A stretch of 64,000 nucleotides of DNA from positions 1,426,001 through 1,490,000 of the forward strand of contig NZ_CP059059.1 in assembly GCF_014217855.1 (NCBI RefSeq). Direction: 5' to 3'. Shown here one piece after another: positions 1 through 64,000 of this stretch (position 1 is the first letter of the stretch; every line of letters starts with the position of its first letter). This DNA is from Synechococcus sp. HK01-R (GTDB lineage: Bacteria > Cyanobacteriota > Cyanobacteriia > PCC-6307 > Cyanobiaceae). Position numbers and translations under genes: made by a program. The notes beneath the pieces are model-generated. The model was not told the origin of the DNA. It did no database searches and worked only from the letters and a program-made list of their open reading frames with translations.

Positions 1-474
1 CTCGCCGCGATCAAATAGCTCCCGGGCGATCAGCAACGCCTCCACGGTCTTGCCAAGCCCCACCTCATCGGCGATCAGCACCCGGGTGACGGCTTGCTTG
101 AGGGCCATCAACAACGGCACCAGCTGGTAGGGCCGTGGCTCCAGCGCCACATTGCCGAGGCTGCGGAACGGCCCTGCGCCAGCGCGGAGTTTGAGCAGCA
201 GGGCATCCCGCAGCAGCAACGCCGAACTTTGTGAGCCACTTTGGGCTGGATCCGGCGGATCAAAGCTGGCTGGCTTCACCGCTGCGCCTTCTAGCGGCCA
301 ATACAAGGTGGCGATCGTCTGATCTCCACCTCCCAGGGGCCGAAGTTTGAGCACCTGCTCCTGCTTCTCAGTGCTGCTCTGGGGCAAGGCGATCCACTCA
401 CGCCCGCGCACCTTCACGATCGAACCGGGGCTGGGGATGTCGATGGGAGCCGCAGGGGTTGGTGTCAGCGTCAT
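1..474 (-). CDS. SNF2-family ATPase, N-terminal part (runs off the window)
   Basis: The first 158 codons are present and the rest lies left of the window. The end of the visible part carries a SNF2-type Walker A motif (ADEVGLGKT) just after the EPRPYQL stretch that usually precedes it in SF2 helicases. The N-terminal region (KVRGREW, then [17 protein letters not shown]) resembles the SNF2 proteins of DISARM-like defence loci (DrmD) as I remember them; that is an inference. The start codon overlaps the stop of the DUF262 gene (ATGA), so the two are translationally coupled and this is the fourth gene of the operon. Confidence 0.85.
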
Positions 475-2432
475 GCGTCGATCTCCTCGAGGGCAGCGGT
501 GGTTTCGTCGTCTTCATCCAATTGAGGAAGACCTTCCTCACCCGCAGATTGCGTTCCCTCAACGGCAATCGTCTTACCGATCACGCGGCTGATTAGCTCG
601 AGCAGATCACGCCTTCGTTGCTCATAGAAAGCCTCAAAGGCGTCACGCCTGAGATGTTCGGGGTGAATGCTGTGCGAGTGCAACAGCGCATCCATCTCCG
701 TTCTGCCATTTCCGACTTCATCTCCTTCCTTGCCTTGGTGCTTGAGATAAGCCTTCTCCAGCTTTGGCAGGTAAATCGATGGCGCTGCCCCACCAATGAC
801 TCGGTTGGTTCGCGCCGTCAGAGGAGTCTTGTTGAGAATTGAATTCGCCTGATCTGTGTCAATGCCCTGGGCTTCACACCACACAGCGGGGAAAACGTGG
901 TGGATATCAATCGCGTCTTCGTAGAAGATGGAGTCGTCGATCGGCCTGCCTGTGCGGAAATCTTTGGCCTGTTCGCGCAAAAGCAGTGTGTAAAGCCCTT
1001 TGTAAGCCGCACTGTTACGGGTGCGCATCGTGTCGAGCCGGCTGGGCCTGAAGTCAGCGTCGTAGACGGTGCTCGGGACGCCCTTCCCTTCAATCCAATG
1101 GATCACTTCAGGGAGATCCTTTCCGAAGCGCGTTTCAATTGCGCCCCCGTAAAGCTCTCCGAGAACACCGCACCAGTACCACTGCTCTACTTTTTGCGTG
1201 GTTGCAGCAGCGTTGTAGTCGTCCCCCAGGCTGCTCAAGATGGCAGCAAGGGGCACCAGCTGAGTGACATATGGAAGATCTTTGCTGCGGTAATAGCCCT
1301 GTTGAATCAGGAAACGGCCTGCTCGAAAAAAGCCCAGCTCTGCTTGATCGGCCCATTGTTGGTATTCACTGAGTGGCAGATCGAGGATGGTGGCGCGCTT
1401 GCAGCTGATGCCTGTACACTTCTCAATTGGCAGTTGAGAGTTCTGCTGATCCAGTTCTCGGCGCTGACGGGTTGAGAGCAGGGCGACGCATTGCAGAAAG
1501 TCGGTCTCACGAACAGCCTTGAGGATCTTTCCGAGCCGCTGAACACCATCCGTTTTGCCATGTTCACGACCCGCTAAGAAACGCTGATAGCGGCCTTCGA
1601 TGGCCTCGTCTCCATCACGTGCTTTGCGGCCATACCAATCAGCCCTGAGATCAAATCCATCAGCGGCATAGCTGGCCGTCACCAGTTCAAACGCATTCAG
1701 CTTCACCCCGCCGGTATTGACCTTCTCAAACACCTGGCAGACCGCTTCGCGTCGACTGCTTTTTGCCAAGGTGATGACCGGAAGTTGGTATTCACAGAAG
1801 GGAGCAATCACCTTGTCTTGAAACGCGGTGTACACCTCAAAAGCCTCAGAGAACTGCTCGGTTTCCTTCCAATGTTTGACATAACCCGTTTGCCAGCTCG
1901 ACGCTTCGTAAATCCTGCCAAGCGGGAAAAGCTGGAGCTCGTATTCAAGTTCTGATGTGGAGAGATCGAGCCCCTTACGCCCAGCAACATCAGGACGTAT
2001 CCGGTCAGCTGGAACATCGATGACGGCTTCCTCCAGCAAATCGGGGTTATTAAGCAGCCTGTTCATATCCAGGTAGTACCAGCGTTCAACCTTCTGCTTG
2101 CGTTCGTTCTCCGTCTTTGCAGCAGAACCCATCAAAGTGGCCTGAAACATGGAGGTCAGGCGTTGCTGGCCATCAAGAATCAGGAGCTCAGGATCGGGCG
2201 TCTGTCCTTGAAAATGCAGCCCCTCTACAGGCCTGGTTTGAAAACGAACCTCACCACCCGCTTCCAGTAACATCACAGCACCGATGGGATATTGCCGAAT
2301 CACAGAGGCAATCAACTCCTTGATCTGCTCGTTTTTCCAAACCCAGCCCCGCTGAAATTCAGGTAACTGAATGGTTCCTTTTCTCAGTTCCTGGAGAAGT
2401 TCGCGAAGGGAACGCTTTGTGCTGTCAAACAT
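471..2432 (-). CDS. DUF262 / HNH (DUF1524-like) protein, GmrSD-type
   Basis: This 653-residue protein has a DUF262 domain at the N-terminus with the signature [10 protein letters not shown] near residue 88, a ParB/sulfiredoxin-like fold in which DGQQR is the nucleotide-binding motif. An HNH-like motif, IDIHHVFP, sits near residue 512, in a C-terminal domain like DUF1524. The same pairing is found in GmrS-GmrD type modification-dependent endonucleases, so nucleotide-dependent DNA cleavage is plausible but inferred. Its start overlaps the stop of the upstream helicase (TGATG) and its stop overlaps the SNF2 start, so it is an internal member of a tight operon. Confidence 0.85.
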
Positions 2433-5400
2433 CAGCTTTTCCCCTCACCAAACAACCAGCTGTATTCGCTCAAAACTTCCGGCCAACTGCTGGTGTCCTG
2501 GGTAAACACCACAACCGAGATCCCTGCATCGATCAGGGCCTGGCGCTTCTGTTGGTCCAGCCGTTGCTGCAGTGGTTTGTCGTGATGGGGGCCATCGATG
2601 AACACCACAACACAGGCCTCCTTGTAGGTGAAGTCCGGGGTGACGTAGTGACCCGGCACCTCCTGTTGAGCGTTGTCAGGAAGCGTGTGGCCATGCCGGT
2701 AAAGGGTGTCGAGCCAGAGCCTTTCCAGACCACTGCCGGCTAGCTCCTTGAGCCGCTCCAGCAACGCGCTGCGGCTATCCACTCCGCCCTGGCCCACCAG
2801 TTCACAGCGCGCCAGATCAAGCAGAACTTGTTTGAGCTCGGTGAGCTGGCGATCAATGAGGTCGTGATCGCGTTGGTTGTGATAGCCGAGCAGGCAGCGG
2901 TAGCAGCCCGCCTCACACTCGGGATCTGAGTTGATCAATTGGGATTCGAGGGCGGGCACCTCGCCGACCCAACTCCAGTGGCAGATCTCGAGGGCGGTTT
3001 TGCCCACGGCCTGCAAAGCGCTGGCGCTTTCCACCAGTCGGCTCAGAACGCCGGCACCACCTTCTGCCGATTCATAGAGCAGTAGCGCCGTTGCTGATTC
3101 TTCGTTGGGCATCAGCTCAGCTGCCACCTCACTGCCATCAAGCTGAAACGCCACTTCGATGCCCCGTTTGATCGCGCTCTTCACGCTCACCAGCTGTTGC
3201 GGCTCCCATTCCCCGAGGAAGCGAACCAACAATGCGTTTTTGCGGTCCTGCACGTAGGGCGTGATCTTCACGAAGCCCACTTCTGGGCCGTCGTCGTCGG
3301 CCGCATCGCCACGCATGTCTTTTTCGCCGCCCCACTGACCGTTGATCGGGTGGATCGGGAAGCCCATGTCGTTTTTGTTCTCCCGCCGCCGCCAGCCGAG
3401 GTTCACCCGGCTGATTTGCGTGGCCGGTGCGTAGCTGAGTTCCAGCAACGGTTGTCCCTCGCAACTCACCTGGGCCTTTGCCACTTTCACCACACCGTTG
3501 TCCTTGGGGAATTCGTAGGTGGTGATCAGCTCGTAGCCAAGGCGTTGGCGCTCTTCGTCGTCGGAAGTAATCCGATCAGCTCTCCTCGTGGTGACCTGCT
3601 CGATTTGATACAGCTTCGGGATCCGAACGGCTTGGCCCTCGGGATGCAGCTTGAGCGGTGTGCCGCAGTGGCAACACAGTTCTGATTCAGCGGCATCACC
3701 GAGATGGGCATGGCCGCAGGCCCCACACACCAGGGCGTCCTGCGTGGCGAGGGTTGCTGATCCGGCTGCAGCAGCGTTGTCCTGCAACCCCAGCAGCGCA
3801 CCTTTCACCTTGTAGGTGTTCCCCTCGTGATAGATCAGCGAGTGGGGACCGAATTCACTGATGCCGACAAACCGCGGGCGAGTGATGTAGGTGCCGCCGC
3901 CCACTTGTTCTCGTGTGCCAGGGATATACGCCATCAGCGGTAGACGCGGGAAGTTGTAGCCCGGCATGAAGCCTTGGCTTGCCAGGTATCGGTAGGTGCT
4001 GAAGTCGTTGTTGCTGTTGCCGCTGCCTGGCTTATCCGCCAGCAGCAACTGTTGTTGCATCCGTGCTGCTTTGAGACGGGTGTCGGCGGCCAGGCGCTCG
4101 CGCTCGCTGATGGCGTGGTTGCCCAGATCTTTGAGTGCCAGGTTGATCTGACCATCCACTGCCTCAAGTAGCTCACGCCAGCGGCTGAGCGCGGCTTCGA
4201 AATCCAGCGCGGCGCCATGGGTAATCGCTTCCAGCCAGCTGCCTGTAAGCCATGGCGGTGGCGTGCTTCCGAGCCATTGCTTCTCGATCAGGTCGTCAAC
4301 GATGGCCTGGCAATCAGCCTGGGCTGAGCGGTAGGCCTCATCCCTGGAGAGGGCCTCCATCAGCTCGGCTTGAACTGGCCGCCCTGGGGCACTGATGTTC
4401 ACCAGCTCCTTCACCTTCCCGGGCAGGCGCTGCCGAGTGGCTGCCAGCCAAAGCGCCCGGAAGTGGGCCTTGAGCAACTCTTCATTGGCCAATTCCAGCG
4501 TTGGAGCGCTTACAGCACCCGCCACCATCCGCACGGGATCCGCAAAAAAGTACTGGTCGTGGGGCGATGTGGCACCGCAGTAGCTGAGCACCAGAGCTGG
4601 TTGCCCGCTGCGGCCGGCGCGGCCGCTGCGCTGCGCGTAGTTCGCCGGCGTGGGCGGCACATTGCGCATGTAAACAGTGTTGAGCGATGAAATATCAACG
4701 CCCAATTCCATCGTGGGTGAGCAGTACATCAGCCGAAGGGCAGCACTGCGGAAGTCATCTTCCCGTCGTTCGCGCTCACTCGCATCCACTTGGGCTGTGT
4801 GCTCCCGTGCGGACAGCGTCTGCAGGAATGGTCGGCCTTCCGTTGCGATCAGATGGGCGAGGTCGGCGTAGAGACTTCGGAAGTAGGGGTTGACCGGCCC
4901 ACGTCGCCCACTGTTCTGCCGCACTTGTTCCAAACACGCGGCGTAGCGGTCCTGAGGTGGTGCTTCCGGGTCCACCAGAGTCCAACGCAGAGCAGTGCTG
5001 TTGAGGCGCCAACCTTGCATCACCTCACGAGCCTTGCTGCCAAGCCGCACGTCCACGGTCTTCACAAGGCCCCATGCCGAAAGCATCTCGAGGATGTGAC
5101 CCATCACCTCTTGGTAGAGGTCGTCCTTCCATTTCAGGGTTCGGTAGAGGTCTTCTGCCGAGAGCCAGCGTTCGCGTGCCTTCAGCCAGCGACCGAATTC
5201 ACCACGGAGCGATAAGCCTTCAACACCCCGGTTTCTGAGCTCCTGGGGGACTGGGCTTGTCACCACACTGCGGGCCAGCTCTGGCTTCTCCTCGCGGCCG
5301 ATGCTCCAGACCTCCTCAAGATCGGTTGCTGACTTCTTGCGCCGTTCAAATTCCTCTTGAATCAGTGCATCACAGTCGATCGCAAGTCGTTCCCTGAGCT

Positions 5401-7753
5401 CTTCCAGGAGGCGATGGCAGATCAGGAACCGTTCTTCACTGCTCGCTTGAGCCAGCAAAGGATGGCGCTGCCCCCAGTCCTCCTGGTCTTCGGCGCAATT
5501 CACCAGCTCCGCATAATCCACTTCAAGCAACCGCAGTTGCTCGAGGTTGGGATTGGTGAGCCGCCAGCCTTTGCGCAGGTCCACCATCAGCCGGTACTCC
5601 AACACTCCCCGCAGAGCACGGCGATTGCTTTGCTCGATGTTGGGTTTGACGTTGGGAATGGCGATGAAGTCTTCCGCATCGAGCCGTAGGGCTTTTTCCA
5701 CGGCCTGCGCCAGGGTTTCAAGGCTCAGTTCCTTCTCGGATTGCGCGCTCAATGCGGCAATGAGGCCTGCCCGTAGCTGCAGAACCCGCACAAAATCGTT
5801 GAAGTGGCCGGCCTGCAGTGATGCGTCCTGCCGGTTGTCACTGAAGGCCAGCAGTTTGCGGGCCTGATCAGGGATCTCCTTCGCTGGGAACGCCAGCAGT
5901 TGCCTCAGCACCGCCAGGCTCAAGGTGGTCGTGGCGGAGCTGCGGCCTTCTGAGTTGAGCCCACAAAGCTTGCGAAATTCGCTGCTGCGCACCCCGTGCT
6001 CCACACCACAGCTTGGGCAGAAGCGGAAACTCCCTTTCAGAAACCAGCCGGAAAGACCATCACTGCTCGCACCTCCATCGGAGCGAAAACGACAAGGCAC
6101 CGGGGCAAACTCCCGATACGTGCGCTTCAGGACAAGCTCGTCATTCTTGTCAGGCTCAAGCCAACCATCGGGAAAGTTGGCTTTGTCCAAGTCATCGATG
6201 GTGTATTCACCGTTGGCATCGGGCATGAAGTAGCCATTCACCACATCCCGTTCGCGAAGACTTGATTCGTCTTTGAAATCGCGTGGATCGATCTTGACCG
6301 GAACCTTGTTATTGAGATGGGCCCAGACTGGGTGAAACTCTTGCCCGCAGTTCCGGCAGAACACAACAGGGTAGAGCAGTGCCTGGCGCCCGGCATTGGG
6401 TTGGTACTTCTGTGCCTTCAGCGTGAGATAGCGTTCCTGAGGGGCTTGGAGAGATGCCTGTACTTCACCACCTGCGGAGACAAATTGATGCAGGCGAAAG
6501 GCAAAAAAGCGCCGATTCGGACCAACTTCCACCTGATAGGCAGCCAGAAGGAAATCCCTCAACGTTGCCAGGATCTGTTCCTCATTTAGCCCTGTTTGCT
6601 CGGCCAATGTGCTGGTGGCCTGCTGCAGGGTGTGCGGCTTACAGCGCACCCATTTGCCATCAGGCAACCCGTCTTCTTTCTCGAGGCCGAGCTTCAACTC
6701 AACCCAGCGGGCGAGAGGGTGCTGGCGTAAATCTTCAGCTGTCCAGGTTTCGGTTACTTGAGTCGAATAATCAACTCTTAGGGCCTGGGTTAACTCTTCC
6801 TGGTTGGGAAGATCACCTTCAGTGCAGCGCTGCAGCGTCTCCGTGACGATGTGTTCGCTGGGGATTTCGGTGCCAAACAGCTTGCTGGCAACATGCGCCA
6901 CGGTGGCATTGCGTTCCTTGGCCGTGCCTTCTGAGGCCATGGTGGCCGAGGTGCCAATGCAGAGCAGATTGGCATTCAGTCGTTGTCTGACTCGGCGTAC
7001 CAAGAGTGCGACGTCCGCACCCTGCCTCCCTCGATAGGTATGCAACTCGTCAAGCACCAGGAACTCCAGTCCCTTGGCGTCGCCGATGACTTTCTGATCG
7101 AGTGGATCCTGCCGGGTCAGGATGTACTCGAGCATCACATAGTTGGTGAGCAGGATGTCGGGGGGATCATTCTTGATCTTCTCCCGCTCTTCATCGCTTT
7201 CCTGACCTGTATATCGCGCAAAAGTGACTTTCGGGCCTTCCGGATAGCCAAGGCCGAGATATTTCTGTAATTCCTCTTGCTGGCTATTGCACAGCGCATT
7301 CATCGGATAAATCACAATCGCCCGAATGCGTTTCTGCTGATCCCCTCGCGCTCGCGCTTCCAGAACCCGATTCACGATCGGAATGATGTAACCCAGCGAC
7401 TTACCGGAGCCCGTGCCCGAAGTCACCACAAAGCTGCCGCCACGGCTGGCAATTTCAATGGCATCGCGTTGATGGCGGTGCAGTTGTAGCTCTTGCCCGG
7501 GGCCGTTGTCCTTACCCCAGCGGAAGATCCGGCTGCATTCCGGATGCAAAAGCCCTGCGTCCACTAGCTCGCTGATGGCGCCGCCGCTCACAAAGCTTGG
7601 ATTCAGCTGGATGAGTGGTGAAGGCCAATACTCGCCCTTGCCATAGGTCCCATCCACAAACGACTGGAGATCGGGCGCTTTGATCTGGGTGAAGCTGCGC
7701 GAGAACTGGCCGTAGTCCTCAATAACCCGGTCTCGGAAGGAAAAGACGTCCAT
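2432..7753 (-). CDS. Giant DEAD/DEAH helicase with DUF1998 and C-terminal nuclease-like domain
   Basis: The protein has 1773 residues. In order: Walker A TSGTGSGKS near residue 113, DEAH-type motif VLDELHTYRG near 233, helicase C-terminal motifs (ELGVDISSLN, then RSGRAGRSGQ) near 1038, several Cys pairs (CRNC, CPSC, CGAC...CCHC), a DUF1998 domain with CEAGCYRC near 1616, and a C-terminal stretch with PDF...VVFIDGPHH that looks like a Vsr/DUF559-type PD-(D/E)XK fold. Helicases of this build occur in Druantia (DruE) and, split in two, in DISARM (DrmA/DrmB). It is coupled at both ends to its neighbours by TGATG overlaps. Exact defence-system membership is not settled by sequence alone. Confidence 0.85.
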   Translation of the reverse strand: MDVFSFRDRVIEDYGQFSRSFTQIKAPDLQSFVDGTYGKGEYWPSPLIQLNPSFVSGGAISELVDAGLLHPECSRIFRWGKDNGPGQELQLHRHQRDAIEIASRGGSFVVTSGTGSGKSLGYIIPIVNRVLEARARGDQQKRIRAIVIYPMNALCNSQQEELQKYLGLGYPEGPKVTFARYTGQESDEEREKIKNDPPDILLTNYVMLEYILTRQDPLDQKVIGDAKGLEFLVLDELHTYRGRQGADVALLVRRVRQRLNANLLCIGTSATMASEGTAKERNATVAHVASKLFGTEIPSEHIVTETLQRCTEGDLPNQEELTQALRVDYSTQVTETWTAEDLRQHPLARWVELKLGLEKEDGLPDGKWVRCKPHTLQQATSTLAEQTGLNEEQILATLRDFLLAAYQVEVGPNRRFFAFRLHQFVSAGGEVQASLQAPQERYLTLKAQKYQPNAGRQALLYPVVFCRNCGQEFHPVWAHLNNKVPVKIDPRDFKDESSLRERDVVNGYFMPDANGEYTIDDLDKANFPDGWLEPDKNDELVLKRTYREFAPVPCRFRSDGGASSDGLSGWFLKGSFRFCPSCGVEHGVRSSEFRKLCGLNSEGRSSATTTLSLAVLRQLLAFPAKEIPDQARKLLAFSDNRQDASLQAGHFNDFVRVLQLRAGLIAALSAQSEKELSLETLAQAVEKALRLDAEDFIAIPNVKPNIEQSNRRALRGVLEYRLMVDLRKGWRLTNPNLEQLRLLEVDYAELVNCAEDQEDWGQRHPLLAQASSEERFLICHRLLEELRERLAIDCDALIQEEFERRKKSATDLEEVWSIGREEKPELARSVVTSPVPQELRNRGVEGLSLRGEFGRWLKARERWLSAEDLYRTLKWKDDLYQEVMGHILEMLSAWGLVKTVDVRLGSKAREVMQGWRLNSTALRWTLVDPEAPPQDRYAACLEQVRQNSGRRGPVNPYFRSLYADLAHLIATEGRPFLQTLSAREHTAQVDASERERREDDFRSAALRLMYCSPTMELGVDISSLNTVYMRNVPPTPANYAQRSGRAGRSGQPALVLSYCGATSPHDQYFFADPVRMVAGAVSAPTLELANEELLKAHFRALWLAATRQRLPGKVKELVNISAPGRPVQAELMEALSRDEAYRSAQADCQAIVDDLIEKQWLGSTPPPWLTGSWLEAITHGAALDFEAALSRWRELLEAVDGQINLALKDLGNHAISERERLAADTRLKAARMQQQLLLADKPGSGNSNNDFSTYRYLASQGFMPGYNFPRLPLMAYIPGTREQVGGGTYITRPRFVGISEFGPHSLIYHEGNTYKVKGALLGLQDNAAAAGSATLATQDALVCGACGHAHLGDAAESELCCHCGTPLKLHPEGQAVRIPKLYQIEQVTTRRADRITSDDEERQRLGYELITTYEFPKDNGVVKVAKAQVSCEGQPLLELSYAPATQISRVNLGWRRRENKNDMGFPIHPINGQWGGEKDMRGDAADDDGPEVGFVKITPYVQDRKNALLVRFLGEWEPQQLVSVKSAIKRGIEVAFQLDGSEVAAELMPNEESATALLLYESAEGGAGVLSRLVESASALQAVGKTALEICHWSWVGEVPALESQLINSDPECEAGCYRCLLGYHNQRDHDLIDRQLTELKQVLLDLARCELVGQGGVDSRSALLERLKELAGSGLERLWLDTLYRHGHTLPDNAQQEVPGHYVTPDFTYKEACVVVFIDGPHHDKPLQQRLDQQKRQALIDAGISVVVFTQDTSSWPEVLSEYSWLFGEGKS

Positions 7754-10700
7754 CAGCCCATCACCTCACACAACCGATTGATCTGCTCGGCTTCCGCCAC
7801 CGTGTTGGCGATGCCGCTAGCCAGACCCGGTGAACCCACCACGATCGAGAGGCATTGGGCGCGGCTGATCGCCACATTCAAGCGATTGGGCTCCAGCAGA
7901 AAGCTCAGCCCGCGAGGTGCTTCATCACCACTGCTCGCCGTGAGCGAGTGAATGGCAACCGGGGCCTCCTGGCCCTGGAACTTGTCCACCGTGCCCACCC
8001 GGGCTTTGCCAGCCAGCCGTTGCTGCAGCCGGTTCACCTGCACGTTGTAGGGCGCCGTCACCAGGATTGTGTCTGGCGTCAGCGTGCCTGCTGCGATGCC
8101 GCCGGCTTTGGCGTGTTGATAGCTGCCCCCCAGCAGGGCATCCACCAGCGATTCGATGCGGTTGATTTCTTCGTCGCTGCAGACGCTGTTGCCGCTGTGC
8201 GCCACCGGATCAAACACCAGGCCTTGACCTTGTAATAGCTGTCCGTCACTGCTTTGGCAGGGTGTGCCCCAGTTGATGCGGTTGGCGCAATTGGCGGGGC
8301 TGGCCTGTAGCCGGCCCTCGTAAAACAGTGCACTCACCATCGCCGTGAGGCTTGGTTCCATCCGCCAGCTGGTGGAGAGAAACACGCCGCGATCGTCTGG
8401 CACCACCGAGGCGCCTTCCATCCAGTACTCCAGGCAGCTCTGGCCTGAATTACCCGGGTGATCGGCCTGGGAGGGCTGGGCCAGTTGCTGTTGATCGCCC
8501 ACCAAAAGAATCGATCTGGCGCAGCGTGCCATCACCAGCAGATTGGCGAGCGACATCTGCCCCGCCTCATCCACCACCAGCCAATCGAACTGATTCGCCA
8601 GCTCCTCTTTGCAGAACATCCAGGTGGTGCCGCCCACCACCGCCATGGCCTCCGTGATTTGGCCGGGCTTCACCACGCTGATGCCTGCGGCGCTCAGCGC
8701 CTCTTCCTTGCTGTTGTTGCACTTCACCACCTCGCCGGCCACCCCTGCAGCGCTGCAGGTGCTCTTGGCTTTTTTGAGCAGGTTGTTGATGGCGGCGTGG
8801 CCGTTGGAGCTGATTGCCACCCGTTGGCCTGCGGCCACCAGCTGGGCGATCACCTGGCCGGTGACGGTGGTTTTGCCCGTGCCCGGTGGCCCCTGCAGCG
8901 CCAGGCTGATGCCGGAATGCTCCTGCAGAAAACCCGCCAGGGCATCGCCAACGGCGTTGGGATCTTCGGCAATGGCTGCATTGAGCTCTTGGAGTGCCGG
9001 CAGGGGGTGCCGTTCCAGCAGTTGCAGGATCGCTGGTGGGATCGGCTGGTGCTCGTGCACCCATGCCATGGCCTGCTCTTCCAGCTGTTCGCGCAGGCTC
9101 TTGCTGATGTCGGCCGGCACCTTGATCACCGAGGTGGCGTGTTTGGGGATGCCCTCGCCTTCGCCGTTGGCAAGGCGTTGATCGCGCTTGCTCCAGGGCA
9201 GCTTCAGGCTCAGCGTTCCCCGTTCGGCATCGAGCGCATCCACATCCAGCTTCAAGCCGGTGGCGGGCAGTTCAACGGTGAGCCGGCCGTCGCCATCGCC
9301 GGCATGCAATTTCAGCGGTTGGCTGGGGTCAAAGCGGAAGTGGTGGATGTCGGCGCCGGTGCGGGCACTGGGGCGTTCGTCCATCCCTACCCATTGGGCG
9401 TCGGCGATCGCTTCGCCGTCATCGATCAGCTCCGCTGGGCTGAGTTCGGCCTTGGAGCGGCGATCGAAATAGGCCCACCAGCCCACCTTGGCTTCGCGGT
9501 GGTGGAACGGCAGCAGCTGAGCCAGCAGCCTGTGAGTACGCCAGCTCATCCCGCGTGGCCCCAGAGCATCCTCATCTGCCAGGTGGTCAGGAATCTCTTC
9601 GAGCAGCTGTTGGCTGAGCAGCTCGAGGGGTTGTGGTTCCCGTGGCTCCTGAGCAGCCTCATCAGGGGGCTGCTGCAGGGGTTGCTCTGGCAGGCCTTGC
9701 TCACGCCTGAGCTTCAGCAGCCAGTCGTGCAGGAACACCGTGCTTTCGCAGTCTTCGCGGTTGTAGTCCTCAATCGCCTGCAGCTTCGGGCTGGCTTTCG
9801 GTGCTTCCCCGGGCATCTCTGGCTCGCCGGAGAGCTGCCAGTGCAGGTAAGCCACCACCGAATCGCCGGCGTTGGTCACCCCCGCCTGGCGCTGCTCCAT
9901 ATAAAGGTGCTCCACCTTCTTGATCGAGTAGCTCGGCTCACCGAGCACAATTGCGCTGGTCACCACCGGCAGCAGGTCAACCAGCAGGCCGCTGCGCAGC
10001 CAGTCGTCGATCTCCGCTTCCCGCGTGGCGTGCTGCTGGGCCAGACGCCGCATCGCCGTTTTCTCGTAGGCCGCGTAGTGGTAGACGTGCAGGCCCGGAT
10101 GGCTCCGGCGCCGCGCTTCCACCCAATCCACCCAGTCTTCGAAAGCGGTTTTTTCTTCGGCCTCACTGTGGGCCCACCAGCCCTTGAAGCGGGGCTTGGC
10201 CTCTGGACTATCGCGGTAGCAAGCGCCAAAAAGGTATTCCAGCTTGGTTCCCGCCACGGAATCCTGGATGCCCTCCATGTCGAACCAGATGTCGCCGGGA
10301 TCCGCTGCCGGCAGTGCATCCAAACCTTTGCCCGCTACCAGCGGCCGCAGCCGATAGGCCGGCCGGCCGTTGGCATCCACAGGGGCGAGTTGCAGTTCAG
10401 CTTGTTGGCGCAGCTCATGCAAGGCCTCGCCAGACAGCCCTTTCACGCTGCTGCCAGCCGGCAACGCCGCCAGCTGCTCGATTGTGTTGATGCCTTCGGC
10501 GCGCAGTTTCTGGCGTTGGCTCTGGCGCATGCCCGCCACCAGCATCAGATCGCGCTGCTGCTCGAGCCGTTCGTCGATGAAGGCCGTCCAGCCGCCGTGA
10601 TCACCCGGGGAATCCTCGGGCGCTTGGCTGGGGTCAAAGCTCTGTTGAAACGTCGCGAAGCGTTGGCGCAGCAGTTGGTACCAGGCCCAGAATTGATCGG

Positions 10701-11229
10701 TGGCGTAGCGCTGAAACTTGCCGCCGCCCAAGTACAGCTCGAACTGATCGGGGCGATGCCCCAGCAGTGGAGTGAGCAGTTCGCAGTAGGCCGAGGCCTG
10801 CACCAGGAAGGTGGTTTTGGGCTTGCTGGCGAGCTTGCATTCGATCGGGATGTAGCTCCAATCGCCCAGGGCCGATGGCTGCTCGATCCTGCGCAACAGA
10901 TCGGCACTGCCGCGCATGCCGCCATGGCACATCGAGGCCTGATGGATGAAGTCGAAGCCGTCGGCCATCGCAGCCTGGGTGGCGGCGTAGTCAGCGTCGG
11001 TTTGTTTGCCGGGCAGCCGGGCAATGCTGTGGCCTGCCTTTTCCAGCTTGGTGAGCAGCACCTGCTCGTGGCGCAGGCCATCAGCAAACAGCTGCTGATC
11101 CAGCTCACTCACCGCTGGCTTGCTGCCTTCAAACAGCTTCTGCGCCTGCAGCTCCTCCCACCAGGACCCGATCACGGGGCTGATGCTGAACAGCGACAGC
11201 TGGCTCGGTGTGATCAGGCGGGTGGGCAT
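7753..11229 (-). CDS. TM0106-family RecB-like nuclease fused to SF1 (Dna2/Nam7-type) helicase
   Basis: The 1158-residue protein starts with a RecB-like PD-(D/E)XK nuclease (GSADLL, then PIECKLA near residue 130 and QASAYCELL), continues with an RNase H-like exonuclease domain (DIWFDMEG near 315), and ends with an SF1 helicase: Walker A QGPPGTGKTT near 780, Walker B VVDEAGQ near 888, GTVDKFQGQE and the final NVAISRA motif. It should degrade or unwind nucleic acid in the cytoplasm. It is the first gene of the four-gene minus-strand operon. A degenerate relic of a close homologue lies at about 43130-43360. Confidence 0.9.
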   Translation of the reverse strand: MPTRLITPSQLSLFSISPVIGSWWEELQAQKLFEGSKPAVSELDQQLFADGLRHEQVLLTKLEKAGHSIARLPGKQTDADYAATQAAMADGFDFIHQASMCHGGMRGSADLLRRIEQPSALGDWSYIPIECKLASKPKTTFLVQASAYCELLTPLLGHRPDQFELYLGGGKFQRYATDQFWAWYQLLRQRFATFQQSFDPSQAPEDSPGDHGGWTAFIDERLEQQRDLMLVAGMRQSQRQKLRAEGINTIEQLAALPAGSSVKGLSGEALHELRQQAELQLAPVDANGRPAYRLRPLVAGKGLDALPAADPGDIWFDMEGIQDSVAGTKLEYLFGACYRDSPEAKPRFKGWWAHSEAEEKTAFEDWVDWVEARRRSHPGLHVYHYAAYEKTAMRRLAQQHATREAEIDDWLRSGLLVDLLPVVTSAIVLGEPSYSIKKVEHLYMEQRQAGVTNAGDSVVAYLHWQLSGEPEMPGEAPKASPKLQAIEDYNREDCESTVFLHDWLLKLRREQGLPEQPLQQPPDEAAQEPREPQPLELLSQQLLEEIPDHLADEDALGPRGMSWRTHRLLAQLLPFHHREAKVGWWAYFDRRSKAELSPAELIDDGEAIADAQWVGMDERPSARTGADIHHFRFDPSQPLKLHAGDGDGRLTVELPATGLKLDVDALDAERGTLSLKLPWSKRDQRLANGEGEGIPKHATSVIKVPADISKSLREQLEEQAMAWVHEHQPIPPAILQLLERHPLPALQELNAAIAEDPNAVGDALAGFLQEHSGISLALQGPPGTGKTTVTGQVIAQLVAAGQRVAISSNGHAAINNLLKKAKSTCSAAGVAGEVVKCNNSKEEALSAAGISVVKPGQITEAMAVVGGTTWMFCKEELANQFDWLVVDEAGQMSLANLLVMARCARSILLVGDQQQLAQPSQADHPGNSGQSCLEYWMEGASVVPDDRGVFLSTSWRMEPSLTAMVSALFYEGRLQASPANCANRINWGTPCQSSDGQLLQGQGLVFDPVAHSGNSVCSDEEINRIESLVDALLGGSYQHAKAGGIAAGTLTPDTILVTAPYNVQVNRLQQRLAGKARVGTVDKFQGQEAPVAIHSLTASSGDEAPRGLSFLLEPNRLNVAISRAQCLSIVVGSPGLASGIANTVAEAEQINRLCEVMG

Positions 11230-11252
11230 GAACGTGCATGTTCCTTCTCAGG

Positions 11253-11354
11253 ATGGTTCTGGCCAAGGGTTTTGGGCATCCCTTGATTGAGGGAGATGCG
11301 CTTTGGTGGCTCCAGCAAAAAGGCTTGGATGCGCATCCGGTAAGGGACCTCTAA
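11253..11354 (+). CDS. Possible 33-residue ORF
   Basis: A short ATG-initiated frame upstream of the RHH gene, reading ...LIEGDALWWLQQKGL... There is no clear ribosome binding site and no family I recognise. It may be a remnant of the larger partner of the small gene that follows, or chance. Confidence 0.2.
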   Translation: MVLAKGFGHPLIEGDALWWLQQKGLDAHPVRDL

Positions 11355-11381
11355 GTTCCAGATCCCCGCCGCCGTAGGTCT

Positions 11382-11558
11382 GTGACCTTTAAATCTCCTC
11401 GTGCCTTGAAGCGAGTGTCTCTTGAGTTGCCTGAGGAGCTTGTGGCAGCGATCGATGCCCGCAAGGTCGCGATGGGGTTTGCAACACGTGGTGAGGTTCT
11501 CTCAGGGCTGATGAGTTGGATGTTGAAGGATCCTCTTGATGATGGATCTGCTGGATAG
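11382..11558 (+). CDS. Ribbon-helix-helix (CopG/Arc-like) small protein
   Basis: A GTG-started frame of 58 residues. The core KRVSLELPEELVAAIDAR followed by TRGEVLSGLM fits the beta-alpha-alpha pattern of ribbon-helix-helix DNA-binding proteins, commonly antitoxins or plasmid-type repressors. No toxin partner is evident: the next 219 bases hold only short broken frames (for example one ending IAKEQLVFKCIPDPDADLWS before 11732), which may be remains of one. The gene diverges from the defence operon. Start codon choice is uncertain because the Shine-Dalgarno signal is weak. Confidence 0.55.
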   Translation: MTFKSPRALKRVSLELPEELVAAIDARKVAMGFATRGEVLSGLMSWMLKDPLDDGSAG

Positions 11559-11777
11559 GCCTTTGGAGGCGAGAGTGCTGGTTGTTGATCGCTGCTTTTT
11601 GAGTGATACGTCGGCCGCCTCCCATGTCGAATTTCAAGGCACGTTGGCGAGGAGGTTTTGATTCCTGAGATCGCCAAAGAGCAGCTGGTGTTCAAGTGCA
11701 TCCCCGATCCAGATGCGGATCTCTGGAGTTGAGAATGCTTCGCGCACACCATCAACGGAAAGCTTTGGTTGCCATTG

Positions 11778-12443
11778 CTAACGGTGGTGGTCGCCTGCTT
11801 TGTGGTCATGCCGCTGCGGGTACGCTTCGGCCCACTCCGTTTCCGTGATTCCTTGAGGAATCAGGGCTTGATAGGCGCCGCTGTTGAGGATGTCGTTCAC
11901 CGCTTCCCCCAGGCGCTCCACCGAGCGGCTGCTGGGCAGGCGGTCCACCAGCGCCTGATGCATGCGCAGCAGATACCAGGCACTGCCATCGAGGCCGGCA
12001 TTGAATTTGCTCCACATCGCTGGATCGCGCCTTTCATCCAGCACCATGTCGCCGGCGTTGTGGGCCTTGTCGGCAGCGGTCACCAGCAGTGAGGACAAGG
12101 GCTTGCTGGCGAGGGAGTCGAGGTAGCGCGTTTTGCGCAGCAACCAGGGTTCCTTTTCACCCGGCTTGGCCTCGGGAGAAGTGTCGGTGCAGTCGCGCAC
12201 AATGTCGGCCACCGCCACCCCGAAGCGTTCGGCGATCGATGCATGGCTCTGGCCTGCGTCTTCGATGGCGTCGTGCAGCAGGGCTGCAATCGCCTGATCT
12301 TCATTGCCGCCGTCTTCCCACACCAGGGCGCTGACGCTGATCAGGTGCGAGATGTAGGGCACCGGTTTGCCTTTGCGGCGCTGCGCGCGATGCAGTTCTT
12401 CGGCCCATTGCAGGGCTGCGCCGTAGCGGGGGGTGGTCATCAT
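11778..12443 (-). CDS. HD-domain phosphohydrolase, SpoT/Mesh1-like
   Basis: The 221-residue protein carries the HD signature (ISHLISVSALV, then AALLHDAIEDAG) and a later metal-site segment LVTAADKAHNAGDM, as in the small single-domain (p)ppGpp hydrolases and related HD nucleotidases. Metal-dependent phosphohydrolase activity is expected; the substrate is inferred. The start at 12443 has AGGA about seven bases upstream. A pair of identical palindromes lies upstream at 12511-12558. Confidence 0.8.
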   Translation of the reverse strand: MMTTPRYGAALQWAEELHRAQRRKGKPVPYISHLISVSALVWEDGGNEDQAIAALLHDAIEDAGQSHASIAERFGVAVADIVRDCTDTSPEAKPGEKEPWLLRKTRYLDSLASKPLSSLLVTAADKAHNAGDMVLDERRDPAMWSKFNAGLDGSAWYLLRMHQALVDRLPSSRSVERLGEAVNDILNSGAYQALIPQGITETEWAEAYPQRHDHKAGDHHR

Positions 12444-12510
12444 TGGCTTCCTGTCTGACTGGCCCATCGGCGAACTCCTCCGCTGTCAAGCCAACACGCC
12501 TGAATACACA

Positions 12511-12558
12511 CCCTCAGTTGAGGGATGGAAATCGAGCAATGCCTCCCTCAGTTGAGGG
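12511..12558. promoter_or_regulatory. Two identical 14-bp palindromes, probable operator pair
   Basis: CCCTCAGTTGAGGG occurs at 12511-12524 and again at 12545-12558, 34 bases apart start to start, in the gap between the divergent HD gene and the 60-residue gene at 12610. A partial third half-site (CCCTCAATAG) begins at 12580. Duplicate palindromes at about three helical turns suggest a dimeric repressor; the binder is unknown. Confidence 0.5.
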
Positions 12559-12609
12559 ATGCGGAGATCCGCTTCATCGCCCTCAATAGAAGGAGCGCAA
12601 GGAGTGGTG

Positions 12610-12792
12610 ATGCCCCCGGCCTACGACCTGATCCTGCAACGACGCGGACAGCTGCAGACCGAAACCGTGCAGGTGAGCGATGCCGCCGCGGCATGGCGTC
12701 TGGGCCGTGATCGCTACCCCGAGTGCATTCGTGGGGTGGTGTGCCGCGATCACTCTTCTGTTGATGCTGCTGAGCCGGATTCACGCAGCTAG
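12610..12792 (+). CDS. Conserved-type small protein, 60 residues
   Basis: ATG start with AAGGAG about ten bases upstream. The sequence (YDLILQRRGQLQTETVQVSD, then AWRLGRDRYPECIRGVV) is compact and soluble-looking, with no membrane segment or known motif. I do not recognise the family. A longer in-frame start upstream is possible but would run across the palindromes. Confidence 0.6.
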   Translation: MPPAYDLILQRRGQLQTETVQVSDAAAAWRLGRDRYPECIRGVVCRDHSSVDAAEPDSRS

Positions 12793-12818
12793 AACAAGGG
12801 CTCTCGACCTCGCTGGTG

Positions 12819-13528
12819 ATGGAACTGCGGCTGGAGTCGCAAGCGCTGCTCGAGGCGATGCATCAGGCAGAGCAGTTTTTCAGAATCAGCGGGTCGTGGC
12901 CTGCATGGGCGATCGCTTTGCCCTCAGCTGCCTTTGCCTGGCGGAGCCGATTCGACGTTCGATGGTGGGCGCTGCCACCACAGAAGACGAAGGTTTGGAA
13001 CTGGTGCTACGCACCCAACCCAGCCTGTTGATCTGCAGTTCGGATCTGGAAAGTGGCTACGGCATTGATCTGCTCAAACGGGTGAAGGCGGAGCTGCCCA
13101 CCTGCCAGCTGCTGATCTTGCTGGTGCGTGAAACCAAGGAGGTGGTGCAGGAGGCGATGGAAGCTTTCGCTGATGCCGTGGTCTTTAAATCCAGCCTGGG
13201 CAGCGGCAAGGGCGATTTCATTCAGGCTTTGGCCACCCTCGCCGAAGGCGGGGTGTATTTCCCCGAGGAGATTCGTAAGCTTGGTGCTGCGCAGTCACCC
13301 CGACCTGATCTTCCGCCTTTGGTGGAAGAACTCAGCGACCGGGAACGTGATGTGGTGGCAGGCGTGGCCCGCGGCCTCACCAATCAGGCCATTGCCGAAA
13401 GCCTCGCCATTTCCCTGGAAACGGTGAAAACCCATGTGGTGAATGCCAAAGACAAACTTGGCGCTGCTGATCGCACCCAATTGGCGGTGATGGCCTTGCT
13501 TTATGGCCTGATTGATCCATTGGGGTGA
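12819..13528 (+). pseudogene. LuxR-type response regulator, frameshifted near its N-terminus
   Basis: Paralogue of the intact gene at 45116-45826; the two are collinear and end identically in LYGLIDPLG. The LuxR helix-turn-helix (RDVVAGVARGLTNQAIAESL...ETVKTHV) is intact. The N-terminal frame (MELRLESQALLEAMHQAEQFF) leaves phase at a run of five T at 12876-12880; a sixth T would join it to QNQRVVACMGDRF in the main frame. Either the gene is broken, the run slips during expression, or translation begins at ATG 12905. The receiver-like half lacks the phosphoacceptor Asp (LLICSSDLE), so the protein is phosphorylation-independent if made. Confidence 0.75.
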
Positions 13529-13602
13529 TCAGGTGGTGCTCCTTAATACATCAGCTCTCCCGCTCGAAGGTTAATGCGTGAAGTATTGATTGCTTTCTGG
13601 TT

Positions 13603-13755
13603 ATGTCGTTCGACAAGCTCGACCGCACCACTCAGACCATCTACAACGCCAAGATGCGCGCCACTGCGGTGCTGCATGAGACAGCGCCAAAGCTCACGGC
13701 CTTGGAGAAAGCGATGTGGCTCCAATTGAAGCGCAAGCAGCACTCCTCTCGCTGA
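13603..13755 (+). CDS. Small hypothetical protein, 50 residues
   Basis: ATG-started frame rich in Lys, Arg, Thr and Ala (KLDRTTQTIYNAKMRATAVL, then LTALEKAMWLQLKRK). Predicted alpha-helical and basic; no family recognised. It stands alone between the regulator relic and the TerB-like gene. Confidence 0.5.
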   Translation: MSFDKLDRTTQTIYNAKMRATAVLHETAPKLTALEKAMWLQLKRKQHSSR

Positions 13756-13883
13756 AAGGGAGGCGGCCATGGTGTGCAAAGGCTTGAGCTAGGTGGAATC
13801 ACTTAAAACGTCGAGCGTGTGTTGCTTGCCACATCACTGGTTTGTGGGCTGAGGCGATAACGAAATATCTTGTTCTCTCCGTG

Positions 13884-14324
13884 ATGGATTCGTTAACGGC
13901 CTTTGCAGCGGTTGGCTTTGCCGCTGTGTCTTGGGATGGTCATTTCACCAAAGCGGGCACGCGCTCATTTCGCCATGCGCTGGATTATCGCGAACCGTTC
14001 TGCCAGATGACCGATGGCGAAATGATTGCCCTTTTGGATGAACTGCTCGATTTGCGACGCGCGTTAGGGGCCCACGAGATGATGCTTCAGGCCGCGAAAT
14101 GTCTCACGAGCGCTCAGTGCATGACGGCGTACGCGATGGCCTCCGAGTTGATGCGTTCCGATGGCCCATTTGAGCCCGAGGAGCGACGCTTTCTGGATCA
14201 CCTCGCAGTGATCTTGGAAATGTCCAAATTTGAAGCGCAGCGGATTGATGCGGTGTTTGAAATCTTTCATTCCCGCCTCACCCTCAGCAGCACGCTTGAG
14301 CTCAATCCTGTTGTGCCCTGCTGA
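13884..14324 (+). CDS. TerB-like helical protein
   Basis: About 146 residues from the chosen ATG; an upstream in-frame start at 13842 exists but adds an atypical leader. The C-terminal half, with AYAMASELMRSDGPFEPEER followed by RFLDHLAVILEMS, matches the TerB/DUF533-like helical fold, where an acidic loop follows a D-G/E-E-R pattern. TerB-like proteins are linked to membrane stress and phage or metal responses; the role here is unknown. Confidence 0.65.
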   Translation: MDSLTAFAAVGFAAVSWDGHFTKAGTRSFRHALDYREPFCQMTDGEMIALLDELLDLRRALGAHEMMLQAAKCLTSAQCMTAYAMASELMRSDGPFEPEERRFLDHLAVILEMSKFEAQRIDAVFEIFHSRLTLSSTLELNPVVPC

Positions 14325-14332
14325 TTCAGTCT

Positions 14333-15052
14333 TCACTCCAGGACCCTGGCCGGCCCTGTGCACACCCAGGTGCGGTTGATGCCTGGTGCTGCCAGGAAGG
14401 GGGCGTCGTAGACATTCGAACGCCCTTGGCTGTTGTTACTGCTTTGCACGCGCCACTGCTCGCGTTCGCAGCTCACCGACACGGTGAGGCTGCCGCTGCC
14501 CTGCTTGTTGATCCGCAGCAGGCGCACTCCGTCGTAGAGGCCCAGGGGCTTGGCATCCAGCTGTTTGAGCAGGATCGCCAAGGCCTGCTGGGGCTCGGCG
14601 CTGGCCTGATTCGGTTTCGCTGCGCAGAGATCGCTCAGGCCTGAGTTGGGGCATTGCTCGAGCGACATATCAAAAATGATCGTGTTGCCGTTGGCTTGAT
14701 TGATAAGCCCGAAGCTGCCGGCGTACTCCCGCAGCATCCATTCCCCTCCCCTTGCGTCTTTGTAGAAGCCCACATTGCGGGCAGCACCGTCTTTCACCCG
14801 GGTGTAGGTGTCGTGGACGCCGTCTTTCCACTCAATCTTGAACCGGTCGCAGGGGGCATCGGCGCAGAGAAAGGTGCGCCGGCAGGGGATGCTCTTGTTG
14901 TTGTAGAGGCAGCTCACCCAGGGTTCAGCGGCCATGGCTTTCCCGGCACTGTTCGCAGTGATGGCGTTGACCCCACCGAGGAGGAGTGCCGAACTGAGCC
15001 CCAGTGCGATTCGGATCATTGGGTGAGTGATGCCGTGGCTTTGCGTCGACAT
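14333..15052 (-). CDS. Secreted Cys-containing hypothetical protein
   Basis: About 239 residues with an N-terminal signal sequence (IRIALGLSSALLLGG, cleavage likely after AMA). The mature part has paired cysteines (CLYNNKSIPCRRTFLCADAPC), suggesting disulphides in the periplasm. It is convergent with the TerB-like gene and divergent from the YcgJ-like gene at 15211, with which it shares a Cys-rich secreted character. Start is ambiguous among 15055, 15052 and 15019; all keep the signal peptide. Confidence 0.65.
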   Translation of the reverse strand: MSTQSHGITHPMIRIALGLSSALLLGGVNAITANSAGKAMAAEPWVSCLYNNKSIPCRRTFLCADAPCDRFKIEWKDGVHDTYTRVKDGAARNVGFYKDARGGEWMLREYAGSFGLINQANGNTIIFDMSLEQCPNSGLSDLCAAKPNQASAEPQQALAILLKQLDAKPLGLYDGVRLLRINKQGSGSLTVSVSCEREQWRVQSSNNSQGRSNVYDAPFLAAPGINRTWVCTGPARVLE

Positions 15053-15210
15053 CATCGTTTGATCCACGACAGCGCGCCTGCGTTGTTCGTTTCTGTCGTA
15101 CTCGGAGGCAGCGACAGGGCACAGCTTCAAAGGGAGACACTTGCCGCCTCGCTGGATAACGCAGCGAACTTCGGTCTCTAGTTTTTCGCTGCTTGTTCTC
15201 TTGTGTCGCG

Positions 15211-15936
15211 ATGCGCTCTGCCGTTCTGATGGCCGGTGTTGCTGGTTTGCTGATCAGTCCCCTGGCGGCCCAGGCCAACACTGATGCCATCACTTTTCCC
15301 CGTGCAGGTGAGGTCTGCGACCAGGTGGGGCAGGTCTGTTACGACAGCTACGGGCCTTCCATCGGCATCACCAAGATCTATTTCGGTCAGTTCGCCGCCG
15401 ATCGCCTGACGCAGAACCTCAGCGGCTCCAACAGCCGCGACTTCCGGCTCAGCTCCGGTCAGGCCTGCAGCATTGCGCAGCGCACCTGTTGGAAAGATGG
15501 TTGGAGTGCCCAGAAGAAAGCCAAGCGGCTCACCAGGCAGTTGTTCGGCGCTGACCCGGTGCAGCCTCAACCCCAGCCACAGAAGCAGGTGGCGCAACAA
15601 ACCGGGTTCTGCAGCCTCAGCGAAGCGGGCAGAACCATGTTCGATGGGCCCTGTGATCTCAAGCAGGTGGTGAAGGGAAACAACAGCCGCTACCGCATCC
15701 ATCTCGGCAACGGCAACACCTATGTGTTCACCAGCAAAGGGGGCCATAGCTACACCATCACCGCTTCTTTCGGGGGCAGCTGGCCGGTGACCTTCGTGGA
15801 TCACGGCAACACCGGTGTGTTCCGCTTCGCCAACTACAAGCTGGTGGCCACCCAGAACAATGGCAGCCCGCAGCCCACTGCCGGGGAAGCGGTTGGAGCG
15901 GCCGTTGGTGCTTTGCTGCAGAACCTGTTCAAATAA
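15211..15936 (+). CDS. YcgJ-family secreted protein
   Basis: Signal peptide (SAVLMAGVAGLLISPLAAQA) then a YcgJ-type domain: FPRAGEVCDQVGQVCYDSYG...GITKIYFG...CSIAQRTCWKDGW. A linker rich in Pro and Gln leads to a second Cys-containing beta-rich domain (GFCSLSEAGRTMFDGPC, then NGNTYVFTSKGG). Expected in the periplasm or outside the cell. Function of YcgJ is unknown. The ATG at 15211 gives the shortest good signal peptide. Confidence 0.75.
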   Translation: MRSAVLMAGVAGLLISPLAAQANTDAITFPRAGEVCDQVGQVCYDSYGPSIGITKIYFGQFAADRLTQNLSGSNSRDFRLSSGQACSIAQRTCWKDGWSAQKKAKRLTRQLFGADPVQPQPQPQKQVAQQTGFCSLSEAGRTMFDGPCDLKQVVKGNNSRYRIHLGNGNTYVFTSKGGHSYTITASFGGSWPVTFVDHGNTGVFRFANYKLVATQNNGSPQPTAGEAVGAAVGALLQNLFK

Positions 15937-16266
15937 GCCGTTGCTCGCCCTGGTCCCTGTTTCTCATGGGCCAGGGTGGTGAACTCAGATCACCGCCGCG
16001 TCATACCGACCCTCAGTATTGGTTGGAGCCGAAACAGCGTCAGCAGGGCTCTCGCCGGATTGTCAGCTGATCCGTGTTATCGGCGCTTTCGACGCGAGTG
16101 GTGAGCTTGGTTGTGATCGGTCTGTAGATCTGGTGGATGAATTCCCGGGCTGTCCCTTGGGGAGCTCTGCGTCGCCACAGGTAACGCAACTTCCAGCTTC
16201 AAGCCTGAGTGGAGGCTCCCAAGACTATCGGCCATTGCTATTGAACGGGAATGGCTTGAGTGCTCT
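15937..16266. other. Gene-free stretch with one hairpin
   Basis: No convincing coding frame. A strong stem (CCCTGG...CCAGGG) at about 15950-15976 follows the YcgJ-like gene and may help terminate it, though no T-run follows. The rest shows nothing I can name. Confidence 0.4.
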
Positions 16267-16389
16267 ATGGCTCCCACCCTTCTGTTCATCACCGGGGCGC
16301 TGGCCGGGCTCATTGCCGGCTGCACCCTGCGTCCATCCTTAGTGCAGTGGTTCAGTGCTGTTGCGGCCCCGGGGGCGGGCAGCAGCTAG
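16267..16389 (+). CDS. Tiny single-span membrane protein, 40 residues
   Basis: ATG-started frame with one hydrophobic segment (LLFITGALAGLIAG) followed by a short polar tail. It sits about 100 bases ahead of the MscS gene in the same direction and could be co-transcribed. No family recognised. Confidence 0.45.
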   Translation: MAPTLLFITGALAGLIAGCTLRPSLVQWFSAVAAPGAGSS

Positions 16390-16487
16390 AAGGAGCTCGC
16401 CCGGTTGGTGTGGGTTCGATGCACAGCAACCTCGGCGTTGAGGTTGGAGTCGAACCCTCTGGCTAACGTCAACCCAACCGTTCGGCG

Positions 16488-18668
16488 ATGACTGGCGTGC
16501 GCAGGAGCAAATGGATCGTTGCGTTTCTGGCTGGCCTTCTGAGTGCGTGCCTGCTCTCCGGTCTGCCGCTCTGGGCTGGTCCTCAAACAGGGAACCATCA
16601 GCTGCTGGATCAGCGTTATGGGAGTGCCCAGACGGTGATTCCGCTCGAGGATCAGCCGTTTTACACCGATCTGGAACGGCGTGCCGATCTCTGGCGCCAC
16701 ACGCCCCTGGGGCAGGTGGTGGGGGACTCACCGCAGGCCACCCTGCTCAATTTCTATGCCGTGATGGCTGATGTGGGTCAACTGATCGAGGATGTGGAGG
16801 CGTCGCACCTCAACGATCGCGGCCTGTTCTGGAACCGTCAGGCCCGGGCTGAGATGGAGGAAGTGGAGGTGCGCTTCGATGCGGCGGTGGCGTCGCTGGA
16901 TGGATCGCTGTTCCCGCTCGGCGTGCGCCCGTACCTCAAGGACGAAGCGGCGATTCAGCTCAAGCATGTTCTCGATTTCATCTTCAACAGCAGCCGGCAG
17001 GTGATCACCATCCCCGATGCCGCCGCCATGAAGGCGCTGAATGACGAACGCTCCAAAGACACCCAGTCATGGACGCTTCCGGGGTCCTCGATCGTGCTCA
17101 CCAGCCAGCTGGCGGAGGATGCGGCCAACAGCAACTTTTATTTCTCGGCGGCCACGGTGGCGAGCGCCTCGGCCATGTATGCCCAGCTGAGCCGGCAGGT
17201 GGCTGATCTCGGCGATCAGACCTTTGTCACCCGCAATTTCTACGACGATTTCATTCACACCCCCGGCCGCCTGTTCCCGCCCAAGTGGTACCTGAATTTT
17301 CCAGCCGGCCTGCGCGCCGGTCTGGAGACCGAGGTGCTCTTCGGGCAGACCCTGTTCCGGCTGGTGCTGTCGGTGCTGGCGATCGGTCTGCTGCTGGTGT
17401 TGCTGTCGCTGCTGTTCCGGCAGCTGATCCGCTCCTTCCGCACCATCTCCACGGATGCGGCGGGGGTCTGGATGCGCGATTCGCTGGCCTGGAAGCGCTT
17501 TGTGCTGGTGCTGCCGATGGTGATCGCCACCAAGGCCGTGGAGTTGCTCGTGGACGACTACCTCAACTACACCGGCCTGCCCCTGGTGGTGCTCACGTTG
17601 CTGTTTGAAGTCGCCTACTTCAGCCTGGGCGTGTTGCTGGTGTTTTTGTTCTTCGAGGCGCTGGGCCGCTCGGTGTCGGAGGGGCTGGTGCGCCTGTCGG
17701 GCAGTCACGACGTCTGGCGCCTCTCTCGCACCAGCAACCGGGTGATGCCCACCTGCCGGATCGTGTCGGGGGTGGTGGCTGTGGCCCTGATCTACAAGCT
17801 GCTGCTGCAGCTGGGCCTGTCGCCCACTCTGGTGCTTGCCCTCTCCACCGTGCCCGGCCTGGCGATCGGCCTCGGTGCCTCCAAGCTGCTCAGCAACCTC
17901 TTCGCCGGCCTGTCGCTGCAGACCGACCGGCCGCTGCGGGTGGGGGAGTTCTGCGAGATCGGCGACCAGCAGGGCTTCCTCACCAAGATCGGCCTGCGCT
18001 CAGTGGAACTCGAAACGGTCACCGGTCGCGTCACGATTCCGAATGCGGTGGCGGAAGACTGCATCGTCAACAACCTCTCGCGCCATGTCACCGTCGCCGG
18101 TTCGCCTCAGCTGCAGGGCCTGGAGCTGAACCTCGAGCTGGATGCGGAGTCTCCGTTCAGCCCCGATCAGATCGCCGATCTGCTGGCGCTGGCGCGCCGC
18201 TATGCCGAGGGCCGGCCCGATCTGATCAATCCCTGCCTCACCGTGGAGCTGGAGCCAGGTTCGCCGCAGCGGCTGCGCTGCATCGGCCTGATTCACGTGG
18301 TGAACTGGCGCGACTACATCGATCTGCAGGAGTCCCTGACGCTCGCCTTCAATCAGCTGATCTATCGGGTGGATCTCTCCCACTTCGTGCTCTCGGTGTC
18401 GTACGACACCACCGATCAGCAGCTGGCATCGATCCCCGGCCTGGTGCGCGGGATCATTGATCGCACAGCCGGATTCGAGCTGAAGGCCTGCCGGCTGCTG
18501 GCTATCGCCGAGTTCAGCTACGACTTCAAATGTCACCTCGTCTCGGAAGGGCTGACCTTCACCGCGTTCAAGGATTCGATCGACTGGATCAACCGGGAGC
18601 TGTTGCGGGAGCTGGCGGCGGCGGAGATCGTGATCCCTTTCCCCACCGCGATCGAGATCAAGGGGTGA
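16488..18668 (+). CDS. MscS-family mechanosensitive channel, long form
   Basis: The 726-residue protein has a signal-like N-terminus, a roughly 260-residue periplasmic region, several membrane spans (for example LVLSVLAIGLLLVLLSLLF), then the MscS pore helix and beta domain: STVPGLAIGLGASKLLSNLF, FCEIGDQQGFLTKIGLRSVE and VTIPNAVAEDCIVNN. It is much longer than the small MscS channel and resembles the multi-span cyanobacterial forms. It would release solutes from the cytoplasm on hypo-osmotic shock. Confidence 0.9.
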   Translation: MTGVRRSKWIVAFLAGLLSACLLSGLPLWAGPQTGNHQLLDQRYGSAQTVIPLEDQPFYTDLERRADLWRHTPLGQVVGDSPQATLLNFYAVMADVGQLIEDVEASHLNDRGLFWNRQARAEMEEVEVRFDAAVASLDGSLFPLGVRPYLKDEAAIQLKHVLDFIFNSSRQVITIPDAAAMKALNDERSKDTQSWTLPGSSIVLTSQLAEDAANSNFYFSAATVASASAMYAQLSRQVADLGDQTFVTRNFYDDFIHTPGRLFPPKWYLNFPAGLRAGLETEVLFGQTLFRLVLSVLAIGLLLVLLSLLFRQLIRSFRTISTDAAGVWMRDSLAWKRFVLVLPMVIATKAVELLVDDYLNYTGLPLVVLTLLFEVAYFSLGVLLVFLFFEALGRSVSEGLVRLSGSHDVWRLSRTSNRVMPTCRIVSGVVAVALIYKLLLQLGLSPTLVLALSTVPGLAIGLGASKLLSNLFAGLSLQTDRPLRVGEFCEIGDQQGFLTKIGLRSVELETVTGRVTIPNAVAEDCIVNNLSRHVTVAGSPQLQGLELNLELDAESPFSPDQIADLLALARRYAEGRPDLINPCLTVELEPGSPQRLRCIGLIHVVNWRDYIDLQESLTLAFNQLIYRVDLSHFVLSVSYDTTDQQLASIPGLVRGIIDRTAGFELKACRLLAIAEFSYDFKCHLVSEGLTFTAFKDSIDWINRELLRELAAAEIVIPFPTAIEIKG

Positions 18669-18755
18669 CGACGCTGTGGCCGTAGATGATTCCGCCGCGA
18701 TCGCGCCCCTGATGCCTCTCAAGGCGCAGATCCCCAACCATGCAAGGCCTGCCGC

Positions 18756-19007
18756 ATGCACGCCGACCTGCGTGACACGGATCCAGCGGAGTTCCCTCCT
18801 GCCACGATCTTGCGGAGCAATCAGCTCCTTCTGATCTCAGCTGATCTGGAACGACGGTTCTGCTATTGGGTGTTGACCCAGCTCAAAACCGACACATTCA
18901 ACCGCCTTCAGTCTTTGTTCATCCACGTCGATGAGCTGCAGCCCCGACCGCTGGCCGTCTCAGGCAACCATCTCGATCACCGCTGCCGATCAGCCTCTGC
19001 CGGTTGA
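18756..19007 (+). CDS. Doubtful small ORF, 83 residues
   Basis: ATG-started frame with a plausible central part (TILRSNQLLLISADLERRF, then LQSLFIHVDELQPRP) but an Arg/His/Ser-rich tail that overlaps the end of the amidase relic. It is not like any family I know. It may be a gene fragment. Confidence 0.3.
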   Translation: MHADLRDTDPAEFPPATILRSNQLLLISADLERRFCYWVLTQLKTDTFNRLQSLFIHVDELQPRPLAVSGNHLDHRCRSASAG

Positions 19008-19800
19008 TCGCTCCTGGTCGACTTCGGATTGATTCAGGAATTCAGGGAACCGGTCGCCTCTGAACAGGGCGGGTGCTTCGGAGGCAAACGCTGAAGCGAT
19101 GCGCATTGCGGTTGCATCGTCATAGGTGGTCGTGCAGATCTGAAGACCCGTGGGCATCTGATTGCGATTGAGACCTGTGGGGATGGAGACGACCGGATTC
19201 CAGTTCAGGAGATTCCACAGTGCTGTGAGCACCCAGCCCACGTTGGGCTCCACGGGCTGACCGTTGATGCGGATGGTGTCTCTGGTGGGATCGAAATCGG
19301 CCGCGACATCGCTGGTGGCCAGTGTGGGCATCAGCACTGCGCTGTACCCGTTCAGGAAGACAGCATCCTGAATCCGTTTGTAGAGGGCATTGATCATGTC
19401 TTCGGCCTGCTTGGCTTCGGCGCTGCCGCGAGTCGTTGCCGCCATCTCGGAGAAGTAACGGCCGTAGAGAGCATTGACGAGGGCGGTGCGAAGTGCGGGG
19501 CCGTCCACGCCGAGATTCAGATCAACCTCGTCAATGACTGCACCCTGACGCTCAAAGACCCGCAAGGCTTCACGGGTGTTCGCCTGCGTGTCCGCATCGA
19601 TTTCGGCCCAGCCTTGATTCATGCTGAAGGCGATCCGCATGCCTTTGATGGATGGATAGCTGAGGGGAAGCTCCAGCTTGGGTCTCAGGGCCGTTGGCGT
19701 ATAGGGGGCCGGTCCGCTGAGCACGTTCTGCAAACGCACCATCCCTTCGAAGGTTCGGGCCATCGGCCCTTCTGTGGAGGGCAACAGAAAGGTGGAGCCC
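18990..19800 (-). pseudogene. Amidase-signature enzyme, 5' end lost to an IS5 remnant
   Basis: The C-terminal half of an amidase: STEGPMARTFEGMVRLQNVL, then YPSIKGMRIAFSMN, LMPTLATSDVAADFD and VVSIPTGLNRNQMPTGLQI. The N-terminal half, which holds the catalytic Lys and Ser-cisSer triad and the GSS-rich loop, is missing: just upstream of TEGPMAR the sequence becomes the 3' end of an IS5-type transposase on the opposite strand. The frame stays open into the IS, but without the triad the product cannot be active. Confidence 0.85.
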
Positions 19801-20222
19801 GGTGGCGATGCGACCAGGCAAACGCCGAGCGCTACCTGACACTCCAGAAGGAAGGCTTGAGGATCTGATCGAGGCTGCAAAGGCACACGTCCGCGCCAAG
19901 GTTGAGCACCCATTCAGGGTGATCAAACAACAGTTCGGCTTTCAAAAGACCCGACTGCGTGGCCTGGCCAAGAATCGATGCAAGATTAATGTGATGGCCG
20001 CACTGACCAATCTGTTTCTCGCTCGTGGCCATCTACTGGCTGCAGCATGAACACAGAACTGGTGTGGCTGTTGGGATGAACAGGGTGCCAAAAGAGAAGG
20101 CAAAGAGCCCGTAATCAGCTATCCAGGGGCTGATTCAAGTTTCAATGCAACACAAAGGCCACGTCAGACAACTTTTGGCGGCCCCGCGCCGCTCAAACCG
20201 GCGTTGCCCAGAGCTTCCCTAG
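19800..20222 (+). mobile_element. IS5-family remnant (3' part with transposase C-terminus)
   Basis: A frame ending at 20050 encodes the typical IS5-type DDE C-terminus (KAHVRAKVEHPFRVIKQQFG, then RLRGLAKN...LTNLFLAR). The catalytic E-containing helix is present but all upstream transposase sequence is missing, so it is dead. The right end probably lies near 20222, where the sequence reads CCCAGAGCTTCCC, similar to the terminal repeats of some IS5 subgroups. The left boundary is the fusion with the amidase gene, placed by loss of homology and accurate to about 15 bases. Confidence 0.75.
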
Positions 20223-20270
20223 TAAGAGTTAACCCTGAAAATATTAATTGCTGTTAATTGAAGCCTGTCT

Positions 20271-20591
20271 CTAGAACATTGACATCGCTTTGACTTTGCT
20301 CAGTTTTTTCTGATCTAAGCCATTGAGGTCGTCTGAGGTGATCAATTTTTGTTTGATCATGTCTGCAAGCGTGAAAAGAATATTGCTGGTGTCGAAATCA
20401 GCCAGGCCCTCGTATTGATAGCGCTCCGTGCTCAGATAATCGTGGAGTAACCAAATCGACTCAGGGGAGCTGAGGTCCCCAACGCTTTCCTGAAGGGTTT
20501 GAATCAAGACCTCGATGGAGCGCTGCTTGCCTGCCTCGAATGCTGCGCGAGCGATTGTTAATTCGTCTGGGGTCCAGTCAGTTGTCGACAT
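20271..20591 (-). CDS. frp: Fluorescence recovery protein
   Basis: 106 residues, the usual FRP length. The central helix IWLLHDYLSTERYQYEG aligns with the FRP segment WKLHDFLSAKRHEIDG, keeping the Trp, His, Asp and Arg that in Synechocystis (W50, H53, D54, R60) contact OCP. FRP binds photoactivated red OCP, speeds its return to the orange form and detaches it from the phycobilisome. It is the third gene of the ocp-crtW-frp operon, 27 bases after crtW. Identification is from memory of the family plus gene order. Confidence 0.85.
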   Translation of the reverse strand: MSTTDWTPDELTIARAAFEAGKQRSIEVLIQTLQESVGDLSSPESIWLLHDYLSTERYQYEGLADFDTSNILFTLADMIKQKLITSDDLNGLDQKKLSKVKAMSMF

Positions 20592-20618
20592 GGGGATTGG
20601 GGGAGTGGAGGTTTGCGA

Positions 20619-21356
20619 TCAGGCTTGGTGACTCTTTAAAGACTGCTGGTGTGCGGCGTGCAGCTTGGGCAGCTGATACCAAGGCGTTGAAGGGAATTCA
20701 TGGTGTTCCCGATGGTAGCCAAAGTGGTAACAAGCTGCGAAAGATAGTGCTGCTGGAAGTCGGAGGCTTGTCGGTTGATTGGATGCGTTGTAAGCATTCA
20801 ATCGTTTTCTGTGAGGTAAACAGGTGCCGATCAGGAACAGCTGCCAGGAGCTGATGATGAGAGGCAGAACAGCAAAGAGAATGATGGCTCGTGCTGCATG
20901 GTCTTGAACGCTCAGGGTCACAAAGAAAAGCGCAAGCCAGATTGCCGCAAGGCGGACAATCTGTTGGCCTCCGATGTAATGACCTAGGAAATGAACGTAC
21001 CAAGCCAAGATGGATTGCTCACCTGTTTGGCAGTAATCGGGGTCTGACTCGGATGCAGGATGTTGGTGATGAAGATGGTGGTTGCGAGAGCAAGTCGTAT
21101 ACGACAAGCCTGCATAGGCCATTAAGCACCAACGTCCGATTCGGCGGTTCAAGGCGAAAGCCCCTGGTGCCAAGCTTTGGTGCATTGCATCGTGGGCCAC
21201 GATGAACAGGCCGGTGTGCAGGAAGCTGCGGAGCAGAACCAGCGCAATCACCACAGCAAGCTGTGCCTGTTGAACAGGAAAGCCAAGGCAGACCACAAGG
21301 GACAGAAGCCAGCCGGCACCAATCAGCCCGGCAAGTTTCAGCCCCTTGTTGGACAC
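20619..21356 (-). CDS. crtW: Beta-carotene ketolase (CrtW type)
   Basis: A membrane di-iron enzyme of the fatty-acid-desaturase fold. His clusters are visible: HDAMH, HHLHHQHP followed by DPDY, and FGYHREHHEFPSTPW, the last diagnostic for CrtW ketolases. It adds 4-keto groups to beta-ionone rings, giving echinenone or canthaxanthin, the ketocarotenoid that OCP binds. The GTG at 21356 is preferred over a TTG at 21380 because GAGG lies eight bases upstream and it clears the ocp stop by ten bases. It is the middle gene of the operon. Confidence 0.85.
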   Translation of the reverse strand: MSNKGLKLAGLIGAGWLLSLVVCLGFPVQQAQLAVVIALVLLRSFLHTGLFIVAHDAMHQSLAPGAFALNRRIGRWCLMAYAGLSYTTCSRNHHLHHQHPASESDPDYCQTGEQSILAWYVHFLGHYIGGQQIVRLAAIWLALFFVTLSVQDHAARAIILFAVLPLIISSWQLFLIGTCLPHRKRLNAYNASNQPTSLRLPAALSFAACYHFGYHREHHEFPSTPWYQLPKLHAAHQQSLKSHQA

Positions 21357-21366
21357 AGGCGCTACC

Positions 21367-22323
21367 TCATTTCGCGCCAAGTTTCAGCAGCTCTGCAGGG
21401 GAGGCCAGCAAGTCGATGGCAACGAAGTAGATCTTGTTGTTGTCATCGAGCAGGAAGCGCCAGGCAACGTTCATGCCCACTTCGCGGCCGAACCAAGGGG
21501 TTTGCACCTTGCCGGTGACTTTGATCTGGTTGAAGCCACCCTCTGCGGGCTCGCCGAAGCCGCCCTGGGGCATCAGCTTCAAGTTCTGGCAGTCGCGCTT
21601 GAAGAACTTGAGAATGGCTTCACGGCCAACGATCGGACGCTGGAAGGGGGGCTGGAGGGCGCCGTCGTCAAGGAACAGATCGATCAGTTGATCGAAATCG
21701 TTGGCGTTGAGGAGCTTCATGTAGCTCAGGATCGTCTCGTTGAGCACGCCTGGGATGAAGATCTCCTCGCGTTGCTCGATCGGAGTGGGAGCGACGATGG
21801 GTTCAGACACCACTTTGTCGTCGTCGAGGTTGGGGTCGAAGCCCATGTCAACCACGAAGTTGCGCAGCAGGGTGATCTGCTGGCCCTGTTCCACTTTCTT
21901 CACCGCGTCGAGAACAGACGAGGCGTTGGCAGACAGCTTGTAGCCCTGGGGGATCGGCGCCACTTTGCCCTGGCGCATCAGCTCACCGAGCTCGTACCAG
22001 AAGCCCAGCTTCACGTTCACCGACCAGTAGGCGTAGCGGCTGGAAATCGGGGATTCGATCTTGGCGGCCAGGTCGCACATCACCTTGGTCTGCTCGTCGA
22101 AGCTCATCGCCACCATCTCGTCGAGGGTGGGTTGGGCCAGAGCCATGCGAGCGGCGCCAGGAGCGGCAATGGTGATCGAGCGACCCATCTCGAGATAGGC
22201 AAACCAGATCAGCGCCAGTTGGTCTTCGGCGCTGAGCAGTTTGAAGCGGGCTGTAATCGCTGGGACGGCGTCGGCAGTCTTGGTTTCAGGAAAAATCTGA
22301 CGAGCTTTGTCGAGCGTGTACAT
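21367..22323 (-). CDS. ocp: Orange carotenoid protein
   Basis: 318 residues, the normal length, starting at MYTLDKARQIF. The N-terminal carotenoid-binding domain keeps FAYLEMGRS (Tyr44 region) and GFWYELGELM (Trp110 region), and LLRNFVVDMGFD carries the Arg155 of the interdomain salt bridge; the C-terminal NTF2-like domain has SYMKLLNANDFD (Tyr201 region), GREAILKFF (Glu244) and VAWRFLL (Trp288). OCP senses blue-green light and quenches phycobilisome excitation. First gene of the operon; a frame starting four codons earlier is unlikely. Confidence 0.95.
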   Translation of the reverse strand: MYTLDKARQIFPETKTADAVPAITARFKLLSAEDQLALIWFAYLEMGRSITIAAPGAARMALAQPTLDEMVAMSFDEQTKVMCDLAAKIESPISSRYAYWSVNVKLGFWYELGELMRQGKVAPIPQGYKLSANASSVLDAVKKVEQGQQITLLRNFVVDMGFDPNLDDDKVVSEPIVAPTPIEQREEIFIPGVLNETILSYMKLLNANDFDQLIDLFLDDGALQPPFQRPIVGREAILKFFKRDCQNLKLMPQGGFGEPAEGGFNQIKVTGKVQTPWFGREVGMNVAWRFLLDDNNKIYFVAIDLLASPAELLKLGAK

Positions 22324-22469
22324 CCGCAAAACCATTGGGTCAGCGGAACCGTAACACTGTGTTTCAAAAAAAGCGTCAGCGGAAGCCGATATTTGCCTTT
22401 ATTCGATCTTTGTGGTAATGCGGCCTTGCTTCGAGGGGTTCGCTGGCCATCGCGAGTTGGATCTCTAAG

Positions 22470-22915
22470 GAGAAGGCCGCCTTCCCGGGTGGAAAGACGG
22501 CCTAACTCGCTCGTTCGCGCATGGTTGAACCCCGTCACGTCTTGAGGAAAGAAGGAAAGGGGCGAAGCGTTCTGGCGTTGGCAACCCTGGGGCCATGACG
22601 TCCAGGAGTAGTGCTGATGAAGCTCCGGGGCACCTTGTCTGAAGGAACAGCGTTGGGCGGTGCAATGGAGTGTCGATTCGCGTGGCGCACCGGATCAGTG
22701 CCTACGAAAGGACCAGCTCTACGGATGAGTGGAAACTGTTGGAGCAGGGGCCAGAAGTCAGAGAGCTTCTTGGATCTGGTTGGGTGGAGTGTCGGCTGTC
22801 ATCAGCGCCTCCGATCTCGATGGACCTACTTTGCGGTGAATGGCGTTGGTTGCCTATCCGTGTAAAGGCGCATTGCCTTTGCGTGCAAAGCAAACGAAAG
22901 TTTGAACGGCGTGGC
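22470..22915. repeat. Duplicated non-coding element, copy A (about 445 bp)
   Basis: Related to copy B at about 47160-47555. Both open with a stem-loop starting AAGGCCGCC and closing ACGGCCT, share long near-identical blocks (GATGAAGCTCCGGGGCACC, TGGAGTGTCGAT, GTGGAAACTGTTGGAGCAGG, TCCGATCTCGATG), and close with AAGGCGCATTGCCT...GAACGGCGTG. Reading frames in the two copies are not conserved: small indels shift them, so it is probably not protein-coding. It fills the gap between ocp and the gene at 22960. I cannot match it to a known cyanobacterial RNA. Confidence 0.75.
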
Positions 22916-22959
22916 TGACGCAGGGGCGCTAAGACAAGCCTGCTGACGCTTTAGGTGCG

Positions 22960-23226
22960 ATGTCGAAGGCTCGAGACATGGTCAACGCCCACCTGTTCCC
23001 CGTGCTGGGGGTGGTGGCCACAGTCAGTTCTGTGTCGATTGCTGTTTCCCTGAGGCCGATCGCGGAACAGGCGACCCGGTGGAACACCTGTTACAGCGAC
23101 AGCATCACTTGGTATCGGGCCAACAAACCCGACTGGACGGTGCAGGACCAGGAGGTGTTTGCCTCCAACTTCTGCAACGGAGGGATTCCCGTGAAACCAG
23201 GCCCCGGCTTCCAGAAGGCGAATTGA
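22960..23226 (+). CDS. Small membrane-anchored hypothetical protein
   Basis: 88 residues with one hydrophobic N-terminal segment (LFPVLGVVATVSSVSIAVSL) and two cysteines in the exported part (WNTCYSD...ASNFCNGG). The layout of an anchor followed by WN-C and a terminal C-N-G-G is what I recall of small picocyanobacterial proteins of unknown function. Starts directly after the duplicated element. Confidence 0.6.
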   Translation: MSKARDMVNAHLFPVLGVVATVSSVSIAVSLRPIAEQATRWNTCYSDSITWYRANKPDWTVQDQEVFASNFCNGGIPVKPGPGFQKAN

Positions 23227-23238
23227 TCAGGGATCTGA

Positions 23239-23667
23239 TCAGGGGGCGCTGACGCTGATGCGGTTGCCGAACCCGCCGACCTCTTCGAGTTCGAAGGAGC
23301 GGTGGCCGCTCATCAGCCAGCGGGTGCCGGTGCTGTCGACCATCTCCCGTTTGTCGGTGGTGGCAGGGCCGACGGGGGTGAAGGTGTACACCGGACCTTC
23401 GGCATGGCTGAAGAAGAGGGTGAACCCGTCGTTGGCGGCGGGCTCTGTGCGGCAGGTCGACGCCACCTCATTGAGCTGGCAGGTCAAGGGCCATTGGTCG
23501 GTGCTCTTTTCTGCTGTGCCCTTGTCCGCAGTGGGCTCGGTTGCAGCGGTGTTCGGGGTCGTGGATTGGGTGCTGCCGGCCGTGCTTGCGGCCGTGGTGT
23601 CGGGCTTGGTCTGGGTGCAGCCGGCCAGCAGGAGTGCACTGCTGAGTAGGAATGCGCTGGTTTTCAT
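23239..23667 (-). CDS. Lipoprotein
   Basis: 142 residues. The N-terminus MKTSAFLLSSALLLAGC is a clear signal peptide with lipobox LAGC, so the mature protein is lipid-anchored at Cys17. A Thr/Ala/Ser-rich linker of about 40 residues leads to a small domain with two cysteines (LTCQLNEVASTCRTE) and beta-rich segments. Function unknown. Confidence 0.75.
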   Translation of the reverse strand: MKTSAFLLSSALLLAGCTQTKPDTTAASTAGSTQSTTPNTAATEPTADKGTAEKSTDQWPLTCQLNEVASTCRTEPAANDGFTLFFSHAEGPVYTFTPVGPATTDKREMVDSTGTRWLMSGHRSFELEEVGGFGNRISVSAP

Positions 23668-23845
23668 CGCGTTCGATGCAGATCTCGCCGATGGTTCTGT
23701 AGAGAGCTATGGCTCCGTTGCCCAGGCAGCGTGGACACTTGCTTCAACGCCGTTGGTTTCGTGGTCCGATTCGGTTCATGCAGGGGAGCCATGGCTGCCC
23801 TGAACCAAGTGTGATGCTCTTCCCCCTTCGCCGTTCTTCCGAGCC

Positions 23846-23876
23846 AAAAAAATTCCCAAGAGCCGAAGCTCTCGGG
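23846..23876 (-). terminator. Rho-independent terminator on the minus strand
   Basis: On the minus strand the sequence reads CCCGAGAGC-TTCG-GCTCTTGGG followed by AATTTTTTT: a nine-base stem with a TTCG tetraloop and a T-run. The nearest minus-strand gene upstream is at 24051-24272, about 175 bases away. Confidence 0.85.
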
Positions 23877-24002
23877 AGTTGGTGCCCCGTCCCATGGGAC
23901 CTGCAACAGGTCTAGGGCGATGGCTTCAGAGGCGAAAGATGCGGCTTGCCGCCTTGCAAGGTTCGGTCGGGCTGTGGCCTTCTCTCAACTGAGCGGATTT
24001 CA

Positions 24003-24053
24003 CTGTGCGCTTCGTTCAACTGTGCGCTTCGTTCAACTGTGCGCTTCGTCTCA
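24003..24053. repeat. Tandem repeat, 3 x 17 bp
   Basis: CTGTGCGCTTCGTTCAA occurs twice exactly and a third time with changes in the last four bases. It ends at the stop of the small minus-strand gene that follows. Confidence 0.85.
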
Positions 24054-24272
24054 GCTGAGGGTGTCGACGCGGAACTCGGTGGTGGCATCGCCTGCTGCGT
24101 TTTGCAGGGTCACATCAAAAAACCAACTGCGGTCATCGGGGCTGCGGCGGTTCACCTTCCACTGCTGCACGGCGGTGTTGGCCAAGGCCAGGGTGAGGGC
24201 ATCGCCGCTGCAGCCACTGCACTCCAGCTGTTGGGTGGGGAACCCATCGGCACTGATTTCAAAACGGCGCAT
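24051..24272 (-). CDS. Small hypothetical protein, 73 residues
   Basis: ATG-started frame with FEISADGFPTQQLECSGCSG and VNRRSPDDRSWFFDVTLQN; beta-rich and with a Cys pair. No family recognised. It runs the same way as the DUF3598-like gene 69 bases upstream and might be co-transcribed with it. Confidence 0.5.
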   Translation of the reverse strand: MRRFEISADGFPTQQLECSGCSGDALTLALANTAVQQWKVNRRSPDDRSWFFDVTLQNAAGDATTEFRVDTLS

Positions 24273-24341
24273 GGGGCGATGGATTGAGGCTGATGGTGAG
24301 GTGGGCGACCCTAATCCTGCTCACGCCAACCTGCTGAAGCC

Positions 24342-24956
24342 TTAGCCCCAGGCCTCTGAAAGGGGTTGCATCTGGCCCTGGCTGTCGTAGCGACGCATGA
24401 TCTGATGGTTGCTGCCATCTGGGGAGGACCAACGCAGGCCGCAGGCGGTGGCGTCGCCGCTTTGGCGGACGCGGCTGTCGAGCAGCAGTTCCACGCCGGG
24501 CTCGGGCGTCCAGACCGTGAACGCGTTGATGGGGTGGCTTGGGCAGTGCAATGGCTCGGGGAGGAGTGGTTGCAGCGGCTCGTCTTGGCTTTCCCTCACG
24601 TACACCACGCTGTCGAGGCCGCTGGTGCCGTGGCGCACGATCATGCGGCGCCGTTGCGTCCCCCGCACCACGCACAGTTCCCCCACCCAGTTCCAGGGGG
24701 TGATCGAGCTGGGGCCCAGCGACCAGCCACCGTCTGCGCCCACTTGCATCGTGAAGGGCAGGGCCGTGAAGTTCATGGCCCGCTGCTCGCCTCTGTTCAC
24801 GTAGGTGAGGTTGGTTTGAATCACCCCGTCGCGTTCTTCCACATCCAGCACGGTGGGGAAGCGTTCCTGCTCAAGGCCGCTGCCATTGAGGCGGATGAAG
24901 CACCCCGCCCAGCGTCCGCTGTTGTGGTTCAGCAGCGTTGAACGGGGATCGTGCAT
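24342..24956 (-). CDS. DUF3598-type (calycin-like) protein
   Basis: 204 residues from ATG 24956. The start STLLNHNSGRWAGCFIRLNG followed by LEQERFPTVLDVEERDGVIQ and ITPWNWVGELCVVRGTQRRR is what I expect of cyanobacterial DUF3598 proteins, which have a lipocalin-like beta barrel. Related barrels bind bilins or other pigments, but no function is established. Upstream sequence in the same frame is Arg-rich and non-coding in character, which is why the later start is used. Confidence 0.65.
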   Translation of the reverse strand: MHDPRSTLLNHNSGRWAGCFIRLNGSGLEQERFPTVLDVEERDGVIQTNLTYVNRGEQRAMNFTALPFTMQVGADGGWSLGPSSITPWNWVGELCVVRGTQRRRMIVRHGTSGLDSVVYVRESQDEPLQPLLPEPLHCPSHPINAFTVWTPEPGVELLLDSRVRQSGDATACGLRWSSPDGSNHQIMRRYDSQGQMQPLSEAWG

Positions 24957-25070
24957 GGAGCGTTGCCGCCATCGGGTGGGGGCATCGTGGCGGCAACGAC
25001 CGCGCCACTGCGGATTGGGCTGCAGCGATGCCGATGGTGTGTCTTTAGCCTCGAGTGCCGTCCGCTGCCG

Positions 25071-25235
25071 ATGACGATTCCCTTCGGTGAGCCCGAGCCG
25101 AGCGATGCCCTCTTGAGCAAATCTGTGGCCAGCACGCGGCTGCGGATCTGGTTGACCGAACGGCTGCGCCACCTGGCTGGTGCGCAGCGCATTCAGGATG
25201 CCCGGGCGTTGCGCAGTGAATTTTCCCTGGAGTGA
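25071..25235 (+). CDS. Small basic protein, 54 residues
   Basis: ATG-started frame (MTIPFGEPEPSDALLSKSVA, then TRLRIWLTERLRHLAGAQRI). Amphipathic helices are likely. Its stop overlaps the start of the FAD-oxidoreductase gene (TGATG), which suggests coupled translation. No family recognised. Confidence 0.5.
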   Translation: MTIPFGEPEPSDALLSKSVASTRLRIWLTERLRHLAGAQRIQDARALRSEFSLE

Positions 25236-26010
25236 TGGCCATGACTGACGCCTCCAAGCCTTCCCATGTGGTGGTGATCGGTGCCGGCTGGGCTGGCTGG
25301 GGCGCTGCCAAAGCCCTCTGCGAAGCCGGTGTGCGCGTCACCCTGCTGGATGGTCTGGCAGACCCCACCGGTGCGACGCCGCTCATCACCGCCAGCGGCA
25401 AGCCGTTTGAAGCCGGCACGCGCGGTTTCTGGAAGGACTATCCCAACATCAACGCTCTCACCGCTGAGCTCGGCCTCAGCGATGTGTTCACCGAATTCAC
25501 CACCAGCGCCTTCTGGTCTCCGCAGGGTCTGGAAGCGACCGCGCCCGTGTTCGGTGAGGGCCCTCAGCTGCCCAGTCCGTTGGGGCAGGCCTTCGCCACC
25601 ATCAACAACTTCAAGCGGTTGCCGGTTGCCGACCGCTTGAGCATCGCCGGGTTGTTGGTTGCCATGCTCGACCTGCATCGCAACCAGGTGGTGTACGAGC
25701 AGTACGACCGCATCGATGCACTGACGCTGTTCCAACAGCTGCGGATCAGTGACCGCATGATCAACGAGTTCCTGCGGCCGATCCTGCTGGTGGGTCTGTT
25801 CAAGCCACCGGAAGAGCTCTCGGCGGCGGTGACGATGGAACTCCTCTACTACTACGCCCTCGCTCATCAGGATTCGTTTGATGTGCGCTGGATCAACAGC
25901 AAGAGCATCGCCGAGCAGTTGCTGGCGCCGTTGAGCCAAATGCTCTGCAGTGAGCACAAGCTCGAGGTGCTGGGGGGAACGGTGGCATCACGCTTGACCC
26001 TCGATGCAGA
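25235..26010 (+). pseudogene. FAD-dependent amine-oxidase-like oxidoreductase, 3' end deleted
   Basis: The N-terminal FAD-binding Rossmann motif is clear (VVVIGAGWAGWGAAKALCEA), followed by FEAGTRGFWKDYPN and a carotene-desaturase-like middle part. Such proteins are around 500 residues; here homology stops near 26005 after about 255 residues, and the frame then runs antisense into the truncated phosphatase gene to a stop at 26122. The C-terminal half of the FAD fold is gone, so the enzyme is probably inactive. Boundaries are estimated from loss of family character. Confidence 0.75.
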
Positions 26011-26662
26011 CGCTGCGGCTTTCGCCGTAGGCGCGTCCGCGGGCGATCAGTTCATCGCTGCGGTCCGGCGCGATCGTGCTGAGGATCAAGCCCCAACCCC
26101 AACCCACGGCCGTATGGCCTGAGGGGTAAGAGCCATCGCTGCGCAGCGCTGGTTCATCTTCCGGTGTGCAGATCGGTTGGCCATTCACCATGAAGGGCCG
26201 CTGACGCTGGTATTTGTTTTTGGCGGGGTAGGTGGAGAGTCCCAGGTCGGTCATGCTGCGGCGCATCAGCATCAGCAGCTTGGGCGTCTCCGTTTCGTTG
26301 ATTGGTACGCCTAAGGCGCAGGAAAAGGTGGCGGCGACGCCGGGAAAGTGCAGGTCGGCATCCTTGGCGGCCAGGGTCCAACGGGCCGTGCCTCGCAGCG
26401 CAAAGGTGGCTTTGGCCGTGGCTTGATCGAGGGCCTCTGCCGCACTGCCTGATGCCGGTGGACCGTCGACCAGGGCCAGAGCCTTGGCCATCTCGTTCTT
26501 CTCGAGATAGCCCTTCCAGATTCCAGGCTTGATAGCCCTGCTGCTTTGGTTGTTGTGGTGCGGCTGGTGCAAATTGACCTGATTCGGATCAGGGTCGGTT
26601 TTCTGCCCCACAGCAGGCACGGGGCAGCCGCCACAGTTCTGGCATTGACGGATCCAATCCAT
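25988..26662 (-). pseudogene. Class A acid phosphatase (PAP2-like), both ends degraded
   Basis: The frame keeps KYQRQRPF and SYPSGHTAVGWGWG, two of three parts of the PAP2/class A phosphatase signature, but stops at GESRSVCIEGQA, where the family normally continues into a G-x-H-W-x-S-D motif with the catalytic His. The loss coincides with the truncation of the FAD gene on the other strand. The N-terminus lacks a signal peptide, unlike secreted family members, and begins with an unusual Asn/Gln/His-rich stretch. Confidence 0.75.
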
Positions 26663-26891
26663 GGCCGATCACAAGCTGTCGGTGGAGCAACGCTTTCGGC
26701 TCGAGGCCGCCTGCCGCAAGTTGGATGGCTGCGATGACATCGATGCCATCCGTGATCTGGCCAAGCAGCTGCTTCATTCCCTGGAAATGGAGAGGGCATC
26801 GGCACGGCAGGCCATCGCCGATCTCAGGCAGAACAATGAGCAAGCCCCTTCTCTGGCCCGGCGCTTTGGCTTCAACATCAACCAGATGTGA
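26661..26891 (+). CDS. Small hypothetical protein, 76 residues
   Basis: Helical, charged protein (KLSVEQRFRLEAACRKLDGC, then DLAKQLLHSLEMERASARQA) with no membrane segment. The start ATG overlaps, on the opposite strand, that of the phosphatase relic. It looks like one of the short conserved picocyanobacterial proteins of unknown role. Confidence 0.6.
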   Translation: MADHKLSVEQRFRLEAACRKLDGCDDIDAIRDLAKQLLHSLEMERASARQAIADLRQNNEQAPSLARRFGFNINQM

Positions 26892-26929
26892 GGGTCAATG
26901 GGGGACTCGCAGCTCGGCAGGGTGATGCG

Positions 26930-27913
26930 ATGAAGCGGCTTCTGATGACCGGCGCGAGTTCGGGCATTGGCCTGGAGGCGGCGCGTCTGCTGGCCTGCGC
27001 CGGTCATCAGCTCACCCTGTTGTGCCGTTCGCAGGAGCGTTGTGAACAGACGCGCCAGCATCTGCTCGCAGCGGGCGCCGATGCCAGCCGCATTGTTTGC
27101 CACGCCGTCGACCTGGCGGATCTGTTCAGTGTGGAGCGGGGCTGTCAACAGCTGTTGGCACAGGGCCAGGCCTTGGATGGGCTGGTGCTCAATGCCGGTC
27201 AGCAACGGGCTGGTGCTACGGCTCCGGTGTTCAGTGCTCAGGGGATCGAGATCACCTTTGCGGTGAATCAACTGGCCCACCAGTGGATTGCCACCCGACT
27301 GCTGCCGTTGTTGCGAGCCGGAGAGCAGCCACGGCTGGTGATCACGGCCTCGGATGTGCATGACCCCGCCACGGGCGGAGGCCGGGTGGGCCAACCCGCG
27401 GATCTGGGGGATCTGGCGGGACTGCGCTCTGGAGCAAGCTTTGTGATGCTCGATGGCAGTGAGCGCTTTGATGGCGACAAGGCCTACAAAGACAGCAAGC
27501 TCTGCAACGTGCTGCTGGGCCGTGAACTCGCCCGACAGCTGGAGGGGGTGATGCCGGTGATCGCCTGGAGCCCGGGCCTGGTGATTCCCCGGTGCCGAGA
27601 GGGCTTCTTTCGCTACAACCGCCAGAGCAATCCGGTGGGCATGGCGCTGTTTGCTGCGGTGGCCCGGGATCTGTTGCGGGTGACTGAATCGGTGCAGACG
27701 GCCGGGCGACTGCTGGCGGCGCTCACCACGGAGGCTGACTATGGCACTCCTGGTTTCAGTTATTGGAGCAACCGGTTGGTGCGGCCGGGTCTGCATCGCT
27801 TTGAAGCGAAGGCCACCAGCCCCAATGCTGCCGACTTTGACCAGGCTTCGGCGTTGTGGCGGTTGTCGGAGCTTTTGATTGGACGCTGCCTTGACTGTGT
27901 GTCAAGGCCATGA
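26930..27913 (+). CDS. Short-chain dehydrogenase, protochlorophyllide-reductase-like
   Basis: About 327 residues from ATG 26930. It has the NADP(H) motif TGASSGIGLEAA, an LVLNAG motif, Ser in LVITASDVHD and the catalytic YKDSK. Overall length and the region after the active site (VMPVIAWSPGLVIP) resemble the light-dependent protochlorophyllide reductase group of SDRs, but the conserved Cys-containing loop of true Por is not evident, so it is more likely an uncharacterised relative. Confidence 0.8.
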   Translation: MKRLLMTGASSGIGLEAARLLACAGHQLTLLCRSQERCEQTRQHLLAAGADASRIVCHAVDLADLFSVERGCQQLLAQGQALDGLVLNAGQQRAGATAPVFSAQGIEITFAVNQLAHQWIATRLLPLLRAGEQPRLVITASDVHDPATGGGRVGQPADLGDLAGLRSGASFVMLDGSERFDGDKAYKDSKLCNVLLGRELARQLEGVMPVIAWSPGLVIPRCREGFFRYNRQSNPVGMALFAAVARDLLRVTESVQTAGRLLAALTTEADYGTPGFSYWSNRLVRPGLHRFEAKATSPNAADFDQASALWRLSELLIGRCLDCVSRP

Positions 27914-28157
27914 TCAGGTGTTTACGCCGGTTTCGGCGTCAAGACACTTGAGGCGATCCGGGCAAGCCCCTGTTGTTGCGACGTTGGCATGACATTCGCT
28001 ACATCAAGCTGTGTCAGCCCTGATGTGAGCACTCTTTCGTCGCAATCGAACTGAAAATCCCCTTTGTGTTTTTCGGAGCCCTGACCGTGGGCTCTGCTGT
28101 GGTGTTGATGGCGAACAGATAGCAGGAGCTCGTTCCCCTTGGCGGGGTGTTGAGGGG

Positions 28158-29006
28158 TTACACGGATTCGGGCACCAGCATCGATGGGGACTGAAAGCTG
28201 AAGCCAGCTGCTTTAATCTTGTCGTTCGACACCCTGGCGTTCATCATGCGCGCGCCTGCCGGTTCGCTGTGGCCCCACAGCACGGGAGGAAGCCCCTCGC
28301 GGTCGCAGATCAAGGTCGAGAGTTCGCGGCGGGACAGCTGCATGTCGTCGACAAGGTTGTAGGTGCCCTCGAGGCCTTGTTGAAAGGCGAAATGCACGCC
28401 GCGGGTGATGTCGAGGATGCTGCTCCACGCTGGAATGGCATTGCCATTTTTGGGGACTTGCTGTCCCGCTGCGCGGCGAATCATGGCCACCATGTCGCGG
28501 CCGGGACCGTAGATCCCGCCCAGGCGGAGAATGCAGATTTCGGTGTCGGGTCGATCGATGTTGCGCAGAAGGTCTTCCGCTGAGGCCAGCAGCGCATTCA
28601 CCGGATTGCTGGTGTCGCAAGGAGAGTCTTCATTCACGCCGTTGCCCTGCTGGTCGCCGTAAACGCCGGCGCTGCTGATCAGGGTGATGTGCAGGTTTCG
28701 GGTGCTGCGGCGGCAGCGCAAGGCACGGGTGAGGTTGCGCAGGCCGCTGGCAAACACGCTGTTGTAGCCCTCGCTCTGCTGGGTGGGAGCCACACTGATC
28801 AGGAGGCCGTCGAGCTGCTCGAGAAAGGTGAAATCCGCTGCGGCATCGGTGAGGTCCAGCTGATGGGCCTCATGAACCACCTCCTGGAGTGCTGGCATGC
28901 GCTCAGGCGAGCGGGTGGTGCCGATGAGCTGATGGCCTGCATATTTGAGGTGCACGGCGACATCACTGCCGACGTAGCCGCAGCCAATTACTCCAAAAAC
29001 CGCCAT
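28158..29006 (-). CDS. NAD(P)-binding epimerase-like protein (YeeZ type)
   Basis: 282 residues with an N-terminal dinucleotide fold (FGVIGCGYVGSDVAVHLKYA) and later ISSAGVYGD and RLGGIYGPGRD, typical of extended SDRs related to YeeZ. The usual YxxxK is replaced by LLASAEDLL at the expected place, so catalysis by the classic mechanism is doubtful. Substrate unknown. Confidence 0.75.
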   Translation of the reverse strand: MAVFGVIGCGYVGSDVAVHLKYAGHQLIGTTRSPERMPALQEVVHEAHQLDLTDAAADFTFLEQLDGLLISVAPTQQSEGYNSVFASGLRNLTRALRCRRSTRNLHITLISSAGVYGDQQGNGVNEDSPCDTSNPVNALLASAEDLLRNIDRPDTEICILRLGGIYGPGRDMVAMIRRAAGQQVPKNGNAIPAWSSILDITRGVHFAFQQGLEGTYNLVDDMQLSRRELSTLICDREGLPPVLWGHSEPAGARMMNARVSNDKIKAAGFSFQSPSMLVPESV

Positions 29007-29110
29007 GCTTGTCTCTCAACTGCACATGTTGTAACGATTTTGGTGTGGCTTCGGGTGCAGCGATGCTTACCGTTTCAGCACTCTGTTGGGCGCGGCCTCG
29101 ATGCCGGCTC

Positions 29111-29527
29111 TCACCCCGCGATCAATGCATCCCACTGCTGGAGGAGGGCGCGGGGCACGGGGCGCGGGCGATAGTCGCGCGGATCGCTGGGGCCGTGCCG
29201 CAGCACGGCATTCACCATCACCGCCGCCTGGCAACTGCGGTTAATCGCTCCATGCGGCACGCCTGCGGGAATGCGCACCCAGGTGGCTTCGTCTTCTCGC
29301 AGGGTGATGCGGCGCAACTGCCGGTTCTGCAACACGATCAGATCGACGCTGCCGCGCAGCACCATCAACTGGTCGGTTTGTCGGCGGTGACAGAACAGCT
29401 GGGGTTGGTCTGATGAGGGGACTTCTGCGATGAGGGTTGCATCGCTTGGCAAGGGGTCGCTGAAAAAGGCCACGCCGGCTTGAAGGCCTGAGCGGGGAAG
29501 AATTTCAACGGGTCGATGACTCGACAT
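29111..29527 (-). CDS. Cupin-like protein
   Basis: 138 residues from MSSHRP. Beta-rich, with LFCHRRQTDQLMVLRGSVDL and VRIPAGVPHGAINRS, the two cupin half-motifs; metal-binding His residues are visible in both. Resembles small RmlC-like cupins that bind sugars or act as isomerases. Function unknown. Confidence 0.65.
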   Translation of the reverse strand: MSSHRPVEILPRSGLQAGVAFFSDPLPSDATLIAEVPSSDQPQLFCHRRQTDQLMVLRGSVDLIVLQNRQLRRITLREDEATWVRIPAGVPHGAINRSCQAAVMVNAVLRHGPSDPRDYRPRPVPRALLQQWDALIAG

Positions 29528-29608
29528 CGTCGCAAGGATCAAGTGTTTTCACGATTGCGACCTTCTGTTATTGCCATGGGTGTCGTTTGGTACGAAAGGC
29601 GCCTGATG

Positions 29609-29881
29609 TCAGCAATGGCAGATCCTTTGAACCTGACGCCAGCCGGAGGCTCGCAGTTGGCCCCAGCGCTCCAGTGCATCGTCGAGAGAAATCAGACGGC
29701 GGTTCTGGGTGACTGGCGGATGGGGCGGAACCCAGTAAAGGTAGCGCAATTCGATCCATTCGCCGCTGCCTTTATTCACAGGTTTGAAGTGCAGCAGTTG
29801 ACGACTCCTGCCATGCATCAACCAGCTCCCCGCGGGGGGCTCGGGCTGATGTCGTTTGGCGTTGGGAGGTCGATGCCGCAT
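29609..29881 (-). CDS. DUF1651 protein
   Basis: 90 residues. The pattern SWLMHGRSRQLLHFKP...RRLISLDDALERWGQLRASGWRQV (GWL-type start, A-x(4)-W, GW end) is the DUF1651 layout, a small family of marine picocyanobacteria. A second member lies at 33109-33369. No function is known. Confidence 0.7.
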   Translation of the reverse strand: MRHRPPNAKRHQPEPPAGSWLMHGRSRQLLHFKPVNKGSGEWIELRYLYWVPPHPPVTQNRRLISLDDALERWGQLRASGWRQVQRICHC

Positions 29882-29953
29882 GCCTCCACTCTTGTCGATC
29901 GTGCTCTGTGTGGTGAGCCGAATCGTGCATGATTGCGATCAGTTGGCAGGTGA

Positions 29954-30130
29954 TCAGTCTTCAAAGCGGTAGCGGCTTTGCAGCGCACCATCGTCGGCAT
30001 GGCGGCTCAGGTATTGGGCATTACTCCAACCTTTCACAATGACGCAACCTTGCTCGCCGCAAACGCGGAAGTGATGATCACCGAGAGCTTCAATCGTTGA
30101 GGGTCGGCAGCTCGAAAGTCTGTTCTGCAT
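29954..30130 (-). CDS. Small hypothetical protein, 58 residues
   Basis: Start chosen at MQNRLSSC. Contains FRVCGEQGCVIVKGWSNAQY, with a Cys pair, and a polar C-terminus (DDGALQSRYRFED). Looks like a folded beta-rich peptide. No family recognised. Confidence 0.5.
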   Translation of the reverse strand: MQNRLSSCRPSTIEALGDHHFRVCGEQGCVIVKGWSNAQYLSRHADDGALQSRYRFED

Positions 30131-30480
30131 CGCTATTAAAGCAAAAGGCTTGTTGTGAGTTAACACGTTGGGACGTCGTTAAACCATGAACTATGGAAAT
30201 CGCAAGTGAAGACTTCACCTGCAGATCAGCCATGGGGCCACCACCCCGGTTTGGAGAAGCGTCGGGGAGAGGTGGCCTGAAGCGGAACGTTCGTGGTGAA
30301 GCGTTCCGCTGACGGCAATGGGCTGTGTCTTGAAGCCGCTGCTGCCGCGACCACTGTCTAGTGGTCTTGCTCTGGAGCTGCAAAGAGCAAATATGCTCAC
30401 TTCAAAGCGTCTTACACATCCAGCCTGCATGGGTGTTGTCGGCTCAGGTGCCTGCCTGCCCGATCCCTCACGCTATTGAA
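30131..30480. other. Gene-free stretch with one hairpin
   Basis: No supported coding frame. A nine-base inverted repeat (AGCGGAACG...CGTTCCGCT) at about 30278-30312 forms a strong stem with a 17-base loop but no T-run. Nothing else stands out. Confidence 0.4.
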
Positions 30481-30591
30481 TCAGCGAAGGCCGATGCCCT
30501 GGGAGCGGGCCCAGGCGTAACCCAGAAAGGCCACGAGGTTGAAACCGATCACGAAGGCCCAGAGCCGCCAGGGTTGTTGGGGGTTGTTCAT
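30481..30591 (-). CDS. Tiny single-span membrane protein, 36 residues
   Basis: MNNPQQPWRLWAFVIG continues as one hydrophobic helix ending in RSQGIGLR. Too short for most gene finders. The start lies only about ten bases after the terminator at 30602-30625, so it either depends on read-through or the gene is not expressed; this lowers confidence. Confidence 0.4.
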   Translation of the reverse strand: MNNPQQPWRLWAFVIGFNLVAFLGYAWARSQGIGLR

Positions 30592-30601
30592 GGTTGCCAT
30601 T

Positions 30602-30625
30602 AAAAAACCCCGCATCAGCGGGGTT
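30602..30625 (-). terminator. Rho-independent terminator on the minus strand
   Basis: Minus strand: AACCCCGC-TGAT-GCGGGGTT followed by further T. It lies 37 bases after the stop of the DUF4278 gene and fits as its terminator. Confidence 0.85.
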
Positions 30626-30661
30626 GAGAAGCATCGTGAGCCGATGGCATTCACTGGGCGT

Positions 30662-30766
30662 TCATTTCTGAACAACAGTGCCGCGATACACGAGAACTGG
30701 GCGCTGGTTGCTGGTGGCAGCAGCGGTGTTCTGCACGTACTTCTGGCCGCGATAGGTCAGGGTCAT
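30662..30766 (-). CDS. DUF4278 mini-protein, 34 residues
   Basis: MTLTYRGQKYVQNTAAATSN followed by PVLVYRGTVVQK. The duplicated YRG motifs at both ends are characteristic of the cyanobacterial DUF4278 family. The gene has its own terminator. Function unknown. Confidence 0.75.
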   Translation of the reverse strand: MTLTYRGQKYVQNTAAATSNQRPVLVYRGTVVQK

Positions 30767-30958
30767 GATGAGGTTCCTCGAAGCAAGCTCAGGTCCCCGT
30801 TCCATGGCCTGAGTCGAACTGCGCCTCTCTGAATGAGAGGTGAACGTATGTAGCGGTGGCTACCCGATCAGTGTGCCGCCTTTGGCGGATTCGTGTCGTT
30901 CATGCGGGCACAGATCAATGGCTCTTGCCAAACTTTCAGTGATTGCGCTGCTGTGGTG

Positions 30959-32668
30959 ATGGCTCCTTCCGTCGTGACCTACGCGCTGGATCGTCTTGCC
31001 GATCTCGGCATTGGGCATGTCTTCGGGGTGCCAGGGGATTACTCGTTCCCGCTGAATGATGCGGTGGAGGTGCATCCACGGCTGCAGTGGGTTCCGTCCG
31101 CGAATGAATTGAATGCGGCCTATGCAGCTGATGGCTATGCCCGCCGCCGCGGTGCCGGCATTGTGTGCACCACCTACGGCGTGGGGGAACTGAGTGCGCT
31201 CAATGGCCTGATGGGCGCGATGGCCGAGCGGTTGCCGGTGTTTCATCTGGTGGGCACCCCCAGTTTGCGCATCGTGCGCCAGGGTCTGATCTGTCATCAC
31301 ACCCTTGGGGATCGCAACTACCAGCGTTTTGAGGCGATTTCCGCCGCCGCCAGCTGTGTGAGCGCGCGCTTGACCCCTGAAAACGTGGTGATCGAACTGG
31401 AGCGGGTGATCGATAAAGCCCTGGAGGAATCCAGACCGGCCTATCTCACCTTTCCGATGGATCTGGCGCTGATGCCAATCACTGGCACGCCGATCCAGGG
31501 GGCTCCGCTTGGTGCGATTGATCAACACGCCAGCGTTGCCGTGGAACTGGAGGCGGTGCTCGATCTGCTCGAAGCCAGGATCAAAGCGGCGCAGCGGCCG
31601 GTGGTGCTGCCCACCATCACCTTGCGGCGTTATGGATTGGTGGAGGCCTTTGAGGCGTTTCTTGAGGCGTCGGGTTTGGCCTATGCCACCACGCCGATGG
31701 ACAAGGCCCTGCTCAGCGAAGGCCATCCCGCTTTCCTTGGGATGTACAACGGCGGTCGCTCCACTCCCGCAGAGTTGCAAGGGGTTGTGGAAGACGCCGA
31801 CCTGTTGATCGATGTGGGCGGACTGGTCTTGGAGGACCTCAACACCGGCCTTTGGAGCGGACGGGTGGATGGGCGCCGCACCGTGGCCTTGCATGCCGAT
31901 TGGGTGCAGGCCGGTGATCAGGTGTTCACCAGCGTGAGCATCAGTGATGTGCTGGCCGGACTGACTCGGCGTTTCCAAGCGGATGCGCCACGCGTTGCCT
32001 GTTGGGGAGACCAGCGACCGGTTCAACCCTCACCGCTGCTGCCCCTCAGTGGAGAGGGCGATCAAGCCACGGGATCAGCCAGTTTCTATCCCCGCCTGCA
32101 GCGCTTCCTGCGAGCCACGGATCTGCTGGTGTCCGACACCGGCACCTGCCTGCTGCAGCTCAATGCGATACGGCTGCCGGCTGATGTGGCCATGGAAAGC
32201 CAAACGCTCTGGAGTTCGATCGGTTGGGGCACGCCGGCAGCGTTGGGGTGTGCCTTGGCGGATCAAGGCCGCCGGGTGGTGTTGGTGACGGGCGATGGCG
32301 CCCATCAACTCACCGTGCAGGAAATCGGTGTGATGGGTTTCACCGGCGTCACCCCTGTGGTGATCGTGCTCAACAACGGCCTCTATGGGGTGGAGGCCCT
32401 GATCAGTGAAACGGGCCATGCCTATAACGACTTGCCTCCCTGGCGTTATGCGGAGATCCCGGCGGCACTGGGTTGCAAAGGATGGTGGTGCGGCAGGGCC
32501 TCCACGGTGGTGGAGCTGGAGCAGGCGTTCACGGCAATCAATGCCCACAACGGGGCTGCCTATCTGGAGGTGTTGATTCCAGCGGCAGAAAGTCAGCCCC
32601 TAGCCGAGGAGGTGATTGAAACCATGCACCAAACCACCACGCCAATGCTCAAAGATCAATCGAGGTGA
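30959..32668 (+). CDS. Thiamine-diphosphate-dependent decarboxylase (pyruvate/indolepyruvate decarboxylase-like)
   Basis: 569 residues. The N-terminal pyrimidine-binding domain has FGVPGDYSFPLND and the cofactor Glu in SANELNAAYAADGYAR; the C-terminal domain carries the TPP motif GDGAHQLTVQEIG...VIVLNNGLYG. The HH pair typical of 2-keto acid decarboxylases is visible (GLICHHTLGD). It would decarboxylate a 2-oxo acid to an aldehyde; the substrate is not predictable. The start at 30959 matches the family N-terminus (VVTYALDRLADLGI). Confidence 0.85.
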   Translation: MAPSVVTYALDRLADLGIGHVFGVPGDYSFPLNDAVEVHPRLQWVPSANELNAAYAADGYARRRGAGIVCTTYGVGELSALNGLMGAMAERLPVFHLVGTPSLRIVRQGLICHHTLGDRNYQRFEAISAAASCVSARLTPENVVIELERVIDKALEESRPAYLTFPMDLALMPITGTPIQGAPLGAIDQHASVAVELEAVLDLLEARIKAAQRPVVLPTITLRRYGLVEAFEAFLEASGLAYATTPMDKALLSEGHPAFLGMYNGGRSTPAELQGVVEDADLLIDVGGLVLEDLNTGLWSGRVDGRRTVALHADWVQAGDQVFTSVSISDVLAGLTRRFQADAPRVACWGDQRPVQPSPLLPLSGEGDQATGSASFYPRLQRFLRATDLLVSDTGTCLLQLNAIRLPADVAMESQTLWSSIGWGTPAALGCALADQGRRVVLVTGDGAHQLTVQEIGVMGFTGVTPVVIVLNNGLYGVEALISETGHAYNDLPPWRYAEIPAALGCKGWWCGRASTVVELEQAFTAINAHNGAAYLEVLIPAAESQPLAEEVIETMHQTTTPMLKDQSR

Positions 32669-32822
32669 TGGTGAGGATGCCGTCGTTGGGCAGGTTTCGG
32701 AAGGCGAAGCTGCTGGCGCTGTGCAGATTGAAATGGCGGTCGCTCGCTTGATTCACTGGCCTCAATGCTTGCTGTGGTCCTGATCGCAGCTGCGTCCAGG
32801 CCAGATCACCCTCAGCTACCAA
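32649..32822 (-). CDS. Possible small protein or gene fragment, 57 residues
   Basis: A TTG-started frame convergent with, and overlapping by about 20 bases, the decarboxylase gene. The text (LAWTQLRSGPQQALRPVNQA, then FNLHSASSFAFRNLPNDGIL) reads like the end of a beta-rich protein. No ATG start or clear ribosome site exists, so it may be the relic of a longer gene. Confidence 0.3.
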   Translation of the reverse strand: MVAEGDLAWTQLRSGPQQALRPVNQASDRHFNLHSASSFAFRNLPNDGILTITSIDL

Positions 32823-32883
32823 GGTTTTCAGGCCTCGATGACGTTGCTAGGTGTTGATCGAGAGTTGCGTTCGGAAAGCTCCA

Positions 32884-33108
32884 ATGGAATTTCATGGGAC
32901 CTTCCTCGAACTTCAAGCTGCTGTGGAAAAGCTTGGTGTGCCCTGCCATTGGGAGCATCGCCACGATTTCGAATCTGCTTTTTTTGATGACGGCATCAGC
33001 AACCTCAAGTTGAACTGGTGGCCTGCAACTGGTGCCATCCAAATGATTGGCGACCCTGAGGTTCGTACTGAGCGGTGGCAGCGGCTGCAGTTGCTGCTTG
33101 AGATCTGA
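32884..33108 (+). CDS. Small hypothetical protein, 74 residues
   Basis: Start at MEFHGTFLELQAAVEKLGVP. Acidic and aromatic, with FFDDGISNLKLNWWPATGAI and a helical C-terminus. I recall no family. Its stop abuts the end of the DUF1651 gene on the other strand. Confidence 0.6.
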   Translation: MEFHGTFLELQAAVEKLGVPCHWEHRHDFESAFFDDGISNLKLNWWPATGAIQMIGDPEVRTERWQRLQLLLEI

Positions 33109-33369
33109 TCACCAGTGCGGCTGGCACCGCACCCATCTGGCCTTGAGCATGCGCTCCCAGGCTTCGATGGCGTTATGGCGCAGCATCCGACGCACGACGG
33201 GCTGCCCGCCGCCATGAAGCGGGCGCGTTTCCACCTCAATCCACTTGGCATGGGCTGACGGCAACGCATTGCGAAAACAGCAGATCAGCTGCTGCTCCTG
33301 GCTCATCAGCCAACCCTCGCCTTGCTTCTGAGGGTGTTGCTCAACCTGGGGCTGGTCTTTCTTAGCCAT
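33109..33369 (-). CDS. DUF1651-like protein
   Basis: 86 residues from MAKKDQPQVE. The stretch GEGWLMSQEQQLICCFRNAL...NAIEAWERMLKARWVRC has the family's GWL start and A-x(2)-W-x(2)-M end. It follows the small membrane protein gene by four bases, so the two are probably co-transcribed. Confidence 0.55.
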   Translation of the reverse strand: MAKKDQPQVEQHPQKQGEGWLMSQEQQLICCFRNALPSAHAKWIEVETRPLHGGGQPVVRRMLRHNAIEAWERMLKARWVRCQPHW

Positions 33370-33373
33370 CAGC

Positions 33374-33619
33374 TCAATCCTTGGTGCCCCCACAGGCATG
33401 CCGGGGTTGGTAGCCGTTGTGTTCTGCCAGGTAGCGGAGGTAAACGATCGAATGGCGATCGGGAAGACCTGCCGCAGCAATCAAGCCAAGGGGGCCAAAC
33501 AGCAGGCCGGCCAGCAACCAGCGGTTGCTGTTGCGCGCCTTCTGGGCCGCCAGGGTTTTGGACCAAAAGGCGCTGGCCAGATGAGAGACCACCACCATCA
33601 CCAACAACTTGGGCTCCAT
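33374..33619 (-). CDS. Small membrane protein, 81 residues
   Basis: Two hydrophobic segments (LLVMVVVSHLASAF and WLLAGLLFGPLGLIAAAGL) separated by a basic loop (KTLAAQKARNSNR), so a two-span inner-membrane protein is likely. The C-terminal tail is polar. First gene of a two-gene unit with the DUF1651-like gene. Confidence 0.6.
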   Translation of the reverse strand: MEPKLLVMVVVSHLASAFWSKTLAAQKARNSNRWLLAGLLFGPLGLIAAAGLPDRHSIVYLRYLAEHNGYQPRHACGGTKD

Positions 33620-33970
33620 GGAATGCTCGCAATTCACCCTTCTATAGCCAGTGCAAGGGTGAAGTTCATCGCTCAGGGCATGGCGCCAACGCCACGGCAC
33701 GGTATCCAGCTCTTGCCACGATGTCGCGCATGCTGAAATCTCCCAGTGGTTGACTGATTGTTCAGCAGGCACTTGAGCTTTTTTAAATCCGTAGTGAAGT
33801 AGTGCGTCGCAGCACTGTTGGCGCTCCTGGTTGCCACCTTGTGGATATGAGCTTGACCCTTCAATTGTTAGTGGCGCGTGGCACTGCACGCGGACTCATC
33901 AACGGCATTGCCTCACCTGACTATGGCGAGGTGATCACCTTGAGAAAGTATTTGCTGCAGGAGGGTGAGC

Positions 33971-34255
33971 ATGGCCTGGCATTCGGCCTGCTCACGCTTG
34001 CCAAGACCATGCAGCCCACCTGAGCCCATCGCCGCGATTGAATTTGTACTGGAGCAACGAGGGCTGTCGCGAAAAGATTTAGAAGGAGTCATTGGGAGCA
34101 GCGGCCGTATTTCAGAGGTGATGAACAAGCAACGCTCGCTTTCGTTGGCCATGATCCGAAAGTTGGTGGAGACGTTTGATCTTCCCGCTGATGTGTTGAT
34201 TCGTCGCACAGGAAGCACAGCGGCTCAGAGCTTCACGTCCCGCGTGGCGCTGTAG
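33971..34255 (+). CDS. HigA-like antitoxin / HTH protein, N-terminally shortened
   Basis: The body PEPIAAIEFVLEQRGLSRKD, then IGSSGRISEVMNKQRSLSLA and LVETFDLPADVLIR, is the HTH-XRE domain of HigA-type antitoxins. Family members are about 120-140 residues and start with a 50-residue acidic region; here that is replaced by a short basic leader (MAWHSACSRLPRPC). The ATG is preceded by AGGAGG six bases upstream, so it may still be translated. No toxin partner adjoins it. Another open frame (33847-34023) overlaps its start and may be its displaced upstream part or a chance frame. Confidence 0.6.
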   Translation: MAWHSACSRLPRPCSPPEPIAAIEFVLEQRGLSRKDLEGVIGSSGRISEVMNKQRSLSLAMIRKLVETFDLPADVLIRRTGSTAAQSFTSRVAL

Positions 34256-34328
34256 GCGTCGTACGGGAACCAATCCCGCCCGGTGCCCTGATGACTGGCG
34301 TGGTGGGGTGGAACGCGGCGCGGAGGCA

Positions 34329-35252
34329 TCAGCGCAGTCCTCCTTCCTGCTGAAAGCAGGCCTCAAGCCCCTGCAGCTGTTCTGCGCGCTTGGCACCCTT
34401 CAGTTTGGCCAGGTTCTGAAGCTTCCAGCGGATGGCCGGAAGCTCCTGCAGATGGGCAAACGGCATGCACTCCCAGCGGGGTTGGTTCTGCACCAGCGAA
34501 AGCAGGAAATTACGGTGCTGATCGGTGAGGGCGCGGGGCAGGCCCTGCACCAGACGTTCTCGGGTCTGCTCCAGTGTGTCCAGGCTGATCTCGGCGCGGG
34601 TCATGCCATCGAACTGATTGGCGAACGGGGCTTCCAACGGATGCAGACGGGGCTTCAGCACCTCATGCACCGGCCTGTTATGGCTGGCCAGATAGACCAC
34701 GAAGCAATCCACGATCTCCGGGGTCAGGCCCGTGTCGTTGTAGAGAATATGAACATCAAAGAGATCGCGGGGATGCTGGCGGTCCATGGCGGCCACAAGC
34801 TTGCTGCCATAGAGCTCAGCGGTGGCGAGCAAGGGCAGGGTGACCGCCTGGGCAAATTCCTCCTCGGTGGTTGGTGAAAGGGGTCGTTGCTGCAACGGGA
34901 GCAGTGTGCCGCGAAACACCTCATTCACCTCCACCTTCACTTCGGCCAGTGGGCCCAGAACCTTCAGCTTGCTTTCGTTGTTGCTGCTGTTTCTATGCAG
35001 CAGCACCTCGTAGCCCATGGCCTCAAGCTTCTCGCTGATCACTCGCAATTCAGTGGAGATGGCTTGCAACGCGGTTGCTCGATCAAGGGTGTGGTCGGTG
35101 AACACCACATCGATATCGACCGACAAGCGGGGCAGGTCGTGTAGGAACAGATTGAGGGCGGTGCCGCCTTTGATGGCGAAGTTGGGTGACTCGAACACCA
35201 CGGGTGCGATGTCCAGCAACTGGCGAACCGTGGCGGTGTAGACGCCGTTCAT
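34329..35252 (-). CDS. AbiEii/AbiGii-family toxin (nucleotidyltransferase)
   Basis: 307 residues. The nucleotidyltransferase core is intact: FAIKGGTALNLFLHDLPRLS followed by VDIDVVF (the G-G-T-x(n)-D-x-D site), and later LYGSKLVAAMDRQHPRDLFD. AbiEii toxins inactivate translation or replication targets by nucleotidyl transfer and are kept in check by AbiEi. The gene overlaps the AbiEi stop by four bases (ATGA), the usual type IV toxin-antitoxin arrangement. Role as phage abortive-infection module is from family knowledge. Confidence 0.85.
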   Translation of the reverse strand: MNGVYTATVRQLLDIAPVVFESPNFAIKGGTALNLFLHDLPRLSVDIDVVFTDHTLDRATALQAISTELRVISEKLEAMGYEVLLHRNSSNNESKLKVLGPLAEVKVEVNEVFRGTLLPLQQRPLSPTTEEEFAQAVTLPLLATAELYGSKLVAAMDRQHPRDLFDVHILYNDTGLTPEIVDCFVVYLASHNRPVHEVLKPRLHPLEAPFANQFDGMTRAEISLDTLEQTRERLVQGLPRALTDQHRNFLLSLVQNQPRWECMPFAHLQELPAIRWKLQNLAKLKGAKRAEQLQGLEACFQQEGGLR

Positions 35253-35998
35253 GGGGTTGCGGCCAGATTCAGCCGTTCACCCGTACGGCCCACGGCCACC
35301 CAGCGGCGGCCGCCACCGAGGCGGCGGCTGTGCTGCTGGGCCAATGATGCCCAGGGCAACTCCAGCTCGGTTGCAAGACGAGCTGCGAGGCGCACAACTT
35401 TGATGCGAGATAGGTGGCCGAGAAGCTCATCCATCAGCGGGAGCCTCAGGTTGCGCGTACTCTCCACCAGCTGGCGAACCTCCTCCAGGCCTTCAAAGCT
35501 GCCGGTTTCGCTGAGTAACTCCAGCAGGGCCCGTTCCGGGGCGGATACAGGCAGCTCTGGATGGCCGCCAGCCAGGGGTGCCAGGCCCAGACCAGCCGGT
35601 AGATCCGGGGCAAAGATGTGGGCCACGCGGTAGCGCACGCGCACGACGCCATTCAGCCAACCGGGAAGGCGGGCCGGCTGATCACCCCAGAGCACCACGG
35701 TTTCCCTGTAGGCCAGGTTGTGACGGACACCACGCCAAGCCAAAGCCGTTTTGCCGGCGACGTGCAGGCCAGGCACCTGCTTCGCCAGGAAGGCCAGGCA
35801 GTCGTCCCGCTGGAGGGTGTCGCCGGGAAGGGCGTAGGCACCGCGGCCGAGGCGCAACAGCCAGCCCGAGCGCACCAGAGCAGAGGCCCGCTTGGCCGCG
35901 ATGCCATGGGCATCAAGGGTCTCCACCCCCAGGGGGCCGCCGCGAGGAAGCTGCGCCAGAGCCTCCTTGAATGAAAAACGGGCCACAGCTCGTGCCAT
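35249..35998 (-). CDS. AbiEi-type antitoxin
   Basis: 249 residues with an N-terminal winged-helix segment (FSFKEALAQLPRGGPLGVET, then LVRSGWLLRLGRGAYALPGD) followed by the AbiEi body with VSAPERALLELLSETG. It neutralises AbiEii and represses its own promoter. Upstream, 36004-36080 is AT-richer and contains small inverted repeats (for instance ATGC-TTT-GCAT near 36048) that could be operator sites. Confidence 0.8.
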   Translation of the reverse strand: MARAVARFSFKEALAQLPRGGPLGVETLDAHGIAAKRASALVRSGWLLRLGRGAYALPGDTLQRDDCLAFLAKQVPGLHVAGKTALAWRGVRHNLAYRETVVLWGDQPARLPGWLNGVVRVRYRVAHIFAPDLPAGLGLAPLAGGHPELPVSAPERALLELLSETGSFEGLEEVRQLVESTRNLRLPLMDELLGHLSRIKVVRLAARLATELELPWASLAQQHSRRLGGGRRWVAVGRTGERLNLAATP

Positions 35999-36081
35999 AG
36001 AGGAACTGTAGCTGTTTTTCCATGCAGGCCTCGGAGCTCGCCGGAATGCTTTGCATGATATTTGGGCTGCAAGTCGCTCTA

Positions 36082-36611
36082 TCAGTGAAAAAGAGCAGGT
36101 TTTTCATGCGTTGAGCCGCTCACCTGCTCAATCGCCGCTGCCACCAACTCCAGCCTCTGCTGCAGGAATGGCTCGTAGTCATCGCTCCATAGCCCCGACT
36201 CAGGGCCATAGGGGATCAGGTGACTGCTGAGCACGGCCTGCATGGGGAAGCCGGTTTCATCGCGCAGTTCGGCCATGTAGACGGAGGGGGCGCTGCAGCT
36301 GATGCGTTGGTTGGTGGCGCTGTCGATCAGGCAGCGGTTGAGCACGCAGTCGCGCTGGCGGGTGTCGAAGCCGCGGTCTTCCAGGAACTTGGCGGGGAAG
36401 ATGTGGTGGTCATCGATGCCGCTGGTGGAGAGCAGCTGATCGTTGAGCACGGCGCGGCTGTGGAAGTCGAGCGGGCGATCCCGCTGGCAAGGATCAGGCA
36501 GATCGTGGCCCGGTAGAGGGAACGCTGGCGGGGGGTGACATCCCGCAGCTGCTCGGGATTGAAGCGGAACTGACGCACGTTCTCGGGTGCTGGTGCCGCT
36601 GGATCGCTAAG
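36082..36611 (-). pseudogene. DUF262/HNH protein relic, 5' truncated by IS481 and frameshifted
   Basis: The downstream frame keeps the HNH-like domain (GIDDHHIFPAKFLEDRGFDT, then LNRCLIDSATNQRIS and PSVYMAEL). Upstream, QFRFNPEQLRDVTPRQRSLY is in another frame, so a frameshift lies near 36480. Everything before it, including the DGQQR domain, is cut by the IS481 left end at 36612. It belongs to the same family as the intact DUF262 gene at 471-2432 but is not a close copy. Confidence 0.8.
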
Positions 36612-36632
36612 TGTTGTGTCTCACCACGTTGA

Positions 36633-37588
36633 TCAGCGGAGCAGCTCGTTGAGCCGCTGCTGAGGAGATCGGTCGCCGAGGGCTGAGTGCTTCCTGAGCC
36701 GGTTATAGATCGACAGGTAGCGAGGCAACCACTGATTGCGTTCCTCTGAGTTCTGGAACGGCATCCCGTAGGCCCATTCCCGGCACAAGGTCTGGATGAA
36801 GACGCAGTCGGCCGGAGGCCATACCGTTCGGCTTTGCCGTTGGTGCGGGGCGTGTAAGGCCTGGTGCGGATGTGCCTGAGGCCCAGGACCTTGCACGCCT
36901 TGGCAAAGCTGCGTGAGACATAGGCGGGGCCGTTGTCAGACATGACCTGCCTGCACTCGACACCCTGACTGTTGAACCAAGCCAAAACTCGGCTCATAAA
37001 GCCAATGGCCGTTGCCTGCTGCTCGTCTGCGAGCACCTCGACGTAAGCAAGCCGTGTGGCGTCATCAATGGCGACGTGGACACGGTCGTAGCCGACGCCA
37101 GTAGAGCGGCACTGCTGGCGGTTGCCGGTGATGCGGTGGCCGACCTTGCGAAAACGGGCGAGCTTTTTGACGTCGATATGGATCAGGTCTCCGGGATGCT
37201 CCCGCTCGTAGCGCTGCACTGGAGGTTTGGGCTCGAGATTCCGCAACCGCCCGAGACCAAGGAGGTTGAGCACCCTGGCCACGGTGGAGAAAGGTGCTGC
37301 TAGAAGCCTCGCGATGTGGCGCAGGTGCAGCCGTTGATGACGGAGCTCCACGGCGTGCTGCAGTTGCTGCGGATCGAACGTCCGCCGCTGGCTGCGGCGA
37401 ACACTGCGTCGATCCACCAGAGCGGCTGCCCCACCTGAGCGGTAACGGGCCAGCCACTTGTAGGCACAGCGGAGGCTGATACCAGCTTCTGCAGCCAGTT
37501 CAGCCAGGGAGCGGTGGTGGTTCAGGTGTTGAGAAACCAATCGCAGCCGGCCTCGCTGCGTCAGGCGGGCATTGGCGTGTGTATGCAT
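36633..37588 (-). pseudogene. IS481 transposase, disrupted by a 22-bp insertion
   Basis: The N-terminal HTH (SLAELAAEAGISLRCAYKWL) and DDE core (HIDVKKLARF, then RVHVAIDDATRLAYVEVLAD and VMSDNGPAYVS) are intact. After TNGKAER the frame is lost to a 22-bp insertion at 36801-36822; deleting it restores FIQTLCREWAYGMPFQNSEE and an end at LNELLR. The catalytic Glu lies near the insertion site. Confidence 0.85.
36801..36822. repeat. Two-hairpin mini-insertion 1 (22 bp, in IS481)
   Basis: Structure GAC-GCA-GTC followed by GGCC-GGA-GGCC, then AT. Removing these 22 bases rejoins the transposase frame exactly. Confidence 0.75.
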
Positions 37589-37678
37589 GGGGCGTGAGGT
37601 TTCGGTTGGGCGGTGACACCTCAACCGGTAGCGACCTCACACCTCATTGGCTACTGAACAACCTGCTGAGACAGAACA

Positions 37679-37790
37679 GCTACCCACTTACTTGAACGTG
37701 GATCCGACATTCGAACCATTCAGGAACTTCTGGGACACAGTGATGTGAAGACAACAATGATCTACACGCATGTGCTTAATCGAGGCCCGG
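37679..37790 (+). pseudogene. Fragment of integron integrase gene, 3' part
   Basis: 112 bases identical to 39913-40024 in the intact intI. Encodes the C-terminal piece [20 protein letters not shown] through the catalytic Tyr region. It starts at the exact right end of IS481 and stops at the exact left end of IS3, so both ends were cut by the insertion sequences. Confidence 0.9.
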
Positions 37791-38074
37791 TGACGTGGCC
37801 CCTGGAAATTGGTCCAGGGTGAATGAGAGTCCTCATCCGGCCAGACTGGGCCGGGGACTTCACCATGAAACGCATCCGCCACACACCCGAGCAGATCATC
37901 CGCAAGCTCAAAACCGCTGAGCAGTTGATCGCCCAGGGCAAGACCGTCGCCGACGTCTGCCGCGCCATTGAGGTCACCCAGCCGACCTACCACCGCTGGA
38001 AACAGCAGTACGGCGGCATGCAGGCCGAGGAAGCCAAACGGCTGACTCAGCTGGAGAAGGAGAACGCCCGCCTC

Positions 38075-38099
38075 TAGCCGAAGGCTTCTCCGAAGGAGT
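38075..38099. repeat. Two-hairpin mini-insertion 2 (about 25 bp, in IS3 orfA)
   Basis: T then AGCC-GAA-GGCT, T, CTCC-GAA-GGAG, T. It separates ENARL from KLLAEAELEKAML and begins with a stop codon. One base of the expected host codon is also missing at the junction. Confidence 0.75.
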
Positions 38100-38140
38100 A
38101 GAAGCTTCTGGCCGAGGCTGAGCTGGAGAAGGCAATGCTC

Positions 38141-38164
38141 TAGCCGCAGGCCCGGCGAAGCCGT
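38141..38164. repeat. Two-hairpin mini-insertion 3 (24 bp, in IS3 orfA)
   Basis: TA then GCC-GCA-GGC, C, CGGC-GAA-GCCG, T. It separates EKAML from ELAEGNF. The same host tetranucleotide context (CTC before, AG after) is seen as for insertion 2. Confidence 0.75.
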
Positions 38165-38203
38165 AGGAGTTAGCCGAGGGAAACTTCTGAGCCCGGAACG
38201 ACG

Positions 38204-38232
38204 TTGAGCTGTCAAGCGCACCTTGCGGTGCG
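38204..38232. repeat. Two-hairpin mini-insertion 4 (27-29 bp, in IS3 orfB start)
   Basis: TTGA-GCTG-TCAA, G, CGCACC-TTGC-GGTGCG. It splits LSPERR from RAVEALRAMFRVSERF; removing 27 bases restores the frame. Confidence 0.6.
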
Positions 38233-38552
38233 ACAGGGCTGTTGAGGCCCTGCGCGCCATGTTCCGGGTATCGGAGCGGTTCGCCTGCAGGGTGGTGGGT
38301 CAACACCGCAGCACTCAGCGACATGCCACCAAGGTTGTCGACATTGAGGAGGCCAAGCTGCGGCGGCGACTCCGGGAGATCGCGGCCGCCGGCTCAAATT
38401 TCTCAACGTGATCGACGAGCACAGTCGTCTATGCCTGGCGATCCGTGTCGGCCGGCGCTGCAAGGCCAAGGACGTGGTGGCGGTGCTGGAGGAGCTCACC
38501 AGCCTCTACCCCGCACCGACATACATCCGCAGCGACAACGGTCCTGAGTTCA

Positions 38553-38578
38553 ACTGCTTCGCAGAAGCCTTGCGGCTA
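38553..38578. repeat. Two-hairpin mini-insertion 5 (26 bp, in IS3 orfB)
   Basis: A, CTGC-TTC-GCAG, A, AGCC-TTGC-GGCT, A. Splits SDNGPEF from HALRKWCQSSGTSTAYIEPG, inside the DDE domain. Its reverse complement closely resembles insertion 2. Confidence 0.75.
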
Positions 38579-38674
38579 CGCTCACGCCCTCAGGAAGTGG
38601 TGCCAGAGCAGCGGCACCAGCACCGCCTACATCGAACCAGGAGCACCGTGGCAGAACGGCTTTGCCGAGTCGTA

Positions 38675-38697
38675 TGAGCTCCGCTCGACTTCGTCTA
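38675..38697. repeat. Two-hairpin mini-insertion 6 (23 bp, in IS3 orfB)
   Basis: T, GAGC-TCC-GCTC, GAC-TTC-GTC, TA. Splits GFAESY from NSRFRDEFLNTELF; removal restores the frame. Same architecture as insertion 1 in IS481 read on the minus strand. Confidence 0.75.
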
Positions 38698-39060
38698 CAA
38701 CAGCAGGTTCAGGGATGAATTCCTCAACACCGAGCTGTTTGCCACGGTGGCAGAAGCCCAGGGCTTGGCCAATCGCTGGCGCTGGGAGTACAACACACTC
38801 AGGCCTCATTCGGCCCCCCAGGGGCGTACGCCCCTGGAGGCAGCTCAACAAGGAGCTGCAGCATGATCACGACCACCCACTCTCATAAGCACTGGACCGA
38901 TGAAGGGGGTCACGTCACAGGAACGGACGGCAGGTTGGTGACCGGCAATCCCCCGGAGGATTGGCGCCGGTGCGCGGGATGAACGGAGCAACCTCCACGA
39001 CCAAACATTAGGCCTTTACAGCCGTATACACCAATGCCTTCGTGCGAATAACGAGGGGGA

Positions 39061-40056
39061 ATGCTTCGTGCAGAGATCCTCAAGGCTTTGACCAGTGCCA
39101 GACCTGGCTTGATTGCCACGTATCGGGAAGCGTTGTCTTCACGTCACTACGCCCGACGAACAATTGGAACGTATGAGCGCTGGCTCCGGCGCTTTTTGAG
39201 GTTCCATCAGCGGCGCCATCCACGTGAGATGGGTGGGCCTGAGATCAATGCTTTCCTGACCCATCTTGCCGTTCAAGAGCATGTGAGCGCATCCACTCAA
39301 AATCAGGCCCTGGCCGCGTTGCTGTTTCTTTACAGGCGGGTGCTCAACGTTGATCCTGGCGACCTCGATGGTGTTGTTCGTGCGCGACGGCCCAAGCGTC
39401 TGCCAGTGGTTCTGAGTGTAGAAGAAGTCCGCGCGGTGCTTCAACAATTAGAAGGAGCCCCTGCCTTGGTGAGCGGACTGTTGTATGGAAGTGGGCTCCG
39501 GCTGATGGAAGCCCTACGGCTCCGTGTTCAAGACATTGATTTTGCGGCTTGTCAGGTGGTGATTCATGGCGGCAAAGGCAACAAGGATCGGGTGACGGTG
39601 CTTCCTCAGAACCTGATGGAGCCTCTGCAGATCCATCTGCAGGAGGCCAGGAGGCTCCATCGCCAAGACCTCGCAGCTGGGTGGGGGCAAGTCCCACTCC
39701 CGAATGCACTGGCCCGAAAATACTCGTCAGCCTCGCGTGAATGGATGTGGCAATGGGTGTTCCCGCAAGTAACGCGCTGGCGGAATCGGGAGTCTGGTGA
39801 ACAGGGTCGCCATCATCTTGATCCTTCTGTCATCCAGCGAGCCGTTCGCTCTGCAGTCCAAGCTGCCGGGATCAGTAAACATGCCAGCTGCCATACCTTT
39901 CGTCATTGCTTTGCTACCCACTTACTTGAACGTGGATCCGACATTCGAACCATTCAGGAACTTCTGGGACACAGTGATGTGAAGACAACAATGATCTACA
40001 CGCATGTGCTTAATCGAGGCCCGGCAGGCGTAACGAGCCCGGCAGATTTGCTTTGA
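39061..40056 (+). CDS. intI: Integron integrase (tyrosine recombinase)
   Basis: 331 residues. The catalytic set is present: Arg in [12 protein letters not shown], Lys in [15 protein letters not shown], then [15 protein letters not shown] with the Tyr nucleophile. It has the extra segment found only in IntI ([20 protein letters not shown]), which binds the extrahelical bases of attC. It should excise and insert cassettes through single-stranded attC hairpins and double-stranded attI. Unusually, it is transcribed toward the cassettes rather than away from them. The reading frame is intact, so the system may be active. Confidence 0.95.
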
Positions 40057-40200
40057 GACAGGTTCTGCGGGTCCGTAGAACACCCGGAACGCCATCAAAA
40101 AGCCTCTCGCCGGTTGAGTAGACGAAAGGCCTATCCGCTGCTATCTGGGCCGATATACGCGATCTAGGTTGCTACGCAGACTTTCTAATTAGCGTTAGGA
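40057..40200 (+). other. Probable attI region
   Basis: No gene. It lies between the intI stop and the first cassette and ends with GCGTTAGGAGG at 40192, the core junction (G followed by TTAGGA at 40194/40195) expected at the attI-cassette boundary. Unlike the downstream sites it has no partner CTAAC-type core and no long inverted repeat, so attI is preferred over attC. Confidence 0.65.
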
Positions 40201-40275
40201 GGGCTCGCTCCGAGTGTTTGCACTCTTGCAAGGCGTAAGTAAGCTAAGGAAGACTCGTTTTCTAGCCACTCTGCG

Positions 40276-41205
40276 ATGAGCATCGAGATATGCAGTCTTA
40301 TTCCTGTAGATCTCAGGCTCGCATGGGCACATGAAGCCAACGATTTTACGCCATGGCTTGCCAGCAATTTGGACAGGTTACGTGCAGCAGTCGGAATAGA
40401 TCTTGTCCTAGAAGGCACAGAGGTTACCGTCGGCCCTTTTTCGGCTGACATTCTGGCAACGGATGCACTCACAAATGAAAGAGTGCTGATCGAAAACCAA
40501 CTTGAGCAAGCAGATCACGCTCATCTCGGGCAAATACTCACCTATCTTGCTGGACTTGATGCTCGATCGGTCATCTGGATCGCAAAGGCATTTCGCGACG
40601 AACACCTCTCTGCAGTGAGATGGTTGAACAATAATACCATGGATGACTTTTCGTTCTTTGCTGTAGAAGTCAGTGCTGTTCGCATTGGCGATTCTCCTGT
40701 TGCCCCTCTGTTCAGCGTTGTAGAGAAACCTAATGACTGGGACAGGCAACTCCATCAAGCTGCTCCTGGCATACAAGAAGATAAGCCTTCGCGCCTCGCG
40801 AAAGAGTACTGGGAAAAGGCATTTCTTGCTTATCCAGAGCTGCAGGGAGTGGGTAGAGCTGGTCCAGGGGGCTCAAATGTCTGGATTGAAATTCCAAATA
40901 CACACTTCATCCTGTCACTTGCTTATAGCGTATCTTCTGTTGGTTGGTTCGTAAGGGGAGGTACTGGGGTCCCAGATTCTGATGTCGCTGAGGGATTACT
41001 GCCATGTCGCGACTGTCTTGCGGAGAACCTTGGCATACAGATAAATTCCAGCCCAAGTAACAGTTGGTCCACACTCTCAGAATGGCAGTCGCTTGATATG
41101 AAAAATCGTGATAACTGGGATGAAGGCATTAAATGGCATAGCCAACGGCGACTCATGGTCCTTGAGGCATTCAGTAAATGCATCGCAAGCCCACAGTCCT
41201 CCTAA
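40276..41205 (+). CDS. Cassette 1: PD-(D/E)XK-like nuclease candidate
   Basis: 309 residues. The N-terminal part EANDFTPWLASNLDRLRAAV, then VGPFSADILATDALTNERVL and IENQLEQADHAHLGQILTYL has the D...E-x-Q arrangement of PD-(D/E)XK enzymes of the type found next to restriction systems, followed by SVIWIAKAFRDEHLSAVRWL. The C-terminal half contains a family-like region (RLAKEYWEKAFLAYPELQ) similar to DUF4268-type proteins. A DNA-targeting defence role is inferred. Its low-GC-like codon choice differs from the chromosomal genes. It fills cassette 1 (40195-41296). Confidence 0.65.
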   Translation: MSIEICSLIPVDLRLAWAHEANDFTPWLASNLDRLRAAVGIDLVLEGTEVTVGPFSADILATDALTNERVLIENQLEQADHAHLGQILTYLAGLDARSVIWIAKAFRDEHLSAVRWLNNNTMDDFSFFAVEVSAVRIGDSPVAPLFSVVEKPNDWDRQLHQAAPGIQEDKPSRLAKEYWEKAFLAYPELQGVGRAGPGGSNVWIEIPNTHFILSLAYSVSSVGWFVRGGTGVPDSDVAEGLLPCRDCLAENLGIQINSSPSNSWSTLSEWQSLDMKNRDNWDEGIKWHSQRRLMVLEAFSKCIASPQSS

Positions 41206-41302
41206 CACGGCCATGCACCTGACCCGCCTCCTACAGATTCCTGACCCGAAAAAAATCTCGAACCGACGGCTCTCTGCGGGCGGGTGATGGCCAGCGTTAG
41301 AT
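41201..41302 (+). other. attC site 1
   Basis: Begins CCTAACACGGCCATGCAC and ends GGTGATGGCCAGCGTTAGAT. Inner arms ACCCGCC (41221 on) and GGCGGGT pair to give the long imperfect hairpin of an attC. Recombination point G/TTAGAT at 41296/41297. Confidence 0.85.
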
Positions 41303-41327
41303 TGCCACAACAAAGCAGGAGGCCCAA

Positions 41328-41675
41328 TTGAAAGTGACAGTTGGCGGGAGAGAGTTGATTGACTACGCCACTCTCTTGGTACCAAGTGGCGAAGACGCTT
41401 GGGTTGAATTTACTGCAGACACGTCCCCAGTCAAAATCAAAATCTCCTTTATAGACGACAAAGAAGATCCCGAGACTGGCTATGCATTGACGGGCGCTGG
41501 AGATCACGCAATTCTGACGATAAGGAACTGGAATAATGCATTGCCAATGTGTATCGAACACCCATTTCACTTTGGCGAAGAAGATGGACGAGGCATCTAT
41601 CTTCAATTTATTGGAGATTCTGTTGGCAGCCTAAAGCGGATTGAGCTTGCATTCTTCTGGGAGGCATCACAATGA
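41328..41675 (+). CDS. Cassette 2, first gene: unknown protein, 115 residues
   Basis: Started at TTG with AGGAGG eight bases upstream, which fixes the start. Beta-rich with VTVGGRELIDYATLLVPSGE, ISFIDDKEDPETG and a terminal LAFFWEA. I do not recognise the fold. Its last codons overlap the start of the next gene (ATGA), so they are made together. Confidence 0.65.
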   Translation: MKVTVGGRELIDYATLLVPSGEDAWVEFTADTSPVKIKISFIDDKEDPETGYALTGAGDHAILTIRNWNNALPMCIEHPFHFGEEDGRGIYLQFIGDSVGSLKRIELAFFWEASQ

Positions 41676-42082
41676 CCAACAGAGTGCGCTACAGCCAGGC
41701 AAATGCACGAATTGCAAAAGTCCACAACAATACGGACCAAGAGCTAATTGTTATCACAGCTGACAAGCTTGAGTTGGTTCTTCAAAGGCATCTAAGCAAT
41801 CTCGAACGCCGAAAAGAGTGGATAGCGCCACTTGGCATACTGATTGCGATTGCGTCTGCATTTTCAACGGCAACATTCAAAGATGCTTACTTTTCGGCGG
41901 CAACATGGCAAGCGATATTTGTAATCACTGGTATTCTTTCTGCTATATGGCTTGTTAAAACCGGATGGACTGCGATACGGGCCCCTGCCCTTAGTGAGAT
42001 CATGGATAAGATCAAGCAAAGTTCAGACAAGCAATCTAACAACCAACTGCAGCGGACGGATTCAAGTGCGTCCTCTGTTTAG
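41672..42082 (+). CDS. Cassette 2, second gene: two-span membrane protein
   Basis: 136 residues: a soluble N-terminus of about 45 residues (RIAKVHNNTDQELIVITADK), then two membrane segments (APLGILIAIASAFSTA and AIFVITGILSAIWLV) and a short tail. The final residues (NNQLQRTDSSASSV) are encoded by the attC itself, common for cassette genes. The soluble-plus-membrane pairing recalls small defence or toxin pairs, but no function can be assigned. Confidence 0.65.
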   Translation: MTNRVRYSQANARIAKVHNNTDQELIVITADKLELVLQRHLSNLERRKEWIAPLGILIAIASAFSTATFKDAYFSAATWQAIFVITGILSAIWLVKTGWTAIRAPALSEIMDKIKQSSDKQSNNQLQRTDSSASSV

Positions 42083-42120
42083 CACTGGATTTTGGCCGCC
42101 GCTGATCTTGAGCGTTAGAG
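42034..42120 (+). other. attC site 2
   Basis: Starts TCTAACAACCAACTGCAGCGG and ends GCCGCTGATCTTGAGCGTTAGAG. Outer cores TCTAAC and GTTAGA are exact complements, and GCAGCGGAC pairs with the GCCGCTG arm. Recombination point at 42114/42115. Confidence 0.9.
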
Positions 42121-42154
42121 AGATGGGGGCGGAGCGGTTGCCGCCCATAACGGG

Positions 42155-42169
42155 TATACTCCCTGTATA
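42155..42169 (+). promoter_or_regulatory. Palindrome overlapping a -10 box ahead of mazE
   Basis: TATAC-TCCCT-GTATA, 15 bases before the mazE start. TATACT could serve as the -10 box, so bound MazE would block it. It gives this cassette its own promoter. Confidence 0.5.
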
Positions 42170-42183
42170 GCCGCTGAGTTGCT

Positions 42184-42426
42184 GTGCAGACGCGGGTCCA
42201 GAAGTGGGGAAACAGCCTCGGGGTGCGGATCCCTCGTGGCCTTGCTGAGGAGGTTGGCCTCGGCGCTGGTACTGAAGTGAGCTTGAGTACCAAGGATGGC
42301 GAGCTTGTCGTGAAGCCGTTTGTCCCTGCTCGCCTCAGCCTCGATGATCTCTTGGCAGAGGTCTCAGAGAAGAATCTCCATTCCGCTATCGATACGGGAT
42401 CAGCTTTCGGTGCGGAGATCTTTTAG
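42184..42426 (+). CDS. mazE: Cassette 3: MazE/AbrB-type antitoxin
   Basis: 80 residues, GTG start. The swapped-hairpin DNA-binding motif VQKWGNSLGVRIPRGLAEEV is typical of MazE and of SpoVT/AbrB folds. The C-terminal tail would thread the toxin. Its stop overlaps the mazF start by one base, the usual coupling. Confidence 0.85.
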   Translation: MQTRVQKWGNSLGVRIPRGLAEEVGLGAGTEVSLSTKDGELVVKPFVPARLSLDDLLAEVSEKNLHSAIDTGSAFGAEIF

Positions 42427-42785
42427 TGACTGCTGCGTATGTCCCTGATCGGGGTGACTTGGTCTGGCTGGAGTTCACACCGCAGACAGGTAGTGAGCAG
42501 GCTGGACGGCGTCCTGCTTTGGTGATCTCGCCAAGGGCCTACAACGCGAAGGTTGGCTTGGCCTTGTTTTGTCCAGTGACGTCACGCGTCAAGGGTTATC
42601 CGTTTGAAGTGGCATTACCTAAAGGCAGTGGTGTGGTTGGTGTCGTTCTTGCTGATCAGTTGAAGAGCCTTGACTGGCGTGCCAGGAAGGCGAAGCTGAT
42701 TGAGTGTGCCTCGCCTGATGTGCTGGCGATGGTTACAGCAAGGATCCTGCCCCTGCTTGTTCCTGACAATCCTTCAACTCCCTGA
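42426..42785 (+). CDS. mazF: Cassette 3: MazF endoribonuclease toxin
   Basis: 119 residues, GTG start. The conserved N-terminus YVPDRGDLVWLEFTPQTGSE, then RRPALVISPRAYN and GVVLADQLKSLDWR, carries the Arg and Thr/Ser active-site residues of MazF. It cleaves RNA at short sequences; MazE blocks it. Carrying a toxin-antitoxin pair stabilises an integron array. Confidence 0.9.
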   Translation: MTAAYVPDRGDLVWLEFTPQTGSEQAGRRPALVISPRAYNAKVGLALFCPVTSRVKGYPFEVALPKGSGVVGVVLADQLKSLDWRARKAKLIECASPDVLAMVTARILPLLVPDNPSTP

Positions 42786-42882
42786 CACAGCCATTCACCT
42801 GACCCGCCACTGCAGAATCACCACACCCATTGGCTCGCTTCTGCCTCAGCTCTGCGCGTACAGGTAATGGCCAGCGTTCGGT
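42782..42882 (+). other. attC-like site 3, degenerate
   Basis: Shares GCCATTCACCTGACCCGCC with site 1 (which has GCCATGCACCTG) and ends GTAATGGCCAGCGTTCGGT. The right core GTTCGG is normal, while the left core is TGACAC instead of a CGAAC-type match. Recombination point at 42876/42877. Confidence 0.7.
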
Positions 42883-42898
42883 CGATAAGGAGACAGAA

Positions 42899-43024
42899 TT
42901 GGTGTGGATGGACGATCCCTCATTGTGCAGTACTGATTTCACGGCGCATGAGATAGCCCGCCTTCCTCGAGAGTCTCGTCAAGCCGTTCAAAGGCAAGTT
43001 TGTAGCGCAGGTAGCGCCCGATAG
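42899..43024 (+). CDS. Truncated cassette 4: short unknown ORF
   Basis: TTG start with AAGGAG six bases upstream, directly after attC site 3. The 41 residues include CSTDFTAHEIARLPRESRQA. There is no attC after it, so the cassette was cut and the array ends here. Confidence 0.5.
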   Translation: MVWMDDPSLCSTDFTAHEIARLPRESRQAVQRQVCSAGSAR

Positions 43025-43129
43025 GGCCTCAAGGCTACGGATGCCTCCCTGAAGGCTCAGTCTTTTCCGAATCGCGGATCCATGCCTTCACTTAAGCAGC
43101 CGTCTGATGGAGCTTGTGATGGCCTGGGC

Positions 43130-43360
43130 GCACAAGCGTGGGGCCACGGTTCCAGCTGGGCATCGAGAAGCGTTTTGATGCGATTGATGGCTTCCTTGCT
43201 GCAGACGCTGTGCGCCACTGGATCAAACACCATCCCTTGACTTCGTTTTAGCTGGCAGCCTCCGCCTTGGCATGGTGTGGCCCAGCTGATGCGATTTCTG
43301 CAAGTCGCTGGGCTGCCTTGCTGTCGCCCTCCCTCAACCAGCGCACTCACTGTTGGCTTG
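43130..43360 (-). pseudogene. Relic of the RecB-like/SF1 helicase gene
   Basis: The stretch CRNRISWATPCQGGGCQLKR, then GMVFDPVAHSVCSKEAINRI aligns with CANRINWGTPCQSSDGQLLQ...LVFDPVAHSGNSVCSDEEIN in the intact protein at 7753-11229 (its region near residue 980-1010). Internal stops and indels make it dead. Ends are approximate. Together with the DUF262 relic at 36.1-36.6 kb it suggests a second defence operon once lay here. Confidence 0.8.
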
Positions 43361-43435
43361 CTGTTTCGCTTTCGCATCCCCCATTCGGGGGATGGCCCCC
43401 ACGACCCTTGGCGGCCGTTGGTTAGAAGAGCGCCC

Positions 43436-43669
43436 ATGACCCAGTTCGAGCGCAACCAGATCCGCGCCAAGCTCCACCGTCTGGAGTTGGATGAGCGCTT
43501 CATTGAGCGCTACCTCGCCAAGCTCGATCGCAACGGTGAGTGTTATGCGATCGCCTGCCGCACGATCGATCGCTGGGAGAAGCCGGATCCCTCCGCCACC
43601 GTGCTGCAGGCACTGATCTGTGGCTTGCTTGCCGCTGCCGCTGGCGCCTGGCTGGCCCTGGTGGGTTAA
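43436..43669 (+). CDS. Small hypothetical protein with C-terminal membrane segment
   Basis: 77 residues from ATG 43436. A charged helical N-terminus (FERNQIRAKLHRLELDERFI) and one hydrophobic segment near the C-terminus (LQALICGLLAAAAGAWLALV). Seems to be a chromosomal gene following the island. No family recognised. Confidence 0.6.
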   Translation: MTQFERNQIRAKLHRLELDERFIERYLAKLDRNGECYAIACRTIDRWEKPDPSATVLQALICGLLAAAAGAWLALVG

Positions 43670-43730
43670 GCCGCCTCGGCCTTTAAGGTTTCATCCGATA
43701 CAGATCCCGCCTGAGCGGCCTGCCTGCGCC

Positions 43731-44138
43731 ATGAAAGCTTCCAAGGTTGTCGACTTCCTCGGCCGTGTGCTGATGGCCGCCGTGTTTGTAAATGCTCTAC
43801 CCGGCAAGCTCACCGATTTCGCCGGCACCGCTGGCTTCATCGCCTCTAAGGGCATCCCTGCTCCCCTGGCTGCTTTCCTGCTGGTGTGCGCGATCGCTGT
43901 GCTGATTGTGGGGGCGATTCTGCTGGTGTTTGGTGAAACCACCGTGCTCGGTGCCTCCTTGCTGCTGGTGTTCCTGGTGCCTACCACGCTGATCTTTCAC
44001 ACCTTCCCCATCGATCAGGGCTTTGTCATGAACCTGGCTCTGATCGGCGGGTTGATCCTCGCGATCACCCGCGGCAACGCCGGCGCCGCCCCCAGCTTCA
44101 GCAATCTGCGCGCCAGATCGGAACAGTGGCGCGGTTGA
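43731..44138 (+). CDS. DoxX-family membrane protein
   Basis: 135 residues. GRVLMAAVFVNALPGKLTDF and AGFIASKGIPAPLAAFLLVC are the DoxX hallmarks, followed by two more hydrophobic helices (LLVFLVPTTLIFHTF). Family members are four-span proteins tied to redox or thiol stress; the function here is unknown. The neighbour at 44170 runs the same way. Confidence 0.8.
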   Translation: MKASKVVDFLGRVLMAAVFVNALPGKLTDFAGTAGFIASKGIPAPLAAFLLVCAIAVLIVGAILLVFGETTVLGASLLLVFLVPTTLIFHTFPIDQGFVMNLALIGGLILAITRGNAGAAPSFSNLRARSEQWRG

Positions 44139-44169
44139 TGGCTATCAAGGGGTTGCCTGCTGCAATCCC

Positions 44170-44376
44170 ATGACTGTCGGCGACATTGTTCGCATCATCA
44201 TTGCCTTCATTCTTCCGCCCCTGGCGGTGGCCACTCAGGTGGGGGTCACCGGTGCGTTCTGGCTCAATCTGATCTTCTGGTTGCTCAGTTTCGGGGGGCT
44301 GGGGCTGCCTCTCCTGGCGATCATGTGGCCTGTGGCTGTGATTCACGCGATCTACATCTGCGTGACCCGCAAGTGA
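44170..44376 (+). CDS. YqaE/Pmp3-family small membrane protein
   Basis: 68 residues with two spans: IIIAFILPPLAVATQVG and WLLSFGGLGLPLLAIMWPVA. The LPPLAV motif and the short WLNLIFW loop fit the stress-induced Pmp3/UPF0057 family that affects membrane potential and ion balance. Confidence 0.8.
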   Translation: MTVGDIVRIIIAFILPPLAVATQVGVTGAFWLNLIFWLLSFGGLGLPLLAIMWPVAVIHAIYICVTRK

Positions 44377-44475
44377 AATCCGCGTCTCGTGCTGAGACCT
44401 GCAAGTCGTGTTCTGAGACACGTGTGAGATTCGCGGTGCCGCCTAGGTTCCAGCGGCAGGTCCTTCCGTAGATCC

Positions 44476-44790
44476 ATGCAGCTCTATTTCGTGATCGGCA
44501 CGATCCCCGATATCGATAGCCAGCTCGATGTTTACAGGGAATTCATCAACTACTTCGAAGCAGGGTGCCTCAACGATTGTTTCGAGGGTTTTGAGCTGAT
44601 TCAGCGGGCTCACCTCCCTGGCCAGGGCCAGGTGGTGGCTTTGATGAAGGCCCGTGGCACGGAGGAGCTCTTCCGCCATCTCGCCCCTTGGCGAGCCCAG
44701 TTTGGCGTCGAGATGGAAATCACTCCGGCGATCAGTGATGCCGAGGTGGTGGCCAGTCACAAAGTGCTGTTCGCATCGATGGACGACTGA
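44476..44790 (+). CDS. DUF3303-type small protein
   Basis: 104 residues starting MQLYFVIGTIPDIDSQ, a ferredoxin-like alpha-beta pattern with FELIQRAHLPGQGQVVALMK and LFRHLAPWRAQFGVEMEITP at the end. DUF3303 proteins have the same layout; function unknown. Confidence 0.65.
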   Translation: MQLYFVIGTIPDIDSQLDVYREFINYFEAGCLNDCFEGFELIQRAHLPGQGQVVALMKARGTEELFRHLAPWRAQFGVEMEITPAISDAEVVASHKVLFASMDD

Positions 44791-44854
44791 ATCAGTCTCC
44801 GGCTTGCAAGCCGGGTTTCAATGGCCCTGGTGGCAACCCTGAGGTTCCAGATCG

Positions 44855-45031
44855 ATGGCGCTCCTTCCCCGCTGGCACTACATGACCGACCAGAGCAAGG
44901 CTCTGGTGAAGCGCACCGCCGTGAGCCTGCTCGTGTTGCTCATCGCGGCCACCCTGCTGCGGGGGCTGCTGCCCTGGGTGCTTCTGGCTGTGATCGTGTG
45001 GTTTGTGTGGAGCTGGCTGAGCCGTCGTTGA
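44855..45031 (+). CDS. Small membrane protein, 58 residues
   Basis: ATG start. A basic N-terminus is followed by two close hydrophobic segments (SLLVLLIAATLL and PWVLLAVIVWFVWSWL) and ends in SRR. No family recognised. Confidence 0.55.
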   Translation: MALLPRWHYMTDQSKALVKRTAVSLLVLLIAATLLRGLLPWVLLAVIVWFVWSWLSRR

Positions 45032-45115
45032 GCTTGCGTCTCGGCCTGTGTCGTGATGCTGTTGCCCAGATCTCACGAAGCAGGCAGGCTCAGCCTGAGC
45101 ACGCTGGTTCTCCGG

Positions 45116-45826
45116 ATGGAACTTCGCCTCGGATCCCCGTCCATCCTGAGGGCCCTCGAGACGGCCGAGCGTCTGCTGGCCGATCAGCGTTTGGTGGCTG
45201 TGATGGCCGATCGCCTCACCCTGTCGGCCTTTGCCCTGGCCGGGCCCGTGCGCCCCGGCCTGGTGGGTGCCGCCACCACCGAAGACGAGGGTCTGCAGCT
45301 GGTGCTGCGCACCCAGCCCGATCTGCTGATCGCCTGCGATGGTCTCGAAGCGGGCTACGGCATCAGCTTGCTGCGCCGCGTGAAGGCAGAGCTGCCCACC
45401 ACGCGCTTGCTGATCTTCCTGGAGCGTGAAACCCGGGAGGTGGTGCAGGAGGCCATGGAGGCCCACGCCGATGCGGTGATGTTCAGATCGAGCATGGGCA
45501 GTGGTGAGAGCGATTTCATCCAGGCCCTCAACGCCGTCGCCGAAGGCAAGGTGTATTACCCCGAAGCGATCCGCAGCCTGGCGGCTCAGTGCAGCCCCAG
45601 GCCAGGCCTGCCGCCGCTGGTGGAGGAGCTCAGCGCCAGGGAGCTGCAGGTGGCTGCTGCCGTGGCCCGCGGGCTCTCCAACAAAGAGATCGGTGATCTG
45701 TATGGCATCTCGCCGGAAACGGTGAAAACCCATGTGAGCAACGCCTCCGACAAGCTCGGCGCCAGCGATCGCACCCAGCTGGCGGTGCTGGCCCTCCTCT
45801 ACGGCCTGATTGATCCGTTGGGGTGA
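45116..45826 (+). CDS. LuxR-type response regulator, intact paralogue
   Basis: 236 residues from MELRLGSPSIL, collinear with the frameshifted copy at 12819-13528. N-terminal receiver-like domain (ATTEDEGLQLVLRTQPDLLI) lacks the phosphoacceptor Asp: the position reads IACDGLEAGYG, with Cys where Asp is expected. The C-terminal LuxR domain (VAAAVARGLSNKEIGDLYGI, then PETVKTHVSNASDKLG) binds DNA. Such atypical regulators act without phosphorylation; target genes are not visible here. Confidence 0.8.
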   Translation: MELRLGSPSILRALETAERLLADQRLVAVMADRLTLSAFALAGPVRPGLVGAATTEDEGLQLVLRTQPDLLIACDGLEAGYGISLLRRVKAELPTTRLLIFLERETREVVQEAMEAHADAVMFRSSMGSGESDFIQALNAVAEGKVYYPEAIRSLAAQCSPRPGLPPLVEELSARELQVAAAVARGLSNKEIGDLYGISPETVKTHVSNASDKLGASDRTQLAVLALLYGLIDPLG

Positions 45827-45868
45827 TGATGATCAGCTGCAGCCGCAGCTGACGCTGCCTTTTGTGCA

Positions 45869-46084
45869 ATGGCTCTCGATCAGTTGAAGGCGTTCCTTGT
45901 GCGCATGCAAGACGATGCGCAGATCAAGCAGACCGTGCTGGCCGCCTCCACCGCTGACGATGTCGCCAAGATCGCTGCCGGGCTTGGTTATGAGTTCTCC
46001 GGTGATGAACTGCTGCGCTTCTCCGGCCAGAAGGTGGGCCGGGTCACCGTCTCCAAGCAGGAAACTCCCGGCGAATACAACTGA
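45869..46084 (+). CDS. Nif11-domain small protein
   Basis: 71 residues. MALDQLKAFLVRMQDDAQIK...ADDVAKIAAGLGYEFSGDEL is a Nif11 domain, the family of leader peptides of picocyanobacterial lanthipeptides and many stand-alone proteins. The GG-type cleavage site and a Cys-rich core are absent, so it is a stand-alone member without a modification enzyme in the window. Confidence 0.85.
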   Translation: MALDQLKAFLVRMQDDAQIKQTVLAASTADDVAKIAAGLGYEFSGDELLRFSGQKVGRVTVSKQETPGEYN

Positions 46085-46197
46085 GTCCCCCGCGGAGGGT
46101 TGACGCTTCTGGAATCGTCACATCAGGGCGTGCTCTCTGATACAGCGCCGATCGTCGGCCGGGCCAAAGCTGATCGTCTCTCCTGGCGCCACCGCGC

Positions 46198-46425
46198 ATG
46201 TCAGCTCCACGCCGCTACAGGCTGATTGATGCCGCCCTGCAGCCCCATCCCCACTTCGATGATGAATATGCCTCGCTGCCGGAGGCCCTGGATGCAGCGA
46301 TTCACTGGAGCCTGTTGCTCGCCTTTGATCCGATCCAGTCATCCATCGGCGTTGAGGTGAGCACCGATTCCGGCAGCTGGCGCACGCTTCAGCTGCCCTC
46401 CAGCGCCAAAGCTCTCACTCTCTAG
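46198..46425 (+). CDS. Small hypothetical protein, 75 residues
   Basis: MSAPRRYRLIDAALQPHPHF, then ASLPEALDAAIHWSLLLAFD and VSTDSGSWRTLQLP. Looks like a soluble alpha-beta protein. Its 3' end overlaps the end of the convergent nuclease gene by about 11 bases. Confidence 0.6.
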   Translation: MSAPRRYRLIDAALQPHPHFDDEYASLPEALDAAIHWSLLLAFDPIQSSIGVEVSTDSGSWRTLQLPSSAKALTL

Positions 46426-46894
46426 CCCGGAAGATCCAGGGGCGGGTGATGCCCTGCTGGCTCCAGATCCCCAGCCGTTGGCGTTGGGCCTGCCGCTCTG
46501 CCTCCAGATAGGCCTTGCGATCACAACGCTTCAGGTAGCGGTGGAAAACAAACGCCTGGCCCTGTTGAACCATCGCCAGATTGATGTTGCGCCCTTCAGA
46601 GCTGAACAGTTCCGCCACGCTGCGGCCATAGCGATCCTTCGTTTGCACCCGGACGCTGAGCCCGCTGCCCACGGGGACGAGTCGCACCAGTGCTGCTTTG
46701 GATCGCGCGCCGTAGGGAGCCTGGGCCCGTTCCGGTGCATCGATGCACGCCAGGCGAAGGGTGAGTGTGCGGCCGGCTTCGCTCACGCGCAGCGTGTCTC
46801 CATCGCCGATCGACAGCACACGCGCCCTCTGGATCACGATCGGAGTGGTGGCCAGCACCACAGCCAGCACCTCAGTCAGCACTGGGGCTGCCAT
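46415..46894 (-). CDS. Staphylococcal-nuclease-like (SNase) protein
   Basis: 159 residues with a probable signal sequence (APVLTEVLAVVLATTPIV) and SNase motifs: RVLSIGDGDTLRV, LACIDAPERAQAPYGARSKA and KDRYGRSVAEL. The Arg and Glu residues of the active site are conserved. It would cleave nucleic acid in the periplasm or outside. Its start overlaps the stop of the upstream small gene (TGATG). Confidence 0.85.
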   Translation of the reverse strand: MAAPVLTEVLAVVLATTPIVIQRARVLSIGDGDTLRVSEAGRTLTLRLACIDAPERAQAPYGARSKAALVRLVPVGSGLSVRVQTKDRYGRSVAELFSSEGRNINLAMVQQGQAFVFHRYLKRCDRKAYLEAERQAQRQRLGIWSQQGITRPWIFRARE

Positions 46895-47139
46895 CACCCA
46901 CTGATGCGTCTGGCATCAATGATCCGCGCCAGCTCGAGCATGTAGCCCGCTGTGCACCAGCGGCCATAGTTGCGAGCCCGGTTTTCCAGGTCGGAGCGGA
47001 TCTCAGCGGTTTCCGCCATCAGCAGATCCAGCTCACCCTGCGGGAGCTCGAAGAGCTCCTGAAGTTCCACCTCCCGATCGAGTAGGTGACTCCGGAACCA
47101 CTTCTGTGTTGTGTCCTGGGGTGGGGTGTCGCGTGGCAT
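46894..47139 (-). CDS. Small hypothetical protein, 81 residues
   Basis: Acidic, helical (LLDREVELQELFELPQGELD, then AETAEIRSDLENRARNYGRW). Coupled to the SNase gene. Its promoter would lie just before the duplicated element at 47160. No family recognised. Confidence 0.55.
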   Translation of the reverse strand: MPRDTPPQDTTQKWFRSHLLDREVELQELFELPQGELDLLMAETAEIRSDLENRARNYGRWCTAGYMLELARIIDARRISG

Positions 47140-47159
47140 GCCTGCATTGCCTTGATGGG

Positions 47160-47555
47160 CAAAGGCCGCCCCCTCCGTTGGGAAGGGACGGCCTTGTTCG
47201 CGTTCTGTGCGAAGCGACTGGCTGTTGGCGCCTGGGGCCAGGGGATCCAGAGGTGGGGTTGATGAAGCTCCGGGGCACCTACTCCGTGGAACACGGTTGG
47301 GGCGGTGCAGTGGAGTGTCGATCGACGTGGCGCACAGTCGTTGCCTGCCGAAGGACCAACCTCACGGATGGGTGGAAACTGTTGGAGCAGGGGCCGGAAA
47401 GTCAGGCTGCTTCTCAGTTTTGCTCCGGTGGAGTGTCGGCCGTCATGGGCTCCTCCGATCTCGATGCACACAGTGTTGGTGATCCCGGCGACCAGGGCAA
47501 TCGGTGTTAAGGCGCATTGCCTCCAGGGGCGGAAGCGCCGAGAGTCAGAACGGCG
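47160..47555. repeat. Duplicated non-coding element, copy B (about 395 bp)
   Basis: Counterpart of copy A (22470-22915), described there. The leading stem is AAAGGCCGCCCC...GGACGGCCTT. The inside blocks keep their order and spacing, and the close (TTAAGGCGCATTGCCT...GAACGGCGTG) is the same. Sits between the small gene at 46894 and the 53-residue gene at 47598. Confidence 0.75.
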
Positions 47556-47597
47556 TGCCCATGGAGTGCCCAGCCATCGCCAGGATCTTGCAGCGCC

Positions 47598-47759
47598 TTA
47601 GCGCTGCCCCAACAGTTCATCCCAGCTGATCAGTTGACCGTTGCTGATGCGCTGTTGGGTTTGCTGTCGTTTCTGACGGGGACCGCTTGATGGGCGGCTC
47701 GCGGATTCATGAGCAGGCAACGGCTTAGGGCCGCGCCTGGGAGCGGTGTGTTGTTTCAT
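47598..47759 (-). CDS. Small basic protein, 53 residues
   Basis: MKQHTAPRRGPKPLPAHESA, then GPRQKRQQTQQRISNGQLIS and WDELLGQR. Strongly basic and probably disordered with a structured end; could bind nucleic acid. Its stop codon lies in the loop of a GCAGCGC/GCGCTGC stem that may end the transcript. No family recognised. Confidence 0.5.
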   Translation of the reverse strand: MKQHTAPRRGPKPLPAHESASRPSSGPRQKRQQTQQRISNGQLISWDELLGQR

Positions 47760-47920
47760 CGTGGTTCACCTGTTAGGCGGTATCTGGATCGCGCTGAATG
47801 GAATGAATATTCAGGCTCACTTGGCGACCGAGCGTCTTTAGGGGCTCGTTTCACATCTCCACCATCGCACAGATCCAATCGGCCCGGGTTCGCTCAGGTT
47901 GTTCGGTTGCACGCCAGCAC

Positions 47921-48442
47921 TCACCAAAGCTCCGGATTGTTCAGGGCGCCTTCGATGCGTGAACCGCTCCGCACGCCCTTCAGCACACCAGGCGTCAGCG
48001 CACGGGCAAACCAGCAGTCACCATGCTCCGTGGGTTGGGGGGTGCTCACCTGGTGGGGTGTGGAAAAGCGCCGGGCGTAGTGCAGGGGATTGCCCAGCAC
48101 GAACAGCGCATCGGCTTCCAGGGCCTCTTCCGCTCGGTTCATCAATTCGCTCGCGAGCCCCTGGCGCTGCCAAGCGGGGAGCACGGCCAGCGGTGCCATC
48201 ACAAACGTCTTGAGCCGGGGCGCTGCAATCAGTGTGAGCGGGGTGTAGCAGGCATGGGCCACCACGGCCCCGTCCCGTTCCAGTGTGAAGCTGGGGCGTC
48301 CTTCTTGGATCAACGTCTCCGCCAGGTCGGCAATGCTGCGCGCTTCGTCGGGGCCATAGAGCGGTTCCCGGGAGAACGCCTCAAGGTGAAGAGTGCGTAT
48401 TTCCTCGATCAAGGCTCGATCGGACGATGACCGGGAGTCCAA
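47921..48442 (-). CDS. GNAT N-acetyltransferase
   Basis: 173 residues. The acetyl-CoA loop VLPAWQRQGLASELMNRA is visible after FVMAPLAV, as in YhbS-type GNAT enzymes. It transfers an acetyl group from acetyl-CoA to an unknown amine. Single gene, convergent with nothing obvious. Confidence 0.8.
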   Translation of the reverse strand: MDSRSSSDRALIEEIRTLHLEAFSREPLYGPDEARSIADLAETLIQEGRPSFTLERDGAVVAHACYTPLTLIAAPRLKTFVMAPLAVLPAWQRQGLASELMNRAEEALEADALFVLGNPLHYARRFSTPHQVSTPQPTEHGDCWFARALTPGVLKGVRSGSRIEGALNNPELW

Positions 48443-48543
48443 GGGTCTGACGTCTGTTCGACCTTGTCTAGCGATGGCTCCCGTGCGGCGGCCACCCGTG
48501 CTCCAGCCCTACGCTGCACCGGCTGCCATGGAGCGACTTTTTG

Positions 48544-48828
48544 ATGAAGGCGATCTTCAACGGAACCGTGATCGCCGAGAGCGATGACATCGTCATGGTC
48601 GATGGGAACCCCTATTTCCCCCGCTCCTCCATGCGTGAGGAGTACTTCCGGGAATCCAGTCTCACAACGGTCTGCGGCTGGAAAGGAACCGCCCGCTACT
48701 GGGATGTGGTGGTCGGAGATCAATCGGTCGCCAATGGTGTTTGGGCCTACGACACCCCCAAGCCCGATGCCGAATCGATCCGTGAGCGGTTCGCGTTTTA
48801 TCGGGGCAAAGGGGTGGAGGTCAGCTGA
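48544..48828 (+). CDS. DUF427 protein
   Basis: 94 residues. MKAIFNGTVIAESDDIVMVD, then YFPRSSMREEYFRESSLTTV and CGWKGTARYWDVVV are the DUF427 signature; these proteins form a compact beta-sheet fold of unknown function. ATG 48544 is chosen over the TTG three bases before. Confidence 0.85.
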   Translation: MKAIFNGTVIAESDDIVMVDGNPYFPRSSMREEYFRESSLTTVCGWKGTARYWDVVVGDQSVANGVWAYDTPKPDAESIRERFAFYRGKGVEVS

Positions 48829-48849
48829 CGCGACCGTTCCTGGAGGCCT

Positions 48850-49062
48850 TCACTTGCCCTCCGGTAACGGGCAGGGCATCAGAGGCAGGGTCTCGCCTTT
48901 GGGGTGGAGCCACTCCTCGAATTCCTGGTGAACCGCCTCAGCATCAGCCAGTCGATCGCGGCTGGTGAGCACCCTGCTGCGTTGTCGGCTGTAATCCACA
49001 GCGCCTTCGATCAGTTCGATCGCCTGTTCGGTGGTCATGGGGATAAGGCATTTGCCAGCCAT
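48850..49062 (-). CDS. Small hypothetical protein, 70 residues
   Basis: From MAGKCLIPMTTEQAIELIEG; helical, with RLADAEAVHQEFEEWLHPKG at the end. Convergent with the DUF427 gene. The longer frame upstream is Cys/Trp-rich and antisense in character. Confidence 0.55.
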   Translation of the reverse strand: MAGKCLIPMTTEQAIELIEGAVDYSRQRSRVLTSRDRLADAEAVHQEFEEWLHPKGETLPLMPCPLPEGK

Positions 49063-49117
49063 GCTTGGTCCCCTGCACCAGTCCGGTCGTCGCGATGGCG
49101 ACAGTGCGGCTCGTTTT

Positions 49118-49351
49118 TCAGCGTTCCAGCACCGCCGAGTGCAACTGGCTGAGCAGGCGGGCGGCCAGACCCCTTGAAATGCGGCGTGCCACCAGCAATT
49201 GGCAGATCCAATCAAATAACGGAGGGTTGCTGGGGTTCTGCAGCAGGTGATCGCGAAGGTCCAGCAGTGCCTCCTGGTGCCGACACCCCCGCAGAGCATC
49301 GATCAGGGTGTCTTCCGGGGCCCTGGTGCTTGGCGCGGCGGTGATTGTCAT
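49118..49351 (-). CDS. Small hypothetical protein, 77 residues
   Basis: Begins MTITAAPSTRAPEDTLIDAL and continues CRHQEALLDLRDHLLQNPSN with LARRISRG-type helices; an all-helical, repeat-like protein. No family recognised. Confidence 0.5.
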   Translation of the reverse strand: MTITAAPSTRAPEDTLIDALRGCRHQEALLDLRDHLLQNPSNPPLFDWICQLLVARRISRGLAARLLSQLHSAVLER

Positions 49352-49427
49352 GGAACCGTTCAGACGCTGTTTCGTTCTGGCACCGATGAGCGGTCTGTTG
49401 CAACAACCGCTTGAGATCGCAGCCTTT

Positions 49428-49484
49428 CTGCTGCTGAACAGCCTTCCTGCTGCTGAACAGCCTTCCTGCTGCTGAACAGTCTTC
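49428..49484. repeat. Tandem repeat, 3 x 19 bp
   Basis: CTGCTGCTGAACAGCCTTC occurs twice exactly and once with one change, without spacers. It lies in the gap between two small minus-strand genes. Confidence 0.9.
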
Positions 49485-49502
49485 CTTCCCAAGCATTGCC
49501 CT

Positions 49503-49604
49503 TCACATCTGCAGCACCAGCCAAGCCAGGCCGCAACCCACCACCAGGGAGATCACGCCAACGATGGCCTTCCAGAAGCGGGGATCACTGGGTTGGAAGA
49601 CCAT
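49503..49604 (-). CDS. Tiny single-span membrane protein, 33 residues
   Basis: MVFQPSDPRFWKAIVGVISL continues as one hydrophobic helix ending LVLQM. It follows the gene at 49617 by 12 bases and is probably co-transcribed with it. Confidence 0.5.
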   Translation of the reverse strand: MVFQPSDPRFWKAIVGVISLVVGCGLAWLVLQM

Positions 49605-49616
49605 CGGTTGGGTGAT

Positions 49617-49907
49617 TCAGCACAGCTCCAGTTTCAGATAAGCGTCGTCCAGTTCTCGCATCTCTTCGAGGTTTTCGTGGAACCAGCAGCCATACATCAG
49701 ATGGATGATCCGGCCGGTGTCCATGTCGCGATCGGCGACTTCCTGCCAGAGCCGGTGGGCCAGCTCCTGATCCGCGAGCACAAACTGCGCTTCCACCAAC
49801 GCCTGCACCATCTGGAAGTACGACTGACGGTCATTGCGAAGCCGGCATTCCTCGCTGCCAGTTGCTGCCGGCATCGAAGCCGGTGATTTCAGCTGGGTGC
49901 GCGTCAT
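49617..49907 (-). CDS. Small hypothetical protein, 96 residues
   Basis: From MTRTQLKSPASMPAATG. The helical body FQMVQALVEAQFVLADQELA and IIHLMYGCWFHENLEEMREL suggests a folded alpha-helical protein. No family recognised. A start at 49970 is possible but adds a basic leader. Confidence 0.55.
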   Translation of the reverse strand: MTRTQLKSPASMPAATGSEECRLRNDRQSYFQMVQALVEAQFVLADQELAHRLWQEVADRDMDTGRIIHLMYGCWFHENLEEMRELDDAYLKLELC

Positions 49908-50036
49908 CGACAACCTCCTTGCTGCGATCAAGCTCATCAACACTGTTGATCGCGGCGCGATCCGCGGCAATCAGTATTCATGCGCACTCTTTGGCGCTGG
50001 CTGACTAGGCGCCGACGGATTGGGAGCGGCCTGAAC

Positions 50037-50288
50037 TCAGGGGATCAGGTTCATGCCAAGGAAACCGCGGCCCAGGCCGGAGCGTTTGTCCTGCAGAAAG
50101 GTGACCGCCAGTTCGAAATCCATCAGCCCGGCGGCTTCGATCGTCTCCAGGGGTAATTGCCCCTGGCTGCGCTGGGCGTAATTGCTGTAGATCTCCTCTT
50201 TACGAGCTGAGAGAAAACTCACCAGTTCGCGCAGGATGAAGTCTCTCCATTCGTCTTTGTCCTGCTGACGCACCTCAGGAGCAGTCAT
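50037..50288 (-). CDS. Small hypothetical protein, 83 residues
   Basis: MTAPEVRQQDKDEWRDFILR, then FLSARKEEIYSNYAQRSQGQ and LMDFELAVTFLQDK. Soluble and helical. Divergent from the membrane-protein gene at 50333. No family recognised. Confidence 0.55.
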   Translation of the reverse strand: MTAPEVRQQDKDEWRDFILRELVSFLSARKEEIYSNYAQRSQGQLPLETIEAAGLMDFELAVTFLQDKRSGLGRGFLGMNLIP

Positions 50289-50332
50289 CACGATGATTCA
50301 GGCCTGATCGGCACCCTAGAGACAACGCACCG

Positions 50333-50515
50333 ATGCTCACCGCTCTCGATACGCCCACCATCAGTCTCCTGTTGTTTGGTGCTTGTTTCGCGGCCCTGCA
50401 GGTGTGGTGGATCGCCTCCCTGTTGCAGCGCAACCGTCGCCGCCGTGCGGGTGAGCCGATGAGCAGCCGTGAGTTCCGCGCTGAGTTGGAGCGCATCTTC
50501 CGGCGAGAGGCCTGA
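50333..50515 (+). CDS. Small membrane protein, 60 residues
   Basis: One hydrophobic segment (ISLLLFGACFAALQVWWIAS) then a basic tail (LLQRNRRRRAGEPMSSREFR) facing the cytoplasm. Picocyanobacterial small-protein layout; function unknown. Confidence 0.6.
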   Translation: MLTALDTPTISLLLFGACFAALQVWWIASLLQRNRRRRAGEPMSSREFRAELERIFRREA

Positions 50516-50566
50516 AGCTTCCAGGCTGAAGCGTGGCAGCATCTCCCCCATCGCGTCTCCCCTGTC

Positions 50567-50905
50567 ATGCCTTTGATCAACGTGCGCACCTCGTTGCCTG
50601 CCGTCAAAGACGGCTCCGCGCTGTTGCAGGAGCTGTCGACGGCATTGGCCGAGCAGACCGGCAAGCCGGAGGCTTATGTGATGACCCTGCTGGAGACCGG
50701 CGTGCCCATGACCTTCGCCGGTAGCGCTGACCCCTGTGCCTATGTGGAGGTCAAGTCGATCGGTGCCCTGCGGCCGCCGGCGATGACCGCCGCATTTTGT
50801 GAGCTCATCCAGAGCCGCACGGGTATTCCCGCCAATCGCATCTACATCGGCTTTGACGATGTGCAAGCCAGCTGCTGGGGCTGGAACGGTTCAACCTTCG
50901 GTTGA
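50567..50905 (+). CDS. MIF-family tautomerase-like protein
   Basis: 112 residues. The N-terminal Pro after the start Met (MPLINVRTSLP), which becomes the catalytic base, and MTLLETGVPMTFAGSADPCA with the end RIYIGFDDVQASCWGWNGST fit macrophage-migration-inhibitory-factor proteins. They form trimers with phenylpyruvate/dopachrome tautomerase activity. Confidence 0.85.
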   Translation: MPLINVRTSLPAVKDGSALLQELSTALAEQTGKPEAYVMTLLETGVPMTFAGSADPCAYVEVKSIGALRPPAMTAAFCELIQSRTGIPANRIYIGFDDVQASCWGWNGSTFG

Positions 50906-50934
50906 ATTCCGATGCCTGTGTGCAACGCCTGTCC

Positions 50935-51651
50935 TCAACGTTGGCGTTGACGGCGGTTGGCCTTGCGGGTGCCGCCGTAGCGGTAGCCGGGCTGTCGGCT
51001 GATTGGTTCCCAGCATTCAGGGCAGGCGAGTCGCCACTCAGGCCGTGCATCGCTGCGCACGCGGTAGTGGAGGGGGCCTGCCTTGCCGCAGCAGTCGCAC
51101 TGGGGCAAGTGACGCGTCAGCAGATAGCTCTCCTCCTCGGCAGTGGAGAGTCGCCCCAGGGCTGCATTGCGATGGGGGTACCGGCCGAAACGCAGGAGAA
51201 GCTCCCTGTTCCTTCGTGCCACGGCGGCAGTTGCAGGATCGCTGAAGCGCTCGAGCAACGGAATCCCCTCCTCCAGGTCAGCGAGGGTTTCGCTGTGCAG
51301 AAAGGGCATCAACCAGAACTGTCGTCGCGGGCGGGATGCTTCGTCTGACAACCAGCCGCAGGTCAGCGCCTGACGGCTCAGGGCCAGGGCCGCTGCATCG
51401 CCACTGAAGGCCTCGGGCTGATCCCGATACAGCTGTCGACTGAACTGATCCAACAGCAGCACCAAGGCCAGCCCGCTGTCCGGCTCCTCTCCCCATGCCG
51501 TCAGTTGGCCGGCAAGGGCCTCCATGGTCAGGGGGCCAAAGCGGCTGCGAACCTCCCCATCAAAGGCATCGCTTTGTTGGAACCACTGACGGGGCCGGCA
51601 TTCTTCAAACCAGAACCGAAGCACAGCGGCAGCGGCCTGCTGGTTGTTCAC
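50935..51651 (-). CDS. DUF924 protein with C-terminal zinc-ribbon-like tail
   Basis: 238 residues. VLRFWFEECRPRQWF, then ALVLLLDQFSRQLYRD and FWLMPFLHSETLADLEEGIP are DUF924 (TPR-like) hallmarks. After residue 180 it carries CDCCGK...CPEC, a likely zinc site not usual in this family, with a basic end. Function unknown. Its start overlaps the stop of the upstream membrane-protein gene. Confidence 0.8.
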   Translation of the reverse strand: MNNQQAAAAVLRFWFEECRPRQWFQQSDAFDGEVRSRFGPLTMEALAGQLTAWGEEPDSGLALVLLLDQFSRQLYRDQPEAFSGDAAALALSRQALTCGWLSDEASRPRRQFWLMPFLHSETLADLEEGIPLLERFSDPATAAVARRNRELLLRFGRYPHRNAALGRLSTAEEESYLLTRHLPQCDCCGKAGPLHYRVRSDARPEWRLACPECWEPISRQPGYRYGGTRKANRRQRQR

Positions 51652-51974
51652 CCCTGGTTGCGACGCACCCGTTTCACGGCCAGCCCCGCTTCAGTCGCCG
51701 TGATCGCTGCAAGCAGCACCAGGCCGATCAGACCCACAAGCTGGTTCTGAGCCTCAGCACTGGCCTCAGCGTTTTGGCCCAGAACGGCTCCGGCGATGAA
51801 CCAAGTGCTGGCCAGGATCGAGGTGATCCAATAGGCCTTCCAGCGTCGTTGGTAGAGATAGCCGGCTCCAAGGCCAGGAATCACGTTGAGCAGAGCGGCC
51901 ACCCAACCGGAGGAGGCGGCCAGGATCTGTTCGCGGCTTGGAGAGGCTGTTGCCTGGTTGGAGGAGTCGTTCAT
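51648..51974 (-). CDS. Small membrane protein, 108 residues
   Basis: Three or more hydrophobic segments: ALLNVIPGLGAGYLYQRRWK (a motif like that of TM2-type proteins), YWITSILASTWFIAGAVLG and LVGLIGLVLLAAITATEAGL. Middle gene of a coupled three-gene unit with overlaps at both ends. Confidence 0.65.
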   Translation of the reverse strand: MNDSSNQATASPSREQILAASSGWVAALLNVIPGLGAGYLYQRRWKAYWITSILASTWFIAGAVLGQNAEASAEAQNQLVGLIGLVLLAAITATEAGLAVKRVRRNQG

Positions 51975-52141
51975 CACTTGCTGCGAGTTGCGGCGTAGGC
52001 CACGGCGCCACCGGCGATCAGGGTGAGCAGGCCTGTGCTCAGCAGAAATCCGGTGAGCATGAACAGGCCGAGCAGGGAGCCGAGCAGTGACATCTTCACG
52101 CGCAGCAGTTTCGACTTGATCAGAAGCACGAGCAGCAGCAT
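51974..52141 (-). CDS. Small membrane protein, 55 residues
   Basis: From MLLLVLLIKSKLLRVKMSLL; two hydrophobic stretches (LLGLFMLTGFLLSTGLLTLI). Stop overlaps the next start (TGATG). Other starts at 52207 or 52093 are possible. Confidence 0.55.
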   Translation of the reverse strand: MLLLVLLIKSKLLRVKMSLLGSLLGLFMLTGFLLSTGLLTLIAGGAVAYAATRSK

Positions 52142-52253
52142 CACCGTGGCCTTCAGGCCGGCGATCTTCGCTGCACTGATCGGACAAAACGGACTGAAGG
52201 GGAGCATTGCTGGAAAGGCCACACTGTCACTCTGTCGCGCCCTTGAGCACGCT

Positions 52254-52640
52254 GTGGATTGCTCCCTGCTGAATCGCTGCTGTTGCGCCGTGTTGACGCT
52301 TGCGCTCACCCTGCAGCTGATGCTGGCGATTCCGAGCCCGGTGTCCGCCGACTGGATCTGCGAGGGCGATCGGCTCAGTGTTGAGACGATTGATCTGGGC
52401 CGGGAGGCCATGGGGGCTCTGGCCGACTCGATTCCCAACACGGCTGCGGGCACCTTGCCTGGTGATGGCGTACTCATTCATTGGCGGGGCGTCACCCTGC
52501 AGCTACCCCGCACCAACAACGCCGGTGCCCCCAGTTACACCGATGGTCGCTGGTGGTGGAGGGCCGAGGACCCCGATCATCCTGAGTTCCGCCAGCGGCG
52601 TGGTGGGGTTGAGACCTACCGCTGCGAACCCTGGGCCTGA
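52254..52640 (+). CDS. Secreted hypothetical protein, 128 residues
   Basis: GTG start chosen because it gives a clean signal peptide (CCCAVLTLALTLQLMLAIPS, cleavage after VSA). The mature part is Trp-rich with GDGVLIHWRGVTLQLPRTNN and SYTDGRWWWRAEDPDHPEFR and a Cys near each end, so a periplasmic disulphide is likely. Upstream frames are antisense to the small membrane gene. Confidence 0.6.
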   Translation: MDCSLLNRCCCAVLTLALTLQLMLAIPSPVSADWICEGDRLSVETIDLGREAMGALADSIPNTAAGTLPGDGVLIHWRGVTLQLPRTNNAGAPSYTDGRWWWRAEDPDHPEFRQRRGGVETYRCEPWA

Positions 52641-52687
52641 GCTCCGGTTCGGATCGGCCAGAAGACCCGTTAGGCTCCGCTTGTCTC

Positions 52688-52957
52688 ATGGTTGGACCCA
52701 TGCTCCGCAGTCTGTTTGGCGTGCTGATGGCCGCGGTGCTTTGGGTGCAGGTGCCCCAGTGGAGCAACGACTGGTCCCATTGCGCTGTGGATGTGCCGGA
52801 TGCCGATTGCCACTGGTATGTGGTCGCGCCTGACAACACGTTTGGTGAGGGGTTCGACTGGGCCACGGCGCCTTGGTTCGACGTCAACGGTCTCCATGAC
52901 ATCGCCCAGCTCCAGCACACCGTGGATGCGATCCAGGCTCAAGCGATCCAGCCCTGA
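52688..52957 (+). CDS. Secreted small hypothetical protein
   Basis: 89 residues with a signal-like N-terminus (LRSLFGVLMAAVLWVQVPQ) and CAVDVPDADCHWYVVAPDNT in the mature part. Convergent with the glycosyltransferase gene, one base apart. Function unknown. Confidence 0.6.
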   Translation: MVGPMLRSLFGVLMAAVLWVQVPQWSNDWSHCAVDVPDADCHWYVVAPDNTFGEGFDWATAPWFDVNGLHDIAQLQHTVDAIQAQAIQP

Positions 52958-54214
52958 TCATGAGCTGAGGGATCGCCCCTTCCAGGTCCAGCCCTGACCG
53001 GTGAGGCTGCGCCAGACCGATGTCGGTGCCAAGCCGGCCACGATCAGACCGCCGGCGCCCATCAGCCACCAATGCTTCAGCGGTAGGGCGAATCTCTTCA
53101 GGGTCCAGAGCCTCAACCCCAGCTGCAGGCCGATACCCACCAGGCCCAAAACGGTGATGGCCTGCCAACAGGTCTGTAGAGGGCCAGCCGGCAGGAGTCG
53201 ATCCATCACCAGGGCACCCGGAACCACCAGCCAGGGCGTGCTGAACATCAGCAGAACCACACCGCCGGCACTGAGGGCTTTGAGGATGCTTCCATCGAGG
53301 CCAAGAAACCAGTTTTTGCTCCACCCCTCCCAGAGGGCGCTGAAGCTGGCATACATGTGCAGCTCCACGGCATCAAGCCCCAGGCGGTAACGCAGCCGAT
53401 AGCCCCCATGCTTGATGCGGCGGGCGAGTGCCAGGTCTTCCACCACTTCTGCGGCAAGGGCACGGTGGCCTCCGATGGCCTCATAGGCCTCCCGTCGGAA
53501 GAGCATGAAGGGCCCGGCGGCAAAGGCCACGCTGGAGTCGGGTTCATTGGTTTCTTGAATCGGAAACCCCAGGCCCAGCAGGCTGGCCATGATGGGCTGG
53601 ACCATCCACTCCGCCAGACAGCTGCAGACCAGGCGGGGCGCAAGGCTGAACAAATCCGCCTCCTCTCTGGTCGCCTGATGCAGGGCGCGGCGGATGGCGT
53701 CAGGGGCTAGGCGCACATCGGCATCGATGAACAGCACCCAGCCACTGGAGACCTCATGCATCGCCTGGCTGCAGGCCCAGTTCTTGCCCACCCAGCGCTC
53801 GCCTTCTGGCCGCGGGCCCGCTGCGATCACCTGGCCTTCAGGGTTTTCGCCCGAGCTCTTGCACTCGAGTTGGCTCATTTCTGCCCTGGCGATTGCCAGG
53901 GTTGCATCGCTCGACTCATCATCCACGACCAGAACCTTCCACTGTTGGCAGGGAGACGCGCTGGTCAGCACAGTTCTCAGGCAGGCTTCAATGTTGGCGG
54001 CTTCGTTGAAAGCCGGAATCACCACTGTGAGGCTGGTGTCGATCGGATCGCCGCCGTAATCCGTGGATTCGGCATCCAGTTCCGGTGCCGTTGCAAAGGT
54101 GCGCTGGAGGCCAATCAGCAACGTCACCAGCCCCAGTGCGGCGGCCGAGGCCGAGATCAAAAAGAATGCGGTGATCAGCCAGCTGGCGTCCATTGCTGAG
54201 GCGTCAAACCTCAA
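52958..54214 (-). CDS. Family 2 glycosyltransferase, membrane-anchored
   Basis: 418 residues: an N-terminal span (FFLISASAAALGLVTLLIGL), the GT-A domain with LTVVIPAFNEAANIEACLRT, VVDDESSD and the metal-binding DAD in VLFIDADVRLAP, then acceptor-site ED (AEVVEDLALARRIKHGGYRL), and three C-terminal spans. Close to CruC/HpnB-like transferases that act on membrane lipids or carotenoids. Substrate not predictable. Confidence 0.85.
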   Translation of the reverse strand: MRFDASAMDASWLITAFFLISASAAALGLVTLLIGLQRTFATAPELDAESTDYGGDPIDTSLTVVIPAFNEAANIEACLRTVLTSASPCQQWKVLVVDDESSDATLAIARAEMSQLECKSSGENPEGQVIAAGPRPEGERWVGKNWACSQAMHEVSSGWVLFIDADVRLAPDAIRRALHQATREEADLFSLAPRLVCSCLAEWMVQPIMASLLGLGFPIQETNEPDSSVAFAAGPFMLFRREAYEAIGGHRALAAEVVEDLALARRIKHGGYRLRYRLGLDAVELHMYASFSALWEGWSKNWFLGLDGSILKALSAGGVVLLMFSTPWLVVPGALVMDRLLPAGPLQTCWQAITVLGLVGIGLQLGLRLWTLKRFALPLKHWWLMGAGGLIVAGLAPTSVWRSLTGQGWTWKGRSLSS

Positions 54215-54258
54215 GAATCCTGCTGCATCGTCCTTTGCTTAGCTGCTTGCTTCTGATT

Positions 54259-54277
54259 TCCTAACCTTGGGTTAGGA
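54259..54277. promoter_or_regulatory. 8-bp inverted repeat
   Basis: TCCTAACC-TTG-GGTTAGGA in the gap between the divergent glycosyltransferase and the gene at 54344. Possible repressor site or short hairpin. Confidence 0.35.
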
Positions 54278-54343
54278 GCAGTCCAAGGCCAGGTGTTGGC
54301 GGTTGTGCTCATGATTGAGCAATGATGAAGTTGCACATGAGGC

Positions 54344-54541
54344 ATGGCCATGCGTTGTCTTTCCACGCTCGACCCCTACACGGTTCGCTACAAAAACTTT
54401 GACGGCCATAAATTGGAAACCTGCTTTTATGCCAGTGATGCCTTTGAGGCTCGTTTGCTGGCGATTGAGTTCAATGCTTATATCCGCAACCGTCCCCAAT
54501 GCATTGATGCCGTGATCCGCGAAGTGCGGCGTTCTGCTTGA
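54344..54541 (+). CDS. Small hypothetical protein, 65 residues
   Basis: TLDPYTVRYKNFDGHKLETC, then FYASDAFEARLLAIEFNAYI. Alpha-beta small protein, soluble. No family recognised. Confidence 0.6.
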   Translation: MAMRCLSTLDPYTVRYKNFDGHKLETCFYASDAFEARLLAIEFNAYIRNRPQCIDAVIREVRRSA

Positions 54542-54553
54542 TCATTGATGCGC

Positions 54554-54589
54554 TGCATGAATGCCTTGGTGCATGAGTGCATGTGCATC
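54554..54589 (+). promoter_or_regulatory. Direct repeats, possible RHH operator
   Basis: TGCATGAATGC at 54554 and TGCATGAGTGC at 54570, 16 bases apart, followed by another TGCATGTGCATC. They lie 50 bases before the RHH gene, a spacing suited to autoregulation. Confidence 0.45.
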
Positions 54590-54637
54590 ATTGTGCTTTC
54601 CTTTGGGCCGTTATGGTGATGGTTTCAATCAGTCTGA

Positions 54638-54844
54638 ATGCCTCGGCTCACGCTGACTCTTGATGATCGGCAGCACAAAGCCCTCAGGCTTTTAGCACTG
54701 CAGAGAGATCGAACAATGCTCTCCTTGATCAAGGATGCACTTGGGGAATATCTCGAGCGAGAGGGAGGCTTTGAATTGAGAATTCGCTCTTCTGCCGATG
54801 GTGGTGATTTGAACTCAGCACCAACTGATTCCGCCAGCCGCTGA
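54638..54844 (+). CDS. Ribbon-helix-helix (CopG-like) protein
   Basis: 68 residues. PRLTLTLDDRQHKALRLLAL followed by RTMLSLIKDALGEYLER is the RHH pattern: short beta strand, then two helices. Stand-alone; no toxin follows. The repeat cluster just upstream is a likely self-operator. Confidence 0.65.
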   Translation: MPRLTLTLDDRQHKALRLLALQRDRTMLSLIKDALGEYLEREGGFELRIRSSADGGDLNSAPTDSASR

Positions 54845-54923
54845 TTCCGCAAGGGTCTGATTCCGCCCCAGACGCCTGGAGATTCGCCAGCATGGTGCAG
54901 TCGACTGCGCGCTGCATCGCTCC

Positions 54924-55394
54924 ATGCCTTGGCGTTCCCTGGTGGTGCTGTCCATCCTTTTGAGCGTGTCCTCGTTGCCGCCCGGGCCGGCAGCTGAAGC
55001 CAGCGGTTACACACTGGTGTTTCAACGCTCCAAGGGGGCTCTCCCCTCAGGGCATCGACGCTGGCTTCTGCAGGTGCGTCGGGCAGGTCAGACCCTGGCG
55101 AGTTGGACAGCGGTGAGTGGCACTCGCCAGGCTCAGACATCCGACCGGCGTTGGTCTCCCGGCAATGGAGCACCGCTGCCGGTGGGCACCTACAACGTGG
55201 GGCGGCCTGAGCGTTGGGAAGGCTCCTGGTGGATTGACCTCAACCCTCGCTTCTCCACGACCCGCAGCGCCCTTGGGATTCACACTTGCCTGCCGGGAAG
55301 TGGTTGTATCTGCCTGCCAAGTCGGGCCGATACAGAGGCTGTGGCTCGCTGGATCAACAAGACAGGGCTCAGCCGGCTGCAAGTGCTGAACTGA
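54924..55394 (+). CDS. L,D-transpeptidase-like secreted protein
   Basis: 156 residues with a signal sequence (LVVLSILLSVSSLPPGPAAE). WTAVSGTRQAQTSDRRWSPG, then PLPVGTYNVG and IHTCLPGSGCICLP carry the His-x(n)-Ser-Gly-Cys arrangement of YkuD-like catalysis, although the usual R after the Cys is missing (CICL). Might cross-link or modify peptidoglycan; possibly inactive. Confidence 0.6.
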   Translation: MPWRSLVVLSILLSVSSLPPGPAAEASGYTLVFQRSKGALPSGHRRWLLQVRRAGQTLASWTAVSGTRQAQTSDRRWSPGNGAPLPVGTYNVGRPERWEGSWWIDLNPRFSTTRSALGIHTCLPGSGCICLPSRADTEAVARWINKTGLSRLQVLN

Positions 55395-55408
55395 AATCCG
55401 AGTGGGAT

Positions 55409-55564
55409 TCAGACCAGGCGCACGCTGCCCGTTTCCACCAGGCGCAACAGGGTGGTCTTGAGCTTCTGCTCCTGTTCGTCAAGGTTCTGCTGCAGCAGAA
55501 CGGCCCTGTATTCGTCTGTGCTGATCCTGTTGTGGAGTCGCGCGGCGAGATACATCTCGACCAT
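55409..55564 (-). CDS. Small helical protein, 51 residues
   Basis: MVEMYLAARLHNRISTDEYR, then LLQQNLDEQEQKLKTTLLRL. Likely a coiled-coil peptide. ATG start; convergent with the gene before it. No family recognised. Confidence 0.5.
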   Translation of the reverse strand: MVEMYLAARLHNRISTDEYRAVLLQQNLDEQEQKLKTTLLRLVETGSVRLV

Positions 55565-55652
55565 GGAAGCAGCTTTGATCGCCCGACGACCCTAGGGGGA
55601 GGACGATGCGATCTGTGGTTCGTAGGATGCGCCGCGCCGATCCTCCCTGCCC

Positions 55653-56240
55653 ATGGCCAACCTTGACCAGGCCCCGAGCCGCAGCATGCCCAACCTGCTG
55701 CATGTGCTGCCGGCCTTCGCCGATGAGGCGGAGCTCCGCCTGAACACGATCGTGGAGCTCAACTCCAACACGATCAACAAGTATGAGCTGATCACTGAGA
55801 CCGGTCATCTGAAGCTGGACCGTGTCGGCTACTCCTCCCTGGCCTACCCCTTCGCCTACGGCTGCATTCCCCGGACCTGGGACGAGGACGGCGATCCCCT
55901 CGACATTGAGATCGTCAACGTGACCGAGCCTCTGATCCCTGGATCCGTGGTGGAAGCTCGCATCATCGGCATCATGACCTTTGATGATGGCGGTGAGGTG
56001 GACGACAAGGTGATCGCTGTGCTGGCCGATGACAAGCGCATGGATCACATCAAGAGCTTCGAGGATCTCGGCGAGCACTGGAAGAAGGAAACCACCTACT
56101 ACTGGGAGCATTACAAGGATCTCAAGAAGCCTGGCACCTGCAGGGTGAATGGCTTTTTCGGTACCGAGAAGGCCGTGGAGATCATCAAGAGCTGCGAGGC
56201 TCGTTACATGGCCGAGATCGATCCCAAGTTGGTCGACTGA
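55653..56240 (+). CDS. ppa: Inorganic pyrophosphatase
   Basis: 195 residues. The family I PPase motif is complete: DEDGDPLDIEIVN with the three metal-binding Asp, plus KYELITETGHLKLDR and YPFAYGCIPRTW. It splits pyrophosphate to two phosphates, pulling biosynthetic reactions forward. Followed by a strong terminator. Length is slightly above the bacterial norm through an N-terminal extension (ANLDQAPSRSMPNLLHV), typical of cyanobacteria. Confidence 0.95.
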   Translation: MANLDQAPSRSMPNLLHVLPAFADEAELRLNTIVELNSNTINKYELITETGHLKLDRVGYSSLAYPFAYGCIPRTWDEDGDPLDIEIVNVTEPLIPGSVVEARIIGIMTFDDGGEVDDKVIAVLADDKRMDHIKSFEDLGEHWKKETTYYWEHYKDLKKPGTCRVNGFFGTEKAVEIIKSCEARYMAEIDPKLVD

Positions 56241-56268
56241 GCCTGAAGCGTTCCGTGGCGCTGTTGAG

Positions 56269-56292
56269 GGCGGGGGAGACCCCGCCTTTTTT
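56269..56292 (+). terminator. Rho-independent terminator after ppa
   Basis: GGCGGGG-GAGA-CCCCGCC then TTTTTT. Confidence 0.95.
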
Positions 56293-56364
56293 ATTGGCTT
56301 CGCGGAAGGGCTGCTTTTTCTCTGAGCGATGTTTACGTTGAGACCAAAGGGTCTCGACGATTCA

Positions 56365-56904
56365 ATGTCTACTCGCTCTGTGCCTCTTCCTCGACCGGTT
56401 GTGCTCGGCGCCCTGCTGGGGCTGGCCCTTCCGGTGTGCTCGGCTGCTGCCGCGGTCGCAGCGCCCCAGCTCGGGCCTGGCCCCCTCGCCGTGTTGCCGG
56501 CAGCTCCCACCACCCGGATTGAGCTGGATCTGCGGACGCGGCGCATCAGCGTGATCCGCAACGGTGAGCGCCTCGGCCCCTGGCCCGTGGCGATTGGTGA
56601 CCCGAAAACGCCAACGCCGGCTGGGGTCTTCCAGGTGGAAAACAAGCGGGTCAATCCCCAGTATCAGAGCACCAAGTCAGGCAAGGTGCATCCCGTCACT
56701 GGACCTGCCAGCCCCCTCGGCCACCGCTGGATCGGTTTTCTCCAACATGGCCCGAATCAGTTCGGAATCCATGGCACCCCCTGGCCCCATTGGGTGAAGA
56801 TCCGCGCCGCGGTCTCCAATGGCTGCGTGCGCATGCTCAACGCTCACGTGCAGCAGCTCTATGACCTGGTCGATGTTGGAACGCCGGTGGTGATCACGCG
56901 CTGA
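56365..56904 (+). CDS. L,D-transpeptidase (YkuD)
   Basis: About 179 residues from MSTRSVP, with a signal sequence (VLGALLGLALPVCSAAAAVA). The YkuD domain holds IELDLRTRRISVIRNGERLG, PTPAGVFQVENK, FGIHGTPWP and the active-site SNGCVRM. It forms 3-3 cross-links or anchors proteins to peptidoglycan in the periplasm. Confidence 0.9.
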   Translation: MSTRSVPLPRPVVLGALLGLALPVCSAAAAVAAPQLGPGPLAVLPAAPTTRIELDLRTRRISVIRNGERLGPWPVAIGDPKTPTPAGVFQVENKRVNPQYQSTKSGKVHPVTGPASPLGHRWIGFLQHGPNQFGIHGTPWPHWVKIRAAVSNGCVRMLNAHVQQLYDLVDVGTPVVITR

Positions 56905-56907
56905 GCA

Positions 56908-57237
56908 TCAACTGCTCACGCCATGCTGAAGAAGCACCGGGAAGCCGGCGCTCAGGCCGCTGAACAGCATCTGCACGGCGATCGCCGTAAGCAGCAGGCC
57001 CATGATCTTGGTGAGCACCTTCAGCGCTGAACTGCTGATCTTTGAAGACAGCATCTCGCCGGCGTCGAAGATCAAATACACCACCACGGTGAGCAGCAGC
57101 ACCACCAGGCTTAGGCCCAGCTTGCCGCCCATGCTCGCGGCCGCAGGGTCAGCGATCACCACGGTGAGGGTGCCAGGGCCCGCCAGCAGAGGGATGCCCA
57201 AGGGCACGATTCCCTCCGCTGTGTGCAGCAGAGACAT
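56908..57237 (-). pseudogene. MarC-family membrane protein, N-terminal half missing
   Basis: The frame starts inside the family, at EGIVPLGIPLLAGPGTLTVV, which in full-length MarC (about 200 residues) lies near residue 100; the later spans (LGLSLVVLLLTVVVYLIF and LLTAIAVQMLFSGLSAG) are intact. The first three spans are absent, replaced by the 3' end of hemC. Its ATG lies four bases after the hemC stop, so it could still be translated by coupling. Confidence 0.75.
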
Positions 57238-57241
57238 CAAG

Positions 57242-58195
57242 TCAGGCTTCGGGACGCACCGAAGCAAAAATCTCTTTCAGAATCTCTCCTGCGCCGCGGG
57301 ATTTCAAGTCGTCGGCAAGACCTTTGCCAAGGTCCTCGGCGCTGCTCACCGCTCCGCGACGCTCATCACGGATCAGGCGTAGGCCATCAAGGCTGGCCAC
57401 CATGCCGGTGAGGATCAGCTCGTCACCCTCGATGCAGGTGTTCACGCCAATCGGCACCTGACAGCCGCCTTCGAGTTCACGCAGAAAAGCTCGCTCCGCC
57501 AGACAGCGGGAGGCGGTTGGACCGTGTTCCAGCACCTTGATCAGCTCCAGCACCTCCGGCTTGCCTTCCACGCATTCGATCCCAAGGGCGCCTTGGCCAA
57601 CGGCATGAAGGGAGATGGCGCTGGGGATGATCTGGTGAATGCGATCCCCGAAGCCGAGCCGGCTGAGGCCAGCTGCAGCAAGGATGAGGCAGTCGTAGTC
57701 GCCGGCATCCAGTTTTTCCAGACGGGTGATCACGTTGCCGCGCACATCCTTGAACTCAAGGTGCGGGTAGTGATGGCGCAGTTGAGCCAGGCGGCGAAGG
57801 GAGCTGGTGCCCACCACGGATCCCTCCGGCAAGGTCTCCAGCTTGTAGTCGGCATTTTTGGCGTTCACCACCAAGGCGTCGGCGGGATCCTCCCGTTCAG
57901 TGATGCAGCCCAGCATCAGGCCTTCCGGCAGGTTGGTGGGTAGATCCTTGAGTGAGTGCACGGCGATCTCGGCGCGCCCCACCAGCATCTGAGCTTCCAG
58001 CTCCTTCGTGAACAGACCCTTGTCGCCGATCTTGGCCAGGGCGACATCCAGGATCTTGTCGCCCTGGGTGGCCATGGCTTCCACGGAGATCGCCAGACCA
58101 GGGTGGGCTTTCTCAAGCTCCGCCTTCACCCAATTGGTCTGCACCATGGCCAGCTGGCTGCGGCGGGAGGCGATGCGCAGGTGCTCGAGGGCCAT
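57242..58195 (-). CDS. hemC: Hydroxymethylbilane synthase (porphobilinogen deaminase)
   Basis: 317 residues. [40 protein letters not shown] and the cofactor Cys in [11 protein letters not shown] are all present. It builds hydroxymethylbilane from four porphobilinogen units, an early step to haem and chlorophyll. The start used is the family one ([12 protein letters not shown]); the longer frame adds 15 residues. Confidence 0.95.
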
Positions 58196-58318
58196 GGATA
58201 AAGGATTGCAGCCGCTAAGACTACCCAGTCGGCCCTCCATTCAGGCCGCTGTTTGACAACGCATGAAGCACCAGTGGCCAGCGGCAGCTTTACGATTCGA
58301 GACAGTTGATCCGCTGTA

Positions 58319-58813
58319 ATGCCGGGACCCGTGGTCAACGGAGTGCGTCATGACGCTGGCTCCACCGAGCCTGGAGCTCCAGCAGCACGTTCCTCGGCAG
58401 TCCCATCAGGTGCCGGGGAAGCCCAGGCCTTCCTTCCGGTGCTGGCGGAGGGAACGATCCGACTGCTCCTGCTCACCAGTGGTCAGCTGGTGATGGCCCG
58501 CCTTCGCCAGACCAGCGACGGTGATGGTGAGAGGGCCTACCAGCTCCTGAGGCCCCTGCTGGTGGAGGCGAAGACCGCAGCCGATGGCACCCAGGCCGGT
58601 TGCGGTTGGGTTCTCGCACCGTTTCTCGATGGCCTCACGGCTCAGAAGAATCTGGTGCTGTTCAAGGGAGCGATCGCGTCGATTCTTGAGCCTGAGCCTC
58701 GTTTGATTCAGGCCTACACCATCCGCACCAACCAGGAGTGCCCTCCGGCCGAGACCCCAGTGGAGCGGCTCAAGCGTGCTTTTCAGGAATTCACAGAGAG
58801 CATCGAGGGCTGA
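58319..58813 (+). CDS. Hypothetical protein, 164 residues
   Basis: Soluble alpha-beta protein: FLPVLAEGTIRLLLLTSGQL, VMARLRQTSDGDGERAYQLL, GWVLAPFLDGLTAQKNLVLF. The first 30 residues look disordered. Lies between hemC and the convergent rpoD gene. No family recognised. Confidence 0.7.
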   Translation: MPGPVVNGVRHDAGSTEPGAPAARSSAVPSGAGEAQAFLPVLAEGTIRLLLLTSGQLVMARLRQTSDGDGERAYQLLRPLLVEAKTAADGTQAGCGWVLAPFLDGLTAQKNLVLFKGAIASILEPEPRLIQAYTIRTNQECPPAETPVERLKRAFQEFTESIEG

Positions 58814-58845
58814 AGCGTCGCCGCAGCCCCCGACGCGTTGCTCGC

Positions 58846-60276
<1,431 letters not shown>

Positions 60277-60626
60277 GGCAGATGGGGAATCGAGGCGGAC
60301 TCAAGGAACGTCACAACATGAGTGCGGACGCGACACACTCACTGACAGCGATCTATTTCAGTGCGCACCCGTCTTTGCGTGACAGGTGCGAAGCTGAACA
60401 GGAATCGACAAGGTGATAACAGGATCGGGACCAAGGCAGGGCTGTCAGGGGCTTTCGCAGACCGGTCGGCCGTAGTGGAGGAGAACTCCTGGCTCGAGCT
60501 TCGTGTCTTCCCTCTGGACGGAACTCTGCACGGTTCCGACGACAGCGTATGGCTGTCCAACTTCTTCATCTTAAGAAAAACCTGTAGCCCCTGCAACCCC
60601 TACCCTGCAGGCCGCACCTGCTGGCC
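60277..60626. other. Promoter gap between divergent rpoD and priA
   Basis: No supported gene. It should hold the promoters of rpoD (minus) and priA (plus). It is AT-richer near 60340-60420 and 60560-60590. No repeated element or strong hairpin was noticed. Confidence 0.5.
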
Positions 60627-60632
60627 GTGCTG

Positions 60633-62855
60633 ATGGTGGAGGTGGTGGATGTCTGGCTCGAGGCGGGGCGTGATGGTCGCTCGTTCACTTACGCCGACTC
60701 CCTTGGGCTAGGGGTTGCGCCTGGTGATCTGGTGCGTGTTCCCCTTCGCGGTCGCTCGATGCAGGGGCTGGTGATTGCCCGCCGTCTTGCAACCTCGACC
60801 GATGCCGATCTCGGCGAGTCCCTTCAGGCGGTGCAAGCGCTGCTTCAGCCCGCTGCCGTCGACCCCGCCTGGAGGGATTGGTTGGATGCGATGGCGATCC
60901 GTTGTCACACCAGCCCCTTCCGCATGCTGAAGGCGGCTCTGCCTCCGGGCTGGCTTGGCCAGCGGGTCCAGCCCTCCTCGGCGGGGCGTCGGATCTGGTG
61001 GGTGGAGGCGTTGCCCCTGTCTGACGTGGGCCTACCCCCTCGCCAGGCTGCACTGCATGCGTTGCTGCTCGAGAGGGGTGGCGAATGGCAGCGTCAGCTG
61101 CAGCAGGAAGGTTTTGGCTCCCAGCTCATGCAGGCCTTGGAGCGCCGCGGAGCTGCCAGTCGTGAGCTGCGCCTGGCTCCAGCTGTCACCGCTGCCGCGA
61201 CACCGCCGGCTGTTCCATTGGATCCCGAGTTGCCCCAAGTTCTCACTGAGGAACAGCAGCGGGTGCTGGAAGCCTTTGCTCCGCAGCCCGCCGGTGGCGG
61301 CATGCTCCTGTGGGGGATCACCGGTTCCGGCAAGACCGAGGTGTACCTCCAGCTGGTGGCCCGCGAGCTCGCAGCTGGTCGCCATGCCCTGGTCCTCACG
61401 CCGGAGATCGGTCTGATTCCTCAACTGGTGGATCGCTGTCGCCGCCGTTTTGGCTCGTCGGTTCTGGAGTATCACAGCGGCTGCAGCGACCGGGAACGCG
61501 TCAGCGCCTGGCGTCGCACTCTCGACACCGCCACGCCTCTCGTGGTGGTGGGGACTCGTTCGGCCGTGTTCCTGCCCCTGGATCCTCTGGGTCTGATCGT
61601 GCTTGATGAGGAGCACGACAGCTCCTACAAGCAGGAGTCCCCCATGCCCTGCTACCACGCCCGTGACCTGGCCCTCGAGCGGGTGCGTCGACTGGGGGGA
61701 CGGGTGTTGCTCGGTAGCGCCACCCCCTCCCTCGAAACCTGGATTCAGCTGGAACCCCGGGGACCGCTGGCCCTGGCCCGTCTCAGCCGGCGGATCTCCA
61801 GTCAGCCACTCCCGCCGGTGCATGTCATTGATATGCGTCAGGAACTGCAGGATGGCCATCGACGCCTCCTCAGCCGCCCACTGATGGATCGACTGGCGCT
61901 CTTGCCAGAGCGTGGAGAGCAGGCGGTGGTCTTGGTGCCTCGACGCGGCTACAGCAGTTTTCTCAGCTGCCGCAGCTGTGGTGAGGTGGTGCAATGTCCC
62001 CACTGTGATGTGGCGCTGACCGTCCATGGCCAGCGCCCAGGTCGCCAGTGGCTGCGCTGCCACTGGTGTGACCATCGCGCTGAGATCACCAGTGCCTGCG
62101 GCCACTGCGGCTCCCTGGCGTTTAAGCCTTTCGGGGCTGGAACCCAGAGGGTTCTTGAACGCCTCTCTGAGGAACTCGAGGGCTTGAGGCTGTTGCGGTT
62201 CGACCGGGACACCACCGGGGGGCGTGACGGTCACCGGCGCCTGTTGGAGCGTTTTGCAGCCGGCGAGGCGGATGTGCTGGTTGGCACGCAGATGCTCGCC
62301 AAGGGAATGGATCTGCCTCGCGTGACCCTGGCGGCCGTTCTGGCTGCCGATGGCTTGCTCCACCGGCCTGATCTGCGCGCCGGTGAGCAGGCGCTCCAGC
62401 TGCTCCTTCAGCTCGCCGGTCGGGCCGGTCGTGGGGAGCGACCCGGCCAGGTGTTGGTGCAGACCTACACGCCTGATCATCCCGTGATCCGACATCTCGT
62501 GGATGGACGCTATGAGCGTTTTCTTGAGGAGGAGGAAGTCGTACGCCGTGAGGCGGCCCTGGTGCCTTTCAGTCGGGCCTGTCTCCTGCGCCTCTCGGGT
62601 GTGTCGGTGTCGGCCACGGCCACGGCTGCCAGCGTGCTCGCCGAGCGGCTTCGCCCCCTGTGTCAGGCCTCGGGTTGGCTGTTACTGGGACCAGCCCCAG
62701 CTCCCGTGGCCCGGGTGGCCGGACGCAGCCGCTGGCAGTTGCTCCTGCACGGTCCTTCCGGAACTGATCTGCCTCTGCCACCGGGATCGGCCCTTTGGGA
62801 TGCCTTGCCCAGGGATGTGGCCCTTGCTGTTGATCCCGATCCCCTGCAGCTCTGA
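60633..62855 (+). CDS. priA: Primosomal helicase PriA
   Basis: 740 residues. The N-terminal DNA-binding domain (VVDVWLEAGRDGRSFTYADS) is followed by Walker A GITGSGKTEVYLQL, DEEH box (VLDEEHDSSYKQ), four Cys pairs binding two zinc ions (CRSCGEVVQCPHC...CHWCDH...CGHCGS) and helicase motif LLVQLAGRAGRGERPGQ-like (LLQLAGRAGRGERPG). It restarts stalled replication forks. GTG 60627 is an alternative start. Confidence 0.95.
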   Translation: MVEVVDVWLEAGRDGRSFTYADSLGLGVAPGDLVRVPLRGRSMQGLVIARRLATSTDADLGESLQAVQALLQPAAVDPAWRDWLDAMAIRCHTSPFRMLKAALPPGWLGQRVQPSSAGRRIWWVEALPLSDVGLPPRQAALHALLLERGGEWQRQLQQEGFGSQLMQALERRGAASRELRLAPAVTAAATPPAVPLDPELPQVLTEEQQRVLEAFAPQPAGGGMLLWGITGSGKTEVYLQLVARELAAGRHALVLTPEIGLIPQLVDRCRRRFGSSVLEYHSGCSDRERVSAWRRTLDTATPLVVVGTRSAVFLPLDPLGLIVLDEEHDSSYKQESPMPCYHARDLALERVRRLGGRVLLGSATPSLETWIQLEPRGPLALARLSRRISSQPLPPVHVIDMRQELQDGHRRLLSRPLMDRLALLPERGEQAVVLVPRRGYSSFLSCRSCGEVVQCPHCDVALTVHGQRPGRQWLRCHWCDHRAEITSACGHCGSLAFKPFGAGTQRVLERLSEELEGLRLLRFDRDTTGGRDGHRRLLERFAAGEADVLVGTQMLAKGMDLPRVTLAAVLAADGLLHRPDLRAGEQALQLLLQLAGRAGRGERPGQVLVQTYTPDHPVIRHLVDGRYERFLEEEEVVRREAALVPFSRACLLRLSGVSVSATATAASVLAERLRPLCQASGWLLLGPAPAPVARVAGRSRWQLLLHGPSGTDLPLPPGSALWDALPRDVALAVDPDPLQL

Positions 62856-62856
62856 A

Positions 62857-63954
62857 TCAGGACGGCAGCTCCGGGTAACCAAAGCCCAGATTCAGGCGCA
62901 GACGCTGGAGCAGCAGGGTCACCCCAAGCAGCACCACCACGACGAGGGCGCCGAGACCCAGCCGGCTCCAGCGCCAGATCCGCAGTGTCAGCCGGTTCAC
63001 CTGACCTGCTTCAAGGGGCCAGAGCAGTGCGCCGTCGCCGATGGTGGGCTTCTGTGGGCTGCCCTGGCTGTGGCGGCCCGCAGCTGGCGGCGTCAGCCGT
63101 ACGCGCAGTTCGGGCAGCGGCAGCCCCTTCAGCGCTTGTAGATCCAGGCTCAGTTCCAGCCGTTGCTGCACCCCGATCAACCAGTTGCGCTCCTTGAGCT
63201 CCAGCTGAGGCGCAGGCAGATCAAGGCCCGCGGCGGCGGCGGCGGCCGCCGCCGTGTTCTGCAGCAGCCGTTGCGCTTCGTCGCTGCGAAGCACGGGGGC
63301 CTGGAAGTGTTGTGAACCGCCCCGGGGCTGGGAGGCCGACCAGCGGGGGCTCAGTGCTTCCAGGCTTCGAGCGAAGCGGCCCTGCCAGGGAAGCGGCTGA
63401 CTGGTGCCGCTGTCGATCGTCCATCCCAGCTGCACTCGGTCTGGACCGGGCAGACCGATGTCCGCCGTCAGGCGTCCGCATCCACTGAGCAGCACGGTCA
63501 GCCCGATGAACACCAGCAGCACCACGACAGCGAATCCAGGCGTGGCGGCTGTGGTGGGGCCGGTCGGCGGTGGCGGCGGCGGTGGTGGCCCCTGATTGCG
63601 GCGGCGACGGATGGGGCGGGGTCGTTCCCCCATCTGCGGCGCCAAGTCGAGGGTTGGCAGTTGCATCGACCACCGCGCCGGCCGCTGCAGGCTCGGTGCC
63701 TCAAGCACCTCCAACAATTGTTTGGCACGGGTGCGCACCTCGTTGTCACGGCAGCGAGTCAGCAGGCGACAGGTGCTCAGGGCTTTCTCCTCCTGCCCCT
63801 GCCCCATCCAGGCCGTCACCATCAGCATCCGGATCTGGGCCCCGGCCGGATCCGTGATCGGGCAATCGGCCACCAGCGGCTCCAGCAGCTGCAGGCACAG
63901 GCCATAGTCCCCCCGTTCAAGGGCGGCTTCCGCCGGTGCTACGGGCGTGCTCAT
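62857..63954 (-). CDS. DUF3153 membrane-associated protein
   Basis: 365 residues: a TPR-like N-terminus (DYGLCLQLLEPLVADCPITD), a Pro-rich linker, a first span with FAVVVLLVFIGLTVLLSGCG that looks like a lipobox-like anchor, a periplasmic DUF3153 domain (RVQLGWTIDSGTSQPLPWQG) and a final span (LGALVVVVLLGVTLLLQRL). Overlaps nothing; it follows argB by three bases and is co-transcribed with it. Confidence 0.8.
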   Translation of the reverse strand: MSTPVAPAEAALERGDYGLCLQLLEPLVADCPITDPAGAQIRMLMVTAWMGQGQEEKALSTCRLLTRCRDNEVRTRAKQLLEVLEAPSLQRPARWSMQLPTLDLAPQMGERPRPIRRRRNQGPPPPPPPPTGPTTAATPGFAVVVLLVFIGLTVLLSGCGRLTADIGLPGPDRVQLGWTIDSGTSQPLPWQGRFARSLEALSPRWSASQPRGGSQHFQAPVLRSDEAQRLLQNTAAAAAAAAGLDLPAPQLELKERNWLIGVQQRLELSLDLQALKGLPLPELRVRLTPPAAGRHSQGSPQKPTIGDGALLWPLEAGQVNRLTLRIWRWSRLGLGALVVVVLLGVTLLLQRLRLNLGFGYPELPS

Positions 63955-63957
63955 CGA

Positions 63958-64000
63958 TCAACCGCGACCCAGCACCATCGTGCCGATTCCGGCATCGGTG
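63958..64000 (-). CDS. argB: Acetylglutamate kinase, last codons only
   Basis: The final 13 codons read TDAGIGTMVLGRG then stop. TDAGIGT is the highly conserved C-terminus of ArgB, which phosphorylates N-acetylglutamate in arginine synthesis. The rest lies right of the window. Confidence 0.75.
   Translation of the reverse strand, partial: TDAGIGTMVLGRG

Follow-up and report, generated by a model that had tools for sequence, protein, structure and literature searches.

We find that the DNA stretch analysed here, 64,000 nt of Synechococcus sp. HK01-R (NZ_CP059059.1, positions 1,426,001 to 1,490,000; hereafter the window), truncates a seven-gene operon of a small-genome cyanobacterium that is probably an ARMADA type I anti-phage system with accessory genes. 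New here are the exchange of the C-terminal half of the methylase between relatives, the accessory status of a DUF262 gene, and a TM0106-family nuclease–helicase gene that leads varied operons without being part of the ARMADA core.

Gene organization of the operon

The whole operon (C1:1416897-1437229) spans ~20.3 kb on the minus strand, and the gaps between its seven genes range from −4 to +3 nt. The first gene encodes a TM0106-family nuclease/SF1 helicase of 1158 residues (window positions 7753..11229), followed by a YprA-family SF2 helicase of 1773 residues with a Vsr-type tail (2432..7753), a 653-residue DUF262 protein with a putative HNH motif (471..2432), and an SNF2/BrxHII-like helicase of 989 residues. 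Only the 5′ end of the SNF2 gene, its first 158 codons, lies in the window (1..474, continuing left to C1:1423505). As the original prediction stated, these four genes are coupled by overlapping stop and start codons; all are on the minus strand, and the overlaps measure 1, 1 and 4 nt. The prediction had also seen no methyltransferase, which is true of the window but not of the operon: the leftward extension that it recommended completes the SNF2 gene and brings in, 3 nt behind it, an adenine methyltransferase of 1296 residues (C1:1419611-1423501). A WD40 protein of 494 residues (C1:1418126-1419610, gap 0) and, 2 nt further on, a GHKL-STAS protein of 408 residues (C1:1416897-1418123) complete the operon; these three genes are on the minus strand and wholly left of the window. 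Beyond them, an RmuC gene occupies the opposite strand (C1:1415418-1416875, plus). Among 31 genomes of the genus we established no orthologous empty site, and the flank matches there (RmuC in 7 of 31, LuxR-like in 26 of 31) include paralogues and uneven spacing.

Assignment of the core genes

In the published ARMADA type I system, a YprA helicase gene is followed by a BrxHII/SNF2 helicase and a PglX-like methylase (Bell et al. 2025 preprint, PMC12458937). The same order holds here, with the DUF262 gene interposed, and in related loci. We use "YprA" for the gene whose best models are of the DruE type, and by analogy we refer to the SNF2, methylase and YprA proteins as ArmA-, ArmB- and ArmC-like, respectively. 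The SNF2 protein is found in 25 of 386 cyanobacterial genomes (E ≤ 1e-60); in 23 SNF2 stretches from 22 of those genomes, a methylase gene lies behind SNF2 in 21 and a YprA gene accompanies it in 18. In a wider set of SNF2 loci from many phyla, the best 80 of 539, with genes taken from an ORF caller, SNF2 was called on the plus strand in 76, YprA lies upstream of it in 69 (with a gap of ≤300 nt in 59), and the methylase lies downstream in 62 of the 76. Judged by sequence and gene order, the YprA–SNF2–methylase core is that of ARMADA type I and not of DISARM or Druantia. The original prediction was correct in describing a defence-type operon related to both of these systems and identical to neither, but its statement that no named system matches cleanly is not supported, because the core trio stands in the published type I order.

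The profile scores bear directly on the alternatives. The SNF2 protein carries the motifs GLGKT and DEAH, and the methylase (Eco57I/N6_Mtase in Pfam) has the DPACGSG and NPPW motifs of an adenine methyltransferase. A standard DISARM class 1 identity would account for the PADLOC matches of SNF2 to DrmD (283 bits) and of the methylase to DrmMI (216 bits), but the best SNF2 model is DpdE, at 631 bits over the full length, and the NCBIfam DrmD score of 333 bits is far under its cut-off of 610 bits. The helicase, moreover, is DruE-like rather than DrmA-like, with PADLOC scores of 334 bits for DruE3, 295 for DruE1, 86 for DpdJ and 47 for DrmA; as far as profile scores go, this affinity is the one expected for ARMADA type I. 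DISARM combines DrmA with a separate DrmB (DUF1998) and DrmC (PLD). The original prediction had named a standard DISARM or Druantia locus, completed by the genes to the left, as what would count against it; those genes do complete a DISARM-related locus, but we saw no DrmB, DrmC or DruH for any of the seven proteins among the matches listed (the best 25 for YprA, SNF2 and the methylase). We therefore regard a DISARM class 1 locus as extremely unlikely. Druantia type III, enlarged by additional genes, would fit the two best YprA models, but its DruE is partnered by DruH, its reported two PLD domains (PMC12458937) are replaced here by the Vsr tail, and the SNF2 and methylase partners are conserved, which makes this reading very unlikely. 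DISARM, Druantia, Dpd and Hma were all rejected as names for the locus on their partner genes; in the case of Dpd, SNF2 is the only operon protein for which such a model scores best.

The remaining matches of the core proteins are weaker. SNF2 reaches 183 bits against BrxHI/BrxHII and 111 bits against the RapA model. The methylase scores 160 bits against type IIG and 50 bits against PglX in PADLOC, and 47 bits against the NCBIfam PglX model with its cut-off of 400, so that "PglX-like" can be applied to it only loosely; a search of PDB sequences gave no match for it at E ≤ 0.01. None of the seven proteins has a UvrD-type Pfam match.

Compared with the published ARMADA type I, the operon shares the YprA gene with its Vsr tail, the BrxHII/SNF2 gene and the adenine methylase, lacks an ArmD-like gene, and adds TM0106 in front, DUF262-HNH between YprA and SNF2, and WD40 and GHKL-STAS behind. 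The main text of the preprint does not mention DUF262, GmrSD, WD40 or RecB (PMC12458937). The operon also differs from ARMADA type II, in which the order is SNF2, methylase and YprA and then a GajB-like/RelE ArmD. Type II, not type I, was the type tested in that work: the E. coli cluster conferred resistance to 13 of 80 phages without killing the cells, and deletion of its methylase gene abolished protection (PMC12458937). A plain restriction–modification reading does not agree with this result, since the attack would then depend on the methylase. An excerpt of a 2026 review places ARMADA among the systems that recognise unmodified DNA and restrict it "by unknown mechanisms" (PMC12904381).

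The YprA helicase and its Vsr-type tail

The YprA protein comprises DEAD, Helicase_C and MZB domains (Pfam/NCBIfam) with TGSGKS and DE motifs, and its homologues lie beside SNF2 and methylase genes. MZB is the MrfA zinc-binding domain, which the preprint equates with DUF1998 (PMC12458937). The original prediction of a nuclease-like tail on this giant helicase is borne out by the C-terminal residues 1625-1773 (2435..2881, minus strand), in which the alignment shows an intact PDF...FIDGPHH motif. The predicted structure of the tail (pLDDT 88) superposes on Vsr (1cw0) with a VIA-align Z of 8.9 over 92 residues at 2.5 Å and on I-Bth0305I with a Z of 9.5, and on this model the C terminus is a Vsr-type nuclease fold; Foldseek alone returned no match at E ≤ 0.001. 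A BrxA-like helical insert after RecA1 is a stated hallmark of ARMADA (PMC12458937), and for the corresponding region here (residues 275-665, pLDDT 82) Foldseek found no match at E ≤ 0.001. In the mechanism that we propose, the SNF2 translocase and the YprA helicase would engage unmarked foreign DNA, which the Vsr nuclease on the YprA C terminus would cut.

Exchange of the methylase C-terminal half

The methylases of three genomes, G000, G291 and G221, are 94-97% identical over residues 1-790 but only 29-41% identical over residues 800-1285. The YprA and SNF2 proteins of the same three genomes are 95-98% identical, with at least 84% identity in every 50-residue window. The C-terminal half of the methylase has thus been exchanged between relatives, which suggests sequence-specific self-marking. 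Identity of the C-terminal part exceeds that of the N-terminal part by over 5 points in two of 45 pairs (58% N-terminal and 72% C-terminal for G000 with G342b, 56% and 69% for G000 with L077), two pairs that are not independent as G342b and L077 are close to each other. A mild excess is not telling, because the G000 C-terminal part is also 1-4 points above the N-terminal part for two distant rows. We propose that the methylase would mark the DNA of the host at a site that its own C-terminal half recognises. The three alleles, which differ in this half but hardly in the motors, open a direct test of which feature is read and of the protein responsible.

The exchange also bears on whether this is a housekeeping DNA-repair operon and not a defence system. 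A YprA helicase together with a PF13482 exonuclease, the family that presumably includes MrfB/YprB itself, resembles the MrfA/MrfB pair. MrfB is a 3′-5′ exonuclease (PMC12458937). Against such a role stand the patchy spread among cyanobacteria, the exchanged methylase half, and the restriction–modification or Hma operons that relatives carry at this position; we consider it quite improbable.

DUF262 as an accessory gene

The 653-residue protein matches PF03235 (GmrSD_N) with 112 bits and has DGQQR at residue 87, in common with the DUF262 part of GmrSD type IV enzymes. The likeness in the HNH part comes from our reading of HHVF at residue 511 as a putative HNH motif, a region with no Pfam match. 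In one relative (G291) the DUF262 gene is gone, leaving a 15-nt scar, and the BrxHII/RapA-like SNF2 gene lies directly after YprA instead of after DUF262. The gene is an accessory, since this relative has lost it. Together with the reduction of TM0106 to a fragment in G221 and the absence of the WD40 gene from both G291 and G221, this loss speaks against the original statement that all the genes necessarily form a single complex. Our model assigns no role to WD40 or GHKL-STAS.

Among the PDB sequence matches of the protein, the sole one named DUF262 is 7p9k (E 1e-4), a code that appears a single time in the BrxU/pEFER paper (PMC8565348). There, as here, a DUF262/HNH gene is embedded in a methylation-based defence operon, the host operon of BrxU being BREX and that of the present gene ARMADA. 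By analogy with BrxU, the DUF262-HNH protein may provide an additional, type IV-like barrier to phage DNA that carries modifications. The protein's top PDB matches, with E values as low as 5e-10 over residues ~192-252, are to designed PPR repeat proteins and play no part in this assignment.

TM0106 as a leader of varied operons

The TM0106 protein (TIGR03491, 212 bits) joins a PD-(D/E)xK-like (RecB-like) nuclease and a PF13482 DEDD-type 3′-5′ exonuclease to an SF1 helicase (AAA_11/AAA_12), and its key residues are kept across 45 alignment rows. This architecture has already been described for the COG2251/TM0106 family as an RNase H-like exonuclease with PD-(D/E)xK-like and tandem AAA domains (PMC3985635); the excerpted text of that paper gives no defence context, unlike the setting found here, and the titles listed by open-access literature searches for TM0106 and COG2251 include no defence paper. 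We rejected TM0106 as an ARMADA core gene: it accompanies SNF2 only in G291 and G221 among the 23 cyanobacterial stretches and, in the best 80 of 539 wider loci, only in L079 (63 bits, 27%). In G291 the TM0106 allele is a clear recombinant, and in G221 the copy at the ARMADA position is reduced to about its last 213 residues. TM0106 is also present in relatives without the ARMADA SNF2 gene, which is a further argument against one obligate complex.

Across 44 TM0106 loci, 43 of them of one family, the stop codon runs 1 or 4 nt into the following gene in 11. The overlapped partners are of five kinds (ARMADA, Hma, type I and type III restriction–modification and SbcCD-like operons), every one a restriction or DNA-end-processing operon, and the system behind TM0106 varies freely from genome to genome. 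TM0106 is thus a leader gene of several unrelated systems. Tentatively, and somewhat short of calling it probable, we suggest that it is a general helper of methylation-based restriction: as the translationally coupled first gene it would complete the destruction of DNA that ARMADA, Hma, type I or type III systems have opened, these being exchanged as cassettes behind it, partly by recombination within TM0106, with the island serving as a plug-in socket. In the present operon it would degrade or process the DNA ends made by restriction. Should TM0106 serve several unrelated restriction systems, this would explain the place of the family beside them and supply a DNA-degrading step. Such help cannot be general, given the few ARMADA loci with TM0106, the fragment in G221 and the 33 of 43 loci in which the next gene does not overlap.

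The same 33 loci, of whose neighbours the domain scan covered a minority, fit a different account, possible but on balance doubtful, in which TM0106 (alone or together with DUF262) serves defence or DNA repair independently and marks an island hotspot, ARMADA lies behind it by chance, and the overlaps reflect compact packing. The free change of the systems behind it agrees with this, as do the PolA-AAA gene beside TM0106 in G189 and the error-prone polymerase genes nearby in Novosphingobium. The overlaps with five partner kinds, all in restriction or DNA-end processing, argue against this account, and the overlap is kept in several loci even though the last TM0106 codons vary; the tail in G401 (type I restriction–modification), however, is nearly identical to the ARMADA tail, while that of G627, also type I, differs. 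Excerpted text on nuclease–protease pairs describes one enzymatic module acquired by unrelated immune systems (PMC12799240), a likeness to the passing of TM0106 among such systems, although here a single nuclease–helicase protein, without a protease, accompanies restriction and end-processing operons. In G390, TM0106 lies near RmuC with no overlapping operon, and a 732-residue gene stands between them.

Operon architecture and identity of the core

The window (C1:1426001-1490000 of a complete 2.48-Mb genome) contains the beginning of a minus-strand operon of seven genes, separated in order by junctions of -1, -1, -4, +3, 0 and +2 nt. These encode TM0106, a nuclease and SF1 helicase (1158 aa); the SF2 helicase YprA (1773 aa); a DUF262 protein (653 aa); an SNF2 helicase (989 aa); an adenine methyltransferase (1296 aa); a WD40 protein (494 aa); and a GHKL-STAS protein (408 aa, at C1:1416897-1418123, L003:8897-10123). 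The last three genes and most of the SNF2 gene lie to the left of the window. All seven reading frames are intact, and RmuC follows the operon on the opposite strand. The three genes and the start of a fourth recognized in the original prediction were called correctly, and all belong to this run.

ARMADA is defined in a preprint (PMC12458937) by YprA, a BrxHII-like helicase and a PglX-like methylase, which the same source gives as the usual order of type I, with a Vsr tail on YprA. We find the three components, the order and the tail here, with a loose likeness of the methylase to PglX, and the identity of the core as ARMADA type I is well supported. For the BrxA-like insert of YprA, a Foldseek search on the model gave no match at E ≤ 0.001. 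As other names, DISARM fails since neither DrmB nor DrmC was seen among the matches listed for the seven proteins, Druantia III since DruH was not seen among them, and ARMADA type II on gene order and the absence of ArmD.

We surveyed the trio in loci from many phyla. Among the best 80 of 539, SNF2 lies on the plus strand in 76, with YprA upstream in 69 of these (59 within 300 nt) and the methylase downstream in 62; the closest named loci for SNF2 within this set include Cyanobium (82%) and a Synechococcaceae contig (65%). SNF2 is found at E ≤ 1e-60 in 25 of 386 sampled cyanobacterial genomes. Across 23 stretches from 22 of those genomes, the methylase stands behind SNF2 in 21, while YprA comes before SNF2 in 5, after it in 13, and is out of view in 5, some at contig ends. 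An ARMADA-like operon with the methylase annotated as two genes is present on Deinococcus radiodurans plasmid MP1 (L231, NC_000958.1:157173-168669). Three of eight loci on predicted viral contigs (L233, L234 and L235) hold near full-length SNF2 relatives, the other five being weak.

Predicted domains and active sites

TM0106 matches TIGR03491 at 212 bits (cut-off 97), as well as PF13482 and AAA_11/AAA_12, an architecture already described for COG2251 (PMC3985635). Columns conserved at ≥93% in 45 aligned rows include D110, K132, D317, E319, D418 and D493. We read D110 and K132 as part of a putative PD-(D/E)xK site, for which the other expected residue, E130, falls below the 93% mark, and the remaining four as a candidate DEDD exonuclease site. 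The Walker A motif is mostly conserved at the same level (G780-P-P-G783, G785-K786).

YprA has DEAD, Helicase_C and MZB domains, and its tail (residues 1625-1773) is predicted from the model to fold as a Vsr-type nuclease. The PDF...DGPHH motif is intact here and missing from one homologue sub-branch in alignment A2 (L100, L105, L107, L108, L114, L119, L124, L125 and L131 among the rows shown), suggesting nuclease-dead tails in this ARMADA-like sub-branch. DGQQR and HHVF motifs are present in the DUF262 protein, as are DPACGSG and NPPW in the methylase. In the label GHKL-STAS, the STAS side derives from DUF4325/STAS matches and GHKL is our reading of the sequence. This 408-aa protein scores 290 bits against positions 45-394 of the 1750-position PADLOC 'DrmA' model; possible explanations are a fusion with a DISARM-type helicase in other genomes or a mis-joined model.

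Exchange of one methylase half

The operons of genomes G291 and G221 are near-copies of the one in the host genome, G000, with YprA and SNF2 95-98% identical; in each of the two genomes, both proteins stay at or above 84% in every 50-residue window. Among the three genomes, methylase residues 1-790 are 94-97% identical and residues 800-1285 just 29-41%. The C-part exceeds the N-part by over 5 points in 2 of 45 pairs and by 1 to 4 points in 7 more, mostly distant; G000-G342b gives 58% for the N-part and 72% for the C-part, and G000-L077 56% and 69%. Half exchange is known behavior of specificity domains in other restriction systems, and because of this match the best reading is that the methylase would mark DNA sequence-specifically. 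In an E. coli type II ARMADA cluster, loss of the methylase gene is reported to abolish protection (PMC12458937), so by analogy the methylase probably joins in attack rather than serving protection alone.

Accessory genes

In G291, 15 nt from the start of the DUF262 gene stand between the YprA stop and the SNF2 start region, a remnant that indicates loss of DUF262 with the core reading frames left open. DUF262 genes also lie behind YprA in G221 and in a distant cyanobacterium, G170 (44% identity). Within the best 80 of 539 loci, the slot between YprA and SNF2 holds an open reading frame of at least 100 aa in 8 of 69; a domain scan of five of these gave M78-type, Abi_2, UvrD-type and NB-ARC/TPR matches and one without a match. 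UvrD-type helicase genes occupy the slot at L040:15025-17082 and L139:7899-9989 (685 and 696 aa, 46% mutually identical, from one cyanobacterium and one planctomycete), and could be ArmD-like genes inside type I operons. BrxU, a DUF262-HNH enzyme within a BREX operon, is described as cleaving modified DNA and complementing BREX (PMC8565348), and we take it as a model for the DUF262 gene here. WD40 is absent from the G291 and G221 operons. GHKL-STAS occurs at E ≤ 1e-20 in 4 of 386 cyanobacterial genomes, including G000, G221 and G291, and was not found by this search in the ARMADA carrier G342.

TM0106 and its partners

TM0106 is found in 14 of 386 cyanobacterial genomes at E ≤ 1e-40 and in 43 of 330 genomes of the family at E ≤ 1e-60. 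We compared the context of 43 loci (G374 from outside the family) and the window. In 11 of these 44, the end of TM0106 shares 1 or 4 nt with the next gene, the partner being ARMADA (window, G291, G221), Hma (G272, G227), type I R-M (G401, G627), HKD-SNF2 with DUF4391 and type III R-M (G400), or SbcD/SbcC-like genes (G598, G221b and G408, both genes partial in the last). The copy beside ARMADA in G221 is reduced to its end, with a second copy (54%) elsewhere, and in G388 a TM0106 gene lacking most of its middle is followed, 2 nt on, by a DUF262 gene and a fragment of SNF2. The remaining loci have no overlap and often no recognized partner, the domain scan covering a minority of these neighbors; they argue against a constant partner for TM0106. 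As in the window, RmuC is found downstream and in the opposite orientation in 7 of 43 (G627, G272, G227, G401, G400, G388, G390). Among six plasmid records hand-picked from 66, TM0106 is near annotated defense genes in four (E2/ThiF; type I R-M with McrBC; BREX; Abi/DUF4011) and not clearly so in two. In G189 (L184:2954-7657), a 1567-aa AAA, 3'-5' exonuclease and DNA polymerase A protein overlaps the TM0106 gene start.

In nucleotide windows 2-4, G291 TM0106 is 88-92% identical to G401/G598 and 74-80% to G000; in windows 7-10, it is 94-96% identical to G000 and G400 and 67-86% to G401/G598. Given this switch, the allele is a recombinant with a crossover near nt 1200-1700. The last codons vary across several loci: the tails of the two Hma carriers are all but identical, and ARMADA carriers have another, nearly the same as in G401 (type I R-M). 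In a quick tree, the rows associated with ARMADA, Hma, type III and PolA, together with those lacking a partner, intermingle in a single group (support 94). Transfer of a module between unrelated immune systems is reported for nuclease-protease pairs (Science, PMC12799240).

Proposed mechanism

The methylase would mark DNA, and two ATP-driven motors with the Vsr nuclease would attack unmarked DNA; TM0106 would digest DNA ends, and DUF262-HNH would act against modified phage DNA. We infer the sequence in which the steps occur, the cutting itself and the part of TM0106 as a helper, and the last we hold to be somewhat improbable. The sample of TM0106 loci was drawn from nearly one family without a matched-gene control. 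Relatives of TM0106 also occur at 16 loci on viral contigs, several partial or weak. The window further encodes two LuxR-type regulators (12680-13528 and 45035-45823; mutually 62% identical), with matches in 26 of 31 genus genomes.
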